A stretch of DNA of 64,000 bases, taken from Gammaproteobacteria bacterium. Its GTDB lineage: Bacteria; Pseudomonadota; Gammaproteobacteria; Pseudomonadales; Pseudohongiellaceae. The notes beneath the pieces were generated by a model, which searched no databases, had not been told where the DNA came from, and worked only from the letters and a program-made list of their open reading frames with translations. The DNA lies in contig JAUXNX010000012.1 in assembly GCA_030682575.1 (NCBI GenBank), forward strand, positions 434,001 through 498,000, read 5' to 3'. Each line of letters starts with the position of its first letter. Within the stretch, counting starts at the first letter, position 1. Both the position numbers and the translations under genes were made by a program. Below, one piece after another: positions 1-64,000 of this stretch.

Positions 1-2
1 CG

Positions 3-1613
3 GGTGAGGTCCTGTGGATGTGGAGACCGCAGGAAGGGGAACGCTTCGAACGCGCGCCACGCAAGGGCGCTGGCCGTGGAGTGGCCTACTACCGTAACGG
101 AGACAAGACACGGATCATTGACGTCACTCCGGGTTACCACCTGGTTTCGCTGGACGCCAAAACCGGTATTCCAGACCCAAGCTTCGGCAACAACGGCATC
201 GTAGACCTGATGGTCGGCCTGAGAAATGCCGTAGATGACAGATATCCCAACATCGACATCGGCATGTCCGCGCCACCCTTTGTCATGAATGACGTGATTG
301 TTGTCGGGGCGGCACACGCCACTGGCGGTCGCCCGCGCTCCAAGATCAATGTCAAAGGTGATGTCCGCGGTTTCGATGTGCACACCGGTGAACTGCTGTG
401 GACCTTCCACACCATCCCGGAAGCAGGTGAAGTGGGCTTTGAGTCCTGGCTGGAAAACAGTGCGGAATATACCGGCAATACCGGCGTCTGGGCGCCGATA
501 TCCGGAGATCCTGATCTGGGCATGGTTTACCTGCCGGTAGAAGACCCCACTGGCGACTACTACGGTGGTGACCGCCCCGGCTCCAACCTGTTCTCCAGCA
601 GCATCGTCGCTCTGGATGTCAGAACCGGTGAGCGTCGCTGGCACTATCAGCTTATTCACCACGACATCTGGGACTGGGACGTACCTGCAGCGCCGGTACT
701 TGCCGATCTGCCCAACGGCCGCAAGGTCATCATGTCTGTGACGAAACAAGCCTTCGTCTACACCTTCGACAGAGAGACTGGCGAGCCAATCTGGCCAATT
801 GAAGAGCGTCCGGTACCAGGTGGTGACGTTCCTGGCGAGTGGTATTCGCTGACTCAGCCCTTCCCTACTCGTCCTGCAGCGTTTGATCGTCAGGGCTTTA
901 CTGAAGAGGACCTGATTGATTTCACGCCGCAACTGCGTGCGCTGGCACTGGAATCCATTCAAGGCTTCCGACTCAGCCCAAGCCTCTACTCGCCTCCTTC
1001 TCTGGCCGAAGCGCCGGATGGTACACGTGGGCTGCTGAGCCTGCCTTCTTCCACGGGCGGCGCCAACTGGGAAGGTTCTGCGCTTGATCCGGAAACGGGC
1101 ATTCTCTACGTCCCTTCCAGAACAACACTGCAACTCTTGTCATTGGCAAAGAACCCGGCATCGGATATCGATTTCAGCCAGGGCACTGCGTTCCGCGTAC
1201 CGCGAGTTGAGGGTCTGGACATCGTCAAACCGCCATACGGCCGCGTCACCGCTATCGACATGAACTCCGGTGAACATCTATGGTGGGTTGCCAACGCAGG
1301 TACTCCCGATCGCATCGCCAATCACCCGCTTCTGGCGGGCGTTGACCTGCCCGACACCGGTGTGCCTACGCGCTCAGGCATCCTGTTGACCAAGACATTG
1401 TTGTTCGTCGCCGAAGGCATCGGTACCGCCGACGCTGGCCCGAAAATGCGTGTCATCAACAAGGAAACCGGCGAAGTCCTGATGACCATGGATTTGCCGG
1501 ACAACCAAACCGGCCTGCCCTTCACCTACGAGCACAATGGCAAGCAATACCTGGCACTGTTCGTCGGTGGCAGAACCAATCCTGCACAATTGGTGGCTTA
1601 CACCCTACCGTAA
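3..1613 (+). CDS. PQQ-dependent glucose-dehydrogenase-type quinoprotein, 5' partial
   Basis: C-terminal ~537 residues of a periplasmic PQQ-dependent dehydrogenase; the reading frame is open to the left edge, so the true start lies outside the window. The frame carries PQQ-propeller motifs (HHDIWDWDVPAAP around residue 215; repeated TGE/TGx-W blade motifs such as TGELLWTF and TGEPIWPI) and a QPFPTRPAAFDRQG-type segment, which is characteristic of soluble or membrane glucose-dehydrogenase-like quinoproteins. These oxidise sugars or alcohols and pass electrons to quinone or cytochrome. No CxxCH haem motif is present in the visible part, so it is not a quinohaemoprotein at this end. The substrate cannot be told from sequence. 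The gene ends in TAA and is followed by a REP-like palindrome and a strong terminator. Confidence 0.9.
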   Translation, partial: GEVLWMWRPQEGERFERAPRKGAGRGVAYYRNGDKTRIIDVTPGYHLVSLDAKTGIPDPSFGNNGIVDLMVGLRNAVDDRYPNIDIGMSAPPFVMNDVIVVGAAHATGGRPRSKINVKGDVRGFDVHTGELLWTFHTIPEAGEVGFESWLENSAEYTGNTGVWAPISGDPDLGMVYLPVEDPTGDYYGGDRPGSNLFSSSIVALDVRTGERRWHYQLIHHDIWDWDVPAAPVLADLPNGRKVIMSVTKQAFVYTFDRETGEPIWPIEERPVPGGDVPGEWYSLTQPFPTRPAAFDRQGFTEEDLIDFTPQLRALALESIQGFRLSPSLYSPPSLAEAPDGTRGLLSLPSSTGGANWEGSALDPETGILYVPSRTTLQLLSLAKNPASDIDFSQGTAFRVPRVEGLDIVKPPYGRVTAIDMNSGEHLWWVANAGTPDRIANHPLLAGVDLPDTGVPTRSGILLTKTLLFVAEGIGTADAGPKMRVINKETGEVLMTMDLPDNQTGLPFTYEHNGKQYLALFVGGRTNPAQLVAYTLP

Positions 1614-1630
1614 GCCAGCAAGGATTTCCC

Positions 1631-1654
1631 TGCAGGAGCGAGCTTGCTCGCGAA
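1631..1654. repeat. REP-like palindrome
   Basis: GC-rich palindrome with core GCGAGC-TT-GCTCGC, preceded by GCAG, lying 17 bases after the PQQ dehydrogenase stop. It closely resembles the REP elements common in Pseudomonas intergenic regions. A related copy with core GCGAGC-CCT-GCTCGC lies at 9273-9298. No RAYT transposase is seen in the window. Confidence 0.6.
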
Positions 1655-1658
1655 TAAA

Positions 1659-1696
1659 AACGCCCCGGGCTGAAGAAATTTCGCCCGGGGCGTTTC
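1659..1696 (+). terminator. Intrinsic terminator after PQQ dehydrogenase
   Basis: Perfect 12-bp stem AACGCCCCGGGC / GCCCGGGGCGTT with a 12-nt loop, followed by TTC. Very stable. It closes the upstream gene and, being symmetrical, could act in both directions. Confidence 0.8.
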
Positions 1697-1767
1697 GTCT
1701 GCGGAAGAGCATTTTTCGAGGCCCCGAGCCTTACCCCAGAACATTATACATCGAGAGGACAACGCCA

Positions 1768-1959
1768 ATGGATATTCAGGTCAGTGGAATTCTGGGATTG
1801 CTTTGGCTGGTAGTGGTCGTATGGGCAATCCTTCAGGTCGCCCAGAGCTCCGCCAGCGGAATGGCAAAATTGTTGTGGATATTACTGATGCTGTTCCTGC
1901 CGGTCATCGGCGTGATCATATGGTATTTGATGGGGCCGAAGTCTTCGAAAATGAGGTAG
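1768..1959 (+). CDS. Small PLDc_N-like membrane protein (63 aa)
   Basis: Short two-helix membrane protein (helices about residues 5-25 and 33-55) ending in a basic tail. The central pattern KLLWILLMLFLPVIGVIIWYLMGP is typical of the PLDc_N (phospholipase D nuclease N-terminal) domain found alone in small bacterial membrane proteins or ahead of cardiolipin synthases; no catalytic HKD domain follows here. The ATG at 1768 is preceded by GAGAGGA at about 10 nt, which decides the start; longer upstream readings have no such site. The gene is monocistronic, between a terminator and a convergent DUF5916 gene. Role unknown. Confidence 0.75.
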   Translation: MDIQVSGILGLLWLVVVVWAILQVAQSSASGMAKLLWILLMLFLPVIGVIIWYLMGPKSSKMR

Positions 1960-2000
1960 CAGGATCAAGGGGTCAGGTTACTTGATCCGCTTGATCCTGC
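1959..2000. terminator. Hairpin between convergent genes
   Basis: Inverted repeat GCAGGATCAAG (1959-1969) / CTTGATCCTGC (1990-2000) in the short gap between the small membrane protein gene and the DUF5916 gene. CTTGATC occurs four times between 1981 and 2017. It could be a bidirectional terminator, but there is no clear U-tract. Confidence 0.4.
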
Positions 2001-2016
2001 CCCCTTGATCCTTGAT

Positions 2017-4311
2017 CTAAAACCGCAGCGTGTAATTCACCTTCACCGCACCGCCCCGTGACAGCGTCGAAAACCGGCTGTCGCTCAGTGGGCCATCGTC
2101 ATACATCCAGTTGTTGCTCCACACCAGGAAGATGTCGTTGCCCGGCTGCACTATCCAGCGGACGCGAGCGTAAATGCCGACAACATCCGAAAGATCATCA
2201 TACTGAACGTTGCCGGTGATGGCGGTCCAGGGACTCAGATTCCATGCCCAGGACAGGCGCACCAGGTTGGTGTCAAAGTTGCCTTGCGGCAGTGTCACAT
2301 CGTTGTGCTGAAAATCGGCGGTCAGCGAGACGCCTCTGCGTGAACGGATGGTGCCGGACAGTTGGACGCTATCACGGTCACCGCCCCAGAACTCAGAGTG
2401 TTCGTAATTCATGCTGCCAGACAGCATCCGGCGACCGGCAGTGCTGAAATTGGCAGACCATTTATCAGAATGGTAGTCACCGGGCTGGATGCGAATGGCC
2501 TCATCACCACTGCCATAAATTGTGAAAACCCTGTCCAGATGTTCAAAGTTGCGACCGACCTCCACGGACAGACGGTCACCACTTTCAAAGTTCAGTTGCA
2601 GAGGTTTGATATCGACATTGCGAGTCAGCAGGCGGTTATCCAGGTCAGTCAGGTACTCGAAATAAATCTGATGTTCAGTTTGGCGGATCAGCTCCCAGTG
2701 TTGGGGGCGTGGTGCTATTGTCAGTGTCGGTTGGTGTCTTCGAAAACCTCGGCGCTCCACGAAGCCAAGAGCCGGGTCCCATTGCTCACCAAATTCACGA
2801 TGTGATGAATGCAGTCGAATCAGGTCATTCGGGAAAGACCAGCGTATGCCGCGGGATCGCCGCTCGGATGAAGTCAGATCACCACCGGTGGCTGGGTCGG
2901 TATGGTAAAGCAAAAAGCCTTCGATCTGAGCATTGTACTGACCGAGGAATTGCGAAGTGTAGAAGTCAAAGTCCGCTCCTACCGTGTGGCGGTCAGACAA
3001 TATTCCATCCTCGGGGATATCCTCTGAAGCTCTTCGTGTATAGATCATGCCGACGTGTGACTGTTGAAACAGGCTGCGTTTCACCCGTCCGACTGTAAAA
3101 TCCTCGGCTGCCCAGGGGCGCACGGAACCATCTCTGTTTTCGAGCTCAGTGTCTCCTGTACGCACCTGGTAGAGGCCCAACTCGTAATTTCCGACCTGAC
3201 CACCGAGGCGTCCGCCGAAATCTATCGGCACTTCCTGGCCATCCACAAGACCAATCCGACGACTGAAAAAAGGATCGGCCCAGTTGAACGCGAATACACC
3301 TGACCCCTCAAGAAAGAATTCACGCTGTTCCGGAAAACGCAGCGGAAAACGCGTGAGGTTGACTTGACGATTGTCGACCTCTACCTCGGCGAAGTCCGTA
3401 TTCAGTGTCAGTGCACCACGCAGGGATGGTGTCAGTGAGTACGTGATATCAATGCCTGCCTTGGCATCGCTACCGCTGGCAGCACCAGCGGCAGGGCCAC
3501 TGTTGGTCGAGGCATTGATGTAAGGTTTGAGCTCGATACCGCGGCCCTGGTTGATGTCGCTCAGCCCTTGCAGTTCGCCGGTATAGACCGGTCGGAACAA
3601 ACCTTCGGTACGACGCCAGCCATTCCAGAGAATCTCTTCGTTGTAGCGTCGTATAGTGCGCTGGAAATTGATCCCCCATGCATCCAGAGAGGGGTCGAAG
3701 TTCAGAGTTGAAAAGGGGATGCGTATTTCCACTGACCAGCCGTCAGGCTGGATTGCAGTCCTCATGTTCCAGATGCCGTTCCAGCGCTTGTTGAAGCCAC
3801 CCCCTCCCTCGATAAGGCCATCACCGAGCAGACCTGCAGGATTGGTTTCGAAGAAATAACCGGTGCGATTGTCACCAAAGGTACTGATGATCCACATGAA
3901 ACGGTCATCGGTGCCCAGTCCGGCATCACGCTGCAACTGGTAGGCAAGGATGCCATCAGGATCGGAGTCGTACAGCATGGCGCCAATGTACAGGGCCTGG
4001 TCGTCGTAAAGAATACGGACTTCGGTCGGCTCACTCGGCACTCCGCCTTCGACAGGCTCCTGCTGGCGGAATTCCGTGATTGGGCGCGCCAGTGCCCAGG
4101 CCTCCTCGTCAAGGAAACCGTCAAGCCGTACGTTCATTTCCGCCGGTATCCGGGATGCCTGAACGCTGGGTCGGACTTCGGAGGTGACAATGTTGTCCTG
4201 TGCAAGACTGAACGGCGACATGAGTGCAGCTGTCAGCAGGAGCACTGAAAATGTTGATATTCCACTACCAGGACATCTCCGATACTGGATGCCGAATTGA
4301 TCTCTGTGCAT
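2017..4311 (-). CDS. DUF5916 outer-membrane protein with CBM9-like domain (764 aa)
   Basis: Two-part protein. Residues about 55-210 form a carbohydrate-binding family 9-like beta-sandwich (IPAEMNVRLDGFLDEEAW, LYIGAMLYDSDP, WSVEIRIPFSTLNF); the rest is the DUF5916 part with many alternating strands, ending VNYTLRF with the C-terminal phenylalanine expected of BAM-assembled beta-barrels. An ATG at 4311 has GGAGGTG 2-3 nt further upstream than the minimal spacing and gives a start with a hydrophobic signal segment (STFSVLLLTAALMSPFSLAQ). A reading from 4428 adds 39 residues with no support and is rejected. The family occurs widely in Gammaproteobacteria and Bacteroidetes; its function is undefined, and binding of glycans or an outer-membrane role is inference. 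Confidence 0.85.
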   Translation of the reverse strand: MHRDQFGIQYRRCPGSGISTFSVLLLTAALMSPFSLAQDNIVTSEVRPSVQASRIPAEMNVRLDGFLDEEAWALARPITEFRQQEPVEGGVPSEPTEVRILYDDQALYIGAMLYDSDPDGILAYQLQRDAGLGTDDRFMWIISTFGDNRTGYFFETNPAGLLGDGLIEGGGGFNKRWNGIWNMRTAIQPDGWSVEIRIPFSTLNFDPSLDAWGINFQRTIRRYNEEILWNGWRRTEGLFRPVYTGELQGLSDINQGRGIELKPYINASTNSGPAAGAASGSDAKAGIDITYSLTPSLRGALTLNTDFAEVEVDNRQVNLTRFPLRFPEQREFFLEGSGVFAFNWADPFFSRRIGLVDGQEVPIDFGGRLGGQVGNYELGLYQVRTGDTELENRDGSVRPWAAEDFTVGRVKRSLFQQSHVGMIYTRRASEDIPEDGILSDRHTVGADFDFYTSQFLGQYNAQIEGFLLYHTDPATGGDLTSSERRSRGIRWSFPNDLIRLHSSHREFGEQWDPALGFVERRGFRRHQPTLTIAPRPQHWELIRQTEHQIYFEYLTDLDNRLLTRNVDIKPLQLNFESGDRLSVEVGRNFEHLDRVFTIYGSGDEAIRIQPGDYHSDKWSANFSTAGRRMLSGSMNYEHSEFWGGDRDSVQLSGTIRSRRGVSLTADFQHNDVTLPQGNFDTNLVRLSWAWNLSPWTAITGNVQYDDLSDVVGIYARVRWIVQPGNDIFLVWSNNWMYDDGPLSDSRFSTLSRGGAVKVNYTLRF

Positions 4312-4514
4312 TACACCTCCCAAAGTATTGTCACTTTCACGACCCACCGCCGCCAACGCAACATCTGCCTTCATAAATACACCGCCACTCACAAACCCAA
4401 ACAATTTGCTGTGACGACCAAACCGCAATACTAACGCCAGATTACCACTGAGCAGACCACCAACCGGAAAGCCAGCACTACTGGTATCGTTGAGCTCTCA
4501 TTCGTACAGATCTC

Positions 4515-6203
4515 TCAACCTTCCAGAAGCGCACAGCCCGACTCGGCCTGCATTGCAATTTCTCCGATATCTACACGCTGCGCTGTTCTCACTCCCGCCA
4601 GAGCAGCCCCGAGCGCCCCATCAAGACCGTAACTGTCAGGGACAAAGGCCGGCCGCCCCTCAGCGTTGGCGAATGCTGTCCAATAGGCGAGTATCACCTG
4701 AGGACCATTCGTCAAAGTGACTTCGTGCGTCTGACCGCTCGCCAATTGTTCGGCGATACGCTGGCGTTGTGACGCGCTCATACCGAAAAACAGATGATCC
4801 GCCAACCCATTTGCATCCTCCACGCGAACACAGCCCGAACTCAGGTTACGGTTCGCCTGCAGAAACAGTTGCTGGCTGGGAGTGTCATGCAGATATATTG
4901 AAAACGGGTTGGGCAAGCGAAACACCATCTGTCCCAGCGGATTGGTTGGCCCTGGGGGTTGACGCAGGATGATGCCTTGGGGGCTGTTCCAGTCTATGCG
5001 TTGCGGGTCCAGCAGATTGCCCTGGGCATCCAGTGCGTGTATGCCGCGCTCCACAAGGTAATCCGGGTTGCGGCGTATCTGCGGCAATATGTCTTCGCGC
5101 AGAATAGTCGGGGGTACGGTCCAGCTTGGGTTCAGTGTGACGCGGTTGATATGCGACACCATTGCCGGGGTTGGTCTTCTGGGCCTCCCTGCCTGCACGC
5201 GCGCCTGCCAGATCGAATCGTTGCCACGCAGCAGTTGGATATGTCCGCTGGCCACGTTGATCAATAACAGATACTCGCTGCGCCGCGCGTTTATCCAGCG
5301 CAACCGCTCAAGGTTTATCTGCACCTGTTGCACGCGCTGCGCTGGCGATATATTCAACGCCCTGATGGTTTGGGGGCCAATTATGCCATCTACCTGTAAC
5401 CCCTGATTGGCCTGAAAGAGGCGCAGTGCATCCTCCAGCGCCGCGTCATATCTCCATGTTGCTGCAATTGTTGATGAACTTGTCGAAGCCGGTGTCGTGA
5501 CGGGGGCTTCCAACATGAAGCCATCCTGCTGCAACTGCTTCGCTATCTGCTCTATTCGCTCGTCACTCATGCCCGGACGCAGCAACGGCCCCGGCGGCAC
5601 AGTCGGACGCGAAGGAGTGTGTCGGTCCATTGTGGCGTACGCCGCGCGCAGGTCGCGGTACTGACGCAGCGCAGGACGTGCCTGTTCAAAAGAGGCGCTT
5701 ATCCCTTCCCTGAGCCCGGTAGTGGCAAGTTCTGACAGCGCTGGGAGTGGTGGTGCCGATCGCAGCGCATCGGCCTGCCAGGATGGCTCATGCTGCTCCT
5801 GCGCCAGACGACCGCGGCTCAGATGCTCCAGCGCCAGCAGATACTGACTGGTGATCCGCAGTTCGGCGCAGAAATCCACAGGAGCCTTGGCCCGCAATGC
5901 GAATCCGTACTCCTCTGGATCAAGGCCATCCAGGATCAGTTCGGCAAGCTCTGTCTGCAGAACAGTCAGCAGCTGCGGATCCTGCCAAAGAGCCCCATAG
6001 GCAGTGCTCACATAGAGCTCTGTCAGTGCAGTGTGCAGATCCACAGATCTGAGCGTGGGGAGACTGGTACAGGACTGCTCACCATGGTCAGCCAGAAACT
6101 GTTCCAGGTTTGCGGAAGTCAGGTTGTCGGCGGCACGAACCGCAGAACTGGTGAAAACGCTGCACAGAAGTAGCTGAAAAAAGATTGTGCGATGCCCGAT
6201 CAA
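4515..6203 (-). CDS. L,D-transpeptidase, YcbB/LdtD type (562 aa)
   Basis: Secreted peptidoglycan-remodelling enzyme forming 3-3 cross-links or attaching substrates at mDAP. Order: signal peptide (1-24, ending VRA), a scaffold region, a peptidoglycan-binding domain about residues 240-290 (LRLFQANQGLQVDGIIGPQTIRAL), then the YkuD catalytic domain with HDTPSQ and the nucleophile motif SSGCVRV near residue 455. The start is an unusual TTG at 6203, supported by CGGGAGG 7 nt upstream and by the signal peptide beginning straight after. Size and order match E. coli LdtD. A YkuD_2-type protein is transcribed divergently from about 150 bp away. Confidence 0.9.
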   Translation of the reverse strand: MIGHRTIFFQLLLCSVFTSSAVRAADNLTSANLEQFLADHGEQSCTSLPTLRSVDLHTALTELYVSTAYGALWQDPQLLTVLQTELAELILDGLDPEEYGFALRAKAPVDFCAELRITSQYLLALEHLSRGRLAQEQHEPSWQADALRSAPPLPALSELATTGLREGISASFEQARPALRQYRDLRAAYATMDRHTPSRPTVPPGPLLRPGMSDERIEQIAKQLQQDGFMLEAPVTTPASTSSSTIAATWRYDAALEDALRLFQANQGLQVDGIIGPQTIRALNISPAQRVQQVQINLERLRWINARRSEYLLLINVASGHIQLLRGNDSIWQARVQAGRPRRPTPAMVSHINRVTLNPSWTVPPTILREDILPQIRRNPDYLVERGIHALDAQGNLLDPQRIDWNSPQGIILRQPPGPTNPLGQMVFRLPNPFSIYLHDTPSQQLFLQANRNLSSGCVRVEDANGLADHLFFGMSASQRQRIAEQLASGQTHEVTLTNGPQVILAYWTAFANAEGRPAFVPDSYGLDGALGAALAGVRTAQRVDIGEIAMQAESGCALLEG

Positions 6204-6353
6204 CCGTTAACCTCCCGTCTTCAATTTGTGTGGCGCAACCGACCAGACGCGAAATCAGTTAAAACCTGCGGCAGCGGAGCCACCAATCGCGTTCATCCAG
6301 ATACCACGACCATACGGCAACAGGCCACTGCTTGCAAAACCGGAGAAAAATAA

Positions 6354-7094
6354 ATGCTGTTTCAGCAGTCTGGCACGAATGCTCCCAAGCGGCGGGGCAT
6401 TGTCAGCATTCTGTGCGCACTGGCGCTCACGTTCGGACTGAGTCCGGCATATTCCGACATTAAAAAGTTGCACACCCAACTGGCCAGCGCAGCGCCCGAA
6501 TTGAATCCCCTGGCGCTGCAGCACGCTGTGGCAGCCATGACGTGCGCCATCAATCATGGTGCGGAACCTGCCAGCCGGCTGGCCATCATCGACTTTTCGT
6601 TACCCTCTTCCGAGCAGCGACTGTGGTTGTTCGATCTGGACACCCAGTCCCTGATCCTGCGCGAACTGGTCGCTCATGGGCAGGGCTCGGGCGACAACTA
6701 TGCCAGTGAGTTCTCCAATATCGAGGGCAGCCACCAATCCAGCATCGGACTGTTCCGCACCCAGGAAAGCTATACCGGTCAACACGGCTACTCCCTGCGC
6801 ATGGATGGACTGGAACCCGGCATCAACGACCAGGCGCGCAGCCGTGCGATCGTCATCCACGGCGCTGACTATGTGGATGAAAGCTGGGTTGCACGCCAAG
6901 GTCGTATCGGCCGCAGTCACGGCTGCCCCGCCGTTCCACAGCACGCCATACGCACCGTCGTCGACAATCTCAAAGGCGGGCAATTCCTGTTTGCCTATTA
7001 CCCGGATGAGCAGTGGGTGCAGACTTCCGCCTATCTGAATTGCGCTGGGAGCGAGTCACCAAACCTGATCGCCTCGGGCAGGCAGATCCCCTGA
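6354..7094 (+). CDS. YkuD_2-family murein L,D-transpeptidase-like protein (246 aa)
   Basis: Secreted protein (N-terminal hydrophobic stretch ending LSPAYS) with the murein L,D-transpeptidase catalytic family pattern: SIGLFRT, GYSLRMDGLEPG, IVIHGADY and the nucleophile motif GRSHGCPAVP, which supplies the conserved His and Cys. It is distinct from the LdtD class and lacks a peptidoglycan-binding domain. Its divergent placement to the LdtD-type gene suggests shared control of cell-wall cross-linking, but no operator was identified in the 150-bp gap. Whether this subfamily is an active transpeptidase or an amidase-like hydrolase is unsettled. Confidence 0.85.
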   Translation: MLFQQSGTNAPKRRGIVSILCALALTFGLSPAYSDIKKLHTQLASAAPELNPLALQHAVAAMTCAINHGAEPASRLAIIDFSLPSSEQRLWLFDLDTQSLILRELVAHGQGSGDNYASEFSNIEGSHQSSIGLFRTQESYTGQHGYSLRMDGLEPGINDQARSRAIVIHGADYVDESWVARQGRIGRSHGCPAVPQHAIRTVVDNLKGGQFLFAYYPDEQWVQTSAYLNCAGSESPNLIASGRQIP

Positions 7095-7206
7095 TACGAA
7101 CAGCACTTGAAACGGCGCACAACGCACATACTGACTGTTATGCATTGCCTGATTCATTCGGCACTCTCTTTGAGAGAAGCTTGATCTTGTAGACGGAGTC
7201 GTAGCC

Positions 7207-7581
7207 GCGCAATTTGTCACCAGACACTTCATTGAAGTTCACCTGTTTCGGAAAGAACTGGCGCAGAAGTCCATTCGTATTCTCATTCAAGCCCCGCTCC
7301 CACGAGCTGTATGGATGTGCAAAGTACACATCACACGCCAGGCTCTTCGTTATCTGCCGTGATCGATAGCACCAGCGCTTTGAATGGCCTGAGCAGCGCG
7401 ATCGTGGCGGCCGTGACATGCTCCGCGCTTTTGCTTGCTACACGGCACGAGCGCGTGAATTTGATGACTCTCTACACAATAGTGACCAGTACACCTTTGT
7501 GCCCTTTGCCTATCACAGTATCGATTTCCCAGTGGCCTGCTTGCTCTTTCTCATCCACTATTGCCGGTCATTCATCTCTCT
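7207..7581 (-). pseudogene. IS30-family transposase remnant
   Basis: Degenerate C-terminal half of an IS30-type DDE transposase. On the minus strand one reads DE-stop-PAIVDEKEQAGHWEIDTVIGKG, then an in-frame TAG, later ITADN, then after a frame change and loss of about 12 codons ACDVYFAHPYSSWERGLNENT and LLRQFFPK. These are hallmark IS30 segments carrying catalytic D, D and E. Similarity stops at about 7207, after which the frame runs on into unrelated DNA to 7138. Two stops, one deletion and loss of both ends make it non-functional. No terminal inverted repeats were found. Confidence 0.85.
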
Positions 7582-7582
7582 A

Positions 7583-7750
7583 CTGATCGCCTCATTGTTG
7601 TACAGGTCAGGCTAGCGGCGCATCGAAGTCGCACGCCTGCGGGTGAGGGATGTGGACTTCGATCAGTTACAACTGCGAATCTGGTTCGGCAAGGGCTTCA
7701 AGCACCGGATTACTACCCTGGCCACCAAGTTGGCCCACCTTGTCCAATCA
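7583..7750 (+). pseudogene. Tyrosine recombinase (integron-integrase-like) remnant
   Basis: Plus-strand fragment reading LIASLLYRSG-stop-RRIEVARLRVRDVDF, then GKGFKHRITTLATKLAHLVQSQL. This fits the IntI/XerC-like core stretch LLYGTGLR..E.LRLRVKDVDF...GKGGKDRVTMLP, including the arginine and lysine box I region, with one in-frame TAG. The box II HxLRH and tyrosine part is absent; the fragment ends exactly where the convergent matB gene ends. It abuts the IS30 remnant and overlaps no intact gene. IntI-like rather than XerC/D-like is inference from the LRLRVKDVDF pattern. Confidence 0.65.
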
Positions 7751-9259
7751 CAACTTCTTCAGCTCCGGTTTCATCACCTTCCCCATCGCATTCCTCGGCA
7801 GGCTCTCCATCACCCGCAGCACCTTCGGTATCTTGTACGGCGACATGCGCGATTCACACCACGCCTTCAATTCACCATAGCTCAACTGTTGTCCCGGTTT
7901 CAGCACCACGAAGGCTGTCACGGCCTCGCCCCAGGTGTCGTCTTCCACGCCAATCACGGCGCACTCCGCAATCTTTTCGTGGGTGAGCAGCGTGCCTTCG
8001 ATCTCCAGCGCGGAGAGTTTGTAGCCACCGGACTTGATGATGTCCACGGAGCTGCGACCCATGATGCGAAAATAGCCTCGTTCACGCACGGCGACATCGC
8101 CGGTGCAGAACCAGCCGTCCTTGAAACTTTCTTCGGTGGCCTTGGGGTTGTTCCAGTATTCCAGGAACACGTTGTCACCCTTGATGCGGATTTCACCTGG
8201 TGTGTCTTCCGCATTGATGATGTTGCCTGCATCGTCGAACAACGCAGCATCTACACCGGGTAGCGGAATGCCAACGGCACCTGCTCTGCGCTCGCCGTCA
8301 TAGGGGTTGGAGATGCCCATGCCGATCTCGGTCATGCCGTAGCGCTCCAGAAGGGTTTGCCCTGTGAGTTCCTGCCACTGCTGATAGAGTTTCACCGGGC
8401 ACGCTGCGGAGCCGCTGATGTTCAGTCGCATGTTGCGGAAGCCTGCGCAGATCGCTTCGCGCTTTGCGGCATCCAATGTTTCCAGATGCTGAATGATCTT
8501 TACATAGATAGTAGGCACCGCCATGAACACAGTGTATTTGTCATCTGCCACCTGCTCGAGAATGGTCTCCATGTCAAATTTACCAAAGAGTGTCACGTGA
8601 GCACCTGCCCACAGTCCGCAGCACAGTACGTTGATGATGCCGTGAATGTGGTGCAGCGGCAGGAACAGCGGAATGAAATCATCTTCCTGCCAGGCCCAGG
8701 CCTTGAGCAGAGTGGTGATCTGTGCACGGATGTTCTTGTGGGTGCTGACGACGCCTTTGGGTTTGTTTGTGGTACCGCTGGTGAACAGAATCATCGCGCG
8801 GCGCTGCAACGTCAATACCGGCATGGCTGCAATCTCGAGCGACAGCAGATCGGTGACGCTCAGCACTGGCACGTTCAGCGAGTTGCACAGAGTGCAGAGT
8901 AGCGCAAGCGTGGGGTCCTCGGGATCGACACTGACAATCATGCGGGTAACACCTGCACTGCTGATGGCGTGTTCGAGCTCTGGAATCGCGGCTGCAATGT
9001 TCAACGGCACGGCGATGCCACCTGCACGCCAAACACCGAGCAGTGTGGTGACGTAGTCGAGACTTGCTGGCATGAAGAAGGCGATGCGCTCCTCTTTCAG
9101 ATCAGTTTTAGTGCCCAGCAACCCGCTGGCGAACTGGTCGACACGATGATGCAGCGAGATGTAGCGCCATGTCGTATCGCCTTCCTGCAACGCGATGTGC
9201 TGATTTTCTGCCCGCACTGCCGGAAACAAGTCTGTGGCAGGTAATGTTGATGTCGTCAT
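7748..9259 (-). CDS. matB: Malonyl-CoA synthetase-like acyl-CoA ligase (503 aa)
   Basis: AMP-forming ligase expected to make malonyl-CoA from malonate, ATP and CoA. It has the P-loop LFTSGTTNKPKGV (about residue 160), YGMTEIG (about 307), the hinge GRSSVDIIKSGGYKLSALEIE (about 405-425), which is a signature of MatB/ACSF3 malonyl-CoA synthetases, and the catalytic lysine near the C-terminus in NAMGKVMK. Length (503) matches MatB. It lies just downstream of malonate transporter genes madM and madL in the same direction, which supports the substrate call. A REP-like palindrome sits in the 50-bp gap before it. Its 3' end coincides with a recombinase relic on the other strand. Confidence 0.85.
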   Translation of the reverse strand: MTTSTLPATDLFPAVRAENQHIALQEGDTTWRYISLHHRVDQFASGLLGTKTDLKEERIAFFMPASLDYVTTLLGVWRAGGIAVPLNIAAAIPELEHAISSAGVTRMIVSVDPEDPTLALLCTLCNSLNVPVLSVTDLLSLEIAAMPVLTLQRRAMILFTSGTTNKPKGVVSTHKNIRAQITTLLKAWAWQEDDFIPLFLPLHHIHGIINVLCCGLWAGAHVTLFGKFDMETILEQVADDKYTVFMAVPTIYVKIIQHLETLDAAKREAICAGFRNMRLNISGSAACPVKLYQQWQELTGQTLLERYGMTEIGMGISNPYDGERRAGAVGIPLPGVDAALFDDAGNIINAEDTPGEIRIKGDNVFLEYWNNPKATEESFKDGWFCTGDVAVRERGYFRIMGRSSVDIIKSGGYKLSALEIEGTLLTHEKIAECAVIGVEDDTWGEAVTAFVVLKPGQQLSYGELKAWCESRMSPYKIPKVLRVMESLPRNAMGKVMKPELKKL

Positions 9260-9272
9260 GTTGGAATTCCGT

Positions 9273-9298
9273 TGCAGAAGCGAGCCCTGCTCGCGATA
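9273..9298. repeat. REP-like palindrome, second copy
   Basis: GCAGAAGCGAGC-CCT-GCTCGCG, between madM and matB. It is the same type as the copy at 1631-1654, with a slightly different loop. It could serve as an mRNA-stabilising hairpin inside the operon. Confidence 0.55.
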
Positions 9299-9307
9299 GA
9301 AAATGTG

Positions 9308-10069
9308 TCAAGCAATCGCTCTGACAATAAAGTAGAGAATCGACGGTCCCATGAGACAGCCAATACCAGTGTAGAAAGTGGCCGTCATGGCACCATAAGG
9401 CACCAGACGCGGGTCAGTAGCTGCGAGCCCTCCGGCAACGCCGCTTGTTGTGCCCATCAGCCCACCGAATACCATCGCAGACTGCGGGTTGTTCAGGCCG
9501 ATGTACTTCGCCACCATCGGGGTACCGATCATCACCACAATGGATTTCACCACTCCGGCAGCAACGCTGATGGCGATGACTTCAGAGCTCGCGCCAATGG
9601 CGGTGCCCGTCACTGGTCCGACGATGTAGGTGACCGCGCCAGCCCCGATGGTGGTGATGCTTTCGGCATCGGTGTAGCCGAATGCGACAGCGATCAATCC
9701 TCCCACCACGAAGGAGACGACGACGCCCGCGAATATGGAGATCACACCGACCATCCCCGCCTTCTTCAACTCACTCAGATGCACGCCGAATGCGGTGGAG
9801 ACGATGCCAAAGTCGCGCATCATGCCGCCGCCCATCAAACCAATACCCGCGAGCAGGCCGATGTCGGCCACACCCCGGCTGCCACCAGTGACCATGCCTG
9901 CCCAATACGCGGCGGCCAAACCCAGGATGATCGCTATCGCCGAGCCATGAATGCGACCTGCTGTAAGGTATTTGGACATGACATAGGAGAGCCAGACGGT
10001 GATGCCCACCACAGCAAACGCGGTGATCAGGCCATTGGCGGTGATGACAGTGCGTAGTGTCTCCATCAT
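9308..10069 (-). CDS. madM: Malonate transporter subunit MadM (253 aa)
   Basis: Integral membrane protein with about seven to eight hydrophobic helices, including GRIHGSAIAIILGLAAAYWAG, GGSRGVADIGLLAGIGLMGGGMMRDF and GAGAVTYIVGPVTGTAIGAS. These are characteristic of MadM, the larger subunit of the two-component MadLM malonate carrier (usual length about 254). The start codon overlaps the madL stop in an ATGA arrangement, indicating translational coupling. With madL and the malonyl-CoA synthetase gene it forms a malonate uptake and activation operon. Confidence 0.93.
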   Translation of the reverse strand: MMETLRTVITANGLITAFAVVGITVWLSYVMSKYLTAGRIHGSAIAIILGLAAAYWAGMVTGGSRGVADIGLLAGIGLMGGGMMRDFGIVSTAFGVHLSELKKAGMVGVISIFAGVVVSFVVGGLIAVAFGYTDAESITTIGAGAVTYIVGPVTGTAIGASSEVIAISVAAGVVKSIVVMIGTPMVAKYIGLNNPQSAMVFGGLMGTTSGVAGGLAATDPRLVPYGAMTATFYTGIGCLMGPSILYFIVRAIA

Positions 10070-10479
10070 GCACCTGCCTTGCTGTTACTTGTAGTGGGGG
10101 CATTCAGGGGTGGGAGGGGTTCACTCTGTGGGCCGATCCTGCTCAATACCGGCACCAGCGCAAAGCTCACAACAACGGCAGCGACCCCCGCAAGCAATGC
10201 CAGCATGCCGCCCCCCACCGCTGCCACGACGTTTTGACTGGCAGCCATGGCAACAACGATGGGAATGTACATGCCACTCCAGAAGTGGATGCCAGAGCCG
10301 GAGGCGCCAGTCATCAACGGTTTGAAGTGGTCGGAGCCGGACGCCAGCACTAGCAGGAGCATGGCAATGCCGACGCCGCCGACGTTGGCCTGCACGCCCA
10401 GGAGTTGGCCAAGAAGTTCGCCGATGAAGAGGCCGGCAAGCAGGCATGCGGAAAGAAGGGCAACGCCGTAGATGATCAT
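10066..10479 (-). CDS. madL: Malonate transporter subunit MadL (137 aa)
   Basis: Small four-helix membrane protein matching MadL: MIIYGVALLSACLLAGLFIGELLG at the start, GGVGIAMLLLVLAS and SGIHFWSGMYIPIVVAMAASQNVVAA in the middle, and a hydrophilic C-terminal tail. It is the first gene of the madL-madM-matB operon. AAGGA lies about 7 nt before the ATG. The 150-bp gap upstream is shared with the divergent hydrolase gene and should contain the promoter; no regulator gene for malonate lies next to it. Confidence 0.93.
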   Translation of the reverse strand: MIIYGVALLSACLLAGLFIGELLGQLLGVQANVGGVGIAMLLLVLASGSDHFKPLMTGASGSGIHFWSGMYIPIVVAMAASQNVVAAVGGGMLALLAGVAAVVVSFALVPVLSRIGPQSEPLPPLNAPTTSNSKAGA

Positions 10480-10628
10480 TGGAAGTCCTTGTTCTTGTTG
10501 TTATCGATTTCGCAGGAGTATAGCGACGATAGTGGAACACGGGTAGACGAACACGGGAGGCTCAGCGCAAAATGGGCGTCCTTTGAACCCGAGCGGTCTC
10601 ACGTGACCCCCTAGCCAAGGATTTGCCC

Positions 10629-11510
10629 ATGCGTATCGCGATTATTCTGCTTTCCCTCCTCATGGCCACCCCCGTGCTTGCCCAATTGTCCCCCTCTGCC
10701 GAGTGGGCAGCCGAAGTGGAAACCCGCTATCAGGTCAGTATGGATGTGACTTACCTGTCTCAGGCCGGTGCCGATCTGGCCATGGATATCTATTCCCGTC
10801 GCGACGTCACCACGCCGCAACCCACCCTGGTGTTCTTCCATGGCGGCTTCTGGGTTGCCGGCAACAAGAATTCGCAGATCATGAACCTGATACCTTGGCT
10901 GGAGATGGGTTGGAACGTGGTGAACGTGGGGTATCGTCTGGGCCGCATGTCCCCTGCCCCGGCAGCGGTGATTGATGGCTTCTGTGCGCTGCGCTTCATC
11001 AACAAGGAAGCTGCCCGTTTCAACATCGACACACAGAAGATCGTGGTGAGCGGCCAGTCTGCTGGCGGCCATCTGGCCATGGCTATGGCGATGATTCCCC
11101 ACAGTCAGGGCTTTTCCTCCGGGTGCCCGACAGGTGAAGATCCCAGTGTGGCAGCTGTCATCAACTGGTTCGGAGTGACCGATGTGCAGGATGTTATCTC
11201 CGGCCCCAACCGCAATGAGAACGCAGCAGGCTGGTTCGGCGGGGTAGATGATCCAATGGCGTTGGCGCGACGGCTCTCTCCAATGACATATGTAAGGAGT
11301 GACCTGCCCCCAATTCTGAGTGTGCATGGTGATGCCGATACCGTTGTGCCCTATGCTCACGGTGTGAACCTGCACCGCGCGCTGGCCACGACGAATGTAC
11401 GCAATCAGCTGGTGACCATCCCCGGTGGTGGGCATGGACGCTTCACGCCAGAGCAGCGCAATACAATCTACACGACGATTCAGGAGTTCTTGATGGAGTC
11501 GGGGTTGTAA
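10629..11510 (+). CDS. Secreted alpha/beta hydrolase, HSL/esterase-like (293 aa)
   Basis: Exported serine hydrolase. A signal peptide (RIAIILLSLLMATPVLAQ) precedes a BD-FAE/HSL-type fold: oxyanion motif FFHGGFW (about residue 80), nucleophile elbow VSGQSAGGH (about 145), acid in HGDADTVVPY (about 245) and catalytic His in GGGHG (about 275). The ATG at 10629 is preferred over an upstream TTG because AAGGA precedes it and the signal peptide starts there. The substrate is unknown; carboxylic esters are likely. Divergent from madL, followed by two small membrane-protein genes on the same strand. Confidence 0.85.
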   Translation: MRIAIILLSLLMATPVLAQLSPSAEWAAEVETRYQVSMDVTYLSQAGADLAMDIYSRRDVTTPQPTLVFFHGGFWVAGNKNSQIMNLIPWLEMGWNVVNVGYRLGRMSPAPAAVIDGFCALRFINKEAARFNIDTQKIVVSGQSAGGHLAMAMAMIPHSQGFSSGCPTGEDPSVAAVINWFGVTDVQDVISGPNRNENAAGWFGGVDDPMALARRLSPMTYVRSDLPPILSVHGDADTVVPYAHGVNLHRALATTNVRNQLVTIPGGGHGRFTPEQRNTIYTTIQEFLMESGL

Positions 11511-11552
11511 TTCATCACCAACAACGGATTTATCACACGAGAAAGGACAACC

Positions 11553-11930
11553 ATGAGCGAGCTTTACTCCGAACATCCCGCAATGTTCAAGAACAACCCG
11601 TTGGGCTTTCTGCTCTGCATCCTGCTGGTGCCATTCGGCATCGGCATTCTGATCTTTCTGTACTGGTATCTGCAGACCAAGGCGTCGAAACTGGTGGTCA
11701 GCGAGCAAGATGTGTTGTTCGAGAAGGGACTGTTGAGCAAGGAGCGATCAGAGATCGACATCGATGGCATCCGTACTGTGAAGGTGAGTCAGTCATTCAC
11801 CGATCGTATCTTCGGTGTGGGCACCATCGAGCTCTATACCGCTGGTGACAGTCCGGAAATTGTGGCCAAAGGCATGCCAGACCCGAATCGCGTGCGGGAA
11901 ATCATCAAGGCCAACCAGCGGGAGGACTGA
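11553..11930 (+). CDS. Bacterial PH-domain membrane protein (125 aa)
   Basis: One hydrophobic hairpin at residues 15-40 (LGFLLCILLVPFGIGILIFLYWYL) followed by a bPH_2/DUF304-type domain: KLVVSEQDVLFEKGLLSKERSEIDIDGIRTVKVSQSFTDRIFGVGTIELYTAG. This pattern (a strand with xRxEIxxxxIxxVxVxQxxxxRIxGxGxI) is typical of membrane-anchored bacterial PH domains. GAAAGGA is well placed before the ATG. The next gene starts 2 nt after its stop, so the two are very likely co-translated. No enzymatic role is visible. Confidence 0.85.
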   Translation: MSELYSEHPAMFKNNPLGFLLCILLVPFGIGILIFLYWYLQTKASKLVVSEQDVLFEKGLLSKERSEIDIDGIRTVKVSQSFTDRIFGVGTIELYTAGDSPEIVAKGMPDPNRVREIIKANQRED

Positions 11931-11932
11931 TC

Positions 11933-12247
11933 ATGACCGGCGAAATAGACAAGAAGGACAAGGACGAATCGCGCAAGATTGCCATCGCACTGATTTCGCT
12001 GGTGCTGGTGGCGGTGATTGGAGCGCTGCTGTTGTTGCCCGCGCTTGGCGAGATCGTGTCGGTACACTTTTCACCGGGCTTGGGCATGCGCGACGCGGCG
12101 GTGATTTCGTTCTTCATCACCATCGCGCTGCTGATCGTGTTTGCGATCTCGTCGGGCGATGGGCTGCTCGGAGAGTTGCAGTTCATGCTGGGAGGATTTT
12201 TTGCTTTCTTCGTCATCATCTGGTTGATGATCGCGTGGGTGTTCTAA
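11933..12247 (+). CDS. Hypothetical three-helix membrane protein (104 aa)
   Basis: Not recognised. A charged N-terminus ([10 protein letters not shown]) is followed by three hydrophobic segments at about residues 17-40, 52-73 and 80-103. The start is fixed by GGAGG, which sits inside the last codons of the PH-domain gene, and the spacing to that gene is only 2 nt. The protein ends 4 nt inside the convergent ispH gene. It probably works with the PH-domain protein at the membrane; that is inference from linkage only. Confidence 0.75.
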
Positions 12248-13245
12248 ACGCGGCGCAATTCCTTGGGCATACTGAATACGATGTTCTCCTCCACGCCCAG
12301 CAACTCTTCCGGTTCTTGATGGCAGATCTGCCGTAGCCGTGCCACAACCTGCTGCACCAGCACTTCGGGCGCCGAGGCGCCCGCTGTCACACCAAAGCGG
12401 GTCTTGCCTTCAAACCACTCGGGCTTGATGTCGGCCACACTATCGATCAGGTAGGACTCGCAGCCAAGCCGCTCTGCCAGCTCCTTCAGACGATTGGAGT
12501 TGGAGCTGTTCGGCGAACCCACCACCAGCAGCAGCTCACACTCCAGTGCCAGTTGCTTCACCGCGTCCTGACGGTTCTGTGTGGCGTAGCAGATGTCTTT
12601 CTTGCGCGGGCCTTCGATGGAGGGAAAGCGTGCCCGCAGTGCATCGATGATGCGCGAGGTATCATCCATCGACAGTGTGGTTTGCGTGACGTAGGAGAGA
12701 TGCTCGGGATCACGTACCTGCAACTTCGCGACATCTTCCACGGATTCCACCAGATAGATTTTTCCTCCGGCAGTGTCGTCGTACTGCCCCATCGTACCCT
12801 CCACTTCGGGATGGAACTGGTGACCAATCAGAATGCACTCGCGTCCGGCCTGACTGAAGCCGATTACTTCCAGATGCACTTTCGTCACGAGAGGGCAAGT
12901 CGCGTCGAAGACCTTGAATCCACGCTGCTCGGCATCTTCCTTCACGGACTGCGCGACACCGTGAGCACTGAACACTACGATAGATGAGCGACCTGCAGAA
13001 TCGACTGTGGGGATGTCAGTGAGTTCATCGACGAAGATGGCCCCGCGCTGACGCAGCGTGTCCACCACAAACTTGTTATGCACGACTTCGTGGCGCACAT
13101 AGATCGGTGCGCCATAGATGTCGATGGCACGATTGACGATGTCGATGGCACGATCCACACCCGCACAGAAACCACGGGGATTTGCGAGACGGATGTGAGT
13201 CTCGGAAGAAGCCTTTGCCTCCTGAATCTGCACTGCGCTCATCAT
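12244..13245 (-). CDS. ispH: 4-hydroxy-3-methylbut-2-enyl diphosphate reductase IspH
   Basis: Last enzyme of the MEP isoprenoid pathway, reducing HMBPP to IPP and DMAPP with a [4Fe-4S] cluster. The three cluster cysteines are present: C27 in [10 protein letters not shown]117 in FDATCPLV and C219 in [12 protein letters not shown]. Also seen are the substrate-binding [15 protein letters not shown] (H and E) and [12 protein letters not shown]. Length 333 is slightly longer than E. coli (316). The start overlaps the fkpB stop as ATGA; two ATG codons lie in tandem, so 13242 is an equal alternative. It is last in the ribF-ileS-fkpB-ispH block. Confidence 0.97.
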
Positions 13246-13724
13246 TTGATCTCCACAACTTGAACACCCGCAGGAACCACGGCATGTATTTCGGCAGTAA
13301 ACAAAATTTCGCGACCCGCCAGCGGATGATTGAAATCCATCACCAACGTGTCCTCATCAATCGACTTCACTACACCTGGAATCTCGAAGCCACCTGTGTC
13401 GGTGAACGAGAGCACTGTGCCCTCCTGCACCGGGTCGGTCGAGTTCGCGAGCAACGCAGCGAACTTGCGACGCGGCAGCACCTGCACGTTGTCCGGATTG
13501 CTCGCTCCGAAACCCTGCTCGGCGGGCAACAGCACGCTGATCTTCTCGCCAGCGGCGTGATTGAGCAGCGCGCCTTCAAAACCCGGCAACAAACTGCCAT
13601 CGCCCATGACGAACGTGGCAGGCGCCTTGTCGAAATTGCTGTCGATCAGTGCGCCATCGGCCAGTGCCAGCGAAAAGTGCAACGTGACACGACTGCCTGC
13701 GGCGATCAGCGCTTTCTCAGGCAT
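13242..13724 (-). CDS. fkpB: FKBP-type peptidyl-prolyl isomerase FkpB/SlpA (160 aa)
   Basis: Cytoplasmic SlyD-like prolyl isomerase. The sequence shows FKBP landmarks: [43 protein letters not shown], the IF-domain region [22 protein letters not shown] and [17 protein letters not shown] near the end. The ATG at 13724 gives the expected N-terminus and overlaps the ileS stop by 8 nt; a start at 13772 would add 16 unsupported residues. Overlaps with ileS and ispH show tight coupling. In most relatives lspA lies between ileS and fkpB; here it does not. Confidence 0.95.
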
Positions 13725-16542
13725 ACAGACGCTTCTCACCCTTGCCTGCAATGTTCTCCACGCAGCGTGCACACAGCTCAGGATGCTCGCTGTGGGAACC
13801 GATGTCTGTACGGTGATGCCAGCAGCGCACGCACTTACTGTTCGCTGATGCTGTGATCTTCAACTTCAGGCCCGACACTTCTGTCTCGGCCGCCGCTGCC
13901 CCTTCGCTCAACGGATGGAGGGAAGCCTGCGACACGATCAGCACGAAACGCAACTCGTCTTCGAGACGCGCCAGCACTGAATGAAGTCCGGCCTCACAAT
14001 ACAACGCGACTTCGGCACTCAGCGCGGCACCGATCAGTTTGTCGGCGCGCTGTTTCTCCAACTCCTTGTTCACCGCAGTCTTTACCGCCATCACCTGTTC
14101 CCAGAACTTGTCGTTCATGTCGACAGACTCGGACAGCAGCGCCAGCCCTTCGGAAAACTGTGTGAGGAACACAGACTCGGCGCGCTCGCCTGGGATACTC
14201 GCCCATATCTCGTCCGCCGTGAAACTCATGATCGGCGCGATCAGCCGACAGAGTATCTCCGCAATGTGATACATGGCAGTCTGCGTGGAACGACGCGGCA
14301 GACTCTCGGTAGCCGTGGTGTACTGACGATCCTTGATCACGTCGAGATAGAAACCACCGAGCTCGATGACGCAGAAGTTATGCACCTTCTGATATACACC
14401 CAGGAAGGTGTAGTCCTCGTAATCTTCCAGCACCTGCTGCCGCAGCAATTGCGCCTGGCGCGTCACCCAGTAATCGAGGGCCATCATGTCATTGGGCTCG
14501 ACAAGATTCTGCGCCGGATCAAACCCGGTCAGATTAGAGAGCAGGAAGCGCGCCGTATTGCGAATGCGGCGATAGGAATCGGCCACACGCTTGAGCACTT
14601 CGCTCGATGCAGTCATCTCGCCACGGAAATCCGTGGAGGCTACCCACAGACGTAGAATGTCCGCACCGTATTCCTGAAACACTTCCTGGGGCGATATGGT
14701 GTTGCCGATGGACTTGGACATCTTGCGCCCGTCCGCATCCACCGTGAATCCGTGCGTGAGTACCTGCCGATAAGGCGCCGTGCCATGCATCGCCACCGCT
14801 GTCTTCAGCGAGGACTGGAACCAGCCGCGATGCTGATCCGAACCTTCCAGATACAGATCGGCCGGATAACCGAGACCTTCGCGCTGCTCCAGCACAGAGT
14901 AATGGGTGACACCGGAATCGAACCATACATCAAGTGTGTCGGTGACCTTGCTGTACTGCGCGGCTTCGGCACCGAGCAATTCTTCCGCTGTGAGTTCAAA
15001 CCAGGCGTCGATGCCTTTTTCCTCGATGCGCAGCGCCACCTGCTCGATCAGCTCGGCGGTACGCGGGTGCAGCTGCTGCGTTTCCTTGTTCACGAACAGC
15101 GTGATCGGCACGCCCCAGGTGCGTTGACGCGAGACGCACCAGTCGGGGCTGCCCTTGAGCATCAACTCGATACGCGCCTGACCCCAGTCAGGAATCCATT
15201 TCACTTTCGCGACGGCGTCGAGACAGGACTGCAGCAGCCCCTTCTCGCTCATGCTGATGAACCACTGTGGTGTGGCGCGATAGATCAGCGGCGTCTTGGT
15301 GCGCCAGCAGTGTGCATAGCTGTGCACGATCTTCTTCAATGCGATCAATGCATGCTCGCGCTTCAGAACCTCGATCACTTTCTCGTCGGCCTTGTAGACA
15401 TGCTCACCGGCAAACTCGCCGGCAGCGGCTGTGAAAACGCCATCGTCGTCGACAAGATTCAGTGTGCCGATGCCGTAGACCCGGCCCACATTGAAGTCGT
15501 CCACGCCGTGATCAGGCGCTGTGTGTACGGCGCCGGTACCGGCTTCGAGCGTGACGTGATCGCCGAGAATCACCGGCACCTGCTTGTCGATGAAGGGATG
15601 TTGCAGCAGCATGCGCTCAAACGCCGCGCCTTTGACCTTGCCCAGCACATCGAAACTCTCGCAGCCATAGCGCTGCATGATGCCATCGACCATGGCGCTG
15701 GCCACGACGATGCTCTCGCGGCCGTTCTCCATTTCGCAATCCACCAGTGCGTAATCGAGTTCGGCATTCAGGCTCACCGCCTGATTGGCTGGCAGCGTCC
15801 AGGGAGTTGTGGTCCAGATCACCAGAGACACCGGTCTGCCCTGCGCATCGGCCGACAGCTTTCCGAAAGGTGCCAGGAAGACGCTCTTGTCTGCTACCGG
15901 GAAGCGCACATCTATCGCGAACGATGTCTTGTCCTGATACTCCACTTCGGCTTCCGCCAGGGCAGATGCGCCCACGACGCTCCAGTACACCGGCTTGTAG
16001 CCCTTCACCAGATGGCCATTGGCGGCGATCCTGCCGAGTGCGCGCACGGTGTCGGCCTCGGTCTTGAAGTCCATGGTCAGGTAGGGATTCTTCCAGTCGC
16101 CGAGTACGCCGAGACGCACGAAGTCCTTCATCTGGATGGCGACCTGCTTCTGTGCGTAGTCGCGGCAGGCCTTGCGAAACTCCGCGAAGGAAACCTTCTT
16201 GCCGGCCTTGCCGAGTTTCTTCTCGACATTGATCTCGATGGGCAGGCCGTGGCAGTCCCAGCCCGGCACGTAGGGCGAATCAAAACCGGCCAGTGTCTTG
16301 GACTTGACAATAATATCCTTGAGCGTCTTGTTGACTGCGTGACCCAGGTGCAACTCACCGTTGGCATAGGGTGGGCCGTCATGCAGCACGAAACGGGGCC
16401 GGCCCGCACTCTTTGCGCGAATGCGCGAATACAGATCCATGGCATCCCAACGGGCCAGCATCTCGGGTTCGCGCTGCGCAAGACTGGCTTTCATTGGAAA
16501 GTCGGTCTGCGGCAGGTTCAAGGTACTCTTGTAGTCAGTCAT
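13717..16542 (-). CDS. ileS: Isoleucyl-tRNA synthetase (941 aa)
   Basis: Class I synthetase charging tRNA-Ile. HIGH motif HLGH at residues 65-68, CP1 editing domain in the first half ([28 protein letters not shown]), KMSKS motif in [13 protein letters not shown] about residue 610, and a C-terminal zinc finger CVRCW...CARCV typical of the bacterial type that is sensitive to mupirocin. Length matches E. coli IleS (938). The very long open frames on the opposite strand (e.g. 14752-16710) are shadows of this GC-biased gene. Confidence 0.98.
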
Positions 16543-16598
16543 CTCATCTACCCTGTCTCTTGCTTGATCTTTAGTTGTGTTCTGTGTAGTTCCACGGA

Positions 16599-17558
16599 TT
16601 ACAACGGCATTTCCTTTTCGAAGAATTCTCTGGTCGTCTGCACGTCGATGGCAATGCGCGCTTTCAACTCATCCAGTGATGCAAACTTCCGTTCATCACG
16701 AATCTTGTGACGAAAAATCACCGTAATCTTCTCGCCGTATATATCACTGTCGAAATCCAGTAGATGTACTTCCAGCACCGCCTTGTTGCTGTCGGAAACC
16801 GTCGGGCGATAACCGATGTTCGCGGCACCTTTCAATTGGCGTTCCTGCAGATCGTCGTTGTCCACATGGACGTCGCACGCATACACTCCGTGCAGCGGAA
16901 TATTCTTTCTGTTGAGCTTCACGTTACAGGTAGGAAAACCCAGATCGCGTCCCAGTTGCTGCCCCATCACCACCGTGCCGGAGATACCATAGGGGCGGTT
17001 GAGCAACAATTCCACCAGCTCAAAATCCCCCTTGAGCAGTTGCTGGCGAACATACGTGCTGCTTATACGCACGCCGTTGTGCTCACAGCTTGCTGTCTCC
17101 ACCAGTTCGAAATCGTGTTTCTGACCATACGCCTGCAGCATGGTGAAATCGCCACGACGCTGATGACCAAAACGGAAATCGCTGCCGACGATGAGGCACG
17201 CAAGGCCAAGGCCCCTCACGAGAATTGATTCGATATAGTTTTCGGCACTGAGTTTCGACAGCGCTTCATCAAAGCGCAGCTTGTACACGAAGTCCACGCC
17301 CTGCTCTTCCAGCAGATGCAGTTTCTCCTCCAGCTCGCACAAACGCGCGGGACAATCCTGGGGCGTCGGGGCGAAGAACTCCTCGGGGTGGGGTTCAATC
17401 AGGATGACCACGGACGGCGCAGCGAATTCCGCGGCCTTGTTGCGCAACTGTTGCAGAATCAACTGGTGGCCTGTATGCACACCGTCAAATTTTCCGATCG
17501 TGGCAACACAGCGGCTGTGGTGCTGCTGGAAGCTGTCGGTATCCTCGATCACTATCAT
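16599..17558 (-). CDS. ribF: Bifunctional riboflavin kinase/FAD synthetase RibF (319 aa)
   Basis: Makes FMN and FAD from riboflavin. The N-terminal nucleotidyltransferase domain has [15 protein letters not shown] (about residues 20-34), IEPHPEEFF and ISSTYVR; the C-terminal flavokinase domain has [22 protein letters not shown] and [30 protein letters not shown]. An ATG at 17558 is chosen over an upstream TTG at 17579, which adds seven residues. It heads the ribF-ileS-fkpB-ispH cluster; 56 nt separate it from ileS. Confidence 0.95.
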
Positions 17559-17683
17559 GGTCTGAATCGCAACGGCCAAGGCCCTGTAAGCGAAGGTCCT
17601 GCAAGAGAACCGTCAGGGAATAAAAGCGCGCGATTATACTCCTTTTCGATCGCAGAGCCCCAGAAACTTTGCCCTGCAGGCAC

Positions 17684-17902
17684 TCAGCCCCGCTGGCGCA
17701 CCCGCTCCATGCCCTTGACGAAGAACACCCGCGACCACACCGCCAGGAAGATGATGATCACGCCCTGCCCCAGGAAGGCATTCACAACGGAAATCGTCTC
17801 TGGCCGCATGGCAATAAGGGCCATGTTGATCAGGGTAGCCAATGCCATGCAGCCAAGCAGCCCGGACATGAACAATTGCAGGAAGCCAACTAATCTGTGC
17901 AT
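17684..17902 (-). CDS. Small hypothetical membrane protein (72 aa)
   Basis: Not recognised. Two hydrophobic segments (about residues 5-30 and 43-62) with a basic C-terminal tail KGMERVRQRG. It sits upstream of ribF in the same direction, where many relatives carry murJ or rpsT instead. No strong ribosome-binding site is visible (CGAGAT at 8 nt), so the gene is plausible rather than certain. Confidence 0.5.
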   Translation of the reverse strand: MHRLVGFLQLFMSGLLGCMALATLINMALIAMRPETISVVNAFLGQGVIIIFLAVWSRVFFVKGMERVRQRG

Positions 17903-17958
17903 TGCGGATCTCGCGCCTCTTGCGAAGCGCGCCTCTCGGACTTATGGAACGATAATCG

Positions 17959-18984
17959 TCAGGAAACGCTCAGCACCAGCTTGCCGATCATGGTGCCTGA
18001 CTCAAGTTTTGCGTGCGCTTTCAACAAGTTGGCAGCATTCAAGTCGCCGTAGTGCTGTGTGCGCGTATGGCGCAGAACACCAGAGTCGAACATGCCGGAC
18101 GCCTCATTCAGGAGCACGCCCTGCTCGGCGATATCTGCTGTCTGGAAACGTGCACGCGTGAACATGAACTCCCAGGTGATTGCCACACTCTTGGGTTTGA
18201 ACAGGTTGATGTTGACCGGTTGATTGGACTCGGTATCCACGATCAGGCAGAGCTTGCCCTGAGGCAGGATCACATCGGCCATGCCATGCCAATGCTGGGC
18301 AGTGCCCACCAGACAAAGGATGTAATTCACACCGTTCTGGCCAATACGCTTGAATTCTTCCGCCAATGCTTCGCGGTGATTGATCACCTGATCAGCGCCC
18401 AGATCACGGCACCATTTTTCAGTCTCAGGACGTGAGGCCGTGGCCACCACGCTCAGGCCCGCGACTTTCTTCGCCAATTGAATGGCAATGGAACCTACGC
18501 CACCGGCAGCGCCGATGATGAGAATGGACTTGCCCTTGTTTGCTGTCGGATCACGGCTGATGTTCATGCGCTCGAACATGGCTTCCCACGCTGTAATGGT
18601 GGTCAGCGGCATGGCAGCGGCATCGTCGAAGGAGAGTTTGGCAGGTTTGCGGCCCACAATGCGCTCATCGATGAGATGGTATTCGCTGTTGCAGCCCGCA
18701 CGGGTTACGTCACCGGCGTAATACACTTCGTCGCCTGCCTTGAACAGGATGCACTCTGGTCCGACTGACTCTACCACCCCGGCACAGTCCCAACCCAGGA
18801 TGCGCGGCTGCTCCAGACGGCTGCCAGCGGCCATGCGAATCTTCGTATCAACGGGATTCACTGATACGGCATGCACGCGCACCAGCAGAAAGCGGCCGGA
18901 TGCCGAGGGTTTTGCAATCTCGACATTTTCCAACGCGCTGGCGTCAGTGACCGGTAGTGAATTATGAACTCCGACAGCTTTCAT
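17959..18984 (-). CDS. Zinc-type alcohol dehydrogenase / quinone oxidoreductase family protein (341 aa)
   Basis: MDR-superfamily NAD(P)H-dependent oxidoreductase. GroES-like part with VNPVDTKIR and ILGWDCAGVVESVGPE, then a Rossmann domain with LIIGAAGGVGSIAIQLAK (about residue 155). The structural and catalytic zinc cysteine clusters of true alcohol dehydrogenases are absent, so it fits the zinc-binding-dehydrogenase-like family (TIGR02817 type) that reduces quinones or enones. GGGGAA lies 8 nt before the ATG. Monocistronic and divergent from the YdeP operon. The exact substrate is unknown. Confidence 0.85.
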   Translation of the reverse strand: MKAVGVHNSLPVTDASALENVEIAKPSASGRFLLVRVHAVSVNPVDTKIRMAAGSRLEQPRILGWDCAGVVESVGPECILFKAGDEVYYAGDVTRAGCNSEYHLIDERIVGRKPAKLSFDDAAAMPLTTITAWEAMFERMNISRDPTANKGKSILIIGAAGGVGSIAIQLAKKVAGLSVVATASRPETEKWCRDLGADQVINHREALAEEFKRIGQNGVNYILCLVGTAQHWHGMADVILPQGKLCLIVDTESNQPVNINLFKPKSVAITWEFMFTRARFQTADIAEQGVLLNEASGMFDSGVLRHTRTQHYGDLNAANLLKAHAKLESGTMIGKLVLSVS

Positions 18985-19155
18985 GCTTTTTCCCCATTGT
19001 TTTTATTGACTTTTACGTGACCTGAATACTTGTGCCTGACCCGTATGACAGACAGGCCGGTATTATGGCACTGCCGGAGCGGAATCGACAATCGCGCACT
19101 TGCACCATCAATCTCGACTGTTATGATGCGGACAGGTTCTACAGACAGGCTCATC

Positions 19156-19551
19156 ATGTTCGGCAAAATTCTTCTGACCATATTCGTCGTGCTCGTTGCC
19201 GTGCTCTTTTTGAAAAAGCATCGGCAGGACGAAAGACTACGCTTGGCCGATACCACCACTGGTAATGACAAGCCCGCAATCCAGGCATCAAGCAAGCCTG
19301 CACTCAATGATTACCGGTTCGCTGCTTATCTCTTTCTGGTTCTGATGATTGGCTCCGGCGCCTACCTTTATTATCTGCGCTGGCAGGACGACAGCAGCCT
19401 GGTCACCGTGATTCTGCACCGGGACGGCAGCGCTGCCCCTGTGACCTATCAGGTCTACAAACACCAGTTAGAGGCGCGTGGATTTACGACGGTTGACGGT
19501 GTACGCGTGACAGTTGCCTCCAGCGAACGCATGGAAGTCATTGGACTGTAG
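19156..19551 (+). CDS. Hypothetical two-helix membrane protein upstream of YdeP-type oxidoreductase (131 aa)
   Basis: Not recognised. A first helix at residues 1-20 (MFGKILLTIFVVLVAVLFL), a charged linker, a second helix at about residues 52-74 (AAYLFLVLMIGSGAYLYYLRW), then a soluble domain of about 55 residues ending TVASSERMEVIGL. The ATG at 19156 gives a clean membrane start; an upstream ATG at 19123 is possible. It ends 11 nt before the molybdopterin oxidoreductase gene, so it is probably its partner in an operon, perhaps a membrane anchor; that is inference. Confidence 0.7.
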   Translation: MFGKILLTIFVVLVAVLFLKKHRQDERLRLADTTTGNDKPAIQASSKPALNDYRFAAYLFLVLMIGSGAYLYYLRWQDDSSLVTVILHRDGSAAPVTYQVYKHQLEARGFTTVDGVRVTVASSERMEVIGL

Positions 19552-19562
19552 GTGGGGATGCG

Positions 19563-21842
19563 ATGAGTAATCCCGAAAATTCTTCAGATTCTGCAAAGGT
19601 GTCCAGTGCAGCGCAAAGTGGGGGCGAGGCAATCGCGAGCAAGGCTCACTTCCACAAGTTGCCGGTTGGCGGCGGGCTGAAGGCCGTCCAGTACGTGATG
19701 TCGATTGCGGGTGATGTTGGTGTGCGCAAACTGGCGGCTGCGATCAAGTCGAAGAACACCTGCAAGGCCTGCGCCTTCGGCACCGGAGGTCAGCGCGGTG
19801 GATTGCACAACGAGCACAACACCGGCATCGAAATCTGCAACAAGAACATTCAGGCCCAGTCCAGCGATCTGCGCGCCGCGATCCCCCGCGCCATCTTCGA
19901 AGACAATTCACTGGCCGAATTGCGCCAGCTCAACGGCCGGGAACTGGAGGCACTGGGGCGTCTGGGTCATCCTCTCCACAAGGCGCCGGGCTCCGATCGA
20001 TACTCAGTCATCACTTACGACAAGGCCTTCGACATCATCGCCGAACGCCTGCGTGCCACCGACCCGGAGCGCAGCTTCTTCTACAGTTCCGGACGCTCGT
20101 CCAACGAAGCCGCTTTCATTCTGCAGTTGTTTGCACGCCTGTATGGAAGCAACCACATAAACAACTGCTCCTACTACTGTCATCAGGCGTCAGGTGTCGG
20201 GCTGCAGGCCAGCATCGGCACCGGCACAGCCACCATTCAATACAAGGATCTTGAGCACGCCGATACGATCTTCGTGATCGGCGCCAATCCAGCCTCCAAC
20301 CATCCACGATTCGTGAAGGTACTGATAGAGTGTCGCCGCAGAGGCGGTCAGGTGATTGTAATCAATCCCGCGAAAGAACCCGGCCTGCTGCGCTTCGCCT
20401 CGCCCAGCAATTTCCGCTCGATGATCGCAGGCGGCGCGCAGATCGCGTCTTTGTATATACAGCCCCACGTGGGCGGTGATCTTGCGCTGCTCCAGGGCAT
20501 TGCCAAGGCGGTACTGGAAGGTGGTGGCGCTGATGCTTCCTTTGTTACCCGATATTGCAATGGCTTCGAGGACTACACCGAGCATCTTGGCACCCTGGAT
20601 TGGCAAGATCTCAGCGCGCAGGCCGGAGTATCAAGGCAACAAATGGAGCAAGTAGCACAACTCTACAGTGGTTCCCGCAACGCAGTGTTCAGTTGGGGCA
20701 TGGGCATTACTCATCACACTCATGGGGTGGAGAACGTCGAAGCGATCAGCAACCTCGCCCTGTTGCGCGGCATGATCGGTGCGCCCGGCCGGGGTCTGCT
20801 TCCACTGCGTGGCCACAGCAATGTGCAGGGCGTCGGCTCCATGGGCGTGAGCCCAGCACTGAAGAATTACGTGTTCGACAACATCGAGCGTGAACTGGGC
20901 GTGACACTACCAACCACAAAGGGCATGGACACTCTGGCCTGCATGCAGGCGGCTGCCGCCGGCAAGGTGGACCTGGCATTTCTGCTGGGTGGCAACCTGT
21001 ATGCAGCGAATCCGGATTCCGCCTTCGCGGATGCGGCTTTGGCAGCCATCCCCTTCAAAGTCCTCATTAACTCCACTCTGAATCTAAGCCATGTAAATGG
21101 CATTGGAGAAGAGAGTATTGTGCTGCCCATCCGTGTACGCGACGAAGAGACCCAACGCACCACACAGGAGTCCATGTTCAATTTCGTGCGCTTGAGCGAT
21201 GGTGGATTCGAGCGTATTGAAGGTCTGCGCTCCGAGGTGGATATCATCAGCGACATCGCCGCCCGGGTTGTTGCCCCTGAAATACTTGACTTCAAGACGT
21301 TCAGCGAACACCGTCATATTCGCAAGACCATCGCCCGCATCATTCCGGGATTCCGGCAGCTTGACGAGATCGACGAATCGAAACAAGAGTTCCATATCGA
21401 AGGCAGAGTACTCACCGAACCGGTTTTTCCCACTACTGATGGCAGGGCTCGATTCCGGGTGCCAAGGCATGACCACAACTCCACTGCTATGAAGGCAGCC
21501 CCCTCCTGTTACACCCTTACCAGTGTGCGCAGCGAAGGTCAATTCAACACAATTATCTACACAGACAACGATGTTTACCGGGGTCAGACCGAGCGCGATA
21601 TAGTGTTGATGCACCCGGAAGACATGCGCGAAGAGGGACTGATGACTGACATGCTGGTCACTCTGACGAACTCAACCGGCACCATGAACAATTTGAAAGT
21701 AAAGCCTTTTGACATCCGTAGGGGCAACCTGATGACATATTTTCCCGAAGCAAACGTTCTCATTCCTCAGACAAGTGATCCACGCAGTCACACACCAGCG
21801 TTTAAAAGTACGAGGATAGCCCTGCTGATCCAGAGTAATTGA
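19563..21842 (+). CDS. FdhF/YdeP-family molybdopterin oxidoreductase (759 aa)
   Basis: Mo/W-bis-MGD enzyme of the formate-dehydrogenase-alpha-like YdeP group. Features: an N-terminal CKACAFGTGGQRGGLHNE motif, SSGRSSNEAAF (about residue 180), NCSYYCHQASG where the metal-ligand region falls, FVIGANPASNHPR and GHSNVQG; the C-terminal molydopterin-binding fold begins about residue 650. Only a CxxC pair is seen near the N-terminus, not a full four-cysteine cluster motif, as in YdeP relatives. E. coli YdeP is linked to acid resistance, but its substrate is unknown. No fdhD or Mo-cofactor genes lie nearby. GTGGGG precedes the ATG. Confidence 0.9.
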   Translation: MSNPENSSDSAKVSSAAQSGGEAIASKAHFHKLPVGGGLKAVQYVMSIAGDVGVRKLAAAIKSKNTCKACAFGTGGQRGGLHNEHNTGIEICNKNIQAQSSDLRAAIPRAIFEDNSLAELRQLNGRELEALGRLGHPLHKAPGSDRYSVITYDKAFDIIAERLRATDPERSFFYSSGRSSNEAAFILQLFARLYGSNHINNCSYYCHQASGVGLQASIGTGTATIQYKDLEHADTIFVIGANPASNHPRFVKVLIECRRRGGQVIVINPAKEPGLLRFASPSNFRSMIAGGAQIASLYIQPHVGGDLALLQGIAKAVLEGGGADASFVTRYCNGFEDYTEHLGTLDWQDLSAQAGVSRQQMEQVAQLYSGSRNAVFSWGMGITHHTHGVENVEAISNLALLRGMIGAPGRGLLPLRGHSNVQGVGSMGVSPALKNYVFDNIERELGVTLPTTKGMDTLACMQAAAAGKVDLAFLLGGNLYAANPDSAFADAALAAIPFKVLINSTLNLSHVNGIGEESIVLPIRVRDEETQRTTQESMFNFVRLSDGGFERIEGLRSEVDIISDIAARVVAPEILDFKTFSEHRHIRKTIARIIPGFRQLDEIDESKQEFHIEGRVLTEPVFPTTDGRARFRVPRHDHNSTAMKAAPSCYTLTSVRSEGQFNTIIYTDNDVYRGQTERDIVLMHPEDMREEGLMTDMLVTLTNSTGTMNNLKVKPFDIRRGNLMTYFPEANVLIPQTSDPRSHTPAFKSTRIALLIQSN

Positions 21843-21961
21843 TCAGGGCCAAACCAGCTGAACGACGAACTCGGCTTGTCGTATTTGTGTTCTGCCAAGG
21901 TTTTTTACTGATAGACTTGCCTCATATTGATCGTATTAATAATGACTATTGATAGATAACC

Positions 21962-22633
21962 ATGAAACTCCTCAGAAACATCATACTGCTACTGGCCCTT
22001 CTTCCAGGTGTAATTCAGGCCACGGAAGAGATAGTTACGCTCGAAGATGGCAGCGCCGTGAAAGTGTTTTTGTTCTATCCCAAGGATCACGGAGAAGGCC
22101 CCTGGCCACTGACCGTCCTGATGTCCGGCGGTACTGGCAACGAGTATATTGCACGCGCGCAATTCTGGCTGGGGCATGAGCTGGCGAACCGTGGCTGGGT
22201 GATCGCGGTTCCTGTTTCACCGGATGGCAACTCATTCTTCGGGAAAAGTGGCGAGAAGATACCTCTTGTCATTGAGCAACTTCAAAAACTGTCCGATATC
22301 GAATACGGCAAGACATTGTTGGTGGGGGTATCCAATGGCGGCAGCTCTGCCATCGAAATCGGTAGCCGCAACCCCGAAAAGTATTTCGGCGTGGTGGCAG
22401 TTCCAGGCATCATCAAGGACCCTGACAATCTTGGCAATTTCAAAGATCTGCCAGTCTTCGTCCGCATTGGGGAAGATGATTTCCTGCGTTGGAACCGTCT
22501 GCTACCGCTTCTGAAAAGCCAGTTGGTAGGAGCTGGGGCAAGAGTGGATGCAGAGCTTGTACCGAATGGCAGTCACGTTTTTCCAATTGAATGGGATGAG
22601 CTACAACCCTGGCTGGACAATGTCCGCAAATAG
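21962..22633 (+). CDS. Secreted alpha/beta hydrolase, phospholipase/carboxylesterase-like (223 aa)
   Basis: Signal peptide (MKLLRNIILLLALLPGVIQA) followed by a compact alpha/beta-hydrolase fold. Nucleophile elbow GVSNGGSS (about residue 122), acid region RIGEDDFLRWNR (about 168) and catalytic His in NGSHVFP (about 204). PLTVLMSGGTGN is the probable oxyanion loop. Resembles dienelactone-hydrolase or carboxylesterase relatives; the substrate cannot be told. A weak ribosome site (GATAACC) precedes the ATG. Stands alone. Confidence 0.8.
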   Translation: MKLLRNIILLLALLPGVIQATEEIVTLEDGSAVKVFLFYPKDHGEGPWPLTVLMSGGTGNEYIARAQFWLGHELANRGWVIAVPVSPDGNSFFGKSGEKIPLVIEQLQKLSDIEYGKTLLVGVSNGGSSAIEIGSRNPEKYFGVVAVPGIIKDPDNLGNFKDLPVFVRIGEDDFLRWNRLLPLLKSQLVGAGARVDAELVPNGSHVFPIEWDELQPWLDNVRK

Positions 22634-22899
22634 TACTCTACTGTTGTCCCCTGTACCGCCCCCCCACTCGATACCGACTCAATAACGCAAGGCTATGAAC
22701 CCAGTAGTCGGACACAATTCCTTAATTTATTTCAATCGCGAGGCGCTGCTCTGTCCTGCTTGAATACGTTCCACTTGCTCGTTACTCCACTGCCACTTGC
22801 CTGCATGACGATGAGAGGGACAAAATTCCCATTGCCTGTGAATTCCTCTATCATCGCGCCACCAATGACAGTCACTGCTCACAGGAGCTCGAACCGCCC

Positions 22900-23268
22900 A
22901 TGTATACATTCATCAAGATCATCCACATGACCTGCGCCATACTTTCTATTGCGGGCTTCCTCGGCAGGGGTATTCTCAAGATCAACGGCTCTGCCATCGT
23001 GGAGAAAAAACTGGTCAAGGTGTTGCCTCATGTCATCGACACAGCGTTGCTGGCAAGCGCAATAGTCCTCGTGGTGATGTCAGGTCAGTATCCCTGGAGC
23101 GCCCCCTGGGTTGGCGCAAAAGTTGTTGGTCTGGTCGTTTACATCGGACTCGGCGTAGTGGTCATGCGCACAGCAAAAACACGTCAGACACGTATCATTG
23201 CATTCGCTTTGGCGCTTGCTACCGCTGCGTACATTCTGATGGTCGCATCGACGAAACAAATCATGTAA
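22900..23268 (+). CDS. SirB2-family membrane protein (122 aa)
   Basis: Four-helix small membrane protein matching SirB2: YTFIKIIHMTCAILSIAGFLGRG, VLPHVIDTALLASAIVLVVMSGQYP, APWVGAKVVGLVVYIGLGVVVMRTAKTRQTR, then a last helix. The conserved His in the first and second helices (IKIIHM, PHVIDT) and QYP are present. The family was named for an effect on invasion gene expression in Salmonella, but its biochemical role is unknown. AGGAG lies 13 nt before the ATG. The 266 bp upstream hold no gene I can support. Confidence 0.85.
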   Translation: MYTFIKIIHMTCAILSIAGFLGRGILKINGSAIVEKKLVKVLPHVIDTALLASAIVLVVMSGQYPWSAPWVGAKVVGLVVYIGLGVVVMRTAKTRQTRIIAFALALATAAYILMVASTKQIM

Positions 23269-23395
23269 TCAACAAGTTTTTTGGTTGACAACAAGATTAA
23301 AAAGCATAGACTTCGCGCGGTCTGAAACACCATTTATTGAACGCAGTATTATTTAATAAACTCTGCCAGAATTTTTGGGAAGAACCTGAATCAAA

Positions 23396-23518
23396 ATGAA
23401 TACTCTGAACCTCATCATCACTACACGCATGCAGTCACGCGTCAAGGCAATCGCCCTGACCGGCGGTCATCTGCCATGCATCTCCGTAGTGAAGACCCCG
23501 GAGGTCTGCTTAGAGTAA
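23396..23518 (+). CDS. Possible 40-aa small ORF / leader peptide
   Basis: Short ORF, start MNTLNLIITTRMQ, end CISVVKTPEVCLE, with two cysteines near the C-terminus. GGGAAG lies about 14 nt upstream and a TTGACA hexamer is at 23285-23290. A small hairpin (AGACC / GGTCT, 23493-23507) overlaps its 3' end, and a strong intrinsic terminator follows 30 nt after its stop, just before an MFS gene. This could be an attenuator leader, a small protein or part of a small RNA. No family was recognised. Confidence 0.35.
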   Translation: MNTLNLIITTRMQSRVKAIALTGGHLPCISVVKTPEVCLE

Positions 23519-23548
23519 TCTTTTAATTCAATAATCATTGAACAAAGC

Positions 23549-23595
23549 AAAGGGCCTCTAAGTTCCAAAAGAATTTAGGGGCCTTTTTATTTTTG
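23549..23595 (+). terminator. Strong intrinsic terminator before MFS gene
   Basis: Stem AAAGGGCCTCTAA / TTTAGGGGCCTTT (12 pairs with one bulged G and one GU), loop about 12 nt, followed by TTTTATTTTT. It lies between the 40-aa ORF and the MFS gene, so it either ends an upstream transcript or acts as an attenuator. Confidence 0.75.
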
Positions 23596-23646
23596 GCGTC
23601 TTGAACGCGAATGCTGACTCACGAGGTCGGGCAAAGGGGAACTATT

Positions 23647-24903
23647 GTGTTTGAAAAACCAGTCATTGAAATAACAACAGGGGAATTGCCCGACATAGCG
23701 AGGTTGCAGCGCAACATTCGCGTCATCTACGCGCTCGCATTCTTTCACACATTCATGTTGATCGTCCCGGTCCTCGTACCTTTTTTCGAATCGAAAGGCC
23801 TCACGCTGGGCGAGATATTCTACCTGCAGGCCATCTACGCCTCGATGATAGTGGTATTGGAGGCACCTTCAGGATATCTCGCCGACCGCTTCGGACGCAG
23901 GGCTGTATTGCTGATCGGCAGCATTGCACATGGCCTGGGTTATCTGTGGCTGAATTTCGCCGATGGCTTTGTGAGCCTCGTGATCTTCGAACTGCTGCTG
24001 GGCATTGCCGTGAGCATGATGTCCGGAGCAGACCTGGCGCTTTTATACGACACAGAAAAAGTACTTTCTGAATCGGAAGAAATACACACAGGCAGTATTG
24101 CACACCTGGGGTTCACGAAGTCCATTGCGGAAGGCTCGGGTGCTCTGCTTGGCGGAGTACTGGCTTTATGGTCGTTCGATGCGATGGTGCTGGCACAATC
24201 CGTGGTGGCATGGATTTGTCTGGTGATGGCGTTGTTGTTGGTCGAACCGCCGAGTGACCACAAGGAAGGTGTACCGAGGTTATTGGGTTTCAATGCGCTG
24301 TATCAGCACTTGATGAATGGCGACAAGATTCTACGCAAAGTGTTTATCGCACTGCCTCTGTATAACCTGGCAACATTTCACGTCGTGTGGCTGGTGCAAC
24401 CTTACTGGGAAGAACAGGGATTGTCTCTGGTGATGTTCGGGATTCTATGGTTTGCACAGAGCATCACTGTGGGGATTGCCAACAAGTGCGGCTACGCGCT
24501 CGAAAAATACAAGGGTGCGGTGTTCTCACTAGTCATCATCGGCGTGTTGCCTATCATTGGACACTTCGGCATGGCGTGGGTCGGTGGATGGATCGGAATT
24601 GCTCTGTGTTTCATTCTGTTCTTCTGCCGAGGGTTGTATCAGGTGATCCTGGTGAACGCACTGAACAGAAGGGTGCCAGGCAGTGTGCGCGCAACAGTGA
24701 ACTCGCTCACCAGCCTGACCTTCCGTTTCGGATTCATTCTGACGGGACCACTGATCGGGCACATGGCAGAAACGCAGGGACTTCCTGCGGCGCTCAACAT
24801 TCTGGGTGTTGCCTCTATCCTGGTGTTTGTGCTGATCATGCTGCCACTGATCAAAGCCGTAGTGCACATGCAACGAGGGTGTATCAACTCTTCCCAGCAC
24901 TGA
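23647..24903 (+). CDS. MFS transporter (418 aa)
   Basis: Major-facilitator secondary transporter with about 12 helices. Motif A between helices 2 and 3 reads GYLADRFGRRAVLL (about residue 80), and acidic residues sit in helix 4-5 (MMSGADLALLYDTEKV), as in drug-efflux and metabolite MFS members. A GTG at 23647 with AAGGGGA 6 nt upstream is preferred to the ATG at 23611, which has no ribosome site and adds 12 residues. The substrate is unknown. A leader-like element and terminator lie directly upstream. Confidence 0.85.
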   Translation: MFEKPVIEITTGELPDIARLQRNIRVIYALAFFHTFMLIVPVLVPFFESKGLTLGEIFYLQAIYASMIVVLEAPSGYLADRFGRRAVLLIGSIAHGLGYLWLNFADGFVSLVIFELLLGIAVSMMSGADLALLYDTEKVLSESEEIHTGSIAHLGFTKSIAEGSGALLGGVLALWSFDAMVLAQSVVAWICLVMALLLVEPPSDHKEGVPRLLGFNALYQHLMNGDKILRKVFIALPLYNLATFHVVWLVQPYWEEQGLSLVMFGILWFAQSITVGIANKCGYALEKYKGAVFSLVIIGVLPIIGHFGMAWVGGWIGIALCFILFFCRGLYQVILVNALNRRVPGSVRATVNSLTSLTFRFGFILTGPLIGHMAETQGLPAALNILGVASILVFVLIMLPLIKAVVHMQRGCINSSQH

Positions 24904-24928
24904 AGAAAGTGTTGGGAGAAAATTCGAT

Positions 24929-24966
24929 CGCAACAGCGTGCATCAAAAAAGTGCACACTGTTGCGC
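24929..24966. terminator. Hairpin after MFS gene
   Basis: Inverted repeat GCAACAGCGTGCA / TGCACACTGTTGC (one mismatch) with an A-rich loop, 25 nt after the MFS stop. There is no U-tract, so terminator activity is uncertain. Confidence 0.4.
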
Positions 24967-24979
24967 ATTCTGGTGCGCT

Positions 24980-24996
24980 CGCACGGGGTTGGTGCT
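24980..24996. promoter_or_regulatory. NtrC-like palindrome upstream of glnK
   Basis: CGCACGGGGTTGGTGCT fits the NtrC dyad TGCACC-N5-GGTGCA at 9 of 12 positions, about 115 bp before the glnK start. A convincing sigma-54 -24/-12 element (GG-N10-GC) was not found downstream, so the site is tentative. Confidence 0.35.
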
Positions 24997-25065
24997 TTCC
25001 ACATCGCCATGGTAAAGTTTGCCCGCTGTTCACCACCTGATTTCGCCGTCCGATAGCACTAATAA

Positions 25066-25449
<384 letters not shown>

Positions 25450-25471
25450 GGGTGTTTTCAAGGAAACCAGC

Positions 25472-26788
25472 ATGCCAACAACAATAAAAGCAATTGCACG
25501 CGTTACTGCTACCTTCTCTCTTCTGCTACTACCTGCACTATCGTTCGCCGCCGAGAACGCCGTGGACGGCGCCAATACCGCCTGGATTCTGACCGCAACA
25601 GCGCTCGTGCTGTTCATGACCATACCAGGACTATCTCTGTTCTACGCAGGTCTTGTGCGGAGCAAGAACGTACTCTCGATCCTGATGCAATGTTTCGCTA
25701 TCACTGCACTGATCTCCGTGATCTGGCTCGTGGCAGGCTACAGCATCGCCTTCGGTCCGGCAGAGAACGGTTTCTGGGGTGGACTCGACAAGGCGTTCCT
25801 GAATGGCGTTACCAGAGACTCGGTGTGGGGGGATATTCCCGAACCACTATTTGTCACCTTCCAGATGACTTTTGCCATCATTACTCCTGCCCTGATCGTG
25901 GGTGCGTTCGCCGAGCGCATGAAGTTCTCATCCATGCTGCTCTTCAGCGGCTTGTGGTCCGTATTTGTGTACTTCCCTGTGTGCCATTGGGTATGGGCTG
26001 AGCACGGCTGGTTGTTCCAGATGGGACTTATAGATTTCGCTGGCGGCACTGTAGTTCACGTAACAGCCGGTGTTGCGGCCATTCTGACCGCCATCATGCT
26101 GGGCAAGCGCGAAGGCTTTCTGCATGCACCCATGATGCCCCACAACCTGACCATGACCATCACTGGGGCAGGTATGCTCTGGGTCGGCTGGTTCGGCTTC
26201 AATGCCGGTAGCGCACTGGCAGCCAATGGCAGCGCAGGCATGGCCATGCTTGCGACGCACATGTCTGCTGCCGCTGGTGCCTTGACCTGGGCTGCAATCG
26301 AATGGAAGAAATACGGCAAACCCAGTGCGCTGGGTGCTGTCACCGGTATGGTCGCAGGACTTGCCACCATCACTCCGGCCTCCGGCTCAGTGGGTCCAGC
26401 CGGCGGCATGGTCATCGGCATCATGGGTGGCGCGCTCTGCTTTGTAGCCACCAACTATCTGAAGCACAAGCTGAAGATCGATGACTCCCTGGACGTATTC
26501 CCCGTTCACGGTGTTGGTGGCATTCTCGGCACCCTGATGGCAGGCATTTTCGTATCGCAGAATCTGGGTGTATTCAGCGGTAATGGTTTCGCGGACGGCA
26601 TGACCATGGGTTCACAACTGGGAGTGCAGGTCATTGGAATCCTGGCAACAGGAGCCTATACCGCCATCGTTACCTTCATCATCTTCAAGGTTGTTGCGAT
26701 CATGACCAAGGGCGTGCGCGTGACAGCTGAAGAAGAGTTGGTCGGGCTGGATATCTCCGATCACGACGGTACCGGTTACTCGATGTAA
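25472..26788 (+). CDS. amtB: Ammonium transporter AmtB (438 aa)
   Basis: Trimeric ammonia channel. A cleavable-looking N-terminus (LLLLPALSFAAE) is followed by 11 helices. The twin histidines of the pore are in GGTVVHVTAGVAA (about residue 195) and FPVHGVGGILGT (about 347); the outer recruitment site and phenylalanine gate region (LFYAGLVRSKN, MTFAIITPALIVGAFAERMKF) are present. The cytoplasmic tail after the last helix is where GlnK docks. It forms the classical glnK-amtB operon and is followed by a GC-rich hairpin terminator. Confidence 0.97.
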   Translation: MPTTIKAIARVTATFSLLLLPALSFAAENAVDGANTAWILTATALVLFMTIPGLSLFYAGLVRSKNVLSILMQCFAITALISVIWLVAGYSIAFGPAENGFWGGLDKAFLNGVTRDSVWGDIPEPLFVTFQMTFAIITPALIVGAFAERMKFSSMLLFSGLWSVFVYFPVCHWVWAEHGWLFQMGLIDFAGGTVVHVTAGVAAILTAIMLGKREGFLHAPMMPHNLTMTITGAGMLWVGWFGFNAGSALAANGSAGMAMLATHMSAAAGALTWAAIEWKKYGKPSALGAVTGMVAGLATITPASGSVGPAGGMVIGIMGGALCFVATNYLKHKLKIDDSLDVFPVHGVGGILGTLMAGIFVSQNLGVFSGNGFADGMTMGSQLGVQVIGILATGAYTAIVTFIIFKVVAIMTKGVRVTAEEELVGLDISDHDGTGYSM

Positions 26789-26797
26789 TCCCTCCGT

Positions 26798-26830
26798 GCC
26801 CCGCGCTGGCGCTGCTGGCGCGGGGCTCTT
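26798..26830 (+). terminator. Terminator after amtB
   Basis: Perfect 9-bp stem GCCCCGCGC / GCGCGGGGC with an 11-nt loop, followed by TCTT, 10 nt after the amtB stop. Confidence 0.6.
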
Positions 26831-26913
26831 GCAGCCACCCTGAAGTGGTCAATTCTGTAGCAACTGCTCTATACTCCCGGACAACTCTCCAACGGCAACA
26901 ACAGGAGTCCGGC

Positions 26914-29043
26914 ATGTTTATTCCTTTCTGCAAACGCCATTCAATACTGCTTCCTGCCTCTGCACTTGTTCTGTTGCTGGTGACTGCCTGCAGCCGCGAT
27001 AAAGCACCTGAATCCATTGCCGATGATGCGGCACCAGCGCAGGCACTGGCCATCTCGGTACTGTCTACGCGACCGGACATGATCACGGGTGGTGATGCAT
27101 TGATCAGAGTGGACAGCAGCGGTATCGATCTCGCCAACGTCAAGGTCGCACTGAATGGCGAGGATATCAGCATGGTGTTCACCCCTGACAGCATCACCGG
27201 CAGCCTGCAGGGTCTGGTGGAAGGAATGCATGAGGGAAACAATACGCTCATCGCGATGGATGGTGCTGGCAGCACAAGCTCGCAAATCACTCTGGTGAAT
27301 CATCCAATCACAGGGCCGGTGATCTCCGGGCCCCATCTCAAGCCATTTGTCTGCACAACCGAGGCAGAAGGTCTGGGGGAACCACTTGACGAGTTCTGCA
27401 CAGCGGTGACACAGGTGCAGTACTTCTACCGTTCCACTGCGGGGGAGTTTGTTCTCATAGAGGATGTCACTGCCCCCTACCCTGCCGACATGATCAACAC
27501 CACCACGATAGCCGGCAACACTGCACCCTTCCTGGTGCGAGTGGAATCCGGCACCATCAACCGCTCCATATATCACATGGCGGTGCTGGACGATCCACGC
27601 GCCACTTACGGGCAGTGGAGCCCGGACAGGGGCTGGAACAAACGCCTGTTGTTCAGCTTTGGCGGAGGCTGCGGTACCAATTACAACCAGGGCTCACGCA
27701 CACGGGAATCGGTGCTCGACGACATGATTCTCGGCAAAGGCTTCGCTCATGTGGTGTCGTCATTCAATGTGATGGGGCATCAGTGCAACGACAACCTCTC
27801 TGCGGAAACCCTGATGATGCTCAAGGAGCATTTCATCGAGAATTACGGCGTGCCAGTCTGGACTGTTGGCAATGGCGGTTCAGGTGGCGCCATTCAGCAA
27901 CTGCTGATCACACAGAACTATCCCGGTCTGTTGGACGGACTGATGCCGAGCTTGAGTTTTGCAGACTCATTCAGCGTGCGCCCGGGTGTCACCGACTGCC
28001 GGCTGCTGATGAAGCATTTTGCAAAAAATCCGGATCAGTGGACCGATGAGAAGCGCCAGGCCGTGGAAGGGTATTCGCCAGGCACCTGTGCGGCATGGGA
28101 AAGATCCTTCATCGACGTGATCGTTGCCGACACGGGTTGCGGCATTCCTGAAGAAATGGTCTATAACGCGAAAACCAATCCTGGCGGTGCGCGCTGTACT
28201 ATCTATGACACCAATGTCGCCACCGTTGGCCGCGATCCACAGACAGGCTTCGCGTTTCAGGCACTCGACAACACAGGCATACAGTACGGACTACAAGCCT
28301 TCAACAGCGGCATCATCAGTGCAGATGAGTTCATCGAACTCAATCGGCATGTCGGCGGTTATGACCGCGACGGCAAGCCGACCGCTCTGCGTACATCCGC
28401 GCAACTAGAGGGACTGGCCAAGGTATACAGCGCCGGTCGCGTGAACTCCGGAAGTGGTGGACTTGGTAGTGTCCCGATCCTGCATTACCGCAGTTACCTT
28501 GACCCACTCGGTGATATTCATGATCGCTTCCGTGACTTCCAGATTCGTGAACGCATTACCAAAGCCCACGGTCGCGCCGACAATCAGGTGATCTGGATCT
28601 ACTCCGGCCGGGAGCTGGCACCCATGGTGGGCGAGCTGGCACTTGATACGATGACGCAGTGGCTGGACGCAATACAGGCAGACAAGTCGGGTGCTCCGAT
28701 CATCGATACCATTGTGCGAGCAAAACCGGCAGCAGCTTTGGATGGGTGCTGGAATCCGGAGGGAGCAAGAATTGACGAGCCATTCGTATTCCAGGGTCCG
28801 GGCAAGTGCAACGAGCTCTACCCCTCCCACACCAATCCGCGTCTGGCAGCGGGAGCTCCTCTGGCAGACGATGCCATCAAGTGCGCGCTGAAACCGCTGG
28901 ACAGGTCCAACTATAAATCTGGGCTGAGCGACGATCAATGGACGCAGTTACAGTCTGTATTCCCCGAAGGCGTGTGCGACTACACCCAACGGGGAATTGC
29001 GCAGGAGCAGCTCGCGGGCACATTCTTGACGTTACCTTTGTGA
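26914..29043 (+). CDS. DUF6351 lipoprotein (709 aa)
   Basis: Predicted lipoprotein: signal segment with lipobox LVTAC at about residue 26, Cys-Ser after it. The protein has the DUF6351 pattern: ISVLSTRPDMITGGDALIRV near the start, LKPFVCTT, FSFGGGCGTNYNQG, VGNGGSGGAIQQLLI and many paired cysteines. GNGGSGG resembles a serine-hydrolase elbow, and the fold has been seen next to tannase/PHB-depolymerase-like hydrolases; an alpha/beta-hydrolase role is inference. The ATG at 26914 with ACAGGAG upstream fixes the start; 26845 adds 23 residues. Convergent with the next gene. Confidence 0.8.
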   Translation: MFIPFCKRHSILLPASALVLLLVTACSRDKAPESIADDAAPAQALAISVLSTRPDMITGGDALIRVDSSGIDLANVKVALNGEDISMVFTPDSITGSLQGLVEGMHEGNNTLIAMDGAGSTSSQITLVNHPITGPVISGPHLKPFVCTTEAEGLGEPLDEFCTAVTQVQYFYRSTAGEFVLIEDVTAPYPADMINTTTIAGNTAPFLVRVESGTINRSIYHMAVLDDPRATYGQWSPDRGWNKRLLFSFGGGCGTNYNQGSRTRESVLDDMILGKGFAHVVSSFNVMGHQCNDNLSAETLMMLKEHFIENYGVPVWTVGNGGSGGAIQQLLITQNYPGLLDGLMPSLSFADSFSVRPGVTDCRLLMKHFAKNPDQWTDEKRQAVEGYSPGTCAAWERSFIDVIVADTGCGIPEEMVYNAKTNPGGARCTIYDTNVATVGRDPQTGFAFQALDNTGIQYGLQAFNSGIISADEFIELNRHVGGYDRDGKPTALRTSAQLEGLAKVYSAGRVNSGSGGLGSVPILHYRSYLDPLGDIHDRFRDFQIRERITKAHGRADNQVIWIYSGRELAPMVGELALDTMTQWLDAIQADKSGAPIIDTIVRAKPAAALDGCWNPEGARIDEPFVFQGPGKCNELYPSHTNPRLAAGAPLADDAIKCALKPLDRSNYKSGLSDDQWTQLQSVFPEGVCDYTQRGIAQEQLAGTFLTLPL

Positions 29044-29062
29044 AAAAGTGGATCGAACAAGG

Positions 29063-30079
29063 TCAGAAATCGAAGAAGTAGATTTCAAGGTTGAACTGGA
29101 ATCGGGGATCCGGATCCCAATTCTCGTCACGCTCCATGACCAACTGCGGCACCAATTCCATCACCAGCCAGTCTTCATGAATGGCCTTTCGATAGACAGT
29201 CTGTGCGTAATAACTCTCAAAACGGGCACTTGGCCGGTTGGTGCCAAGCACGCCCGCCTCGTAGGTCAACGTCTCCATAAATCCCAGTGTCCGGTGCAGT
29301 GATACCGTTTGCGCAAACTCGAACTCATTGCGATCGTCACGGTAGTTCACCTCTGAATCGACGCGCAGAAACATGTCACTGCTCAGATCACGGCTGAAGA
29401 AGAAGCGGGCATCCTGGCTCCATCCGTCCGCGTGGTAATATCTGATCTTGTGATCCACACCGAAAAACCAGAGTGCGTTGATGTCGTAACCATAACGGGT
29501 TCTGAAGCGATAGAACGGATCCAGTGGAATACGGCCCTTTATGCCTACATCATGCGTGAAACGAAAACCATCATTGCGCGCCGGCCCTTCATAGCTGAAG
29601 CCACCGGTAAAAGATGATGGTCGAATATTGCTCAATCGCCTATCACGCAACGAATCACGATCGCTTTGTTCCGACTCGAAGATCAGCTTCCAGCGCTCTG
29701 TCGCTCTGGGCAAATCAACTCGACCACTCAGGCGAAGGTTGGAGTCATAAGCGCCGGTCGAACTGACCTGCTGATTCACCTTCAGACGCAGATAACTTTC
29801 ATTGGTACGCTCTCCGACGGTATCACCCGCGAGCCAATCATCCAGTGAGCGACCGATTCCCGAGACGTTGCGGGACACGTTGTCACGACGTTCCTCCAGC
29901 CAGCTCCATGCAGAGAGATCGCGAATTTCAGGCAGATCCGGAAGTCGGAGAATAGATGGGGGTTCCTCTGCGGCATTGAGAGAGGTGCCAATGCCCAGCG
30001 TCAGGGCTGCAAAGGACCAGATACAGAGCTCGCGACACACTCCTGAACGGCTGGCTGTGAACGAAAAATATTTTTTCAT
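29063..30079 (-). CDS. Predicted outer-membrane beta-barrel protein (338 aa)
   Basis: Not assigned to a named family. A signal peptide (MKKYFSFTA..., ending NAAEE) is followed by a stretch with heptad-like charge pattern (RDNVSRNVSGIGRSLDDWL) and then alternating amphipathic strands, e.g. DSNLRLSGRVDLP, RFTHDVGIKGRIP, MFLRVDSEVNYRDD; it ends FQFNLEIYFFDF with the terminal Phe of barrel proteins. AGGAAACAGC before the ATG at 30079 fixes the start. It lies 66 nt after the M56 peptidase gene, so it probably belongs to the blaI-like operon. Confidence 0.7.
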   Translation of the reverse strand: MKKYFSFTASRSGVCRELCIWSFAALTLGIGTSLNAAEEPPSILRLPDLPEIRDLSAWSWLEERRDNVSRNVSGIGRSLDDWLAGDTVGERTNESYLRLKVNQQVSSTGAYDSNLRLSGRVDLPRATERWKLIFESEQSDRDSLRDRRLSNIRPSSFTGGFSYEGPARNDGFRFTHDVGIKGRIPLDPFYRFRTRYGYDINALWFFGVDHKIRYYHADGWSQDARFFFSRDLSSDMFLRVDSEVNYRDDRNEFEFAQTVSLHRTLGFMETLTYEAGVLGTNRPSARFESYYAQTVYRKAIHEDWLVMELVPQLVMERDENWDPDPRFQFNLEIYFFDF

Positions 30080-30145
30080 GCTGTTTCCTGTCTGTAGCAT
30101 TTTCGAAATCTGAATTCCGGGAAAATAGATCGCCCTGCGGCTGCA

Positions 30146-31114
30146 CTAATGGGAGTGCGGAGTGGTATCTGTCAGAAAAGTAATCACCCATTCCGAACCG
30201 TGGTGCAGTGGACTGATCAACAGTAACAGGCAAACCACTGCCAATGTACCCAGAGCACCCATTTGCCAACGGCTTGGTGCAATGCGAGTTCCGGCTTTGA
30301 GCAGCGCGATGATACGAGTCTCTACTTCACGCTCTGCAAACGCCAGAGCACTGAAAGGCACTGTAACTGGTTGCTCAAGCAGAAGTCGCTTGATCTTCAA
30401 TAATGTTTCGGCTACGGCGATGTGACCATGTTTTTCTGCCGCGCGAAAATCACAAGCCTGTTCTGTCATCAATTGCAGATCTGTCATCAATCGTCTTGCC
30501 AGAGGACCGCTCAGAATTGCGCTGCAGAGCCTGGCCAACAACAAACGCAAATTATCCCGACGCTCCCTGTGCGCGTGCTCATGCTGCAAAATGATCGAAA
30601 GATCCCGCTCATTGCAGGATTTCAACAGACCATCGCTCACATAGATGCGAGGTTGCCACCAGCCCAGAGTAAACACCAAGGGACAGGAGGAACTGATCGC
30701 ATAATATTCCCCCTTGGGTTTGCCAAGAAAATTGAACTGATTACGCAACTGTAATGACCTGTGCATGGTCGAAGAAAACTGCAGCAGGAGTGAAACCACC
30801 ACGATGGAGCCCACCGCAAATCCAAACCAGGCAAGACCGACTGAGTCAATTAGTGGCACATGGCTCTGGCAATCGGAATGGCAATGCGTATTGACCAGCA
30901 GCGCCTCCACTGTCGGCATGAAGAGGAACAGAGTGCTGAACAGGCTGGCGAGAAAAGGCCCCATCCAGTAGGCCAGCAGTAGCGCACTGCCGTAGCGTGG
31001 ATGCAACGCAAAGAGGCGCGGGCGCACCAGCGGATACAATACCACGAAGAGAATACTCAGCAGAATCCACAGAACCAACCAGATCGCAGAGAATGTGCCA
31101 ACGGTATTGATCAT
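30146..31114 (-). CDS. M56-family membrane metallopeptidase, BlaR1-like (322 aa)
   Basis: Zinc peptidase with membrane helices at about residues 10-30, 45-68, 92-112 and 283-303 and the HEXXH motif in LQHEHAHRERRDN (H178-E179-H182); a third ligand probably lies in TEQACDFRAAE. This is the BlaR1/MecR1 peptidase core, without a penicillin-binding sensor domain, so it is not a beta-lactam sensor as such. The start overlaps the BlaI-like gene by 4 nt. By analogy it may cleave the adjacent repressor; that is inference. Confidence 0.88.
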   Translation of the reverse strand: MINTVGTFSAIWLVLWILLSILFVVLYPLVRPRLFALHPRYGSALLLAYWMGPFLASLFSTLFLFMPTVEALLVNTHCHSDCQSHVPLIDSVGLAWFGFAVGSIVVVSLLLQFSSTMHRSLQLRNQFNFLGKPKGEYYAISSSCPLVFTLGWWQPRIYVSDGLLKSCNERDLSIILQHEHAHRERRDNLRLLLARLCSAILSGPLARRLMTDLQLMTEQACDFRAAEKHGHIAVAETLLKIKRLLLEQPVTVPFSALAFAEREVETRIIALLKAGTRIAPSRWQMGALGTLAVVCLLLLISPLHHGSEWVITFLTDTTPHSH

Positions 31115-31533
31115 CGCTCCTCCTCATCCAGTTCGCGTTTCTTTCTTGCGATCAATTCCTCCAGATCGCCAAGTGAGCTTTCATCCAGATCCGCAGCGAC
31201 ATTGACGAAGCTGCTCAAAATGGTCTCCAGTCTACCATCGTGCAGTAAATGGATAACATCGCCCATCAATCTACCCAGCAGATTGGAGCGGGAAACGCTG
31301 GCGAAATAGGTGTAGGCGTGCCCGTTCTTTATGCGATCGACGAGACCCTTCTTGTAAAGCCGTTCAAGAGTGGACTGCACCGTGTTGAGCGAAGGCACTT
31401 TATGAGAGGGGATCTTGTTGCATACCATCTTGGCATCCAGATGTGGCTGTTGCCACAACGCCTCCAGAACCAGCAATTCCAACTCGCCAAGCGTGTTGGG
31501 CAATATGTTTGATGACGAACGTTTTCTGATCAT
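31111..31533 (-). CDS. BlaI/MecI/CopY-family transcriptional repressor (140 aa)
   Basis: Winged-helix repressor: LGELELLVLEALWQQPHLDAKMVCNKI and SLNTVQSTLERLYKKGLVDRIKNGHAYTYFASVS are the DNA-binding signature of the family; the C-terminal part (about residues 80-140) should dimerise. The ATG at 31533 gives the family's usual N-terminus; the longer 31689 reading adds 52 lysine-rich residues with no match. It is coupled to the M56 peptidase gene and divergent from a TonB receptor, which it may control. Confidence 0.9.
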   Translation of the reverse strand: MIRKRSSSNILPNTLGELELLVLEALWQQPHLDAKMVCNKIPSHKVPSLNTVQSTLERLYKKGLVDRIKNGHAYTYFASVSRSNLLGRLMGDVIHLLHDGRLETILSSFVNVAADLDESSLGDLEELIARKKRELDEEER

Positions 31534-31658
31534 ATTTCTGCAAAAACCGATAGCAACCCGGTTTTTCTCCAGTCCTTTTTTCTTTTTCAATTCAAGAAGA
31601 TGCTTATTGTGTCGAGGCTGTTCGGCAGTGTTTCCTTCTTCCTCGCAAAGACGCCCCC

Positions 31659-31664
31659 TATAAT
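31659..31664 (+). promoter_or_regulatory. Candidate -10 box for TonB receptor gene
   Basis: Exact TATAAT, 70 bp before the receptor start. No good -35 box is seen at the right distance (TTCTTC at 31636-31641). A TACAGCAGTA sequence, one mismatch from the CopY/BlaI-type TACANNTGTA box, overlaps the receptor start at 31725-31734. Confidence 0.35.
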
Positions 31665-31733
31665 CTGCGCCCAGCCCATGAACGACCACAATAGCACAAC
31701 AAAATTACAAGACAAACAAGGGATTACAGCAGT

Positions 31734-33770
31734 ATGAGAATTCTGGCAACCGCAATTTCTGTCGCCATCAGTGGCTCAATTCACGCAGCAGGTATCACCG
31801 GGAACAATATCGAAGAAATCACTGTCCTCGGTACCAGCAATGTCCTCACAGGCAACCCGCAGTCAGCCACAGAAGGCATCGTTTTCGGGGCACAGTTACA
31901 TCAACGGCCTATCTCGCGCCCGGCGGAACTTCTGGAACTGGTGCCAGGACTCATCGCCACGCAACACAGCGGTGAAGGCAAGGGTAATCAATATTTCCTG
32001 CGTGGTTTCAATCTCGACCACGGCACGGACCTCGCAATCAAGGTCGATGGCCTGCCCGTCAACATGCCCTCCCATGCCCATGGTCAGGGCTATGCGGATC
32101 TCAACTTCCTTATCCCGGAACTGGTCGAAGTGTTGTCATACCGCAAGGGCCCCTACTATGCCGAGATCGGTGACTTCGGCACTGCGGGTTCTTCCGAGTT
32201 CATATATGCCGACGTACTTGAACGGGGCACTGTCACGATGACCGCTGGAGGGAACGACTACCGACGCATTTTCGCCGGACAGTCATTCGAAGCATTTTCC
32301 GGAAACCTGACAGTAGCGGGTGCAGTAACGGACTACGCTGGCCCATGGGTACTCGATCAGAACCTCGACAAGAAAAATGCGCTGGTGAAATACCATCAGG
32401 TTTCCGGCGACACCGCCTGGAGCATCACTGCGATGGGCTATGACAACACCTGGGATTCCACCGACCAGATTCCGCTGCGTGCAGTAGAAAGTGGCGCACT
32501 GAGTCGCTTCGGCAATATCGATCCCAGCGATGGCGGCAAGACTCATCGCCACAGTCTCTCCTTTGATTGGATTCAGGATCAGGGCGAATCACGACTCACC
32601 GCTGATGGCTACGTCATTGACTACGGCCTCGATCTGTTCTCGAACTTCACTTATTTTCTGGAAGATCCGGTGCGTGGCGACCAGTTCGAGCAGGCTGAGG
32701 ACCGCACAGTATTCGGTTTCAATATCGCGTGGCAGCGTGATCTGAGTCTTGGTCAGATCCCCTCCTCCTTGACGCTGGGTCTGCAGAACCGCTCTGACAA
32801 CATTGATCTTGGCCTGTACAAGACGCAGCAACGTATGCGCCACACGATCACTCGTGAGGATGACGTGCAGCAGTCGCTCACCAGCCCGTATGTCTCTTTG
32901 GAGCAGGAGTGGTCGGAAACATTCCGCAGCGTGGCATCTGTGCGCTTTGATCGCTATGCCACCGATGTGGATGCAGACATGCGAATCAATGGCGGCGTGC
33001 GCAGTCAGACCCTGACAAGCCCCAAACTGAATCTGATTTATTCCCCAACCTCCAGCACAGAGTATTTTGTCAGCGCCGGTCAGGGATTCCATAGCAATGA
33101 CGCACGCGGCACTACTATCCGCATCGATCCGGTTTCAGGCGTTCCGGCTGATTCTGTGGATCTGCTCGCCAAAGCGCGCAGTACGGAGATCGGCATGCGT
33201 ACATCCGCTATTGCCAATGCGCAGATCGCTGTATCGATGTTCTCGATGAAACTTGATTCGGAATTGCTTTATGTGGGCGACGCGGGGGCTACCGAGGCAC
33301 TCGGGGCGAGCAAACGTCGTGGCATCGAAATAGGGGCGATCTATGCGCCGACGGAATGGCTGCTGGTGGACACAGACCTGACCTTCACGAAAGCGCGCTT
33401 GACCGGCGTGGGAGCAGATGACCGCATTCCCAACTCAGTCGACAGAACGGCCTCACTCGGTCTGATCGTCAATAATCTCAACAACTGGAGCGGCGGTCTG
33501 CGTGTGCGCTATCTCGGTGAGGCGCCACTGATCGAAGATAATTCCATGAAGTCTGACTCGACTTTCCTGTTGAACGCGCAGACGACTTATCAGATCAATG
33601 CCAATTGGTCGGTGGGTCTTGAGGTGATGAACCTGTTGGACAGCAATGACAATGACATCACGTATTTCTACGAGTCGCGGCTTGCCGGTGAAGCAATGCC
33701 GCAGGACGACATTCACTTCCATCCAGTAGAACCACGCAGTGTCAGATTGACTGTACAGGCGCGCTTCTGA
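31734..33770 (+). CDS. TonB-dependent outer-membrane receptor (678 aa)
   Basis: Signal peptide (ending IHAAG), TonB-box-like segment EEITVLG (about residue 29), plug domain with RPAELLELVPGLIATQHSGEGKGNQYFLRGFNLDHGTDLAIKVDGLPVNMPSHAHGQGYADLNFLIPELVEVLSYRKGPYYAE-type order (plug motifs about residues 55-140), then a 22-strand barrel ending SVRLTVQARF. The histidine-containing loop in NMPSHAHGQG could bind metal, but the ligand is unknown. Divergent from the BlaI-like repressor, with a 200-bp gap between. A clean 3' gap of 155 bp follows. Confidence 0.9.
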   Translation: MRILATAISVAISGSIHAAGITGNNIEEITVLGTSNVLTGNPQSATEGIVFGAQLHQRPISRPAELLELVPGLIATQHSGEGKGNQYFLRGFNLDHGTDLAIKVDGLPVNMPSHAHGQGYADLNFLIPELVEVLSYRKGPYYAEIGDFGTAGSSEFIYADVLERGTVTMTAGGNDYRRIFAGQSFEAFSGNLTVAGAVTDYAGPWVLDQNLDKKNALVKYHQVSGDTAWSITAMGYDNTWDSTDQIPLRAVESGALSRFGNIDPSDGGKTHRHSLSFDWIQDQGESRLTADGYVIDYGLDLFSNFTYFLEDPVRGDQFEQAEDRTVFGFNIAWQRDLSLGQIPSSLTLGLQNRSDNIDLGLYKTQQRMRHTITREDDVQQSLTSPYVSLEQEWSETFRSVASVRFDRYATDVDADMRINGGVRSQTLTSPKLNLIYSPTSSTEYFVSAGQGFHSNDARGTTIRIDPVSGVPADSVDLLAKARSTEIGMRTSAIANAQIAVSMFSMKLDSELLYVGDAGATEALGASKRRGIEIGAIYAPTEWLLVDTDLTFTKARLTGVGADDRIPNSVDRTASLGLIVNNLNNWSGGLRVRYLGEAPLIEDNSMKSDSTFLLNAQTTYQINANWSVGLEVMNLLDSNDNDITYFYESRLAGEAMPQDDIHFHPVEPRSVRLTVQARF

Positions 33771-33925
33771 TGCGCTGATTCTGTTTTCAGTCAAGACTGT
33801 CTGCGTCGCGAGCCCTCGACAGTCCTGATTGAGATGAAGGCTGTTTGCATGACTGCCTTTTTTGCTGGATCAAACTGCCATAGCTGTCGAATATTGGCAT
33901 GGTACGCCCTGAAGAACAGGAAAAG

Positions 33926-35557
33926 TCATTTCACAGCAATAGCTTTCTCCCGTAACAGGTATTTCTGCACCTTGCCGGTGGAGGTCTTCTCGATGGGACC
34001 AAACACGATTTTTTTCGGAATCTTGAAGCCAGCCAGTTCCTCTCGGCAGTACGCGAGCAATTCTTCGCGAGTCAGGCTGTCCGGCTTCTTGAGGCTGACG
34101 AAGGCACAGGGCACTTCTCCCCATTTCTCGTCTGGGCAGGCCACGACAGCGGCCTCAAGAATCAGCGGGTGTCGGAACAGCACCGACTCCACTTCTATCG
34201 AAGAAATGTTTTCGCCTCCGGAAATAATGATGTCTTTGGAGCGATCCTTGATCTCGATGTAACCGTCCTCATGCCACACCGCCAGGTCACCGGAGTGGAA
34301 CCAGCCGCCTGCGAAGGACTCCTGCGTGGTTTTCAGATTCTTCAGATACCCCTTCATCACCAGATTCCCGCGCATGAAGACTTCGCCCATGGTCTTGCCG
34401 TCCTTGGGCACCGGAACAAGCGTCAGCGGATCGGCCACCATCAATTCTTCCAGCATGGGCGCCCTGACCCCCTGCCGCGCCGTCAGTTCGGCCTTGCTGC
34501 GAATGTCGAGCTCCTGCCATTGCGGCTGAGGGGCACAGACCACACTCGGCCCATAGGTTTCCGTCAATCCATAGACATGCGTGACATGGAAGTTCATGCG
34601 TTCCATTCCTGCAATCACCGCTGCGGGAGGTGCTGCACCTGCTGTCATCGCCTGCACGGTGTGATTGATGCCTTCGCGCAATTGCGGATCGGCATTCACG
34701 AGCAGATTCAGTACCACCGGAGCACCACAGAAATGCGTTACCTGATGAGTTCTGATCGCGTTGAAGATCGCCTCATCGCGCACATGGCGCAGACACACAC
34801 TGGTACCGACGACGGCAGCCAACGTCCACGGAAAGCACCAGCCGTTGCAGTGAAACATTGGCAATGTCCACAGGTAGACGGGATTCGCTGGCATGTTCCA
34901 GCACAGCACGTTGGATACGGCATTGAGGTAGGCGCCGCGATGGTGATACACGACCCCCTTCGGATTGCCGGTGGTGCCTGAGGTATAGTTGAGCGTGATC
35001 CCCTGCCACTCGTCACTGACATCAAAAGGTTGTGCGGTTTCTTCGCCCTGCTGCAGAAACGCTTCATAGTCCATTTCTCCGATCAGCTCTCCTCCAACGA
35101 AGGTAGGATCGTCGATATCGATGATGAGAAGTTTGTGCGAAAGCAGGGTCAAAGCCGTCTTGATGGTGGCGCTGAATTCGCGGTCCGTGATCAGCACGCG
35201 GGTCTCGGCATGCTGGAGAATGAATGCGATGGCCTTGGCATCCAGACGGATATTGAGAGCGTTGAGAACTGCGCCCGTCATGGGCACACCGAAGTGGGCT
35301 TCGAACAACTCAGGAGTATTCGCACCCATCACCGACACGGTGTGACCGCGACCGATACCGTGCTTGCGTAACGCGGACGCAAGACGGCAGCAACGCTTCC
35401 AGGTCTGTGCCCAGCTTTGGCGGCGCTCGCCGTGAATCAAGGCAGGATGGTGAGGATAGACAGCAGCGGCTCGTTCGATGAAGGAGAGCGGAGTCAACGG
35501 AGCATGATTTGCCGCGTTCTTGTCGAGACCAATCTCATAGATATTCTGTTCAGTCAT
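33926..35557 (-). CDS. AMP-forming acyl-CoA synthetase (543 aa)
   Basis: Fatty or aryl acid:CoA ligase. P-loop LNYTSGTTGNPKGVVYHHRG (about residue 185), GLTETYGP (about 325), hinge region KDRSKDIIISGGENISSIEVE (about 445) and C-terminal catalytic Lys in KTSTGKVQKYLLR. The GLTETYGP motif and overall spacing fit the plant acyl-activating-enzyme/AlkK-like group for short- and medium-chain acids. Monocistronic on this strand. Substrate choice among medium-chain, aromatic or methylthio acids cannot be made from sequence. Confidence 0.88.
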   Translation of the reverse strand: MTEQNIYEIGLDKNAANHAPLTPLSFIERAAAVYPHHPALIHGERRQSWAQTWKRCCRLASALRKHGIGRGHTVSVMGANTPELFEAHFGVPMTGAVLNALNIRLDAKAIAFILQHAETRVLITDREFSATIKTALTLLSHKLLIIDIDDPTFVGGELIGEMDYEAFLQQGEETAQPFDVSDEWQGITLNYTSGTTGNPKGVVYHHRGAYLNAVSNVLCWNMPANPVYLWTLPMFHCNGWCFPWTLAAVVGTSVCLRHVRDEAIFNAIRTHQVTHFCGAPVVLNLLVNADPQLREGINHTVQAMTAGAAPPAAVIAGMERMNFHVTHVYGLTETYGPSVVCAPQPQWQELDIRSKAELTARQGVRAPMLEELMVADPLTLVPVPKDGKTMGEVFMRGNLVMKGYLKNLKTTQESFAGGWFHSGDLAVWHEDGYIEIKDRSKDIIISGGENISSIEVESVLFRHPLILEAAVVACPDEKWGEVPCAFVSLKKPDSLTREELLAYCREELAGFKIPKKIVFGPIEKTSTGKVQKYLLREKAIAVK

Positions 35558-35582
35558 GGCAGGCTCTCTGTTGTTTTTCTTG

Positions 35583-37310
35583 TCAGAAGAAGTCCATGTC
35601 TCCCGCGGTCAACCACCAGGCTCCGGCAAGCGTCTGTGCATTCGGGCCATGTGTCCAGTTGTTACAAGGAATATCGATCTCCAGATCCCGCACCTCACAC
35701 CCCCCCAGGGAAATCCGATCGAGCTGTCCCTTGGTGATTCTGCAGGCAAGAGTCTCATCAGTCCTGGCGAGAAATCCAATCAGTACTTCCAGCAGTGCCG
35801 GAAATTCGGTAACGGGCCCGATTATATCCATCAGCAGCATCGCATTGTCATGCTTTTTCAGCACCAGGACAGCGGCAGGCTCATTGACCGAACTGCGGCG
35901 CAGCGCAAGGCAGTTATAACCCCCCGACGGCCACAATGGATGAGCGCGGTAACGGTAGTGCAGATACGCCCAATCACGCACACCGACAATCTGGTCTTGC
36001 AGACCTGCTGCCATCTGCAACCAGAGTGCATCGACCTGCATCCGACTCCGGGGAGAATCCAGATCGAATTCTGCCAGTTCCCAATCGCCTGTATTGTGGG
36101 CAACCTTCGGGTAATGCACTTCGACGAAACTGTCTGTCACATCGTACAGGCCGAGGCGCACCGCCACTTGCAGCACGCGCTTGTTGGGAAAACCAAACCC
36201 CAGCAGGTGCTGCGCCGCATTGCCGATGTGTTGTTCCAGAAAAGTAGCTGCTGTCTTGAAGAACAGAGTGTCGCGACCGGCGAAACTGCGATGCTCCGGT
36301 GTCACCATCACATCGCATATCTGGACGGCCATGTCGGGTTTGCCAAAATAGAGAATGTCGCGTGGTGCACCGCCGTAATGGCCAACCAGCTTTCCTCCGA
36401 CTCGGGCACTCACGGCCAGTCCTCTTCCGGTCCCATACTTCCAGTGCCAGACACTGACATCGAAAGGACCATTGAAACTGCTTTCAAATAAGGAACAAAC
36501 CTCGTCCGTTGTGAACCCGTGGATATTCCCGAAGACGGGATCGTACTCAACAAACGGCCCGCGACGCAGATCAAGCAGTGTGTAACCAAGGCGCGCATCC
36601 GTGAACTTGTGCTGCATGCTCAGTAGACTCTCTGCAAGCTGCTGCACGCTCCGCGCTTCAAGCCTGAGAGAGTCGCACAGAGCCTGCTCATGTTTCAGCA
36701 GCAATGCATGGAATCTTGCGAGGCCTGGCGCAACGAGTGTCCCCAGCTCCTGTTGGTGGGTAATGTGAAAACCGCAGCGCACGGCCAGTTGCAGAAAATG
36801 CCCGAGCAAGGACAGCGGTTCAGCTTCACGGTGACTGTCATCAAGCAGGAATTCATCAGCGATCAACAACTGTCCACCTTCGCGCAGACAGGCTTTGGCT
36901 TGTTCCAGCAAGATAATCGGATCCAGGTATTGGGCAGACTGCTGAAACACAACAATGTCGAACAGCTGTTGTGGCTGATAATTCTGAAAATCAGCACATA
37001 CATGCTGCGTAGTATCAGCTATCAGCGACTCAAACTCCGCAGCATTCCCGCTCATTGCAGTGGCGATGTATCCCTGAGCGGCAAGCTCGCGTGCCAGCGC
37101 CCCACCACCACATCCCACTTCCAACACGCAGGCCGGCGCGGAGATCAACAGCTCCTTCAGCAAGTCCTGCGCCCTTTGCTGCGCATACGGGTACGCCTCA
37201 TCCAGAGCCGCAGCGAACACTCCGAAATGCAGATGCTCGGCGCTTCCATACTCCAGCGCGAGAGTCTGGGCATAGACATTCAGAGGATACGGAAGGAGAC
37301 GAAAATTCAT
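35583..37310 (-). CDS. Methyltransferase-GNAT acetyltransferase fusion protein (575 aa)
   Basis: Two enzymes in one chain. Residues 1-250 form a class I SAM methyltransferase: motif I VLEVGCGGGALARELAAQG (62-80), motif II near FDIVVFQQSAQYLDP, and LREGGQLLIADEF. From about residue 265 a GNAT-type N-acetyltransferase follows (NIHGFTTDEVCSLFESSF, VSARVGGKLVGHYGG, QICDVMVTPEHRSFAGRDTLF). Such fusions are not common. The substrate is unknown; small-molecule or peptide modification is possible. Start at 37310 has a weak ribosome site. It shares a 180-bp divergent promoter region with the kinase gene. Confidence 0.8.
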   Translation of the reverse strand: MNFRLLPYPLNVYAQTLALEYGSAEHLHFGVFAAALDEAYPYAQQRAQDLLKELLISAPACVLEVGCGGGALARELAAQGYIATAMSGNAAEFESLIADTTQHVCADFQNYQPQQLFDIVVFQQSAQYLDPIILLEQAKACLREGGQLLIADEFLLDDSHREAEPLSLLGHFLQLAVRCGFHITHQQELGTLVAPGLARFHALLLKHEQALCDSLRLEARSVQQLAESLLSMQHKFTDARLGYTLLDLRRGPFVEYDPVFGNIHGFTTDEVCSLFESSFNGPFDVSVWHWKYGTGRGLAVSARVGGKLVGHYGGAPRDILYFGKPDMAVQICDVMVTPEHRSFAGRDTLFFKTAATFLEQHIGNAAQHLLGFGFPNKRVLQVAVRLGLYDVTDSFVEVHYPKVAHNTGDWELAEFDLDSPRSRMQVDALWLQMAAGLQDQIVGVRDWAYLHYRYRAHPLWPSGGYNCLALRRSSVNEPAAVLVLKKHDNAMLLMDIIGPVTEFPALLEVLIGFLARTDETLACRITKGQLDRISLGGCEVRDLEIDIPCNNWTHGPNAQTLAGAWWLTAGDMDFF

Positions 37311-37490
37311 GAAGCTCAGCGTGTAGTCAGGATTTGGCCCAGCTGTATCCAGCGGTTGCGGCAGTGCAGCACTATACCCCGTTCACCGGGCACGAGCAAA
37401 ACACTCCCAGTGCTCCCATCCACTGCGACGTTTTGTCGCAGCCCTGCCGCCAAAGGCGTATTCCTCAATACTCTGCGCTAGAATGCGGTC

Positions 37491-38840
37491 ATGCCAAAGA
37501 CTATCAACAGAACGACAGTGCGCAACTCTATACTGGAGCTGCTGAGACCGGAAGCCGCAGGCAGCAACAGCTCCTCTCGTCAAGCACTGCTCAGGCTGAT
37601 GCTGCTGCGCCTGCTGGTCACGCTTTTTAGCATTGCTGGCGCCTTTGTGTTCCACTCCTTCTCGCCCCTTGATATTCCCGTGCTGGTACTGAGCACTTTG
37701 GTTGCCGGAATTCTGGCTTCGATCACCATGGGCTTCTGGAGGCTACGTCAAGCGGTGGTCATATCCCAGCGCGAGCTGTTCGGCCAATTGACACTGGATG
37801 CCATCTTCCTCGTTGCCATCCTGTTCTATACCGGCGGTGCGAGTAATCCTCTGATCTCCTATCTGCTTGTGTTGCTCGCAGTAGGTGCCACCTTGCTCAC
37901 ACAGTTCTACGTGAACGTCTTTGCGGTGAGCAGCATCCTCCTTTACACGTTTTTCCTGGTCAGCGAGTTGCGGTCGGAACATAGCGATCACTTGGGTGAG
38001 ACCTTCCAACTGCACCTGGTGGGTATGTGGGTCACCTTTGTCGTCAGTGCGGTCCTGATCACACTGTTCGTGACGCGCATGGCAGCGGCTATTCGCAGCC
38101 GCGAGCTCACCCTGGCCAAGGCTCGCGAGAATGAGATGCGCAATGAACAGCTGGTGGCCATCGGTACACTGGCTGCGGGCACCGCGCATGCACTCGGCAC
38201 TCCCTTGTCCACCATGTCAGTGTTGTTGACGGATCTCGACAAGTTGAGTGAAGAAGAGCTTCAGCAGGCTAGAATCAAGGCAGACATCACTCTGTTGCGC
38301 CAGCAGGTTACCCGCTGCAAGGAATCACTCAATCAATTGACAAGTTTCTACAACAAGGCCGATGGCCGCAGCTCGCCACACAGTGCATTGACTGCGTTCA
38401 TCGAAGACATTCGTGATTACATTGTCAACATTCACCCGCGGGCCAATGTCAGATTTGTGGTGCCGGAATCATCCGATAGTGTGCTGGTATCATCGGATCT
38501 GACTCTGCGACACGCCGTCATCAACATCATCGAGAATGCCATCAAGGCGGCAGCGAATCTCGTCATCGTCAGTGTTGTGCTGGCTGATGCTCCCGGGGCT
38601 CTGATCGAAATTGTCATTCAGGATGATGGGCCCGGCATTCCTGTCACCGTCATGGAGAACATGGGCGAACCCTTCATTTCCACACGCAAGGACAGCATGG
38701 GGCTGGGCATTTTTCTTGCCAACGCGGCCACACAACGAGCTGGTGGCAATGTCGAGATGTTCAATCTCAAGACGGGCGGCGCCATGAGCATCATTCGAAT
38801 CCCGCAGGCGGATTCGGTGACGCGGAGAACGCAGTCATGA
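37491..38840 (+). CDS. regB: Redox sensor histidine kinase RegB/PrrB type (449 aa)
   Basis: Membrane kinase of the RegB/PrrB family. Six helices lie in residues about 35-200; the ubiquinone-binding motif appears as GGASNP (115-120), close to the family's GGxxNPF. The phosphoacceptor is H233 in AAGTAHALGTPLST; a cysteine at 276 in QQVTRCKESL sits where the redox-active cysteine of RegB lies; the ATPase part has NIIENAIKA, DDGPGIP and GLGIFLANA. It overlaps the regulator gene by 4 nt. In Alphaproteobacteria this system controls respiration and carbon and nitrogen fixation; targets here are not known. Confidence 0.92.
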   Translation: MPKTINRTTVRNSILELLRPEAAGSNSSSRQALLRLMLLRLLVTLFSIAGAFVFHSFSPLDIPVLVLSTLVAGILASITMGFWRLRQAVVISQRELFGQLTLDAIFLVAILFYTGGASNPLISYLLVLLAVGATLLTQFYVNVFAVSSILLYTFFLVSELRSEHSDHLGETFQLHLVGMWVTFVVSAVLITLFVTRMAAAIRSRELTLAKARENEMRNEQLVAIGTLAAGTAHALGTPLSTMSVLLTDLDKLSEEELQQARIKADITLLRQQVTRCKESLNQLTSFYNKADGRSSPHSALTAFIEDIRDYIVNIHPRANVRFVVPESSDSVLVSSDLTLRHAVINIIENAIKAAANLVIVSVVLADAPGALIEIVIQDDGPGIPVTVMENMGEPFISTRKDSMGLGIFLANAATQRAGGNVEMFNLKTGGAMSIIRIPQADSVTRRTQS

Positions 38841-39376
38841 CGCAAGAGAAAATGTTACTGGTGGAAGACGATGAGGTGTTTGCCCAAGTGATCTGCCGGG
38901 CGATGCGCCAGCGCGGTTATGAAATCGTTCATGCAACCAGCCTTATCGCAGCCACAAACTGTATGGAAACGGAAGTCTTCGATCACGCAATTCTCGATCT
39001 GAATCTGGGTGGACACTCATCGCTGTCCTTGATCCCGCTCCTCAAACACATCAACCCGGCTATGCAAATCCTGGTACTTACCGGCTATGCAAGCATCGCA
39101 ACGGCTGTTGAAGCAATCAAGCTGGGCGCCAACAACTACCTCGCGAAGCCGGCTGATGCTGACGAAATTCTGGCGGCTCTGGTGCAAGACAACGATGGTA
39201 GTACGGACAACGCCGGCACAATTCAGGAACCGATGTCAGTGCGTCGTCTGGAGTGGGAACACATCCAGAAAATATTGAAGGAAAACGAAGGCAATATTTC
39301 CGAGACAGCGCGGCAATTGAAGATGCATCGTCGTACCCTGCAGCGCAAGTTGCAGAAAAAACCAGTGGCGCGCTAA
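38837..39376 (+). CDS. regA: Response regulator RegA/PrrA type (179 aa)
   Basis: Receiver domain with phosphoacceptor D54 in AILDLNLGGHSS, acidic residues EDDE at the start, conserved T and K in LTGYAS and AKPADADE; then a short linker and a Fis-type helix-turn-helix GNISETARQLKMHRRTLQRKLQKK at the C-terminus, as in RegA/PrrA/ActR. Length matches RegA. Coupled to the kinase by an ATGA overlap, so the two are made together. Confidence 0.93.
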   Translation: MTQEKMLLVEDDEVFAQVICRAMRQRGYEIVHATSLIAATNCMETEVFDHAILDLNLGGHSSLSLIPLLKHINPAMQILVLTGYASIATAVEAIKLGANNYLAKPADADEILAALVQDNDGSTDNAGTIQEPMSVRRLEWEHIQKILKENEGNISETARQLKMHRRTLQRKLQKKPVAR

Positions 39377-39395
39377 GCAATACCAAGGTGGGTAA

Positions 39396-39794
39396 TCAGC
39401 GCCTGTGCAGGCAAAACATGGCCAGTATTGATAGCACCAATGAGACCCATTCGGCGATGTATACCTGCATGACAAGAGCGTTGTATTCTCCCTCGACGAG
39501 CACTCCCCAACTGCGGGCAGCCACCAGCCCGGCATAGGTCAGTACCAGCAACCACACACCTGGACCCGTCCAATCGCTTTTCCAACCAGTGAGCAGCAGG
39601 AAAACTCCGAACCCGGCCAGAAAACCGCCGTAAACCGCACGCAGGTCTGTAAGACCCAGATCCGAGCGCAAACTGATACCAAGCGCTTCGAGCCAGGTCT
39701 GGGGATCATTGATGAAGAGCCAGCCTACCCAGAGATAGATCACCCCGTTCAGATAGAGCAATACCGCAGGAAAAGTGCGCATGAATGTTGGCAT
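39396..39794 (-). CDS. DUF4345 membrane protein (132 aa)
   Basis: Four-helix small membrane protein with the DUF4345 arrangement: VLLYLNGVIYLWVGWLFINDP, ALGISLRSDLGLTDLRAVYGGFLAGFGVFLLL, WLLVLTYAGLVAARSWGVLVEGEYN and a last helix. The ATG at 39794 has AAGGGG at 7 nt and is preferred over a GTG at 39818 that would overlap the SDR stop. Downstream partner of the SDR gene. Function unknown. Confidence 0.8.
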   Translation of the reverse strand: MPTFMRTFPAVLLYLNGVIYLWVGWLFINDPQTWLEALGISLRSDLGLTDLRAVYGGFLAGFGVFLLLTGWKSDWTGPGVWLLVLTYAGLVAARSWGVLVEGEYNALVMQVYIAEWVSLVLSILAMFCLHRR

Positions 39795-39814
39795 CACATA
39801 ACCCCTTGCTGGAT

Positions 39815-40606
39815 TCACCGCCGTCCGAGTGGGACCGAATTAAGATGACGACCACCGTCCACCATCAGGGTCTCCCCGGTGATGATCTGAGGACCGATGA
39901 TGAAGTGCAGGATTGCATCAGCCACAGTGTCGGGACAGGCCGTCACTCCCAGCGGAGCATTGCGTTCATTATGACTCTTCGCTGCTTCATACTGCTCATC
40001 GCCAAGTCCCTTACGCAGCCAATCACCCTGAATGAAGCCGGGACATACGGCATTGATGCGGATCTCCGGCCCGAGAGCCCGAGCCAGCGACAAGGTCATT
40101 GTCACCAGTGCTCCCTTGGAGGCGGCATAGGCAACGGAGCTGCCAACTCCGGTGACGGCTGCTGTCGATGCAACGTTCACCACCACTCCACCGTGGGCTT
40201 GCGATTGCATCGCCCGGGCGACAGCGCGGATCATTTGAAACGGTCCGACTACGTTGACTGCATAGATGCTCAGAAAATCATCAGATGATAGCCCGTCCAG
40301 ATTACGATGATCGCAAAATTTTGTAGTGCCGGCGTTATTGACCAATATGTCTACATGTCCCCACTTGGTTAGTGCCTGGTCAACCATTGCGCGGCAGTCA
40401 TCGTCATTGGCAACATTCGCCCTGCAGACAAGAGTCTGGACCCCCAATGCCTCGCACTCATGAGCTACCTGTTCGGCGGCCGCAGCACTGCGGCTGTAGT
40501 TGATCACTACATGGCAACCCAGTGATGCCAACAGTCTGGCCGTGGCAGCACCGACACCAGTTCCTGAACCTGTGACAATTGCTACTTTTCCTTTGATATC
40601 TGTCAT
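39815..40606 (-). CDS. SDR-family oxidoreductase, FabG-like (263 aa)
   Basis: NAD(P)-dependent short-chain dehydrogenase. Cofactor motif TGSGTGVG (residues 13-20), NNAG at about 92, catalytic Ser in VASTAAVTG and YAASK (about 160-164). The C-terminal part ends GETLMVDGGRHLN as in 3-oxoacyl-ACP-reductase-like SDRs. Arginine and asparagine after the first strand (NYSRSA) suggest NADPH. The substrate is unknown; it is not next to fatty-acid-synthesis genes. An operon with the DUF4345 gene. Confidence 0.88.
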   Translation of the reverse strand: MTDIKGKVAIVTGSGTGVGAATARLLASLGCHVVINYSRSAAAAEQVAHECEALGVQTLVCRANVANDDDCRAMVDQALTKWGHVDILVNNAGTTKFCDHRNLDGLSSDDFLSIYAVNVVGPFQMIRAVARAMQSQAHGGVVVNVASTAAVTGVGSSVAYAASKGALVTMTLSLARALGPEIRINAVCPGFIQGDWLRKGLGDEQYEAAKSHNERNAPLGVTACPDTVADAILHFIIGPQIITGETLMVDGGRHLNSVPLGRR

Positions 40607-40694
40607 GGTGTTATTCCAGTCTGCTCCATTTTTGGCTCTTGCGGAATTCTACTCCACTTCCTTCAACATACTGGAAAAACGCACAAAAAGGACG

Positions 40695-40730
40695 TTGCAA
40701 TGAAACATTAGTTGGTTACAATACGTAACA
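40695..40730 (+). promoter_or_regulatory. Candidate promoter with overlapping operator palindrome before RND genes
   Basis: A -35-like TTGCAA (40695-40700) and -10-like TACAAT (40717-40722) 16 nt apart; an inverted repeat GTTAC-AATAC-GTAAC (40715-40729) covers the -10 box, a common repressor-operator layout (TetR/MarR style). It lies 260 bp before the first RND gene in a 382-bp gap with no supported gene. A second TATAAT is at 40763-40768. Confidence 0.4.
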
Positions 40731-40988
40731 CCAAAAAGGATGGATCACCGAGATCAAGGAGATATAATCCCGCGCGAATCCAAGCCCTGCCTGCTGCCGC
40801 AGCCATCAATATCACAAAATAAATACAACCTTTTCTAACCACACATTGCACTCTGAGCTCTGGTCATGACGCGAAAGCACAATCCATCGCCGATGCTCAG
40901 CCGTACTGTCTATCACGACCACCAGGATGTCCATTGCAGCGTCTGCTGAAGTGAATGATCCGGAGAGTCTTAAGAACTGGAGACTGAA

Positions 40989-42122
40989 GTGAAATTAAAA
41001 CACGTAGTGGCCCTCGGTCTGATTGCTGTCGTAGTGATATGGATGACCCTTCCCAGAGACCGGGGTGCTCTTGATGACGGTTACGCACTTCCCCAAAACA
41101 ACAGCACGATTAATGCAGTTTCCGGCAATGCCGCGATCACCAATGACAACCAGAGTTTTACAGTTCGGGTTGCCAGGATTGACGAGCGCAATTTTGTCGA
41201 ACGCGTCCGCGTACGTGGGCAGACCAAGGCCTTTCGTCTGGTCGACGTTCGTGCTGAAGCCGCTGGTCGGGTCATCGCCACTCCTGTAGCGAGAGGCGCG
41301 CGAGTCAATGCCGGTGACATATTGTGCGAGATCGCCGTGGACAGCCGTGCCACCGATTTGCAGGAAGCCCGCAGCCGTCAGGAACAAGCGCAGATGGAAT
41401 ACAACGGTGCTCTCGATCTACAGGAACGCGGACTGCAATCCCGTGTCGGCATTGCTCAACTCAAGGCTGCACTGGACTCTGCCATAGCGTCAGTCAAACG
41501 TGCCGAGCTGGCACTGGAACGGACACAGATTACTGCGCCCTTCGCAGGTATTATGGAGTCCCGTGCCGTAGAGGTTGGTGATCTGATGGACATGGGGGGC
41601 ACGTGTGCCTCTTTGCTTGACGATACCCCAATGCTGCTGGTTGGTCTGGTGACAGAACAGGACGTGGGCAAGCTCTTCCTGGGAGCCCCCGTTACAGCAC
41701 AACTGCTGACCGGCGAACGGGTAGAAGGCAAGGTGACCTATATCTCTCGTGCCGCCGATCCCACTTCACGCAGCTATGCCATCGAAGTGGAAATCGCAAC
41801 TTCGGAAAATTCGATTCGACAGGGCATCACTGCCGAAATTTTCATCGCGGCCAGCGAAGCCCCGGCTCATCTGATTCCCCCATCATCCCTTACCATGAAT
41901 GATGCCGGCGCCATCGGCGTCAAAGTCGTCGATCAGAACAATGTCGTGCAGTTTGTCGAGGTCAGGATCGTTGGGGAGAACAGCAGCATTGATCCAGGCA
42001 TGTGGGTCAGAGGACTGCCACCGAGCAGCGTGCTCATAACACATGGTCAGGAGATTGTTTTCCCGGGCCAGGTTGTGAACGCAGATTTCAGCTGGTCTTC
42101 ACTCACTGATTCATCACTGTAA
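40989..42122 (+). CDS. RND efflux periplasmic adaptor (membrane fusion protein, 377 aa)
   Basis: HlyD/AcrA-type adaptor. N-terminal membrane anchor (VVALGLIAVVVIWMTL), lipoyl halves with RVDVRAEAAGRVIATPVARGARVNAGDILCEI and RTQITAPFAGIMESRAVEVGDLM flanking a coiled-coil hairpin (about residues 125-180), then beta-barrel and membrane-proximal domains. The start is GTG at 40989 with CTGGAGACTGAA upstream. It is 15 nt before the RND pump gene, so the pair is co-transcribed. An outer-membrane channel gene is not present in the window. Confidence 0.9.
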   Translation: MKLKHVVALGLIAVVVIWMTLPRDRGALDDGYALPQNNSTINAVSGNAAITNDNQSFTVRVARIDERNFVERVRVRGQTKAFRLVDVRAEAAGRVIATPVARGARVNAGDILCEIAVDSRATDLQEARSRQEQAQMEYNGALDLQERGLQSRVGIAQLKAALDSAIASVKRAELALERTQITAPFAGIMESRAVEVGDLMDMGGTCASLLDDTPMLLVGLVTEQDVGKLFLGAPVTAQLLTGERVEGKVTYISRAADPTSRSYAIEVEIATSENSIRQGITAEIFIAASEAPAHLIPPSSLTMNDAGAIGVKVVDQNNVVQFVEVRIVGENSSIDPGMWVRGLPPSSVLITHGQEIVFPGQVVNADFSWSSLTDSSL

Positions 42123-42137
42123 CCAGGGACTCACGCC

Positions 42138-45100
42138 ATGCGCTATATAAAGGCATCCATCTCCAGGTCAAGAACGACGATCAGTATTTTCGTAATGATC
42201 ATGCTGACGGGTTTGGCGTCCTATCTGACCATTCCTGTAGAACTCAACCCTGACGTCACAGTCCCTGTGATCGTAACAACCATCATTCACGAAGGTATTT
42301 CACCTGAGGATGCCGAGCGACTGCTGGCAAAACCTACAGAAGTGGAGCTGAAAACCGTCGAAGGCATCACACAGATAAGTTCGTTCTCCAGTGAAGGTGC
42401 TGCCACTGTCATTGTTGAATTCGATGTGAGCTTCGACGCATCTCAAGCACTCATCGATACTCGCTCCGCCATCGATCGTGCCAAGGCACGCTTCCCACAA
42501 TCAACGGAAGAGCCGATCGTGCAGGAAGTCTCCGCAGCCACTGTTCCTGTCGTGCAGATTGGCATCAGTGGCGTTGGCGTTCCTGAACGTGTGTTGCTCA
42601 AGGTCGCACAGGATCTGCAGCGTGCGATCGAAACGCTGCCGGAAATCCTCTCAGCAGATATGGTCGGCAATCGTGAAGAGTTGCTGGAAGCAATCATCGA
42701 CCCCGCACAACTTGAAACCTATGGCATTACCAATCAGCAGATCGTACAAGCCGTCACCAACAATAATCGCTTGATTCCTGCCGGTGCAATGAACAGCGGC
42801 CAAGGCAGTTTCTCGGTGAAGCTGCCGGGCTTGATCGAATCCCAGGAAGATCTGTTTGAGCTTCCTATTGCCGCCAGCCGGGACGGTGTATTAACACTCG
42901 GCAACATTGCGCAGATCAGACGTACCTTCAAGGATGCAGAACGCTACTCCTTCTCCAACGGCGAGCGCTCAATCTCCATCAATGTGCAAAAACGCAAGGG
43001 CGCCAACTTGATTGCTGCCATGGACAAGATCGATCAAATTGTCCAGACGATGCTGCCCTCATTGCCGCCTGCGGTGACGATCGCGTACATGAATAACACC
43101 GCACCAATGGTGATCGAGCAGAACATGGGACTGCAGGGCAACATGGTCACGTCGATGGTATTGGTGCTTATCGTCGTCATCGCGGCTGTGGGAATCCGTT
43201 CCGGTATTCTGGTGACTCTTGCCGTTCCCTTTTCATTCCTGTTCGCATTCATCGTCATATCAATGCTGGGGTTCACTTATAACTTCATGGTGATCTTCGG
43301 GCTGCTACTCGGCTTGGGAATGTTGATCGACGGTGCGATCGTAATGGTCGAATTTGCCGATACCAAGATGTCGGAAGGCTATACCAAGGAAGATGCATAT
43401 CAGGAAGCGGTCAATCGAATGTTCTGGCCAATCATCGCATCCACAATGACCACCCTGGCAGCTTTTCTGCCGATGATGTTCTGGCCCGGCGTTGCCGGTG
43501 AGTTCATGCGCTATTTGCCAATCACCGTCTTCGCCGTGCTGGTTGGCTCCCTGCTCTACGCCTTGTGGTTTGCACCGACACTTGGCGCACTGTTCGGCAA
43601 AGCAAGTGCGGTCACCGGTGTCGTTCAGGCGCGCCACCACGACGAGGTTGATTCTACCAACCTGCGGGGCCTGAGCAGAATCTATGCGGCCATACTGCGC
43701 CGGGCGGTGAACTCACCGGGACTGATTTTCCTTGGCAGTATCGGGACACTTGTGAGTATCGTTTATGCATATCTCAACTTCGGGGCTGGCGTCGAATTCT
43801 TCACTTCTGTGGAGCCGAACCAGACTCAGGTGCAGGTGTTCGCTCGCGGCAATTTCTCGCCCGAGGAGATCCGCGATATGGTGAAGGACGTTGAAAAACG
43901 CATCATGGATGTGGGGCACTACAAGAATATCGTGACTCAGTCCGGCGCCGGCCAAAGCCTCGGCGGCGGACAGAGCGCCGCGCCGGATCTTGTTGGCACA
44001 ATCTTCGTGGAGTTTACAGACAGACGTATACGCGATGTCGACGGCTTCGAGATCGAAAGCCTGTATCGCAATGCCGTTACCAACATTCCAGGTATCAAGG
44101 CGGAGATTGCAACCATTGAGGCAGGACCGCCCGTCGGGAAAGAACTTCAGATCGAGTTCTTTGGAGAGAACCTCGATGACCTGATCACCGAAGCGCTGCG
44201 CGTACGCAACCATATTGAAAACGAAATGACTGGCCTGATTGATATCGATGACACCACACCAATCCCGGGTATCGAATGGCAGATCAATGTGGATCGGGCA
44301 AGAGCCGCCATGTTCGGGGCCAACATTTCCGAAGTCGGTACTGCTGTGCAACTGATGACCAACGGTGTATTCATGGGTGATTATCGTCCGGACGATACCG
44401 AAGAGGAGGTCGATATCCGTGTACGCTACCCTGAGGAGTACCGAGGGCTTGAGCAGATCGAAACGATCCTGGTGACAACGGCCAATGGTGTTGCTCCAGT
44501 GAGCAGCTTCATCACACGCGAGCCTGGTCCGAAAGTCAGCTCTATCCAGCGTGTCGATGGCAGCAAGGTAATCTACGTTCGAGGCAATCCTGCGCCTGGT
44601 GTGCTCACCGACGACAAGCTGCAAGAGCTTCGTCAGTGGCTGGCCGAGAATCCATTGATGCCCGGCGTGAACTATCAATTTCGTGGGGCCAATGAGGAAC
44701 AGGAAGCTTCCTTTGCGTTTCTCATGCAGGCCTTTGCGCTGTCACTGATGCTTATGGCTCTGTTGCTGGTCACTCAGTTCAATAGCTACTACCAGGCGCT
44801 GCTGATACTGTCCTCTGTCTTGCTGTCCACCACAGGAGTGTTGTTGGGATTGTTGATCACTGGCCAGACTTTCAGCGTAATCCTGACAGGTGTGGGTATC
44901 GTGGCACTGGCCGGGATCATCGTGAACAACAACATCATTCTGATCGATACTTACAACTTCTTGCGCTCAACCCGCAAAGAGTGGAGTCTGCAGGAAATCA
45001 TCGTACAAACAGGTGTCCAGCGGTTACGTCCGGTATTCCTGACTACGTTCACAACGGGTTGTGGCCTGCTGCCACTGGCAATGCATGTATCGATTGATCT

Positions 45101-45329
45101 CATTGGTGCCGAAATTGAAGTTGGTGGCCCAATTACATCACAGTGGGTAAAACTGGCGGGGGCCATCGTATTCGGTCTCTCTTTCGGCACCATTCTGACT
45201 CTGATCGTGACACCCGCAATGCTGGCACTGCCAAACAAGATCCGGCAGCATTTGAGCACCGTCAAGAAGATGTTCATACGCAGTGACCGCGCTGGCGGTT
45301 CGCGTGTTGAGCCAGGATTCGGCTCTTGA
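42138..45329 (+). CDS. RND-superfamily efflux permease, AcrB/HAE1 type (1063 aa)
   Basis: Twelve-helix proton-driven pump with two large periplasmic loops. Helix 4 carries the proton-relay acids in GLGMLIDGAIVMVE; also GYTKEDAYQEAVNR, TMTTLAAFLPMMFWPGVAGEFMRYLPIT and, near the end, LAGIIVNNNIILIDTYN, RLRPVFLTTFTTGCGLLPLA. Length fits AcrB/MexB. The second half's VNNNIILID lacks the extra lysine usually seen in helix 10 of HAE1, so HME- or unknown-substrate types cannot be excluded. Substrates unknown. Confidence 0.92.
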   Translation: MRYIKASISRSRTTISIFVMIMLTGLASYLTIPVELNPDVTVPVIVTTIIHEGISPEDAERLLAKPTEVELKTVEGITQISSFSSEGAATVIVEFDVSFDASQALIDTRSAIDRAKARFPQSTEEPIVQEVSAATVPVVQIGISGVGVPERVLLKVAQDLQRAIETLPEILSADMVGNREELLEAIIDPAQLETYGITNQQIVQAVTNNNRLIPAGAMNSGQGSFSVKLPGLIESQEDLFELPIAASRDGVLTLGNIAQIRRTFKDAERYSFSNGERSISINVQKRKGANLIAAMDKIDQIVQTMLPSLPPAVTIAYMNNTAPMVIEQNMGLQGNMVTSMVLVLIVVIAAVGIRSGILVTLAVPFSFLFAFIVISMLGFTYNFMVIFGLLLGLGMLIDGAIVMVEFADTKMSEGYTKEDAYQEAVNRMFWPIIASTMTTLAAFLPMMFWPGVAGEFMRYLPITVFAVLVGSLLYALWFAPTLGALFGKASAVTGVVQARHHDEVDSTNLRGLSRIYAAILRRAVNSPGLIFLGSIGTLVSIVYAYLNFGAGVEFFTSVEPNQTQVQVFARGNFSPEEIRDMVKDVEKRIMDVGHYKNIVTQSGAGQSLGGGQSAAPDLVGTIFVEFTDRRIRDVDGFEIESLYRNAVTNIPGIKAEIATIEAGPPVGKELQIEFFGENLDDLITEALRVRNHIENEMTGLIDIDDTTPIPGIEWQINVDRARAAMFGANISEVGTAVQLMTNGVFMGDYRPDDTEEEVDIRVRYPEEYRGLEQIETILVTTANGVAPVSSFITREPGPKVSSIQRVDGSKVIYVRGNPAPGVLTDDKLQELRQWLAENPLMPGVNYQFRGANEEQEASFAFLMQAFALSLMLMALLLVTQFNSYYQALLILSSVLLSTTGVLLGLLITGQTFSVILTGVGIVALAGIIVNNNIILIDTYNFLRSTRKEWSLQEIIVQTGVQRLRPVFLTTFTTGCGLLPLAMHVSIDLIGAEIEVGGPITSQWVKLAGAIVFGLSFGTILTLIVTPAMLALPNKIRQHLSTVKKMFIRSDRAGGSRVEPGFGS

Positions 45330-45860
45330 AGGAGATGCGAGAGCACAAGATTGTGAACGAACGTTCGATTTCGTTTATATGGCCACAATGGAAGTGGCCA
45401 CATGTATTTCTTTTCGGGTAAATTACCTATTGTTCATGCACACAGAAATGTGCTGGAATTTGCGGCATTTTGTCGAACGCCCGCTTTATTCTCTACGCAG
45501 CCAATCACTCAGTATCCACTGGCTGACTCGAAGTCAGTTAGTAGCATTTCGAATACTTTCTATAATTTGGGTTTGATTTTCTACAAGCGGGGCTGTTTTG
45601 TGACAATTTGTAACTGAAGAAGTAATAGCAGAATTCCGTGTGCTACCATCCATTCACTTTTTGGTCGACCGGCACTAAGGATAGTGTTCAACTGGCCATT
45701 TAGAGCTAAGGCGAAGGGCTGTTAAGAGATTCTTTGTTCCCCCCCTTTTCTAAAACACTGAGTTGCTTTTTAGTTCGACGCCTTAGCGACCCCAAATACG
45801 TCAATACATCCAGCAGCATTTCGTAACCGACTTCGCAGCCACCCATCTTGGACTTACCCA
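45330..45860. other. Gene-poor, AT-rich gap of about 540 bp
   Basis: No supported gene on either strand; the short open frames have no start signals or recognisable product. A perfect 9-bp inverted repeat GCTAAGGCG (45705-45713) / CGCCTTAGC (45779-45787) encloses a 65-nt pyrimidine-rich loop with a run of seven C. The gap lies between the RND pump and a small secreted protein. Confidence 0.6.
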
Positions 45861-45871
45861 CATATCAATTG

Positions 45872-46648
45872 TCAGTCCAATGCCGCCAGCCGATCCTCGT
45901 ACTGTTCTTCCAGCCTGCTTAATATCCTGTCATCGCTGCCACCACCAGACAAAACCCGCAGGTGGTATTGAGAGATATTGATGTTGTAGCGCAACGTCCG
46001 AATGACGGGATCATCTTCCGAAAGCACCCCTTCCAATACCTTCAACCTTTGCTGAAAAAGTTTGCTGACGTCACGCAGATGACTGATACGATCTGTGCCA
46101 AAATCATTGTTGATGGCTAATACATGCCAATCGGAAATTTGTGCGAGACCCCGATTCAGTTCGGGAGTACCTTCCTTATAAAGACGAGTATAGAGGAGGT
46201 GCAAATAACGGAAGTGGTTGTCGACTGCAATCCAATTCTCCAACGAAACATTGGCATTGATCAGTGCTTCGACGATCTCGATCTGGTTTTCACTGTACAG
46301 ACCACTGTTGATTCGGGTGACGTGCAGGGCGCGGTCGTAAAAGCGTAGCGCCTGGATGAAATCGCCCTTCTTCTCCATTGCGCTGCCGGCGGCCTGCAAG
46401 GGCTCGCTGAGACGATAGTCGAAGGGGCCATGGTCAGATTCGAGTTGCTCGATGAGCAACACAAATTCGTCTTCCAGCATATCAGGTTGATACAGCAAAC
46501 CAGACTGTTCCGACTGAGAGAAAACCGCTTGAGTGACACTTCCCGGGGAGAAATGATTGACCTCTTGAGCCATCACCTGGGAACTGGTTGCTCCCAAGAT
46601 ACCGATGAAAATCAAGCTGCACAGAATTATGGTTTTTATTGTTTTCAT
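45872..46648 (-). CDS. Secreted TPR-like hypothetical protein (258 aa)
   Basis: Signal peptide (MKTIKTIILCSLIFIGILGATSSQVMA-Q) followed by an all-helical protein with a TPR-like repeat: GPFDYRLSEPLQAAGSAMEKKGDFIQALRFYDRALHVTRINSGLYSENQ. This DYRLSEPL...GLYS pattern recurs in unnamed exported proteins of marine Gammaproteobacteria. A start at 46660 adds four residues and is also possible. It sits downstream of the MoxR operon in the same direction, after a 228-bp AT-rich gap, and may be transcribed separately. Function unknown. Confidence 0.7.
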   Translation of the reverse strand: MKTIKTIILCSLIFIGILGATSSQVMAQEVNHFSPGSVTQAVFSQSEQSGLLYQPDMLEDEFVLLIEQLESDHGPFDYRLSEPLQAAGSAMEKKGDFIQALRFYDRALHVTRINSGLYSENQIEIVEALINANVSLENWIAVDNHFRYLHLLYTRLYKEGTPELNRGLAQISDWHVLAINNDFGTDRISHLRDVSKLFQQRLKVLEGVLSEDDPVIRTLRYNINISQYHLRVLSGGGSDDRILSRLEEQYEDRLAALD

Positions 46649-46876
46649 ATTGAGCACCATTCGCTGTTATGGCCTCAATATCTCGCAAGAATTTTGCGAT
46701 TACAACAACAAAATATTGAAAACTATCAACTTTCCAATAAATTGTGACAGTTGTGTTGCGAATTGGTTACAGAATAATTATTTATCTTCAGTAAAAACAA
46801 TCGGTTGGAATTGTGACAAATATGACAGCGGGGCCATGCAAAAACTGCAGTTATTTTCCATCAGAATCTGTAATGG

Positions 46877-48907
46877 TTAGCGGTAAGTGGTGTTGGCGAT
46901 ACGGGTTTCCGCCAACAGGACCATGACGACCAGCAAGAGTATCCACCACCAGACGCGCTGTGGCCCCTCACGTTCAGCAATCAGTTCCGCTCTTCTCACC
47001 TGCATGGACTGCATGGGTGTAGTCTCCGGATTCACAACGCGATCATGCAGCGCAGACGGCGCGATCTTCTCCAGCGCAGATTCTGCAGGATCAGCATTGA
47101 CCGCATAGAATTGATCATCTCCATCACCAGCGACACTGATGAAGCCAACGGCAATCGCCCTTAGAGTGCGATTGCCTGCATTCATGGTCACAACATCGCC
47201 AGAGGGGGAAGTGACCGTCAGGGTGGCATCCTCGGCCGCTGCCGAAGACAGATCGATAACATCGCCGATACGATAGGCCCTGTCCTTTCCGGATGCCTGA
47301 GCAAGATAGCGCAGCGATTCATGTATGAATGGGAGATAGAGCCCCTGCAAAGGCAGGTTGTTCCACTCTGTGTCGAGGGATGAGGCAAACAGCATGACTC
47401 TGCCCTGACCTGCAGAGCGCTCCAACAGCGCCGGACTGCTGTTGTCGAACTGCATCAGAACATCCGCTTCTTCCTGCGCGCTGACCGCCCAGTAGCCATC
47501 GAAGCGCACCCCCCAGTCACTACCCAGCGGCAGCAAAACCGGGTGTCGGCGGTCCATATCCGCAATCAGCAGATAATCACCACCACCAAGACGTATGCTC
47601 TGACCAAGCTCGGCAGGACTAATGGCACCAAACTGTTCATTGAACTGAGCTGCATTGACGCGATCCCCAGGTGCCATGAGCAAACTACCACCTTCCTGTA
47701 CGTAGTCTACGAGCGCGCTTGCCTGAGAGGTGCTGAAATCACTGCCCACATTCAACAGTACTACTACATCGTGCTCGGCCAGAGTTGCGGTATCAAGATC
47801 GCGTGGACTGGTAGTGACCACCACAAAGGGCGACTCCACACCACCACCAACGGCAAGAGAAAACCAATGCGCCTCATCCTCGTACCAATTCAGTGACGGC
47901 TCACCGTTGACCACCAGGACGCTGATCCTGGGCATCACATCTACCGTGAAGTAAAAAATGTTGTCGATGGCAAAATCGTCACCACTCACACTGATCTCAC
48001 CTCGGTGTGTACCCTCAGCGTCGAAGACCACGGGCAGGCGTACAACTTCTTCCGATGTGTCACGAAGATTGACCGGCACGCGGATCTGCTCTTGCCCATT
48101 CAGAGTCAGCCGCACCTCGGCCTGTTCAACATGCACACTACCGCTGCTGCGCACACGTGCCAGGATTTCGTACTCATCACGATTCTCAATCAGTTGGTCC
48201 GGTGAGCGCACATCGGTCAGTAGCAGGTTGCGCGAGGCTCCCTGCCCAACGTCAACACTGTTGAAATTCACTCCCGGAGAAAGCATCCAGCCTGAGTCAT
48301 CGTTGCCAAGTCCATTAGCCTGATAATCTGATACCAGGTAAACGGAGCGCTGGTCGTGCCGCGACGACTCCAGCATGTCATTGGCAAGGCGCAGACCGGG
48401 CATATAGCGCGTCACTTCGAAGCCGGGCCCCGCGAGATTGTTGATAAAGATGGCTGCACCTTCCAGGTCACTGCTGAGCTCGCGCACACTGACCGTCCCA
48501 TTGGCGAACGCGATCACTGCCACCTCGTCTCCTGCCCCCATACCAGCAACAATGTCACGCGCAGCTGCTCTCGCCTGCTCGAAGCGATCGCCATACAGCA
48601 TGCTCATCGATACGTCGATAAGGATAACAGCAGACTCTGGTTCTCCATCGACAAAATTGGCAATGGTGCTGTCGAACAATGGCCTGGCAAATGCGAACAC
48701 AATCAGACAGATCACTGCCGCACGCAGCAACAACAGTAACCACTGCTGGATCTGCTGAAAGAAGATCAACTTCTTGGAGGTATTCTTGAGAAAACGCAAT
48801 GTGCTGAATAGCATCTTCGGCGGTTTTTCCCGGCGAATCAGATGAATCGCCACCGGGATGGCGGCAGCCAGCAATCCGAACAGAAACAGAGGGGTCAGGA
48901 AGGCCAT
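46877..48907 (-). CDS. BatA-type vWA membrane protein (676 aa)
   Basis: N-terminal BatA domain (PLFLFGLLAAAIPVAIHLIRREKP, residues 6-30), a second helix near 56-74, then a von Willebrand A domain with the MIDAS motif D98-V-S100-M-S102, a Thr in the second loop and LVSDYQANG; all metal-binding positions are kept. After a beta-rich region (residues 230-330) comes a GATase1-like segment (VVVLLNVGSDFSTSQASALVDYVQEGGSLLMAPGD, about 385-420) and a C-terminal helix (WWWILLLVVMVLLAE). The gene is last in the operon, 3 nt after DUF58. Most of the protein is expected in the periplasm. Confidence 0.9.
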   Translation of the reverse strand: MAFLTPLFLFGLLAAAIPVAIHLIRREKPPKMLFSTLRFLKNTSKKLIFFQQIQQWLLLLLRAAVICLIVFAFARPLFDSTIANFVDGEPESAVILIDVSMSMLYGDRFEQARAAARDIVAGMGAGDEVAVIAFANGTVSVRELSSDLEGAAIFINNLAGPGFEVTRYMPGLRLANDMLESSRHDQRSVYLVSDYQANGLGNDDSGWMLSPGVNFNSVDVGQGASRNLLLTDVRSPDQLIENRDEYEILARVRSSGSVHVEQAEVRLTLNGQEQIRVPVNLRDTSEEVVRLPVVFDAEGTHRGEISVSGDDFAIDNIFYFTVDVMPRISVLVVNGEPSLNWYEDEAHWFSLAVGGGVESPFVVVTTSPRDLDTATLAEHDVVVLLNVGSDFSTSQASALVDYVQEGGSLLMAPGDRVNAAQFNEQFGAISPAELGQSIRLGGGDYLLIADMDRRHPVLLPLGSDWGVRFDGYWAVSAQEEADVLMQFDNSSPALLERSAGQGRVMLFASSLDTEWNNLPLQGLYLPFIHESLRYLAQASGKDRAYRIGDVIDLSSAAAEDATLTVTSPSGDVVTMNAGNRTLRAIAVGFISVAGDGDDQFYAVNADPAESALEKIAPSALHDRVVNPETTPMQSMQVRRAELIAEREGPQRVWWWILLLVVMVLLAETRIANTTYR

Positions 48908-48910
48908 GAC

Positions 48911-49804
48911 TCAGAAGCTCCTTGCCCGACGTGAGATATAGGACGACAACGCCGCATCCAAGGGCTGCGAGGTGTTCAGCAGGCAGTAGTCCACGCCACT
49001 GCCCTGGCACTGCTTCTTGCAGAAATCCAGGAAGCGCTGCAGGTTCTCAAGATAGGAATTGCGGATCGCGGCAGGCGAAGTGATGTAACTCTCGCTGGTC
49101 TCTGCGTCGATGAATTCGGTTGCCTCCTGAAAGCGGAAGTTCAGCTCGGCATCATCCATCACATGGAAGACGATCACATCGTTGCCCATGGAGCGCAGCC
49201 GCTGCAGTGTCTTGATCGTGCTGGCTTCGTCCTCCAGCAGATCGCTGATCAGAATCACGAGCGACTTGCGCGTCAGATTCACGGCCAGGTCCGATAGCGG
49301 GCGCACGATGTTGGTCGTCGCACCGGCCTGGATGTTGGAGAGTACACGCAGGATTCGGATCAGATGCGGCTGTCTGCACAGGGCGGGAATATAGTCCCTC
49401 ACCTTCTCGTCGAACGTGATCAATCCTATTGCATCGCGCTGCCGCATGATGAAATACGCCAGCGCCGATGCGAGCGTACGACCGTAATCGAGCTTGCTCA
49501 TCGCACCGGACGAATAGCCCATTGAGGCACTGGCATCCAGCACGACATAACAACGAACATTGGTCTCATCTTCGTACTGCTTGATGTAGAACTTGTCACT
49601 GCGGGCGTACAGCTTCCAGTCCACATGACGCATGTCATCACCACGGTAGTAGTGACGATAGTCGGTGAACTCCGGGCTGAAACCGCGATGCGGACTCTTG
49701 TGCAGGCCAGAGAGAAAACCCTCGACCACCACGCGGGCTCGCAGTTCGAGATTGTCGAGACTCGCGAGCACCGTGGGGTCGATAAACGTCGTATTTGCCG
49801 CCAT
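48911..49804 (-). CDS. DUF58 (vWA-like) protein (297 aa)
   Basis: Cytoplasmic MoxR partner. The DUF58 signature GFSPEFTDYRHYYRGDDMRHVDWKLYARSDKFYIKQYEDE spans residues 41-80; a vWA fold follows with the MIDAS-like D90-A-S92-A-S94 and LVILISDLLED. MoxR proteins are thought to remodel vWA partners through metal-dependent contacts; the intact MIDAS supports that here. The gene lies between moxR (54-nt gap) and the BatA-type gene (3 nt), in the canonical order. Confidence 0.92.
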   Translation of the reverse strand: MAANTTFIDPTVLASLDNLELRARVVVEGFLSGLHKSPHRGFSPEFTDYRHYYRGDDMRHVDWKLYARSDKFYIKQYEDETNVRCYVVLDASASMGYSSGAMSKLDYGRTLASALAYFIMRQRDAIGLITFDEKVRDYIPALCRQPHLIRILRVLSNIQAGATTNIVRPLSDLAVNLTRKSLVILISDLLEDEASTIKTLQRLRSMGNDVIVFHVMDDAELNFRFQEATEFIDAETSESYITSPAAIRNSYLENLQRFLDFCKKQCQGSGVDYCLLNTSQPLDAALSSYISRRARSF

Positions 49805-49858
49805 TGTGATGACTTCTTGATAATGCCGTTACAAGGTGTGTTGTGACTGACTGTGTTG

Positions 49859-50902
49859 TTACAGGTCGGCTGTCGGTTCAGGCACCGCCTCAATCAGGCG
49901 ACGTACCACTTCATCGGTGGTAATGCGCTCCGCCTCGGCATGGAAGTTCAGCAGCACGCGATGACGGAGCACCGCCGGTGCGAGAGCACGAATATCCCCG
50001 TAGGACACATTGTAGCGACCTCGCAGCAACGCTCGCACCTTGCCGGCCAGCACCAGATTCTGTGAAGCTCGAATACCTGCGCCCCATGCCACCCAGTCGT
50101 TCACGAATGACGGAGCCATCGGACTTTGTGGACGAGATGCGTGTACCAGACGCACTGCATAACGAATCACCGCCTGGGCTGCAGGTACCTGGCGCGCAAT
50201 GCGCTGGAATTCCAGAATGTCGTCACCACTCAGCGGGTGCGCCACAGTGTTGTCGATGACCTGCGTGGTGTTGCCTACCACCATCACTTCATCATCCTCG
50301 GAGAGATAGCCGAGTTCGATCTTGAACATGAAGCGGTCGAGCTGGGCTTCAGGCAGCGGATAGGTGCCTTCCAGCTCGATCGGGTTCTGGGTGGCCAACA
50401 CGAAGAATGGTCTGGCCATCTTGTGCGTGACGCCTGCGGCAGTCACCTGGCGTTCTTCCATCGCTTCCAGGAGCGATGACTGTGTCTTCGGCGGCGTACG
50501 GTTGATCTCGTCCGCCAGCAAAATATTGGTGAAAATCGGCCCCTTCACAAACTTGAGTTTGCGCTGGCCATCCTTCTCTTCGACGATCTCTGAGCCAACA
50601 ACGTCGGCTGGCATCAGGTCGGGAGTGAACTGGATACGGCTGAACTTGACCTGCAGGATATCGGCGACAGTCTTGATCAGCAGCGTCTTTGCCAGACCGG
50701 GGACGCCCGTCACAAGGCAGTGACCGCCGGCGAACAGCGCGATCAACAGTTCATCGATCACAGCCTCCTGCCCAACGATTACCTTCTTGATCTCGGCAAC
50801 GATCTGGTCACGACCGGTCTGCATTTTTCTGACCAGTGCCAGATCGTCCTGGCTCTCCAGTCCCGCAACAGCTTCCTCTGTAATGTTTTCTAGTTCTGAC
50901 AT
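49859..50902 (-). CDS. MoxR-family AAA+ ATPase (347 aa)
   Basis: Chaperone-like AAA+ ATPase. Walker A GVPGLAKT at 66-73, Walker B LLADEINRTPPKTQ (DEIN 131-134), sensor 1 in FFVLATQNPIELEGTYPLPEAQLDRF, and the lid domain with YGDIRALAPAVLRHR. These are the hallmarks of the MoxR clade. It is the sixth gene of the minus-strand operon and is followed by DUF58 and BatA-type vWA genes, its usual partners. The best-known roles of such sets are assembly, maturation or stress protection; the client here is unknown. Confidence 0.95.
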   Translation of the reverse strand: MSELENITEEAVAGLESQDDLALVRKMQTGRDQIVAEIKKVIVGQEAVIDELLIALFAGGHCLVTGVPGLAKTLLIKTVADILQVKFSRIQFTPDLMPADVVGSEIVEEKDGQRKLKFVKGPIFTNILLADEINRTPPKTQSSLLEAMEERQVTAAGVTHKMARPFFVLATQNPIELEGTYPLPEAQLDRFMFKIELGYLSEDDEVMVVGNTTQVIDNTVAHPLSGDDILEFQRIARQVPAAQAVIRYAVRLVHASRPQSPMAPSFVNDWVAWGAGIRASQNLVLAGKVRALLRGRYNVSYGDIRALAPAVLRHRVLLNFHAEAERITTDEVVRRLIEAVPEPTADL

Positions 50903-50937
50903 GAATGAGTCCTGTTTTGCTCGTGTATTGAAATCAT

Positions 50938-51837
50938 CTAATGAGTAAATGCGTATATCAAATAATTGATGGCGATCTTGTATGCCTCGTTGCTGTAGCG
51001 TGTCGGATAGGGTTGGTAAAAAGTGTGCTCCCAGCCATCGCCAAGATCTGCATTGTAATTGGCCACCAGCATGACACGCCCGTCGTCATCGAAAATTGCA
51101 TAAACTGCCGGTGGATAGTTGGGGTCATCCAAACTGAAACCACCGTTGAAATCCCAGGTAACAGCGCGACCTGGCACCTGCACCACTTCCTCAACGTCGA
51201 AGAAGACATGGAAGAGTTCGTGTCGCGTGTCAAGTTTCACCAGTTCACGCTCCGGAAAGAGTTTCACCATTTCGTTCTGGAAGTCTTCGAGATGAGCATC
51301 TCCCCAGAAGTCATCCAGTAGCACAAACCCACCGCGGAACATGAACTCCCGCAACACATCAACTTCTTCGGCACTGAAATTAGGACCACTATAAGTCGAA
51401 CCGATCGGCACCCGCTTCATGTTCATGTACAGGAAAGTATGCTCAAAGAGACGGGGGTCTGTGAGGTCAAGCCAGTCATAGCTCTTGCTGTTGGTATCTA
51501 TGTTCGTGTAACGCTGGACGCCACGGAGAAAATTCGACTCTGCATCGGGAAAGTCCGTGTCCCACCAGCCGCCTCTGCCACCAAAACCTCCACCGCCACG
51601 ACGATTGCGACCACCTCCGTAATTGGTGTAACGTCCACGCACCCATGTAAATTCAGCGGCTCTGCCCTCGCCAGATTCATTCATATCGAGCAGGAAGGTC
51701 TGCGGATCGAAATCCAAAGGTACGGCAGAGTTCTGTGCCATAGCGCTAACCGGCAGCAAAAGAGCAAGAATCACCGCCCCAGGAAGCAGGCAATACTCTT
51801 TCACTTTCGTGGCGCTACATCTCATCATCATTTTCAT
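50938..51837 (-). CDS. DUF4159 secreted protein (299 aa)
   Basis: Signal peptide (residues 15-35, ending VSAMAQ), then an extended glycine/arginine-rich patch (GGGRNRRGGGGFGGRGGWW, about 73-92) and the DUF4159 domain: DAESNFLRGVQRYTNI, DLTDPRLFEHTFLYMNM, FSAEEVDVLREFMFRGGFVLLDDFWGD and LVKLDTRHELFHVFFD. The LxxxFxxRGGFxLLDD segment is a GATase1-like fold trait. DUF4159 proteins repeatedly accompany MoxR/DUF58/BatA sets, so the context fits. Gap to moxR is 35 nt and to the upstream peptidase gene 25 nt. Function unknown. Confidence 0.9.
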   Translation of the reverse strand: MKMMMRCSATKVKEYCLLPGAVILALLLPVSAMAQNSAVPLDFDPQTFLLDMNESGEGRAAEFTWVRGRYTNYGGGRNRRGGGGFGGRGGWWDTDFPDAESNFLRGVQRYTNIDTNSKSYDWLDLTDPRLFEHTFLYMNMKRVPIGSTYSGPNFSAEEVDVLREFMFRGGFVLLDDFWGDAHLEDFQNEMVKLFPERELVKLDTRHELFHVFFDVEEVVQVPGRAVTWDFNGGFSLDDPNYPPAVYAIFDDDGRVMLVANYNADLGDGWEHTFYQPYPTRYSNEAYKIAINYLIYAFTH

Positions 51838-51862
51838 CTCTGACTATGGCTACTATCTTCAA

Positions 51863-54616
51863 TCATCGAGCTGCAGGTGCCGCATCAATCGCCTGCAACA
51901 ACACCTGTTGGGCTCTCTGGTAGCTGGGTGCAATCTCCAACGCCGAGAGAATATTTCTTCTCGCCTCGGCTGTCTGACCATTGATCAGATAGGCCTCCGC
52001 GAGATTAGTGCGCGCCTCCACTGGATCAGTTCTATCCAGCGTCACCAACACTTCATATTCACGAACCGCCATCTGCGAATCCTCTATCCGGGTTGCCAAC
52101 TCGGCACCGACTTGATGCGCATCGATGCGATACGGACTGACGGCCAGAGCACGTTGCAGGTAATAGTCCGCCTGCTCCGTATCTCCGGCGGCGAACGCAG
52201 TGCGGGCCAGCAGTACGGCAGAATCGTAGTCGTGTTGATGGTTTTCCATCATGATTCGCAACTGCGCCAACCGTTGCTCTTCGTCACCCTGCTGCTGATA
52301 TATCTGCGACAGCACCAATGGCGGGCTGGGGTAGCCGGAGTAATCCGGCAGAATTTCATGAGCGATCTCCAGATGCACTCTGGCTTCCTCGTATGCCTGC
52401 TCCTTGAACAGCACGATACCGAGTTGCAGATGCGCCTGGAAATCACGCGGCTGGGTTTGCACACGCTGCCGCATGTGCTGTTTCAGCGATGCATTGTTGT
52501 ACAGCTCTGCGAGCACAGCGCTGGAATTCTCTCGCTGGCCATGTCCGTGAGCTGCGCCTTCGTCGGGGGTGTCCTCGTAGTGCACGTAGACGTTGATTTC
52601 TTCAACACGACGATTGACCCAGTCCCGGAAGCCAGCATCAAAGTCTTCGATGGAATTGCCGAAGACGGTCTCGAACATCTCCGTCTCTTCCTTGATGAGA
52701 GCATATTGCTTGATCAGTTCGATCATCTTGTCGAAACCGTGTTCCTTGGCGATGTAATCCACAACCAGGTACGACTGGAAGTAGGCAAACCCCAGATCCT
52801 CATTGCTGTTCGCCCCAGTGAAACCTTCATTGAGGTTGGCGACTGGCAGAAGCTTGTCCTGCTGCGCAGCACGCACCAGTTCCATCCCTTGACGGCGCCC
52901 CCACTCTGAACGGGCCTCATGCTCCTCCCATACGGAAATCCCTTCGGAAAGCCAGCGCGGCATCCGATTATTGGTCATCTGCAATGTGAAGACGTGCACC
53001 AGTTCGTGCCAGAGAATCTCCTGCCAGTTCGCGCTCAGTGTCTCGGGAGAAATCAGTGTCACCACTTTGCCGAAACAGATGCCTACAAGTGGGCCAATAT
53101 CGGGCAATCCCACGGAACGCACAGCAAAATCATCGGTTCTTTCAAACACTTCGATCAGCACTGGCGCTTCAGGCTCGAAGCCGTACTTGGCAGTCAACGT
53201 AGTCCAGCTTTCCTCAAGCAGTGGCGCCATGTAAGGCCACAGTACCTGAGAGTCGCGCTCACTCATACGCACTTCGAAATGCTCCGTGGCATTCGTGACA
53301 TAGGTATCCAGCGTATCAAACACCTTGAGCATGTTCGAAGTCATGACATTGAAGGGATCATTGTCGAACGCCAATTCCAGATGCCGACGCCCCTCGTCTT
53401 CCTCTCCCAGTCTGATCAGGTTCGAACCCAGCAGGGTATGACCCTGCCAGTAGTTGGGATCGATCTCAATGGCGCGGCGTGCATATGAAACTGCTTCGGT
53501 GAAGCGATAGTTGTTGCCGAAGGTGTCGGCAATCTCGCCATAGAAGCGGGCATTGTCAGGACTGAAGGCATTGACGCGGGCTTCGATGGCTGCAAACTCG
53601 GCGTCCCGCTCTTTCAGCGCCGCTTGAGCCGCGAGGATACTGAGAGACTTCAAGGACTCCGGATTCACCTCCAGTGCCCGATCAATAAATTCCCTGGCTT
53701 CGTCCAGGCGATTATTGGCGACGAGCAACGTCGCCATTGTTTCCAGTGCGCTGACATCCCGCGGATTCACGTCGAGAGCGAATAGCAGTGTACGTTCACC
53801 GCCGCTAATCATGGACTGTCCCACAAGGGCGGGTACGAAGCGGCGATTCAACTGCAGAGCGGCATCATATGATTTAGCCGCGTCTACAACATTGAACTTC
53901 TCCATGAACAGGTTGCCCCACAGAACCTGAGCTTCTTGATTGGTTGGATCGACGCGGGTCGCCTCACTGAAAAGGCTATTGGCATCGTGAAAACGATCCA
54001 GCAACCAACTCGCCACTGCCACCATGGCAATTTCTTCGGCCTCGAAGACCAAGCCGGTATCGTAGCGAGCTATGGCCCTATTCAGGGGAGCTATTGCTTC
54101 ACCACGACGCCCTGCAAACTGCAACAGGCTGCCGTACTGTACCAATGAGCGTACGGGTGGATTGCTGTTGCCAGCAATGACTGCGGCAAGAATTTCAAGA
54201 GCTTCGGCAGATTTGCCGGTCATTCGTTTCAGTTCAGCCAGCTGTGTGCTGAGGGCCGCCGAGGATGCATAGTCACCAATCTCAATCTCGTCTTCCAGAA
54301 TTGCAATGGCGGTCTCGTAACTGCCGCTGAGCGCATAGGCGCGGCTGGCGCCGATAAGGCCCGCTTCTTCCTCAAACCCTGTTGCACGTTGAAACAGATC
54401 AACTGCAGCAAGATAGGAGCCGGAATTCAGCAACTCCTTTCCGCGCAGCAGCGGAGACTCTAGCTGCACATCCTGCGCATTGGCAGACACGATTGACAGC
54501 CCGATGCAGGCCAGCAGCAATGAAAGGGAGATTGCGACAAGGGGACGACGGGCGCCGCATGCAGCCGCCAGTTGTTCCCGCGTTTGTTCGTGTCGATGTT
54601 GTTCAAGGAAGTTCAT
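51863..54616 (-). CDS. Secreted TPR protein with peptidase MA-type gluzincin domain (917 aa)
   Basis: Exported or membrane-tethered protein (hydrophobic segment about 26-47) with TPR-type repeats in residues 55-430, then a metallopeptidase of the peptidase-MA type: W536-H537-E538-L-V-H541 gives HEXXH and E558 in PRWLSEGISVWEE gives the third zinc ligand, both intact, and a second block of TPR repeats (about 700-910). The start overlaps the upstream gene's stop by 14 nt. In this operon it could trim an envelope client; that is inference. Peptidase-MA domains with TPRs are known in bacteria but their targets are largely unknown. Confidence 0.88.
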   Translation of the reverse strand: MNFLEQHRHEQTREQLAAACGARRPLVAISLSLLLACIGLSIVSANAQDVQLESPLLRGKELLNSGSYLAAVDLFQRATGFEEEAGLIGASRAYALSGSYETAIAILEDEIEIGDYASSAALSTQLAELKRMTGKSAEALEILAAVIAGNSNPPVRSLVQYGSLLQFAGRRGEAIAPLNRAIARYDTGLVFEAEEIAMVAVASWLLDRFHDANSLFSEATRVDPTNQEAQVLWGNLFMEKFNVVDAAKSYDAALQLNRRFVPALVGQSMISGGERTLLFALDVNPRDVSALETMATLLVANNRLDEAREFIDRALEVNPESLKSLSILAAQAALKERDAEFAAIEARVNAFSPDNARFYGEIADTFGNNYRFTEAVSYARRAIEIDPNYWQGHTLLGSNLIRLGEEDEGRRHLELAFDNDPFNVMTSNMLKVFDTLDTYVTNATEHFEVRMSERDSQVLWPYMAPLLEESWTTLTAKYGFEPEAPVLIEVFERTDDFAVRSVGLPDIGPLVGICFGKVVTLISPETLSANWQEILWHELVHVFTLQMTNNRMPRWLSEGISVWEEHEARSEWGRRQGMELVRAAQQDKLLPVANLNEGFTGANSNEDLGFAYFQSYLVVDYIAKEHGFDKMIELIKQYALIKEETEMFETVFGNSIEDFDAGFRDWVNRRVEEINVYVHYEDTPDEGAAHGHGQRENSSAVLAELYNNASLKQHMRQRVQTQPRDFQAHLQLGIVLFKEQAYEEARVHLEIAHEILPDYSGYPSPPLVLSQIYQQQGDEEQRLAQLRIMMENHQHDYDSAVLLARTAFAAGDTEQADYYLQRALAVSPYRIDAHQVGAELATRIEDSQMAVREYEVLVTLDRTDPVEARTNLAEAYLINGQTAEARRNILSALEIAPSYQRAQQVLLQAIDAAPAAR

Positions 54617-55664
54617 TGTACCGTCCCGTTTTTCTCGCCAGTTCGATTAACAGCGTTTCCATCCTGTTCCAGTAGTCATCCTCAAGATAATTCGTCTTCT
54701 GTCCTCGCAACAGGAATACTGAGCGCTCCAGATCCTGCATCTCAGCCATCAGTTGTCTTGCCTCGGAGGACGTCTTTTGTGCGCCGACGCTGGGCGCATC
54801 CAGATAGGCAATTTCGGCGAGACCGCCATCACCACCGCCAGGTGCCGGGTCGATGCTGAATATGCCATCGCCATTATCATCCAGCACTGCCCGTTCAGTA
54901 GGCAGACGCCCCTGGTCGCGATACCAACCCAGCACGCTGGTGCCGGCATAGGTGAAAACTTCGAGTACAGAGACACGATTGTTCTTGTCACGATCACCGG
55001 CACGACCATCCAGCGCCTCGATCAGATAGCGTGCGAACATCGGGTCATAGCGCTCGGCCTGTGAGCGGGTGGCAGATACAATGACTCTGCCTCTGCCCGA
55101 CAGGGCCGCAGAGAATTCATAGCTGGCACTGGTCGTGTTGATCACGATTATGTCCTGCTGATTGAACTGATCAAGCAGAGCTGCAAATTCAACTCCAGTG
55201 ATATCCGGACCGACAATATTGAATTTCGCATCCAGTTCGGCACCAGAGCCATGACCGATAAGGAACACGGCGACCTGATCGCCAGGTCTTGTTCGACCAC
55301 TCAAAGCGGTGAATGCAGACTCGATATCCTCGCGCCGGGAGCTGCCATCAATGCGTGAACCACTCATCCTGCCAGCGCCACCATCGTCGATAAGCAAGGT
55401 GATGGTGTCTTCACTGTAGCCGTAATCACGAGCAAGCACATCGTGCAGGGAAAGCGACCATTGCCAGAAGCGATCACCAATTTCTTCAGATGCCGCGGCG
55501 CCGGTGATGATGACCGCGTATCTTTCTGCGCCAGGAATATTGCGAAAGAAGACATCCTCGTTGTTGTTCTGTGCGGGCGACTGGGCATACACGCCTGCCG
55601 ATATCAGCAGCGAGAAAGCGAGAGCTGCGCGCAGCATGAGTGTGTTTCTCATTCCTGGAATCAT
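54603..55664 (-). CDS. Secreted caspase-fold (C13/C14-like) protein lacking catalytic cysteine (353 aa)
   Basis: Signal peptide (residues 5-28, MRNTLMLRAALAFSLLISAGVYA-Q), then a caspase/legumain-like fold: AERYAVIITGAA, RFWQWSLSLHDVLARDYGY, TLLIDDGGAG, the His motif VAVFLIGHGSG (H138), then IIVINTTSASYEF where active enzymes read VxDAC-HSG; the cysteine position is T178. The downstream RVIVSATRSQAERYDPMFARYLIEAL and DRDKNNRVSVLEVFTYA match the typical second half. It is therefore predicted inactive as a cysteine protease. The ATG at 55664 overlaps the upstream stop (ATGA) with AAGGGG before it. Confidence 0.8.
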   Translation of the reverse strand: MIPGMRNTLMLRAALAFSLLISAGVYAQSPAQNNNEDVFFRNIPGAERYAVIITGAAASEEIGDRFWQWSLSLHDVLARDYGYSEDTITLLIDDGGAGRMSGSRIDGSSRREDIESAFTALSGRTRPGDQVAVFLIGHGSGAELDAKFNIVGPDITGVEFAALLDQFNQQDIIVINTTSASYEFSAALSGRGRVIVSATRSQAERYDPMFARYLIEALDGRAGDRDKNNRVSVLEVFTYAGTSVLGWYRDQGRLPTERAVLDDNGDGIFSIDPAPGGGDGGLAEIAYLDAPSVGAQKTSSEARQLMAEMQDLERSVFLLRGQKTNYLEDDYWNRMETLLIELARKTGRYNELP

Positions 55665-57970
55665 GACAACCCCTTGAAGCGACGCGCGATCCAGTCGGCA
55701 CATAGCAACAGTATGAGCAGGAACAGCAGGAAGGGTGTATCCCAAAGATCTTCCTGCACTTCTCGTGAGTAGGCATTAGGGGTGTAAGTGATGTCGGTAG
55801 CCAATTGCCCGGTCTGATCGAGATTGTAATAGCGACCACCGCTGGCGGCAGCGATTCTCTCCAGCAGACCTGTATCGCGTCCGGCAGCGGAGTACTCACG
55901 CAGCGACGGAGTGACTACAAAAGCCGTGTTCTTTTCCGTATCGCTGCGATTGCTCTCGCCTGCAGCGCTGGCGACATCCACCAGCATCTTGAATACGCCC
56001 TCGGACTGAGCCTCGAAACTGGCACGGTAGACGCCGTCCTCGTCGATATCCCACTCCATCGCGGTATCTACCGCATTACCTTCCGGATCCTCCATGTGAA
56101 TCCATACTGATGCGCCATTGTCTGGTTTATAGTTGATGTCCCGCACAGTGGCTGTGACATTCACCTGATCACCAACATGGTAGAACTCACGGTCAAAATT
56201 GACACTCACGCGTTCCAGCGCCGAGACAGAGAGCCAGCGCAGAATCTGCCGCCAGACTCGCTCATGGGATTGATCCGCTACCGGCATCATCATCTGCCAA
56301 CGCCAGGTGCTGGCACTGGTGATCGACATACTGCGGCCACTGCCATAACGCTGTGTCGCCATTACGGGCAGGAGCTGATTCTGGTACTGCAGCAGCGGGT
56401 GCTCCATCAACACCGTGGCACCCGGCTTCGCACGACCAGTGACATAGACCCCCTGCAAATCTGGCATCGCACGCCACAGTCGCAGATTCTCGGCATCTTC
56501 ACTGTGCAGTCGCAGCAACTCCGAATACTCTCCCGCGTTGCTCAACTGCGGCCGGAACAACTCACCAGTTGGATGCGACCCACGGGTGATGCCACCCTGC
56601 AGATGCTGAGGCAACAGATTCGAACTGATCAGCGTCACAGGCAGAATGTCGGCAATCACGGTATCAACAAAAAGATCTTCCATCATGCCTGCCACCAGCA
56701 GACCACCGCCGCGCTCGGCGACGAAATCCTGCATCATGGTCAATTGCGTGGGAGTGAAAAAATCCTTGCCTATGTCACCCAGAATGATTGCTTCGTACTG
56801 ATAAAGCTCCTCCACTGTGCTCGGGAAACCCCCGCTAAGCTCCAGCGGTGTCTTGATACCCTGCCGGTAGAACTTGCCCGGCCCGGTTTGCAGATAGGTC
56901 GCCAGACGCAGAGAGGTATCCCCCTCAACAGCGCGGCGAATGAACTTGTATTCGTTACGGGGATGACCATCGACGTAGAGGATGTCCAGCGCCGGACGCT
57001 CGCTGTTATCCACGAGAAAACTGTAGGTATTGTTCTGCAGGACAATCTCGCCGTCCTGCTCCGCCACCTGGAGGCGATAGACGATGGCTTCCTGACGCTC
57101 GGGTGTCAGCTCCAGGGAAACGCGACGGGTGGAATTGTCCGGTCCCAGCACTACGCGCTCTGTAGTGACCACAGTGTCGCCATCCATGATGGAGAGTTCG
57201 ACCTGTCGCCCTTCATAACCCCGATTGCTCAGAGCCACGTCGACATTGAACACGGAGCCTTCCAGTACAGTCTTGGCAGCACTGACATCAACAATACCGA
57301 CGTCCTGGGGAATGTTTTCCTGACCTACTCCGACAGTAAATATGGGAATCTGACGCACCCCAAATCCCTGCGCCCTTGCGACCGGATCGGTACCGTCGTT
57401 GTCAGCTCCATCGCTGAACAGGACGATGCCTCCAAGGGCAAGGCCACTGAGTTGGTCATCCACATACTGCAGAGCCTGATCTATTGCAGATGCGGTGCCG
57501 GCGGCGGTGAGATTGCCCGCCTCAGTCACGCGCTGGGTATTCTTGTCGAAACGGAATGTGCGTACCTGGAACGATTCCCCCAGTGGTTCGAGAATACCAC
57601 TGCCACCGAACAGCAAGTTACTGACGCCAACCGCTCGCGACTGTCCGCCAGGCAAATCTGTAATCGACATACTCTGGGAGTCGTCCACAAGGACGGCAAG
57701 GTAAGTTGCCTGCGGCACAACCTGCTCCGTGGTGACCACAGGGCGCAGCAGACAGACAAACAACAGAATCAGTACCAGGGAGCGCAATGTAATCAGGATG
57801 GCCTTCCAGCCTGGTGTCAGCGCTCGTGTGGTCTTCTGGTAGGAGAACCACACCGCTGCTACCAGCGCCGCCGCGATCAGCAGTGCAAGGAAAGGGTTCA
57901 GTCCATATGCGAAGGAGAATCGTCCGTCCTGAATCGCGTCCAGATAATGTTGGTCAAGAATGAAATTCAT
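55661..57970 (-). CDS. vWA/GATase1-like large membrane protein (769 aa)
   Basis: Two N-terminal helices (about residues 24-43 and 56-76), then a vWA domain with the MIDAS D96-D-S98-Q-S100 and LFSDGADNDGTDP, a beta-sandwich region with tandem Ig-like folds (about 240-330), a GATase1-like domain (ALDILYVDGHPRNEYKFIRRA and IILGDIGKDFFTPTQLTMMQDFVAERGGGLLVAGM, about 335-430), more Ig-like strands, and a C-terminal helix (DTPFLLFLLILLLCADWIARRF). This resembles large vWA proteins in MoxR gene clusters of other bacteria. It starts 2 nt after the DUF4175 stop and overlaps the pseudo-caspase gene. Confidence 0.85.
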   Translation of the reverse strand: MNFILDQHYLDAIQDGRFSFAYGLNPFLALLIAAALVAAVWFSYQKTTRALTPGWKAILITLRSLVLILLFVCLLRPVVTTEQVVPQATYLAVLVDDSQSMSITDLPGGQSRAVGVSNLLFGGSGILEPLGESFQVRTFRFDKNTQRVTEAGNLTAAGTASAIDQALQYVDDQLSGLALGGIVLFSDGADNDGTDPVARAQGFGVRQIPIFTVGVGQENIPQDVGIVDVSAAKTVLEGSVFNVDVALSNRGYEGRQVELSIMDGDTVVTTERVVLGPDNSTRRVSLELTPERQEAIVYRLQVAEQDGEIVLQNNTYSFLVDNSERPALDILYVDGHPRNEYKFIRRAVEGDTSLRLATYLQTGPGKFYRQGIKTPLELSGGFPSTVEELYQYEAIILGDIGKDFFTPTQLTMMQDFVAERGGGLLVAGMMEDLFVDTVIADILPVTLISSNLLPQHLQGGITRGSHPTGELFRPQLSNAGEYSELLRLHSEDAENLRLWRAMPDLQGVYVTGRAKPGATVLMEHPLLQYQNQLLPVMATQRYGSGRSMSITSASTWRWQMMMPVADQSHERVWRQILRWLSVSALERVSVNFDREFYHVGDQVNVTATVRDINYKPDNGASVWIHMEDPEGNAVDTAMEWDIDEDGVYRASFEAQSEGVFKMLVDVASAAGESNRSDTEKNTAFVVTPSLREYSAAGRDTGLLERIAAASGGRYYNLDQTGQLATDITYTPNAYSREVQEDLWDTPFLLFLLILLLCADWIARRFKGLS

Positions 57971-57972
57971 CT

Positions 57973-60900
57973 CTACGGAGCCGCTGCATTCGCCCCGCCG
58001 GTTTCGGACAGCACGCGATAATACTCCTCTACGAGGCGTCGGTATTGATCGGGTACGTCTTCGTCAGCCGAGGCGTAGAGTTTCTGGTTGACACGGTCCA
58101 TCTCGGCCTGGGCACGCAGCTCTGCCTCAAGTTCCATGATGGGTTGCATCAGCGCGGCAAACAGCTCCGGCTGACTGAGGAAATCTTCAATGCTCTGGCG
58201 GGTAATTTCGCTTCTGATCGAACGTGCATTGCCCAGCGCATTGGAGCCACCGGTGGGAGCGGGACGACCATCCCCACCGAAGCCGCCATTCTGCCCTTGC
58301 GCCTGACCAGCAGACTGATTGCCTGATTGATTGCCAGCCTGCTGGTTCACGCCGGAGCCACCTTGTCCGGTCTGGCCCTGCTGCCCACCTTGTTGACCTT
58401 GACCACCCTGACCTTGCTGACCCCCTTGCTGACCTTGTTGTCCAGCCTGTTGCTGTGCATTGGCGCCGCGCTGCGCGGCAGTACGCTCTGCCATCTGCTG
58501 TTGCTGCAACTGAGTAGCCAGATCTTGTGCGAGTTGCTGAGAACGCTCCAACTGTTGACGCATCTGTGCAATGGACGCATCGGATTGATTGCCCTGATTC
58601 AATGCCAGAGTCTGGCGCTCCAGCTCCTGCATCTGCTGCATCAACTCTGCCGCATTACGGGCAGCTTGCTGGATAGGGTCAGAAGACGCTGGGGTGTTGG
58701 CGGAATTCATCGCCTGCAATGCCGCATTCATGGCAGCAAGTGAATCGCCAATTTCCTGCTCGATATCCACGGCAAGATTCACCATGCCGTTGCCGAGTAC
58801 ACGGCTGGCAGTATTCATTTCTTCACGGATTGGCCTGATTGCCCTGCTGGCCTGCTGTGCCTGGGAGAGCAGACGTTGATCCTCGTTCTCACCACGGGCG
58901 ATGATCGCACGCACCATCTTCTCGATTTCCTCAAGTTCACGACGCTGTGCCTGCTGGGCTGCAATCAGCTCCTGAAGCTCCGCGTTGCTGCGGGCATCCT
59001 GGCGGGTCTGGCCCAAGCCTTGCTCACGATTGGCTGTCCGCAAATCCTGCTGCAACTGACGCTGTTGCTGCAGTAATTGCTCGCCGCGCTGGGCTGCATT
59101 CTGAGCCAACTGATTCACGGAGGTGTTCTGTTCTGTGGCCATTTGCCGCTGCTGCTCGCGCAGACTCTCAAGGGCACGCTGGCTGCGAGCTGCTGCCTGG
59201 GCCGGAGAATCCGCCTGAGCGGCATCCTGCATCTGCTGAGCGGCGCGTTCCAACTGGCTTTGCCCGCCTGACGCCTGACCACCGCCAGCGCTTGCCTGCT
59301 GGGACTGGCCCTGAGCAGAACCCTGTGCCGAACCAGGTTGCGGCCCCTGCTGAGACTGACTCTGCTGGCCTTGCTGACCCTGTTGGGATTGCTGTCCCTG
59401 CTGCCCCTGCTGCTGACGCCGGGAAAGTTGCTGCGCCAGTTGTGCCACTTCCTGACTCAATTGTTCCTGCTCGCGCTGAAGACGTTCCAGTTCGCGGCGA
59501 CGCTGCTCCTCGTTCATTGCCTCCATGCGGCGGGCGAGATCACGCTGAGCGCGAGTGAGGCCTTCCTGACGCCGGGCCAGTTCTTCGAGCTTGTTGGCTT
59601 CCTGAGTCTGCTGACCCCCGCCGCCACCGGCTGCGCTCTGCGGAGTCTCGTAACGATTCTCCAACTGCCCCATTTCCATTTCGAACAATTCACGCAGATC
59701 CTCACGCTCCTGCTGCGCACCACCGCCACCTCCGCCACCCCCGGCCTGCTGGGTGCTGACATTGGTGCGATTGATGTCGGCCTCGGCCTTGAGAATGAAC
59801 TGCAGAGCAACCTGCTCAGGCTTGAGGGCGCTGGTAATCTGTTCCTTGTCGAGTTCGGCTATCGCCAGTGTCATCTGCTCGATGGCCTGCTGCAGGTTCA
59901 GCACGGCACTGTCGTAACTGTCATCTGAAAAATTGAGGCGCTCCGACAGACGGTCGATGGACTGTCTGGCGCGCGTCGTCGCTTCCCGCTGGGATTCGGC
60001 AATGATCTGCACATCGGTGGAAAGCGTGGCAGGATTGGCGTTGAGTTGCTGGTTACGCAGCTTCCATGTCGCGGCGATGATATCTTTCTGGAGACTGACC
60101 AGTGCGCTGCTCTCTCCGCCGCCCTGGCCGCCACCGCCACCGCCACCACCTCCGCCACCGGCGCGACGAAACTCCTGGTCGGTAGGAATCACCTGCAGGA
60201 AGTAGATATCGGACACGACTGCCACTGGACCGGAAAGTCCGTTGTTGTCGGCCAATGTCAGGTAGTAGCTCACGAAATCCCCGGGCGCCACGGCAAGGTC
60301 TTCCAGGTAGATCAGTTCATTGCCATTGATGCTGCGGGTCTGCTCCGGGGGCAAGAAGTCAACAGATACCTCATCGGCACCTACCACCGCATAGTGCAGA
60401 TTGAATTGACTCAGACCGTAGTCGTCGCTGGCTTCCACCGCCAACACCACCTCTTCAAGAGGCATCACGTCCTGATCCCGTCCTGGGCTGCGCAGCACCA
60501 ACTCCGGAGGCAGATCAGGAATGGAGCGAATGTAGTAATCCAGAGGATCCTTGCTGACCAGATCGTCGAAGTCGGTAGCAACTACGCGGTAGACGCCATC
60601 GCCTGCCACGGTGAAGCTGGCCCGCCCGGTGCTGCCATCGATGGTCAGTGGGATACTTTCGTAACCAGCCTGGCCTTCCTGGAACTCGATCACTGCAGTC
60701 TCGACATTCTTGTTGAATGTCACCTTCAATTCGACCTGAGTGCCCTCGGGCACCAGCATGTCGCCGGTGTCTTCTTCCTCATTGTTCGCGATACCGGTGT
60801 ATTGAGGATACTGATAGGCCAGGTCAATCTGCTCTACCTTTGGCAAGTCGTAGAGGCTGATGCGGAACTGTTCGGAACGCTGCTCGCCGTTCTGCACGAA

Positions 60901-61743
60901 ATTGACGTAGTACACCAGGTTTTCCTGGACCGAAGGCATGAAGTAACTGTACGAGGCACTGTCACTGCCGCTGCCATCCTGGCGCATCGTCAGATCCTGC
61001 CAGTTGACGTTGTCGGTCTGGATGCGCAGTTGAATATCACTCGGCGTCGCATTGGTCACCCGTGCCACGATGGTAGCGGCACTGCCACGCTGCATGGAAA
61101 TATCGCCTGGCTCGACGCTGATCTGGATCTCCAATGGCTCTTCAACGATTGCCACCGGTACAACCGGATCGGGAGTGAAGGGCCAGAGCAATTTGCCTGC
61201 GGCATTGAGCAGAGCATCAGAGAGCAGCAGGGCACTCATGGCAACAACAACCACAGCCAGTGCGGAAGTCGCGGAGTACCAGGAGTTCTTTGATGACACG
61301 ACTTGATCGACGCGTTGCTGTTGCTCCTGCACATGCGCTTCGGCATCTGCCCACAACTGTCGGATGAATTGCTGCGACACGCCCTTGCGGCCCGTTTCAA
61401 GATCATCCGAAGTGAATTCGAGGGAAGTCAGCAGACGTTGTTCGAGATCGGGGATTCTGCCATCGACGTACTGGGCGAGGAACTGGTCGTCCTGCTGCAC
61501 ACGTTGCAGTCGCACAACGACATAACCGATGGCAGCGGCGATTCCCGCGATCAGAACAAGGAAGAGTGCAATGTTGCCTGCGCGGGGAGGCTCCAGCCAG
61601 GCATCAAGGATACTCAGACCAAGCGCAAGTGCTGTAACAGCGATAATGGCCAGACTGACCTGTTGCAGGACATACAGTCGACTGCGTCGACGACGTATGT
61701 TCTTGAGAGTGTGACGCAGATTTTCGAGAGTTGGAGATGACAT
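57973..61743 (-). CDS. DUF4175-type giant membrane protein, Gln/Gly-rich (1256 aa)
   Basis: N-terminal helices at about residues 25-45, 58-78 and 158-180, then Ig-like strands (about 200-540) that should lie in the periplasm, followed by a very long alpha-helical, glutamine-rich region (about 560-1150) with several poly-Gly linkers (e.g. near 537-550 and 668-678) and Q/G/S repeats, and a short conserved tail (RSIRSEITRQSIEDFLSQPELFAALMQPIMELEAELRAQ). The layout fits DUF4175 proteins that lead MoxR operons. Low-complexity stretches make long false ORFs on the plus strand. First gene of the operon. Confidence 0.82.
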   Translation of the reverse strand: MSSPTLENLRHTLKNIRRRRSRLYVLQQVSLAIIAVTALALGLSILDAWLEPPRAGNIALFLVLIAGIAAAIGYVVVRLQRVQQDDQFLAQYVDGRIPDLEQRLLTSLEFTSDDLETGRKGVSQQFIRQLWADAEAHVQEQQQRVDQVVSSKNSWYSATSALAVVVVAMSALLLSDALLNAAGKLLWPFTPDPVVPVAIVEEPLEIQISVEPGDISMQRGSAATIVARVTNATPSDIQLRIQTDNVNWQDLTMRQDGSGSDSASYSYFMPSVQENLVYYVNFVQNGEQRSEQFRISLYDLPKVEQIDLAYQYPQYTGIANNEEEDTGDMLVPEGTQVELKVTFNKNVETAVIEFQEGQAGYESIPLTIDGSTGRASFTVAGDGVYRVVATDFDDLVSKDPLDYYIRSIPDLPPELVLRSPGRDQDVMPLEEVVLAVEASDDYGLSQFNLHYAVVGADEVSVDFLPPEQTRSINGNELIYLEDLAVAPGDFVSYYLTLADNNGLSGPVAVVSDIYFLQVIPTDQEFRRAGGGGGGGGGGGQGGGESSALVSLQKDIIAATWKLRNQQLNANPATLSTDVQIIAESQREATTRARQSIDRLSERLNFSDDSYDSAVLNLQQAIEQMTLAIAELDKEQITSALKPEQVALQFILKAEADINRTNVSTQQAGGGGGGGGAQQEREDLRELFEMEMGQLENRYETPQSAAGGGGGQQTQEANKLEELARRQEGLTRAQRDLARRMEAMNEEQRRRELERLQREQEQLSQEVAQLAQQLSRRQQQGQQGQQSQQGQQGQQSQSQQGPQPGSAQGSAQGQSQQASAGGGQASGGQSQLERAAQQMQDAAQADSPAQAAARSQRALESLREQQRQMATEQNTSVNQLAQNAAQRGEQLLQQQRQLQQDLRTANREQGLGQTRQDARSNAELQELIAAQQAQRRELEEIEKMVRAIIARGENEDQRLLSQAQQASRAIRPIREEMNTASRVLGNGMVNLAVDIEQEIGDSLAAMNAALQAMNSANTPASSDPIQQAARNAAELMQQMQELERQTLALNQGNQSDASIAQMRQQLERSQQLAQDLATQLQQQQMAERTAAQRGANAQQQAGQQGQQGGQQGQGGQGQQGGQQGQTGQGGSGVNQQAGNQSGNQSAGQAQGQNGGFGGDGRPAPTGGSNALGNARSIRSEITRQSIEDFLSQPELFAALMQPIMELEAELRAQAEMDRVNQKLYASADEDVPDQYRRLVEEYYRVLSETGGANAAAP

Positions 61744-61899
61744 AGAGAATCTTCTTGTCTGTGAGGTCTGGTTGTTATCGTTACCTGAAATCTTCCTCGC
61801 TGCCTTCGGCTATAGCACTCCCGAAGCCGACTCCGACGGACCTCTGGACGCCCAACTATCCCATTAACCGCTCAACAAAAGCAAGCGAATATCTCCGCC

Positions 61900-61920
61900 A
61901 AAACGGCCCAACCGGGCCGC
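61900..61920 (-). terminator. Minus-strand terminator after NUDIX operon
   Basis: Stem CGGCCC / GGGCCG with a 4-nt loop, followed on the minus strand by TTTT. It lies 110 nt after the NUDIX stop and before the DUF4175 gene, separating the two operons. Confidence 0.55.
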
Positions 61921-62028
61921 TGCAAAAATGCCTGCAGACAGTCTTCAGAGCCGATAATTCAGGACCTTGGAACAGTAAAATTCCGCCTGTGCCCGAGGGT
62001 AGACCGCGCTCACCAGACAAGTCTTTCG

Positions 62029-62682
62029 TCATGGGCGCGTAATCGTTTCGGCTCGATAGAACTGCGACTGTAGTGGGAAGACCCGTATCTTGATGTCGCG
62101 CAACGCCTGACCCAGTTCGTCGAGAGTCCGGTAATCGACTATGCCACGCAGGGTCTGAAAGGTAGGTTCGGGGAGTTTGAGTTCGCCCGTGGTGCTGGCA
62201 TGAAGGGCCATGCGCGGGGTCATCCAGCGATAGTCGAGAATTTCTTCCCCATCAACAGTAATTTCCCCCGGATCACAGACAGGACAAATGAAGAACCAGG
62301 TGGAGTAGCGACGAGGATAACCTTCGGGAGTCGTCCAGTGGGCCACGTGAACCAGATCGACAACATTGATGTCGATGCCCGCTTCCTCCCGCGTCTCGCG
62401 GACCACGGCATTCATGGCGGCACGATATTCCTGGCGACAGTCGGCGTCCGGATAATCCTCCCGGTCGATCTTGCCGCCAGGGAATACCCAATGCCCTCCG
62501 TTGAAGGTCAGCCAGGTATTCCTGAGCAACAAGAGTATCTCGATATCATCTTCGGCCTGTCGAACCACAACGACAGTGCTGGCTGGACTCGGCTCCACGG
62601 CATCCCCCTTATGCTTGTCCTGCACTTCGTTCGCTACCCACCTCACCCGGATTTCGAACCGACCCAGCCGCAGATCAGCCAC
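62029..62682 (-). CDS. NUDIX hydrolase (217 aa)
   Basis: Pyrophosphohydrolase with the Nudix helix WVFPGGKIDRED...AAMNAVVRETREEAGI; the second half (RETREEAGI) is canonical but a stretch of about 15 residues is inserted between the Gly and the helix, and the usual upstream Glu is not at its exact place, as in NUDT19/CoA-diphosphatase-like members. The start is GTG at 62682, overlapping the GST stop by 8 nt, so coupled translation is likely. Substrate not predictable from sequence. Confidence 0.85.
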   Translation of the reverse strand: MADLRLGRFEIRVRWVANEVQDKHKGDAVEPSPASTVVVVRQAEDDIEILLLLRNTWLTFNGGHWVFPGGKIDREDYPDADCRQEYRAAMNAVVRETREEAGIDINVVDLVHVAHWTTPEGYPRRYSTWFFICPVCDPGEITVDGEEILDYRWMTPRMALHASTTGELKLPEPTFQTLRGIVDYRTLDELGQALRDIKIRVFPLQSQFYRAETITRP

Positions 62683-63298
62683 TGGCCTGCTGATCGGCCA
62701 GAATACGGCGGATCGATTCGCGCTGACCGAGATGGGTCATGAGAGCACGCACACCTGGCACCTCATTGAAAGCATCCCAACCCATCGATATCTTCGCCGC
62801 CCGCGTGGCCGTGCCCACACTGAAATAGAAATACATGTCAGCGTAGGTCAGCTCTGTACCCGCGAGATATGGCTTGAAATGCGCCAGCCGCAGCAGCGCA
62901 TTGAAGCCCTTTTCCAGCGCCTTGCGACCTGCAGCCTTTTCTTCGTCCGTGGCCGGTTTACCGAAGAACGCATCGCCGTACAGACGACGTGCAGGCAGTT
63001 CGATGTAGAGCTCCAGGTAGTGAATCAGTTCGCGCACCTTGGCGCGTGCGAACGGGTCTTGCGGATAAAACGATGGGCCGATCCCCAACTCATGGAGATA
63101 ATCGATGATGACGCAGGTCTCTGTGAGAAACCCCTGCTCGGTCTCAAGACAGGGCACCTTGCCCATGGGACTGCTGGCGAGATAGTCGGGACTCTGGGAA
63201 GGTCTGACCAGCACCTCCTCGAAATCCATGCCCTTTTCCAGCAGTACCATCTTGACCATGTTGTAGTAGTTGCTGATTGCAAAACCGTGCAGTTTCAT
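62675..63298 (-). CDS. Glutathione S-transferase family protein (207 aa)
   Basis: Thioredoxin-like N-terminal domain with the GSH-site Pro in GKVPCLETEQGFLTETCVIIDYL, then the all-helical C-terminal domain (AKVRELIHYLELYIELPARRLYG; LAGTELTYADMYFYFS). The active-site residue near the N-terminus is Ser or Tyr in GFAISNYYN. GGGGGGAT precedes the ATG. It lies between an acyl-CoA ligase gene (35-nt gap) and the NUDIX gene, in an operon. Confidence 0.88.
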   Translation of the reverse strand: MKLHGFAISNYYNMVKMVLLEKGMDFEEVLVRPSQSPDYLASSPMGKVPCLETEQGFLTETCVIIDYLHELGIGPSFYPQDPFARAKVRELIHYLELYIELPARRLYGDAFFGKPATDEEKAAGRKALEKGFNALLRLAHFKPYLAGTELTYADMYFYFSVGTATRAAKISMGWDAFNEVPGVRALMTHLGQRESIRRILADQQASG

Positions 63299-63332
63299 GG
63301 CGATCCCCCCGTGAATTGACGTGCGTTGAGTG

Positions 63333-64000
63333 CTACTGTTGTTGCTGTGCCGTGCTCTGGCTGAAGCGTTTGAGTTGATGCTTGAGCACCTTGCCTGATG
63401 GCGCAGTCGGCAACTGCTCCAGAAACATGATCCGCGCCGGACGCTTGTACGGTGTCAGCAATGGTTTGAGGAAGGCTTGCAGGCCCACCTCATCCAGTGT
63501 GCTCCCTGCGATAGTCTGCACGAACGCCAGGACATTCTCGTTGCCATCCACCGCCTCGCCCAGAACTGCGCACAGCACCACATCGGGATGCCGGGCAATG
63601 ACCGCTTCGACCTCTGGAGGATATACGTTGAACCCGGAGTGAATGATCAATTCCTTGCTGCGTCCTGCGATGTGCACATTACCGCTTTCATCCAGCCGCA
63701 CCAGATCACCGGTGTTGAGAAACCCTTCGGCGTCGATGACAGCTTGGGTGGCCTGTGGGTTACGGAAATAACCGGTCATGATGTTGGGACCGCGCACATG
63801 CAATTCACCCACCTCGCCTTGCACTACCTCCCTGCCCTCCGAATCGAGCACACGAATTTCCATTCCCGGCAGTGGCCGCCCCACGCTGCAGTTGTCCAGT
63901 TTTTCGTTGTAGCGCACTTGGCAGATGGTTGGCCCGCTCTCGGTCATGCCATAGGCATTCAGTAGTGTCAGTCCGAACAATTTTTCGGTTTCCAGTTTGA
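63333..64000 (-). CDS. AMP-forming acyl-CoA ligase, partial (3' end)
   Basis: C-terminal part (at least 220 residues) of a fatty-acid-type acyl-CoA ligase; the frame is open to the right edge of the window, so its start lies outside. Visible motifs: AYGMTESGP, GELHVRGPNIMTGYF, NTGDLVRLDESGNVHIAGRSKELIIHSGFNVYPPEVE and the catalytic Lys in APSGKVLKHQLK near the C-terminus. Upstream gene of the GST-NUDIX operon. Substrate unknown. Confidence 0.88.
   Translation of the reverse strand, partial: KLETEKLFGLTLLNAYGMTESGPTICQVRYNEKLDNCSVGRPLPGMEIRVLDSEGREVVQGEVGELHVRGPNIMTGYFRNPQATQAVIDAEGFLNTGDLVRLDESGNVHIAGRSKELIIHSGFNVYPPEVEAVIARHPDVVLCAVLGEAVDGNENVLAFVQTIAGSTLDEVGLQAFLKPLLTPYKRPARIMFLEQLPTAPSGKVLKHQLKRFSQSTAQQQQ

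What the first reader, a model, noticed from the sequence alone, without database searches (positions are those of the whole stretch)
54603..55664. Caspase-fold protein with the catalytic cysteine replaced by threonine
H138 in the GHG motif is kept, but the segment equivalent to VxDAC-HSG reads VINTTSASYE, so T178 stands where the nucleophile should be. The rest of the fold is well preserved and the gene is translationally coupled to its neighbour. It is therefore more likely a pseudo-enzyme that binds peptide or partners than a decaying gene.
Basis: partly seen in the sequence, partly recalled or inferred. Interest (0 to 1): 0.8.

Follow-up and report, generated by a model that had tools for sequence, protein, structure and literature searches.

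The report
Serine-bearing legumain-like protein, envelope operon
A probably secreted bacterial protein with the fold of the legumain and caspase proteases carries a conserved serine, not the threonine first reported, where such enzymes have their catalytic cysteine, and it sits in a fixed MoxR/Bat-type gene cluster, so it is either a long-kept dead protease used for binding or an untested serine version of that fold.

The parts
54603..55664 (-). Gene for the legumain/caspase-fold protein with Ser in place of the catalytic Cys (353 aa, no Cys)
   Evidence: model; fold matches; family
55584..55664 (-). Probable signal peptide, residues 1-27 (likely cut VYA/QS)
   Evidence: inference from the sequence; no signal-peptide tool was run
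55251..55253 (-). H138 of GHG, the clan CD catalytic His; His in 139 of 139 family rows
55203..55226 (-). KFNIVGPD, residues 147-154; K147, F148, N149, G152 and D154 nearly invariant
55131..55133 (-).
55128..55130 (-). S179, the residue at the position of the catalytic Cys; Ser in 135 of 138 family rows
54960..54995 (-). EF-hand-like loop DRDKNNRVSVLE, residues 224-235; pattern kept in 138 of 138 family rows
55661..57970 (-). Upstream neighbour: VWA/GATase1-like membrane protein; 4-nt overlap with the gene
   Evidence: (GATase1_like); the VWA part is my reading, no VWA model was listed for it
51863..54616 (-). Downstream neighbour: TPR protein with Peptidase_MA_2 domain and intact HExxH; 14-nt overlap
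57973..61743 (-). DUF4175-like membrane protein, first of the run examined
   Evidence: 26.8 bits, just under the Pfam cut-off of 27.3
50938..51837 (-). DUF4159 protein
49859..50902 (-). MoxR-type AAA+ ATPase (AAA_3)
48911..49804 (-). DUF58 protein
46877..48907 (-). BatA/VWA membrane protein

Best explanation
The gene encodes an exported, legumain-like (clan CD, C13-like) protein in which the catalytic Cys is replaced by Ser (S179), while the catalytic His (H138), the fold and an EF-hand-like loop are kept. Shown: sequence, register, conservation, predicted fold, operon place, purifying selection. Inferred: it is a pseudopeptidase with little or no proteolysis. It uses the old substrate groove, with H138 and S179 as hydrogen-bonding groups and probably Ca2+ as a structural ion, to hold a peptide tail or partner. 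It works as a periplasmic subunit of a complex with the VWA/GATase-like, BatA, DUF4175 and TPR-metallopeptidase proteins, remodelled by MoxR/DUF58, in envelope maintenance.
For: Register on S179. Conservation and selection. Fold. Operon: (VWA/GATase-like gene upstream in 16 of 16 chosen loci; TPR-metallopeptidase gene downstream in 15 of 16) and co-occurrence in the same 4 of 274 class genomes. EF-hand-like loop in 138 of 138. Non-catalytic use is suggested by one member with Asn at 179 (L023) and two near-identical ones with Thr (L035, L036) that keep the rest, and by an HExxH peptidase encoded next door (14 of 14 loci looked at). Precedents: papain-like SERA5 with Ser for Cys, no detectable proteolysis (PMC4671257, abstract seen); about 70% of effector-position caspase domains in MoxR-vWA conflict systems inactive (PMC7159879, passages seen).
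Against: H138 is invariant and Ser179 is kept through both codon families (116 AGY, 19 TCN), more than a plain binding role needs. No partner, ligand, Ca2+ binding or location was tested. Model coordinates were not returned, so the H138-S179 distance was not measured. The tree does not recover the family as one clade (Ser rows need 6 changes), although one clade is not rejected (p 0.328). Two weak relatives support the other register.
Confidence: 0.58

Rival explanations
1. It is an active serine hydrolase or transpeptidase on the caspase/legumain fold: S179 is the nucleophile and H138 the base, so the Cys was exchanged for Ser without loss of catalysis, perhaps because a thiol is at risk in the periplasm.
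For: H138 in 139 of 139 and Ser179 in 135 of 138 rows, Ser encoded by both AGY and TCN codons; S-x-S-G in 27 of 138 rows, like C-x-S-G; likely exported protein without any Cys.
Against: One member has Asn and two have Thr at 179; SERA5 with Ser for Cys showed no proteolysis (PMC4671257, abstract); the clan CD passages read here define the clan by a His/Cys dyad (PMC4357240, PMC12445089). Whether the oxyanion hole is intact was not measured.
Confidence: 0.22
2. T178 replaces the catalytic Cys, and the protein is a pseudo-enzyme or a Thr-nucleophile enzyme.
For: Two weak relatives, L083 and L088, align their Cys to column 178.
Against: Three profile alignments put Cys on 179; position 178 holds T, S, G, I, V or A; S-x-S-G anchors S179.
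Confidence: 0.07
3. The active site is a structural remnant; the conserved surface that matters lies elsewhere (EF-hand-like loop, KFN/GPD strand, conserved C-terminal helices), and the protein is a scaffold.
For: Many invariant columns lie outside the active site (D154, T199, D224, E235); a conserved helical C-terminal part follows the fold.
Against: It does not explain the invariance of H138 in members down to 25% identity.
Confidence: 0.13

Closest known systems
Legumain / Peptidase C13 (and PIG-K of the GPI transamidase)
   Different: Catalytic Cys is Ser; about 11-15% identity to the legumain and GPI transamidase rows; no PF01650 match for the window protein itself; EF-hand-like loop; MoxR/Bat operon
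Metacaspases / bacterial orthocaspases (C14)
   Same: Arabidopsis metacaspase-4 is the best sequence match in PDB (E 0.0008 for the C139A chain, 0.00098 for the wild type, whose Cys lies on S179); three cysteine-bearing bacterial relatives share the EF-hand-like loop (L077, L087, L220)
   Different: No Cys; no Peptidase_C14 match at E up to 1
Bacterial pseudo-orthocaspases (YS type, PMC6426788)
   Same: Ser in place of the catalytic Cys in a bacterial caspase-like protein that is conserved in its group
   Different: In the YS type His is also lost (Tyr), and 90% of pseudo-orthocaspases are alphaproteobacterial or cyanobacterial; here His is invariant and the fold is nearer C13. That paper also counts single substitutions; whether it includes His-Ser forms I did not see
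Trypanosoma brucei metacaspase MCA4 (recalled, from no call)
   Same: Ser for the catalytic Cys in a clan CD protein regarded as a pseudopeptidase
   Different: Eukaryotic C14 protein; no operon
SERA5 of Plasmodium (papain-like, PMC4671257)
   Same: Ser in place of the catalytic Cys; non-enzymatic but indispensable
   Different: Papain-like, another clan; eukaryotic parasite
MoxR-DUF58-VWA envelope/aerotolerance operons (Bat; Rhizobium RL3499-RL3502)
   Same: MoxR, DUF58, BatA/VWA and related membrane proteins
   Different: Adds a legumain-like protein and a TPR-metallopeptidase as far as I recall; the Rhizobium paper is not held and is known here only through a citing passage (PMC3893208)
MoxR-vWA ternary conflict systems (PMC7159879)
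   Same: MoxR and vWA proteins with often inactive caspase domains
   Different: No PADLOC hit at E up to 0.001 for eight operon proteins; here the gene is present in all 92 good genomes of a family

Membership tests
Clan CD cysteine peptidases, family C13 | caspase/legumain fold | tested here: met
Clan CD cysteine peptidases, family C13 | catalytic His preceded by Gly | tested here: met
   G137-H138; His in 139 of 139 rows
Clan CD cysteine peptidases, family C13 | catalytic Cys | tested here: not met
   S179 at that position; no Cys in the protein
Clan CD cysteine peptidases, family C13 | match to Pfam PF01650 | tested here: inconclusive
   none at E up to 1 for the window protein; 8 of 24 members match, best 4.5e-7
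Clan CD cysteine peptidases, family C13 | peptidase activity | not testable with these tools
   needs an assay
Pseudo-orthocaspases (YS type) | Tyr for His and Ser for Cys | tested here: not met
   His kept in 139 of 139 rows, Ser present
Pseudo-orthocaspases (YS type) | p20 (Peptidase_C14) domain | tested here: inconclusive
   no PF00656 match at E up to 1 for the protein; none over cut-off in the genome, controls rang in 2 of 14
MoxR-vWA ternary conflict systems | MoxR and vWA couple with a third component (VMAP, iSTAND, FtsH or beta-propeller) | tested here: inconclusive
   MoxR and vWA present, MoxR also matches bpMoxR below AAA_3; no PADLOC hit; the third components were not searched for by model
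Bat/RL3499-type MoxR envelope operon | MoxR, DUF58 and BatA/VWA genes in a row | tested here: met
Bat/RL3499-type MoxR envelope operon | role in envelope integrity or stress tolerance | not testable with these tools
   needs gene removal and phenotyping

The most novel reading that the evidence does not exclude
A natural serine hydrolase or peptide transferase on the caspase/legumain fold: an H138-S179 dyad, fixed in a MoxR/Bat-type envelope operon of Gammaproteobacteria, would be a serine-based branch of clan CD.
Probability: 0.2. Interest if true: 0.82.

Novelty: new variant of a known kind. Interest (0 to 1): 0.5.

Why it matters
A clan CD family that keeps its catalytic His in every member seen but has Ser for Cys at great divergence is a clean natural case for asking whether this fold can work with serine, or what a dead protease is kept for. 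It also adds a defined, probably periplasmic component, present in all 92 good genomes of one family, to MoxR/Bat-type operons, whose function is still vague.

Tried and rejected
Decay or pseudogene: rejected. No match row holds a stop; dN/dS was 0.016-0.203 in 142 pairs. One genome (G900) has the gene split over two frames; whether that is an assembly error was not examined.

Another catalytic Cys: rejected. The window protein has none; in the family a Cys occurs at column 109 in 43 and at column 185 in 2 of 140 rows; their places in space were not checked.

An active cysteine cousin in the same genome as partner: not found. One PF00656 match under the cut-off (E 0.31, one stop inside) and no PF01650 match at E up to 1, with controls ringing in 2 of 14 genomes each; one match to the protein itself at E up to 10.

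Scans that led nowhere: NCBIfam (E up to 1) and PADLOC (E up to 0.001) gave no hit for this protein. phmmer with the single protein gave one chance hit. The viral fold library gave giant-virus caspases and metacaspases, best E 3.2e-9.

Tree: the Ser rows did not form one side of a branch (6 changes), with many long branches; holding the 81 family rows together is not rejected (p 0.328). Number and direction of Cys-Ser changes stay open. Before building I dropped rows with under 80 filled columns or a gap at 179, then rows 88% or more identical (107 of 207 kept), and masked columns 176-182.

No coordinates were returned, so active-site distances were not measured. The second prediction job was not used.

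Literature: searches listed no paper that I recognised as describing this family or a Ser-nucleophile clan CD enzyme; this covers only the held open-licence library and those terms.
Full report
Gene and observation. The finding's coordinates hold an intact frame on the minus strand; the plus strand in that frame is broken by stops. The protein is 353 aa, starts with a likely signal peptide (cut after residue 27, my reading of the sequence), and has no cysteine. GHG is at 137-139, so H138 is right. The segment is V174 I175 N176 T177 T178 S179 A180 S181 Y182 E183. The start overlaps the upstream gene by 4 nt and the end overlaps the downstream gene by 14 nt.

Which residue stands for the cysteine. 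I looked at the register in four ways. (a) hhalign of the family alignment A1 (24 rows, 23 used) with ten cysteine-bearing C13-like relatives A4: probability 99.0, E 4e-18; reading the pairs, S179 falls on the Cys of SACYSG. (b) hhalign with A5, five Thiomargarita/Parabeggiatoa-type and L076 domains, four of them with a Cys: probability 98.9, E 2.3e-17; S179 falls on the Cys of IDACYSG. (c) HMMER profile against PDB sequences: wild-type Arabidopsis metacaspase-4, E 0.00098; S179 falls on the Cys of SDSCHSG. (d) Distant members read S-x-S-G at 179-182 in 27 of 138 rows, as C-x-S-G in the active relatives; for instance VGTSSSG in L070 beside IGTCYSG in L076. Against this, two weak matches, L083 and L088, align their Cys at column 178, and three f25 members (L048-L050) align with a gap beside the motif. 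I judge S179 to be the right residue.

Conservation. One search gave 141 non-redundant rows from 182 hits. I left out one cysteine-bearing domain of L038, a three-domain protein that nearly fills its contig, so 140 remain, one member counting as two fragments. H138 is His in 139 of 139 rows with a letter. Position 179 is S135, T2, N1 of 138. Position 178 is T109, S23, G3, I2, V1, A1 of 139. By column entropy H138 is among the 16 fully invariant columns, S179 ranks 26th and T178 94th of 313. Ser179 is coded by AGY in 116 and TCN in 19 rows: the serine has been kept across a codon gap that single synonymous changes cannot cross; S181 shows the same (126 and 7). Pairwise dN/dS (142 pairs, 80-97% identical, dS under 1.5) has median 0.081, range 0.016-0.203; the window against L002 gives 0.057. 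The gene is under purifying selection. The exceptions matter: L023 has Asn and L035/L036 have Thr at 179 with the rest kept.

Distribution. In the window's family 131 of 137 genomes match, and 92 of 92 that are at least 90% complete and at most 5% contaminated; the six misses are all under 90% complete. In the order sample 29 of 244 genomes match, 12 strongly (nine of the own family, three of family f25) and 17 weakly. In the class sample 12 of 274 match, four strongly. In the phylum sample 21 of 299 match, only the window's own genome strongly. The weak matches whose motif is covered are mostly cysteine-bearing caspase-like proteins. Named relatives L031-L034 are Gammaproteobacteria MAGs; L035 (labelled Desulfofustis) and L036 (Arenicella) carry the same motif.

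EF-hand-like loop. Residues 224-235, DRDKNNRVSVLE, fit D-x-[DNS]-x-[NDSG]-x-x-[hydrophobic]-x-x-x-E; 138 of 138 family rows with the region fit. Of 28 cysteine-bearing relative rows printed, three (L077, L087, L220) fit at the same place; many of the others end before the region, and several that cover it do not fit. The loop may therefore be older than the loss of the Cys. Ca2+ binding is inference.

Surroundings. The genes examined are all on the minus strand: DUF4175-like, VWA/GATase-like, this gene, TPR with Peptidase_MA_2, DUF4159, MoxR, DUF58, BatA. I compared 16 loci that I chose from strongly matching genomes: the VWA/GATase-like gene is just upstream in 16, the TPR-metallopeptidase gene just downstream in 15 (not in the 3.3 kb held beyond the gene in L035), and MoxR and DUF58 follow in 14 (L095 ends first; not seen in L035). 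In the class sample the VWA/GATase-like protein (E up to 1e-30) and the strong form of this protein occur in the same 4 of 274 genomes. The TPR protein keeps HExxH in 14 of 14 loci looked at, the window included. No PADLOC model hits eight operon proteins at E up to 0.001. The genome shows no other clear caspase-like gene: PF00656 one match under cut-off, PF01650 none.

How it most likely works. Bat/MoxR operons are tied to envelope integrity and stress in other bacteria (R. leguminosarum RL3499, in a passage of PMC3893208; Bat proteins have been proposed for oxidative defence, start of the abstract of PMC3557215 in the listing, which also says that no specific function had been demonstrated). 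I think this protein is an exported pseudopeptidase that uses the legumain groove to bind a peptide or partner, next to a working metallopeptidase, in a complex assembled with help from MoxR/DUF58. Inactive caspase domains are common in MoxR-vWA conflict systems, about 70% of those in effector position (PMC7159879, passages seen). A papain-like protein with Ser for Cys, SERA5, showed no proteolysis but is indispensable (PMC4671257, abstract seen). The main rival is a true serine dyad. The invariant His and the two codon families of S179 favour it; the Asn and Thr exceptions and the precedents speak against it.

Relation to known kinds. The protein has the fold and His of family C13 but fails its defining Cys, so it is not filed as a C13 peptidase but as a C13-like variant. 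It differs from the YS pseudo-orthocaspases, which lost the His (PMC6426788, passages and section 12 seen); that paper also counts single substitutions, and whether His-Ser forms are among them I did not see. The searches named in Tried and rejected listed no paper that I recognised as describing this family.

Verdict. The corrected finding, a Ser-for-Cys legumain-like family with an invariant His fixed in a MoxR/Bat-type operon, is a new variant of a known kind.

Noticed in passing
L037 and L038 (Candidatus Parabeggiatoa HSG14, Candidatus Thiomargarita nelsonii): Single frames of about 1190-1225 aa with three tandem caspase-like domains each, some with intact DACYSG or DGCHSG and some with the Cys lost (EASYSG, DTAYAG).
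   Followed up: partly
51863-54616: TPR protein with a Peptidase_MA_2 domain keeps HExxH and a downstream SEG in 14 of 14 loci looked at; a probable periplasmic metallopeptidase in the same operon.
   Followed up: partly
L212 (genome G900): The family gene is split over two reading frames in this genome; frameshift or assembly error not examined.
   Followed up: no
L035 and L036: MAG contigs labelled Desulfofustis and Arenicella carry nearly identical forms of this protein with Thr at position 179, which suggests a misbinned contig; in L035 a DUF4159-like frame follows on the opposite strand.
   Followed up: no
family column 109: A lone Cys at column 109 in 43 of 140 family rows, absent from the window protein.
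   Followed up: no
54960-54995: EF-hand-like loop kept in 138 of 138 family rows and shared with three cysteine-bearing bacterial caspase-like proteins.
   Followed up: partly
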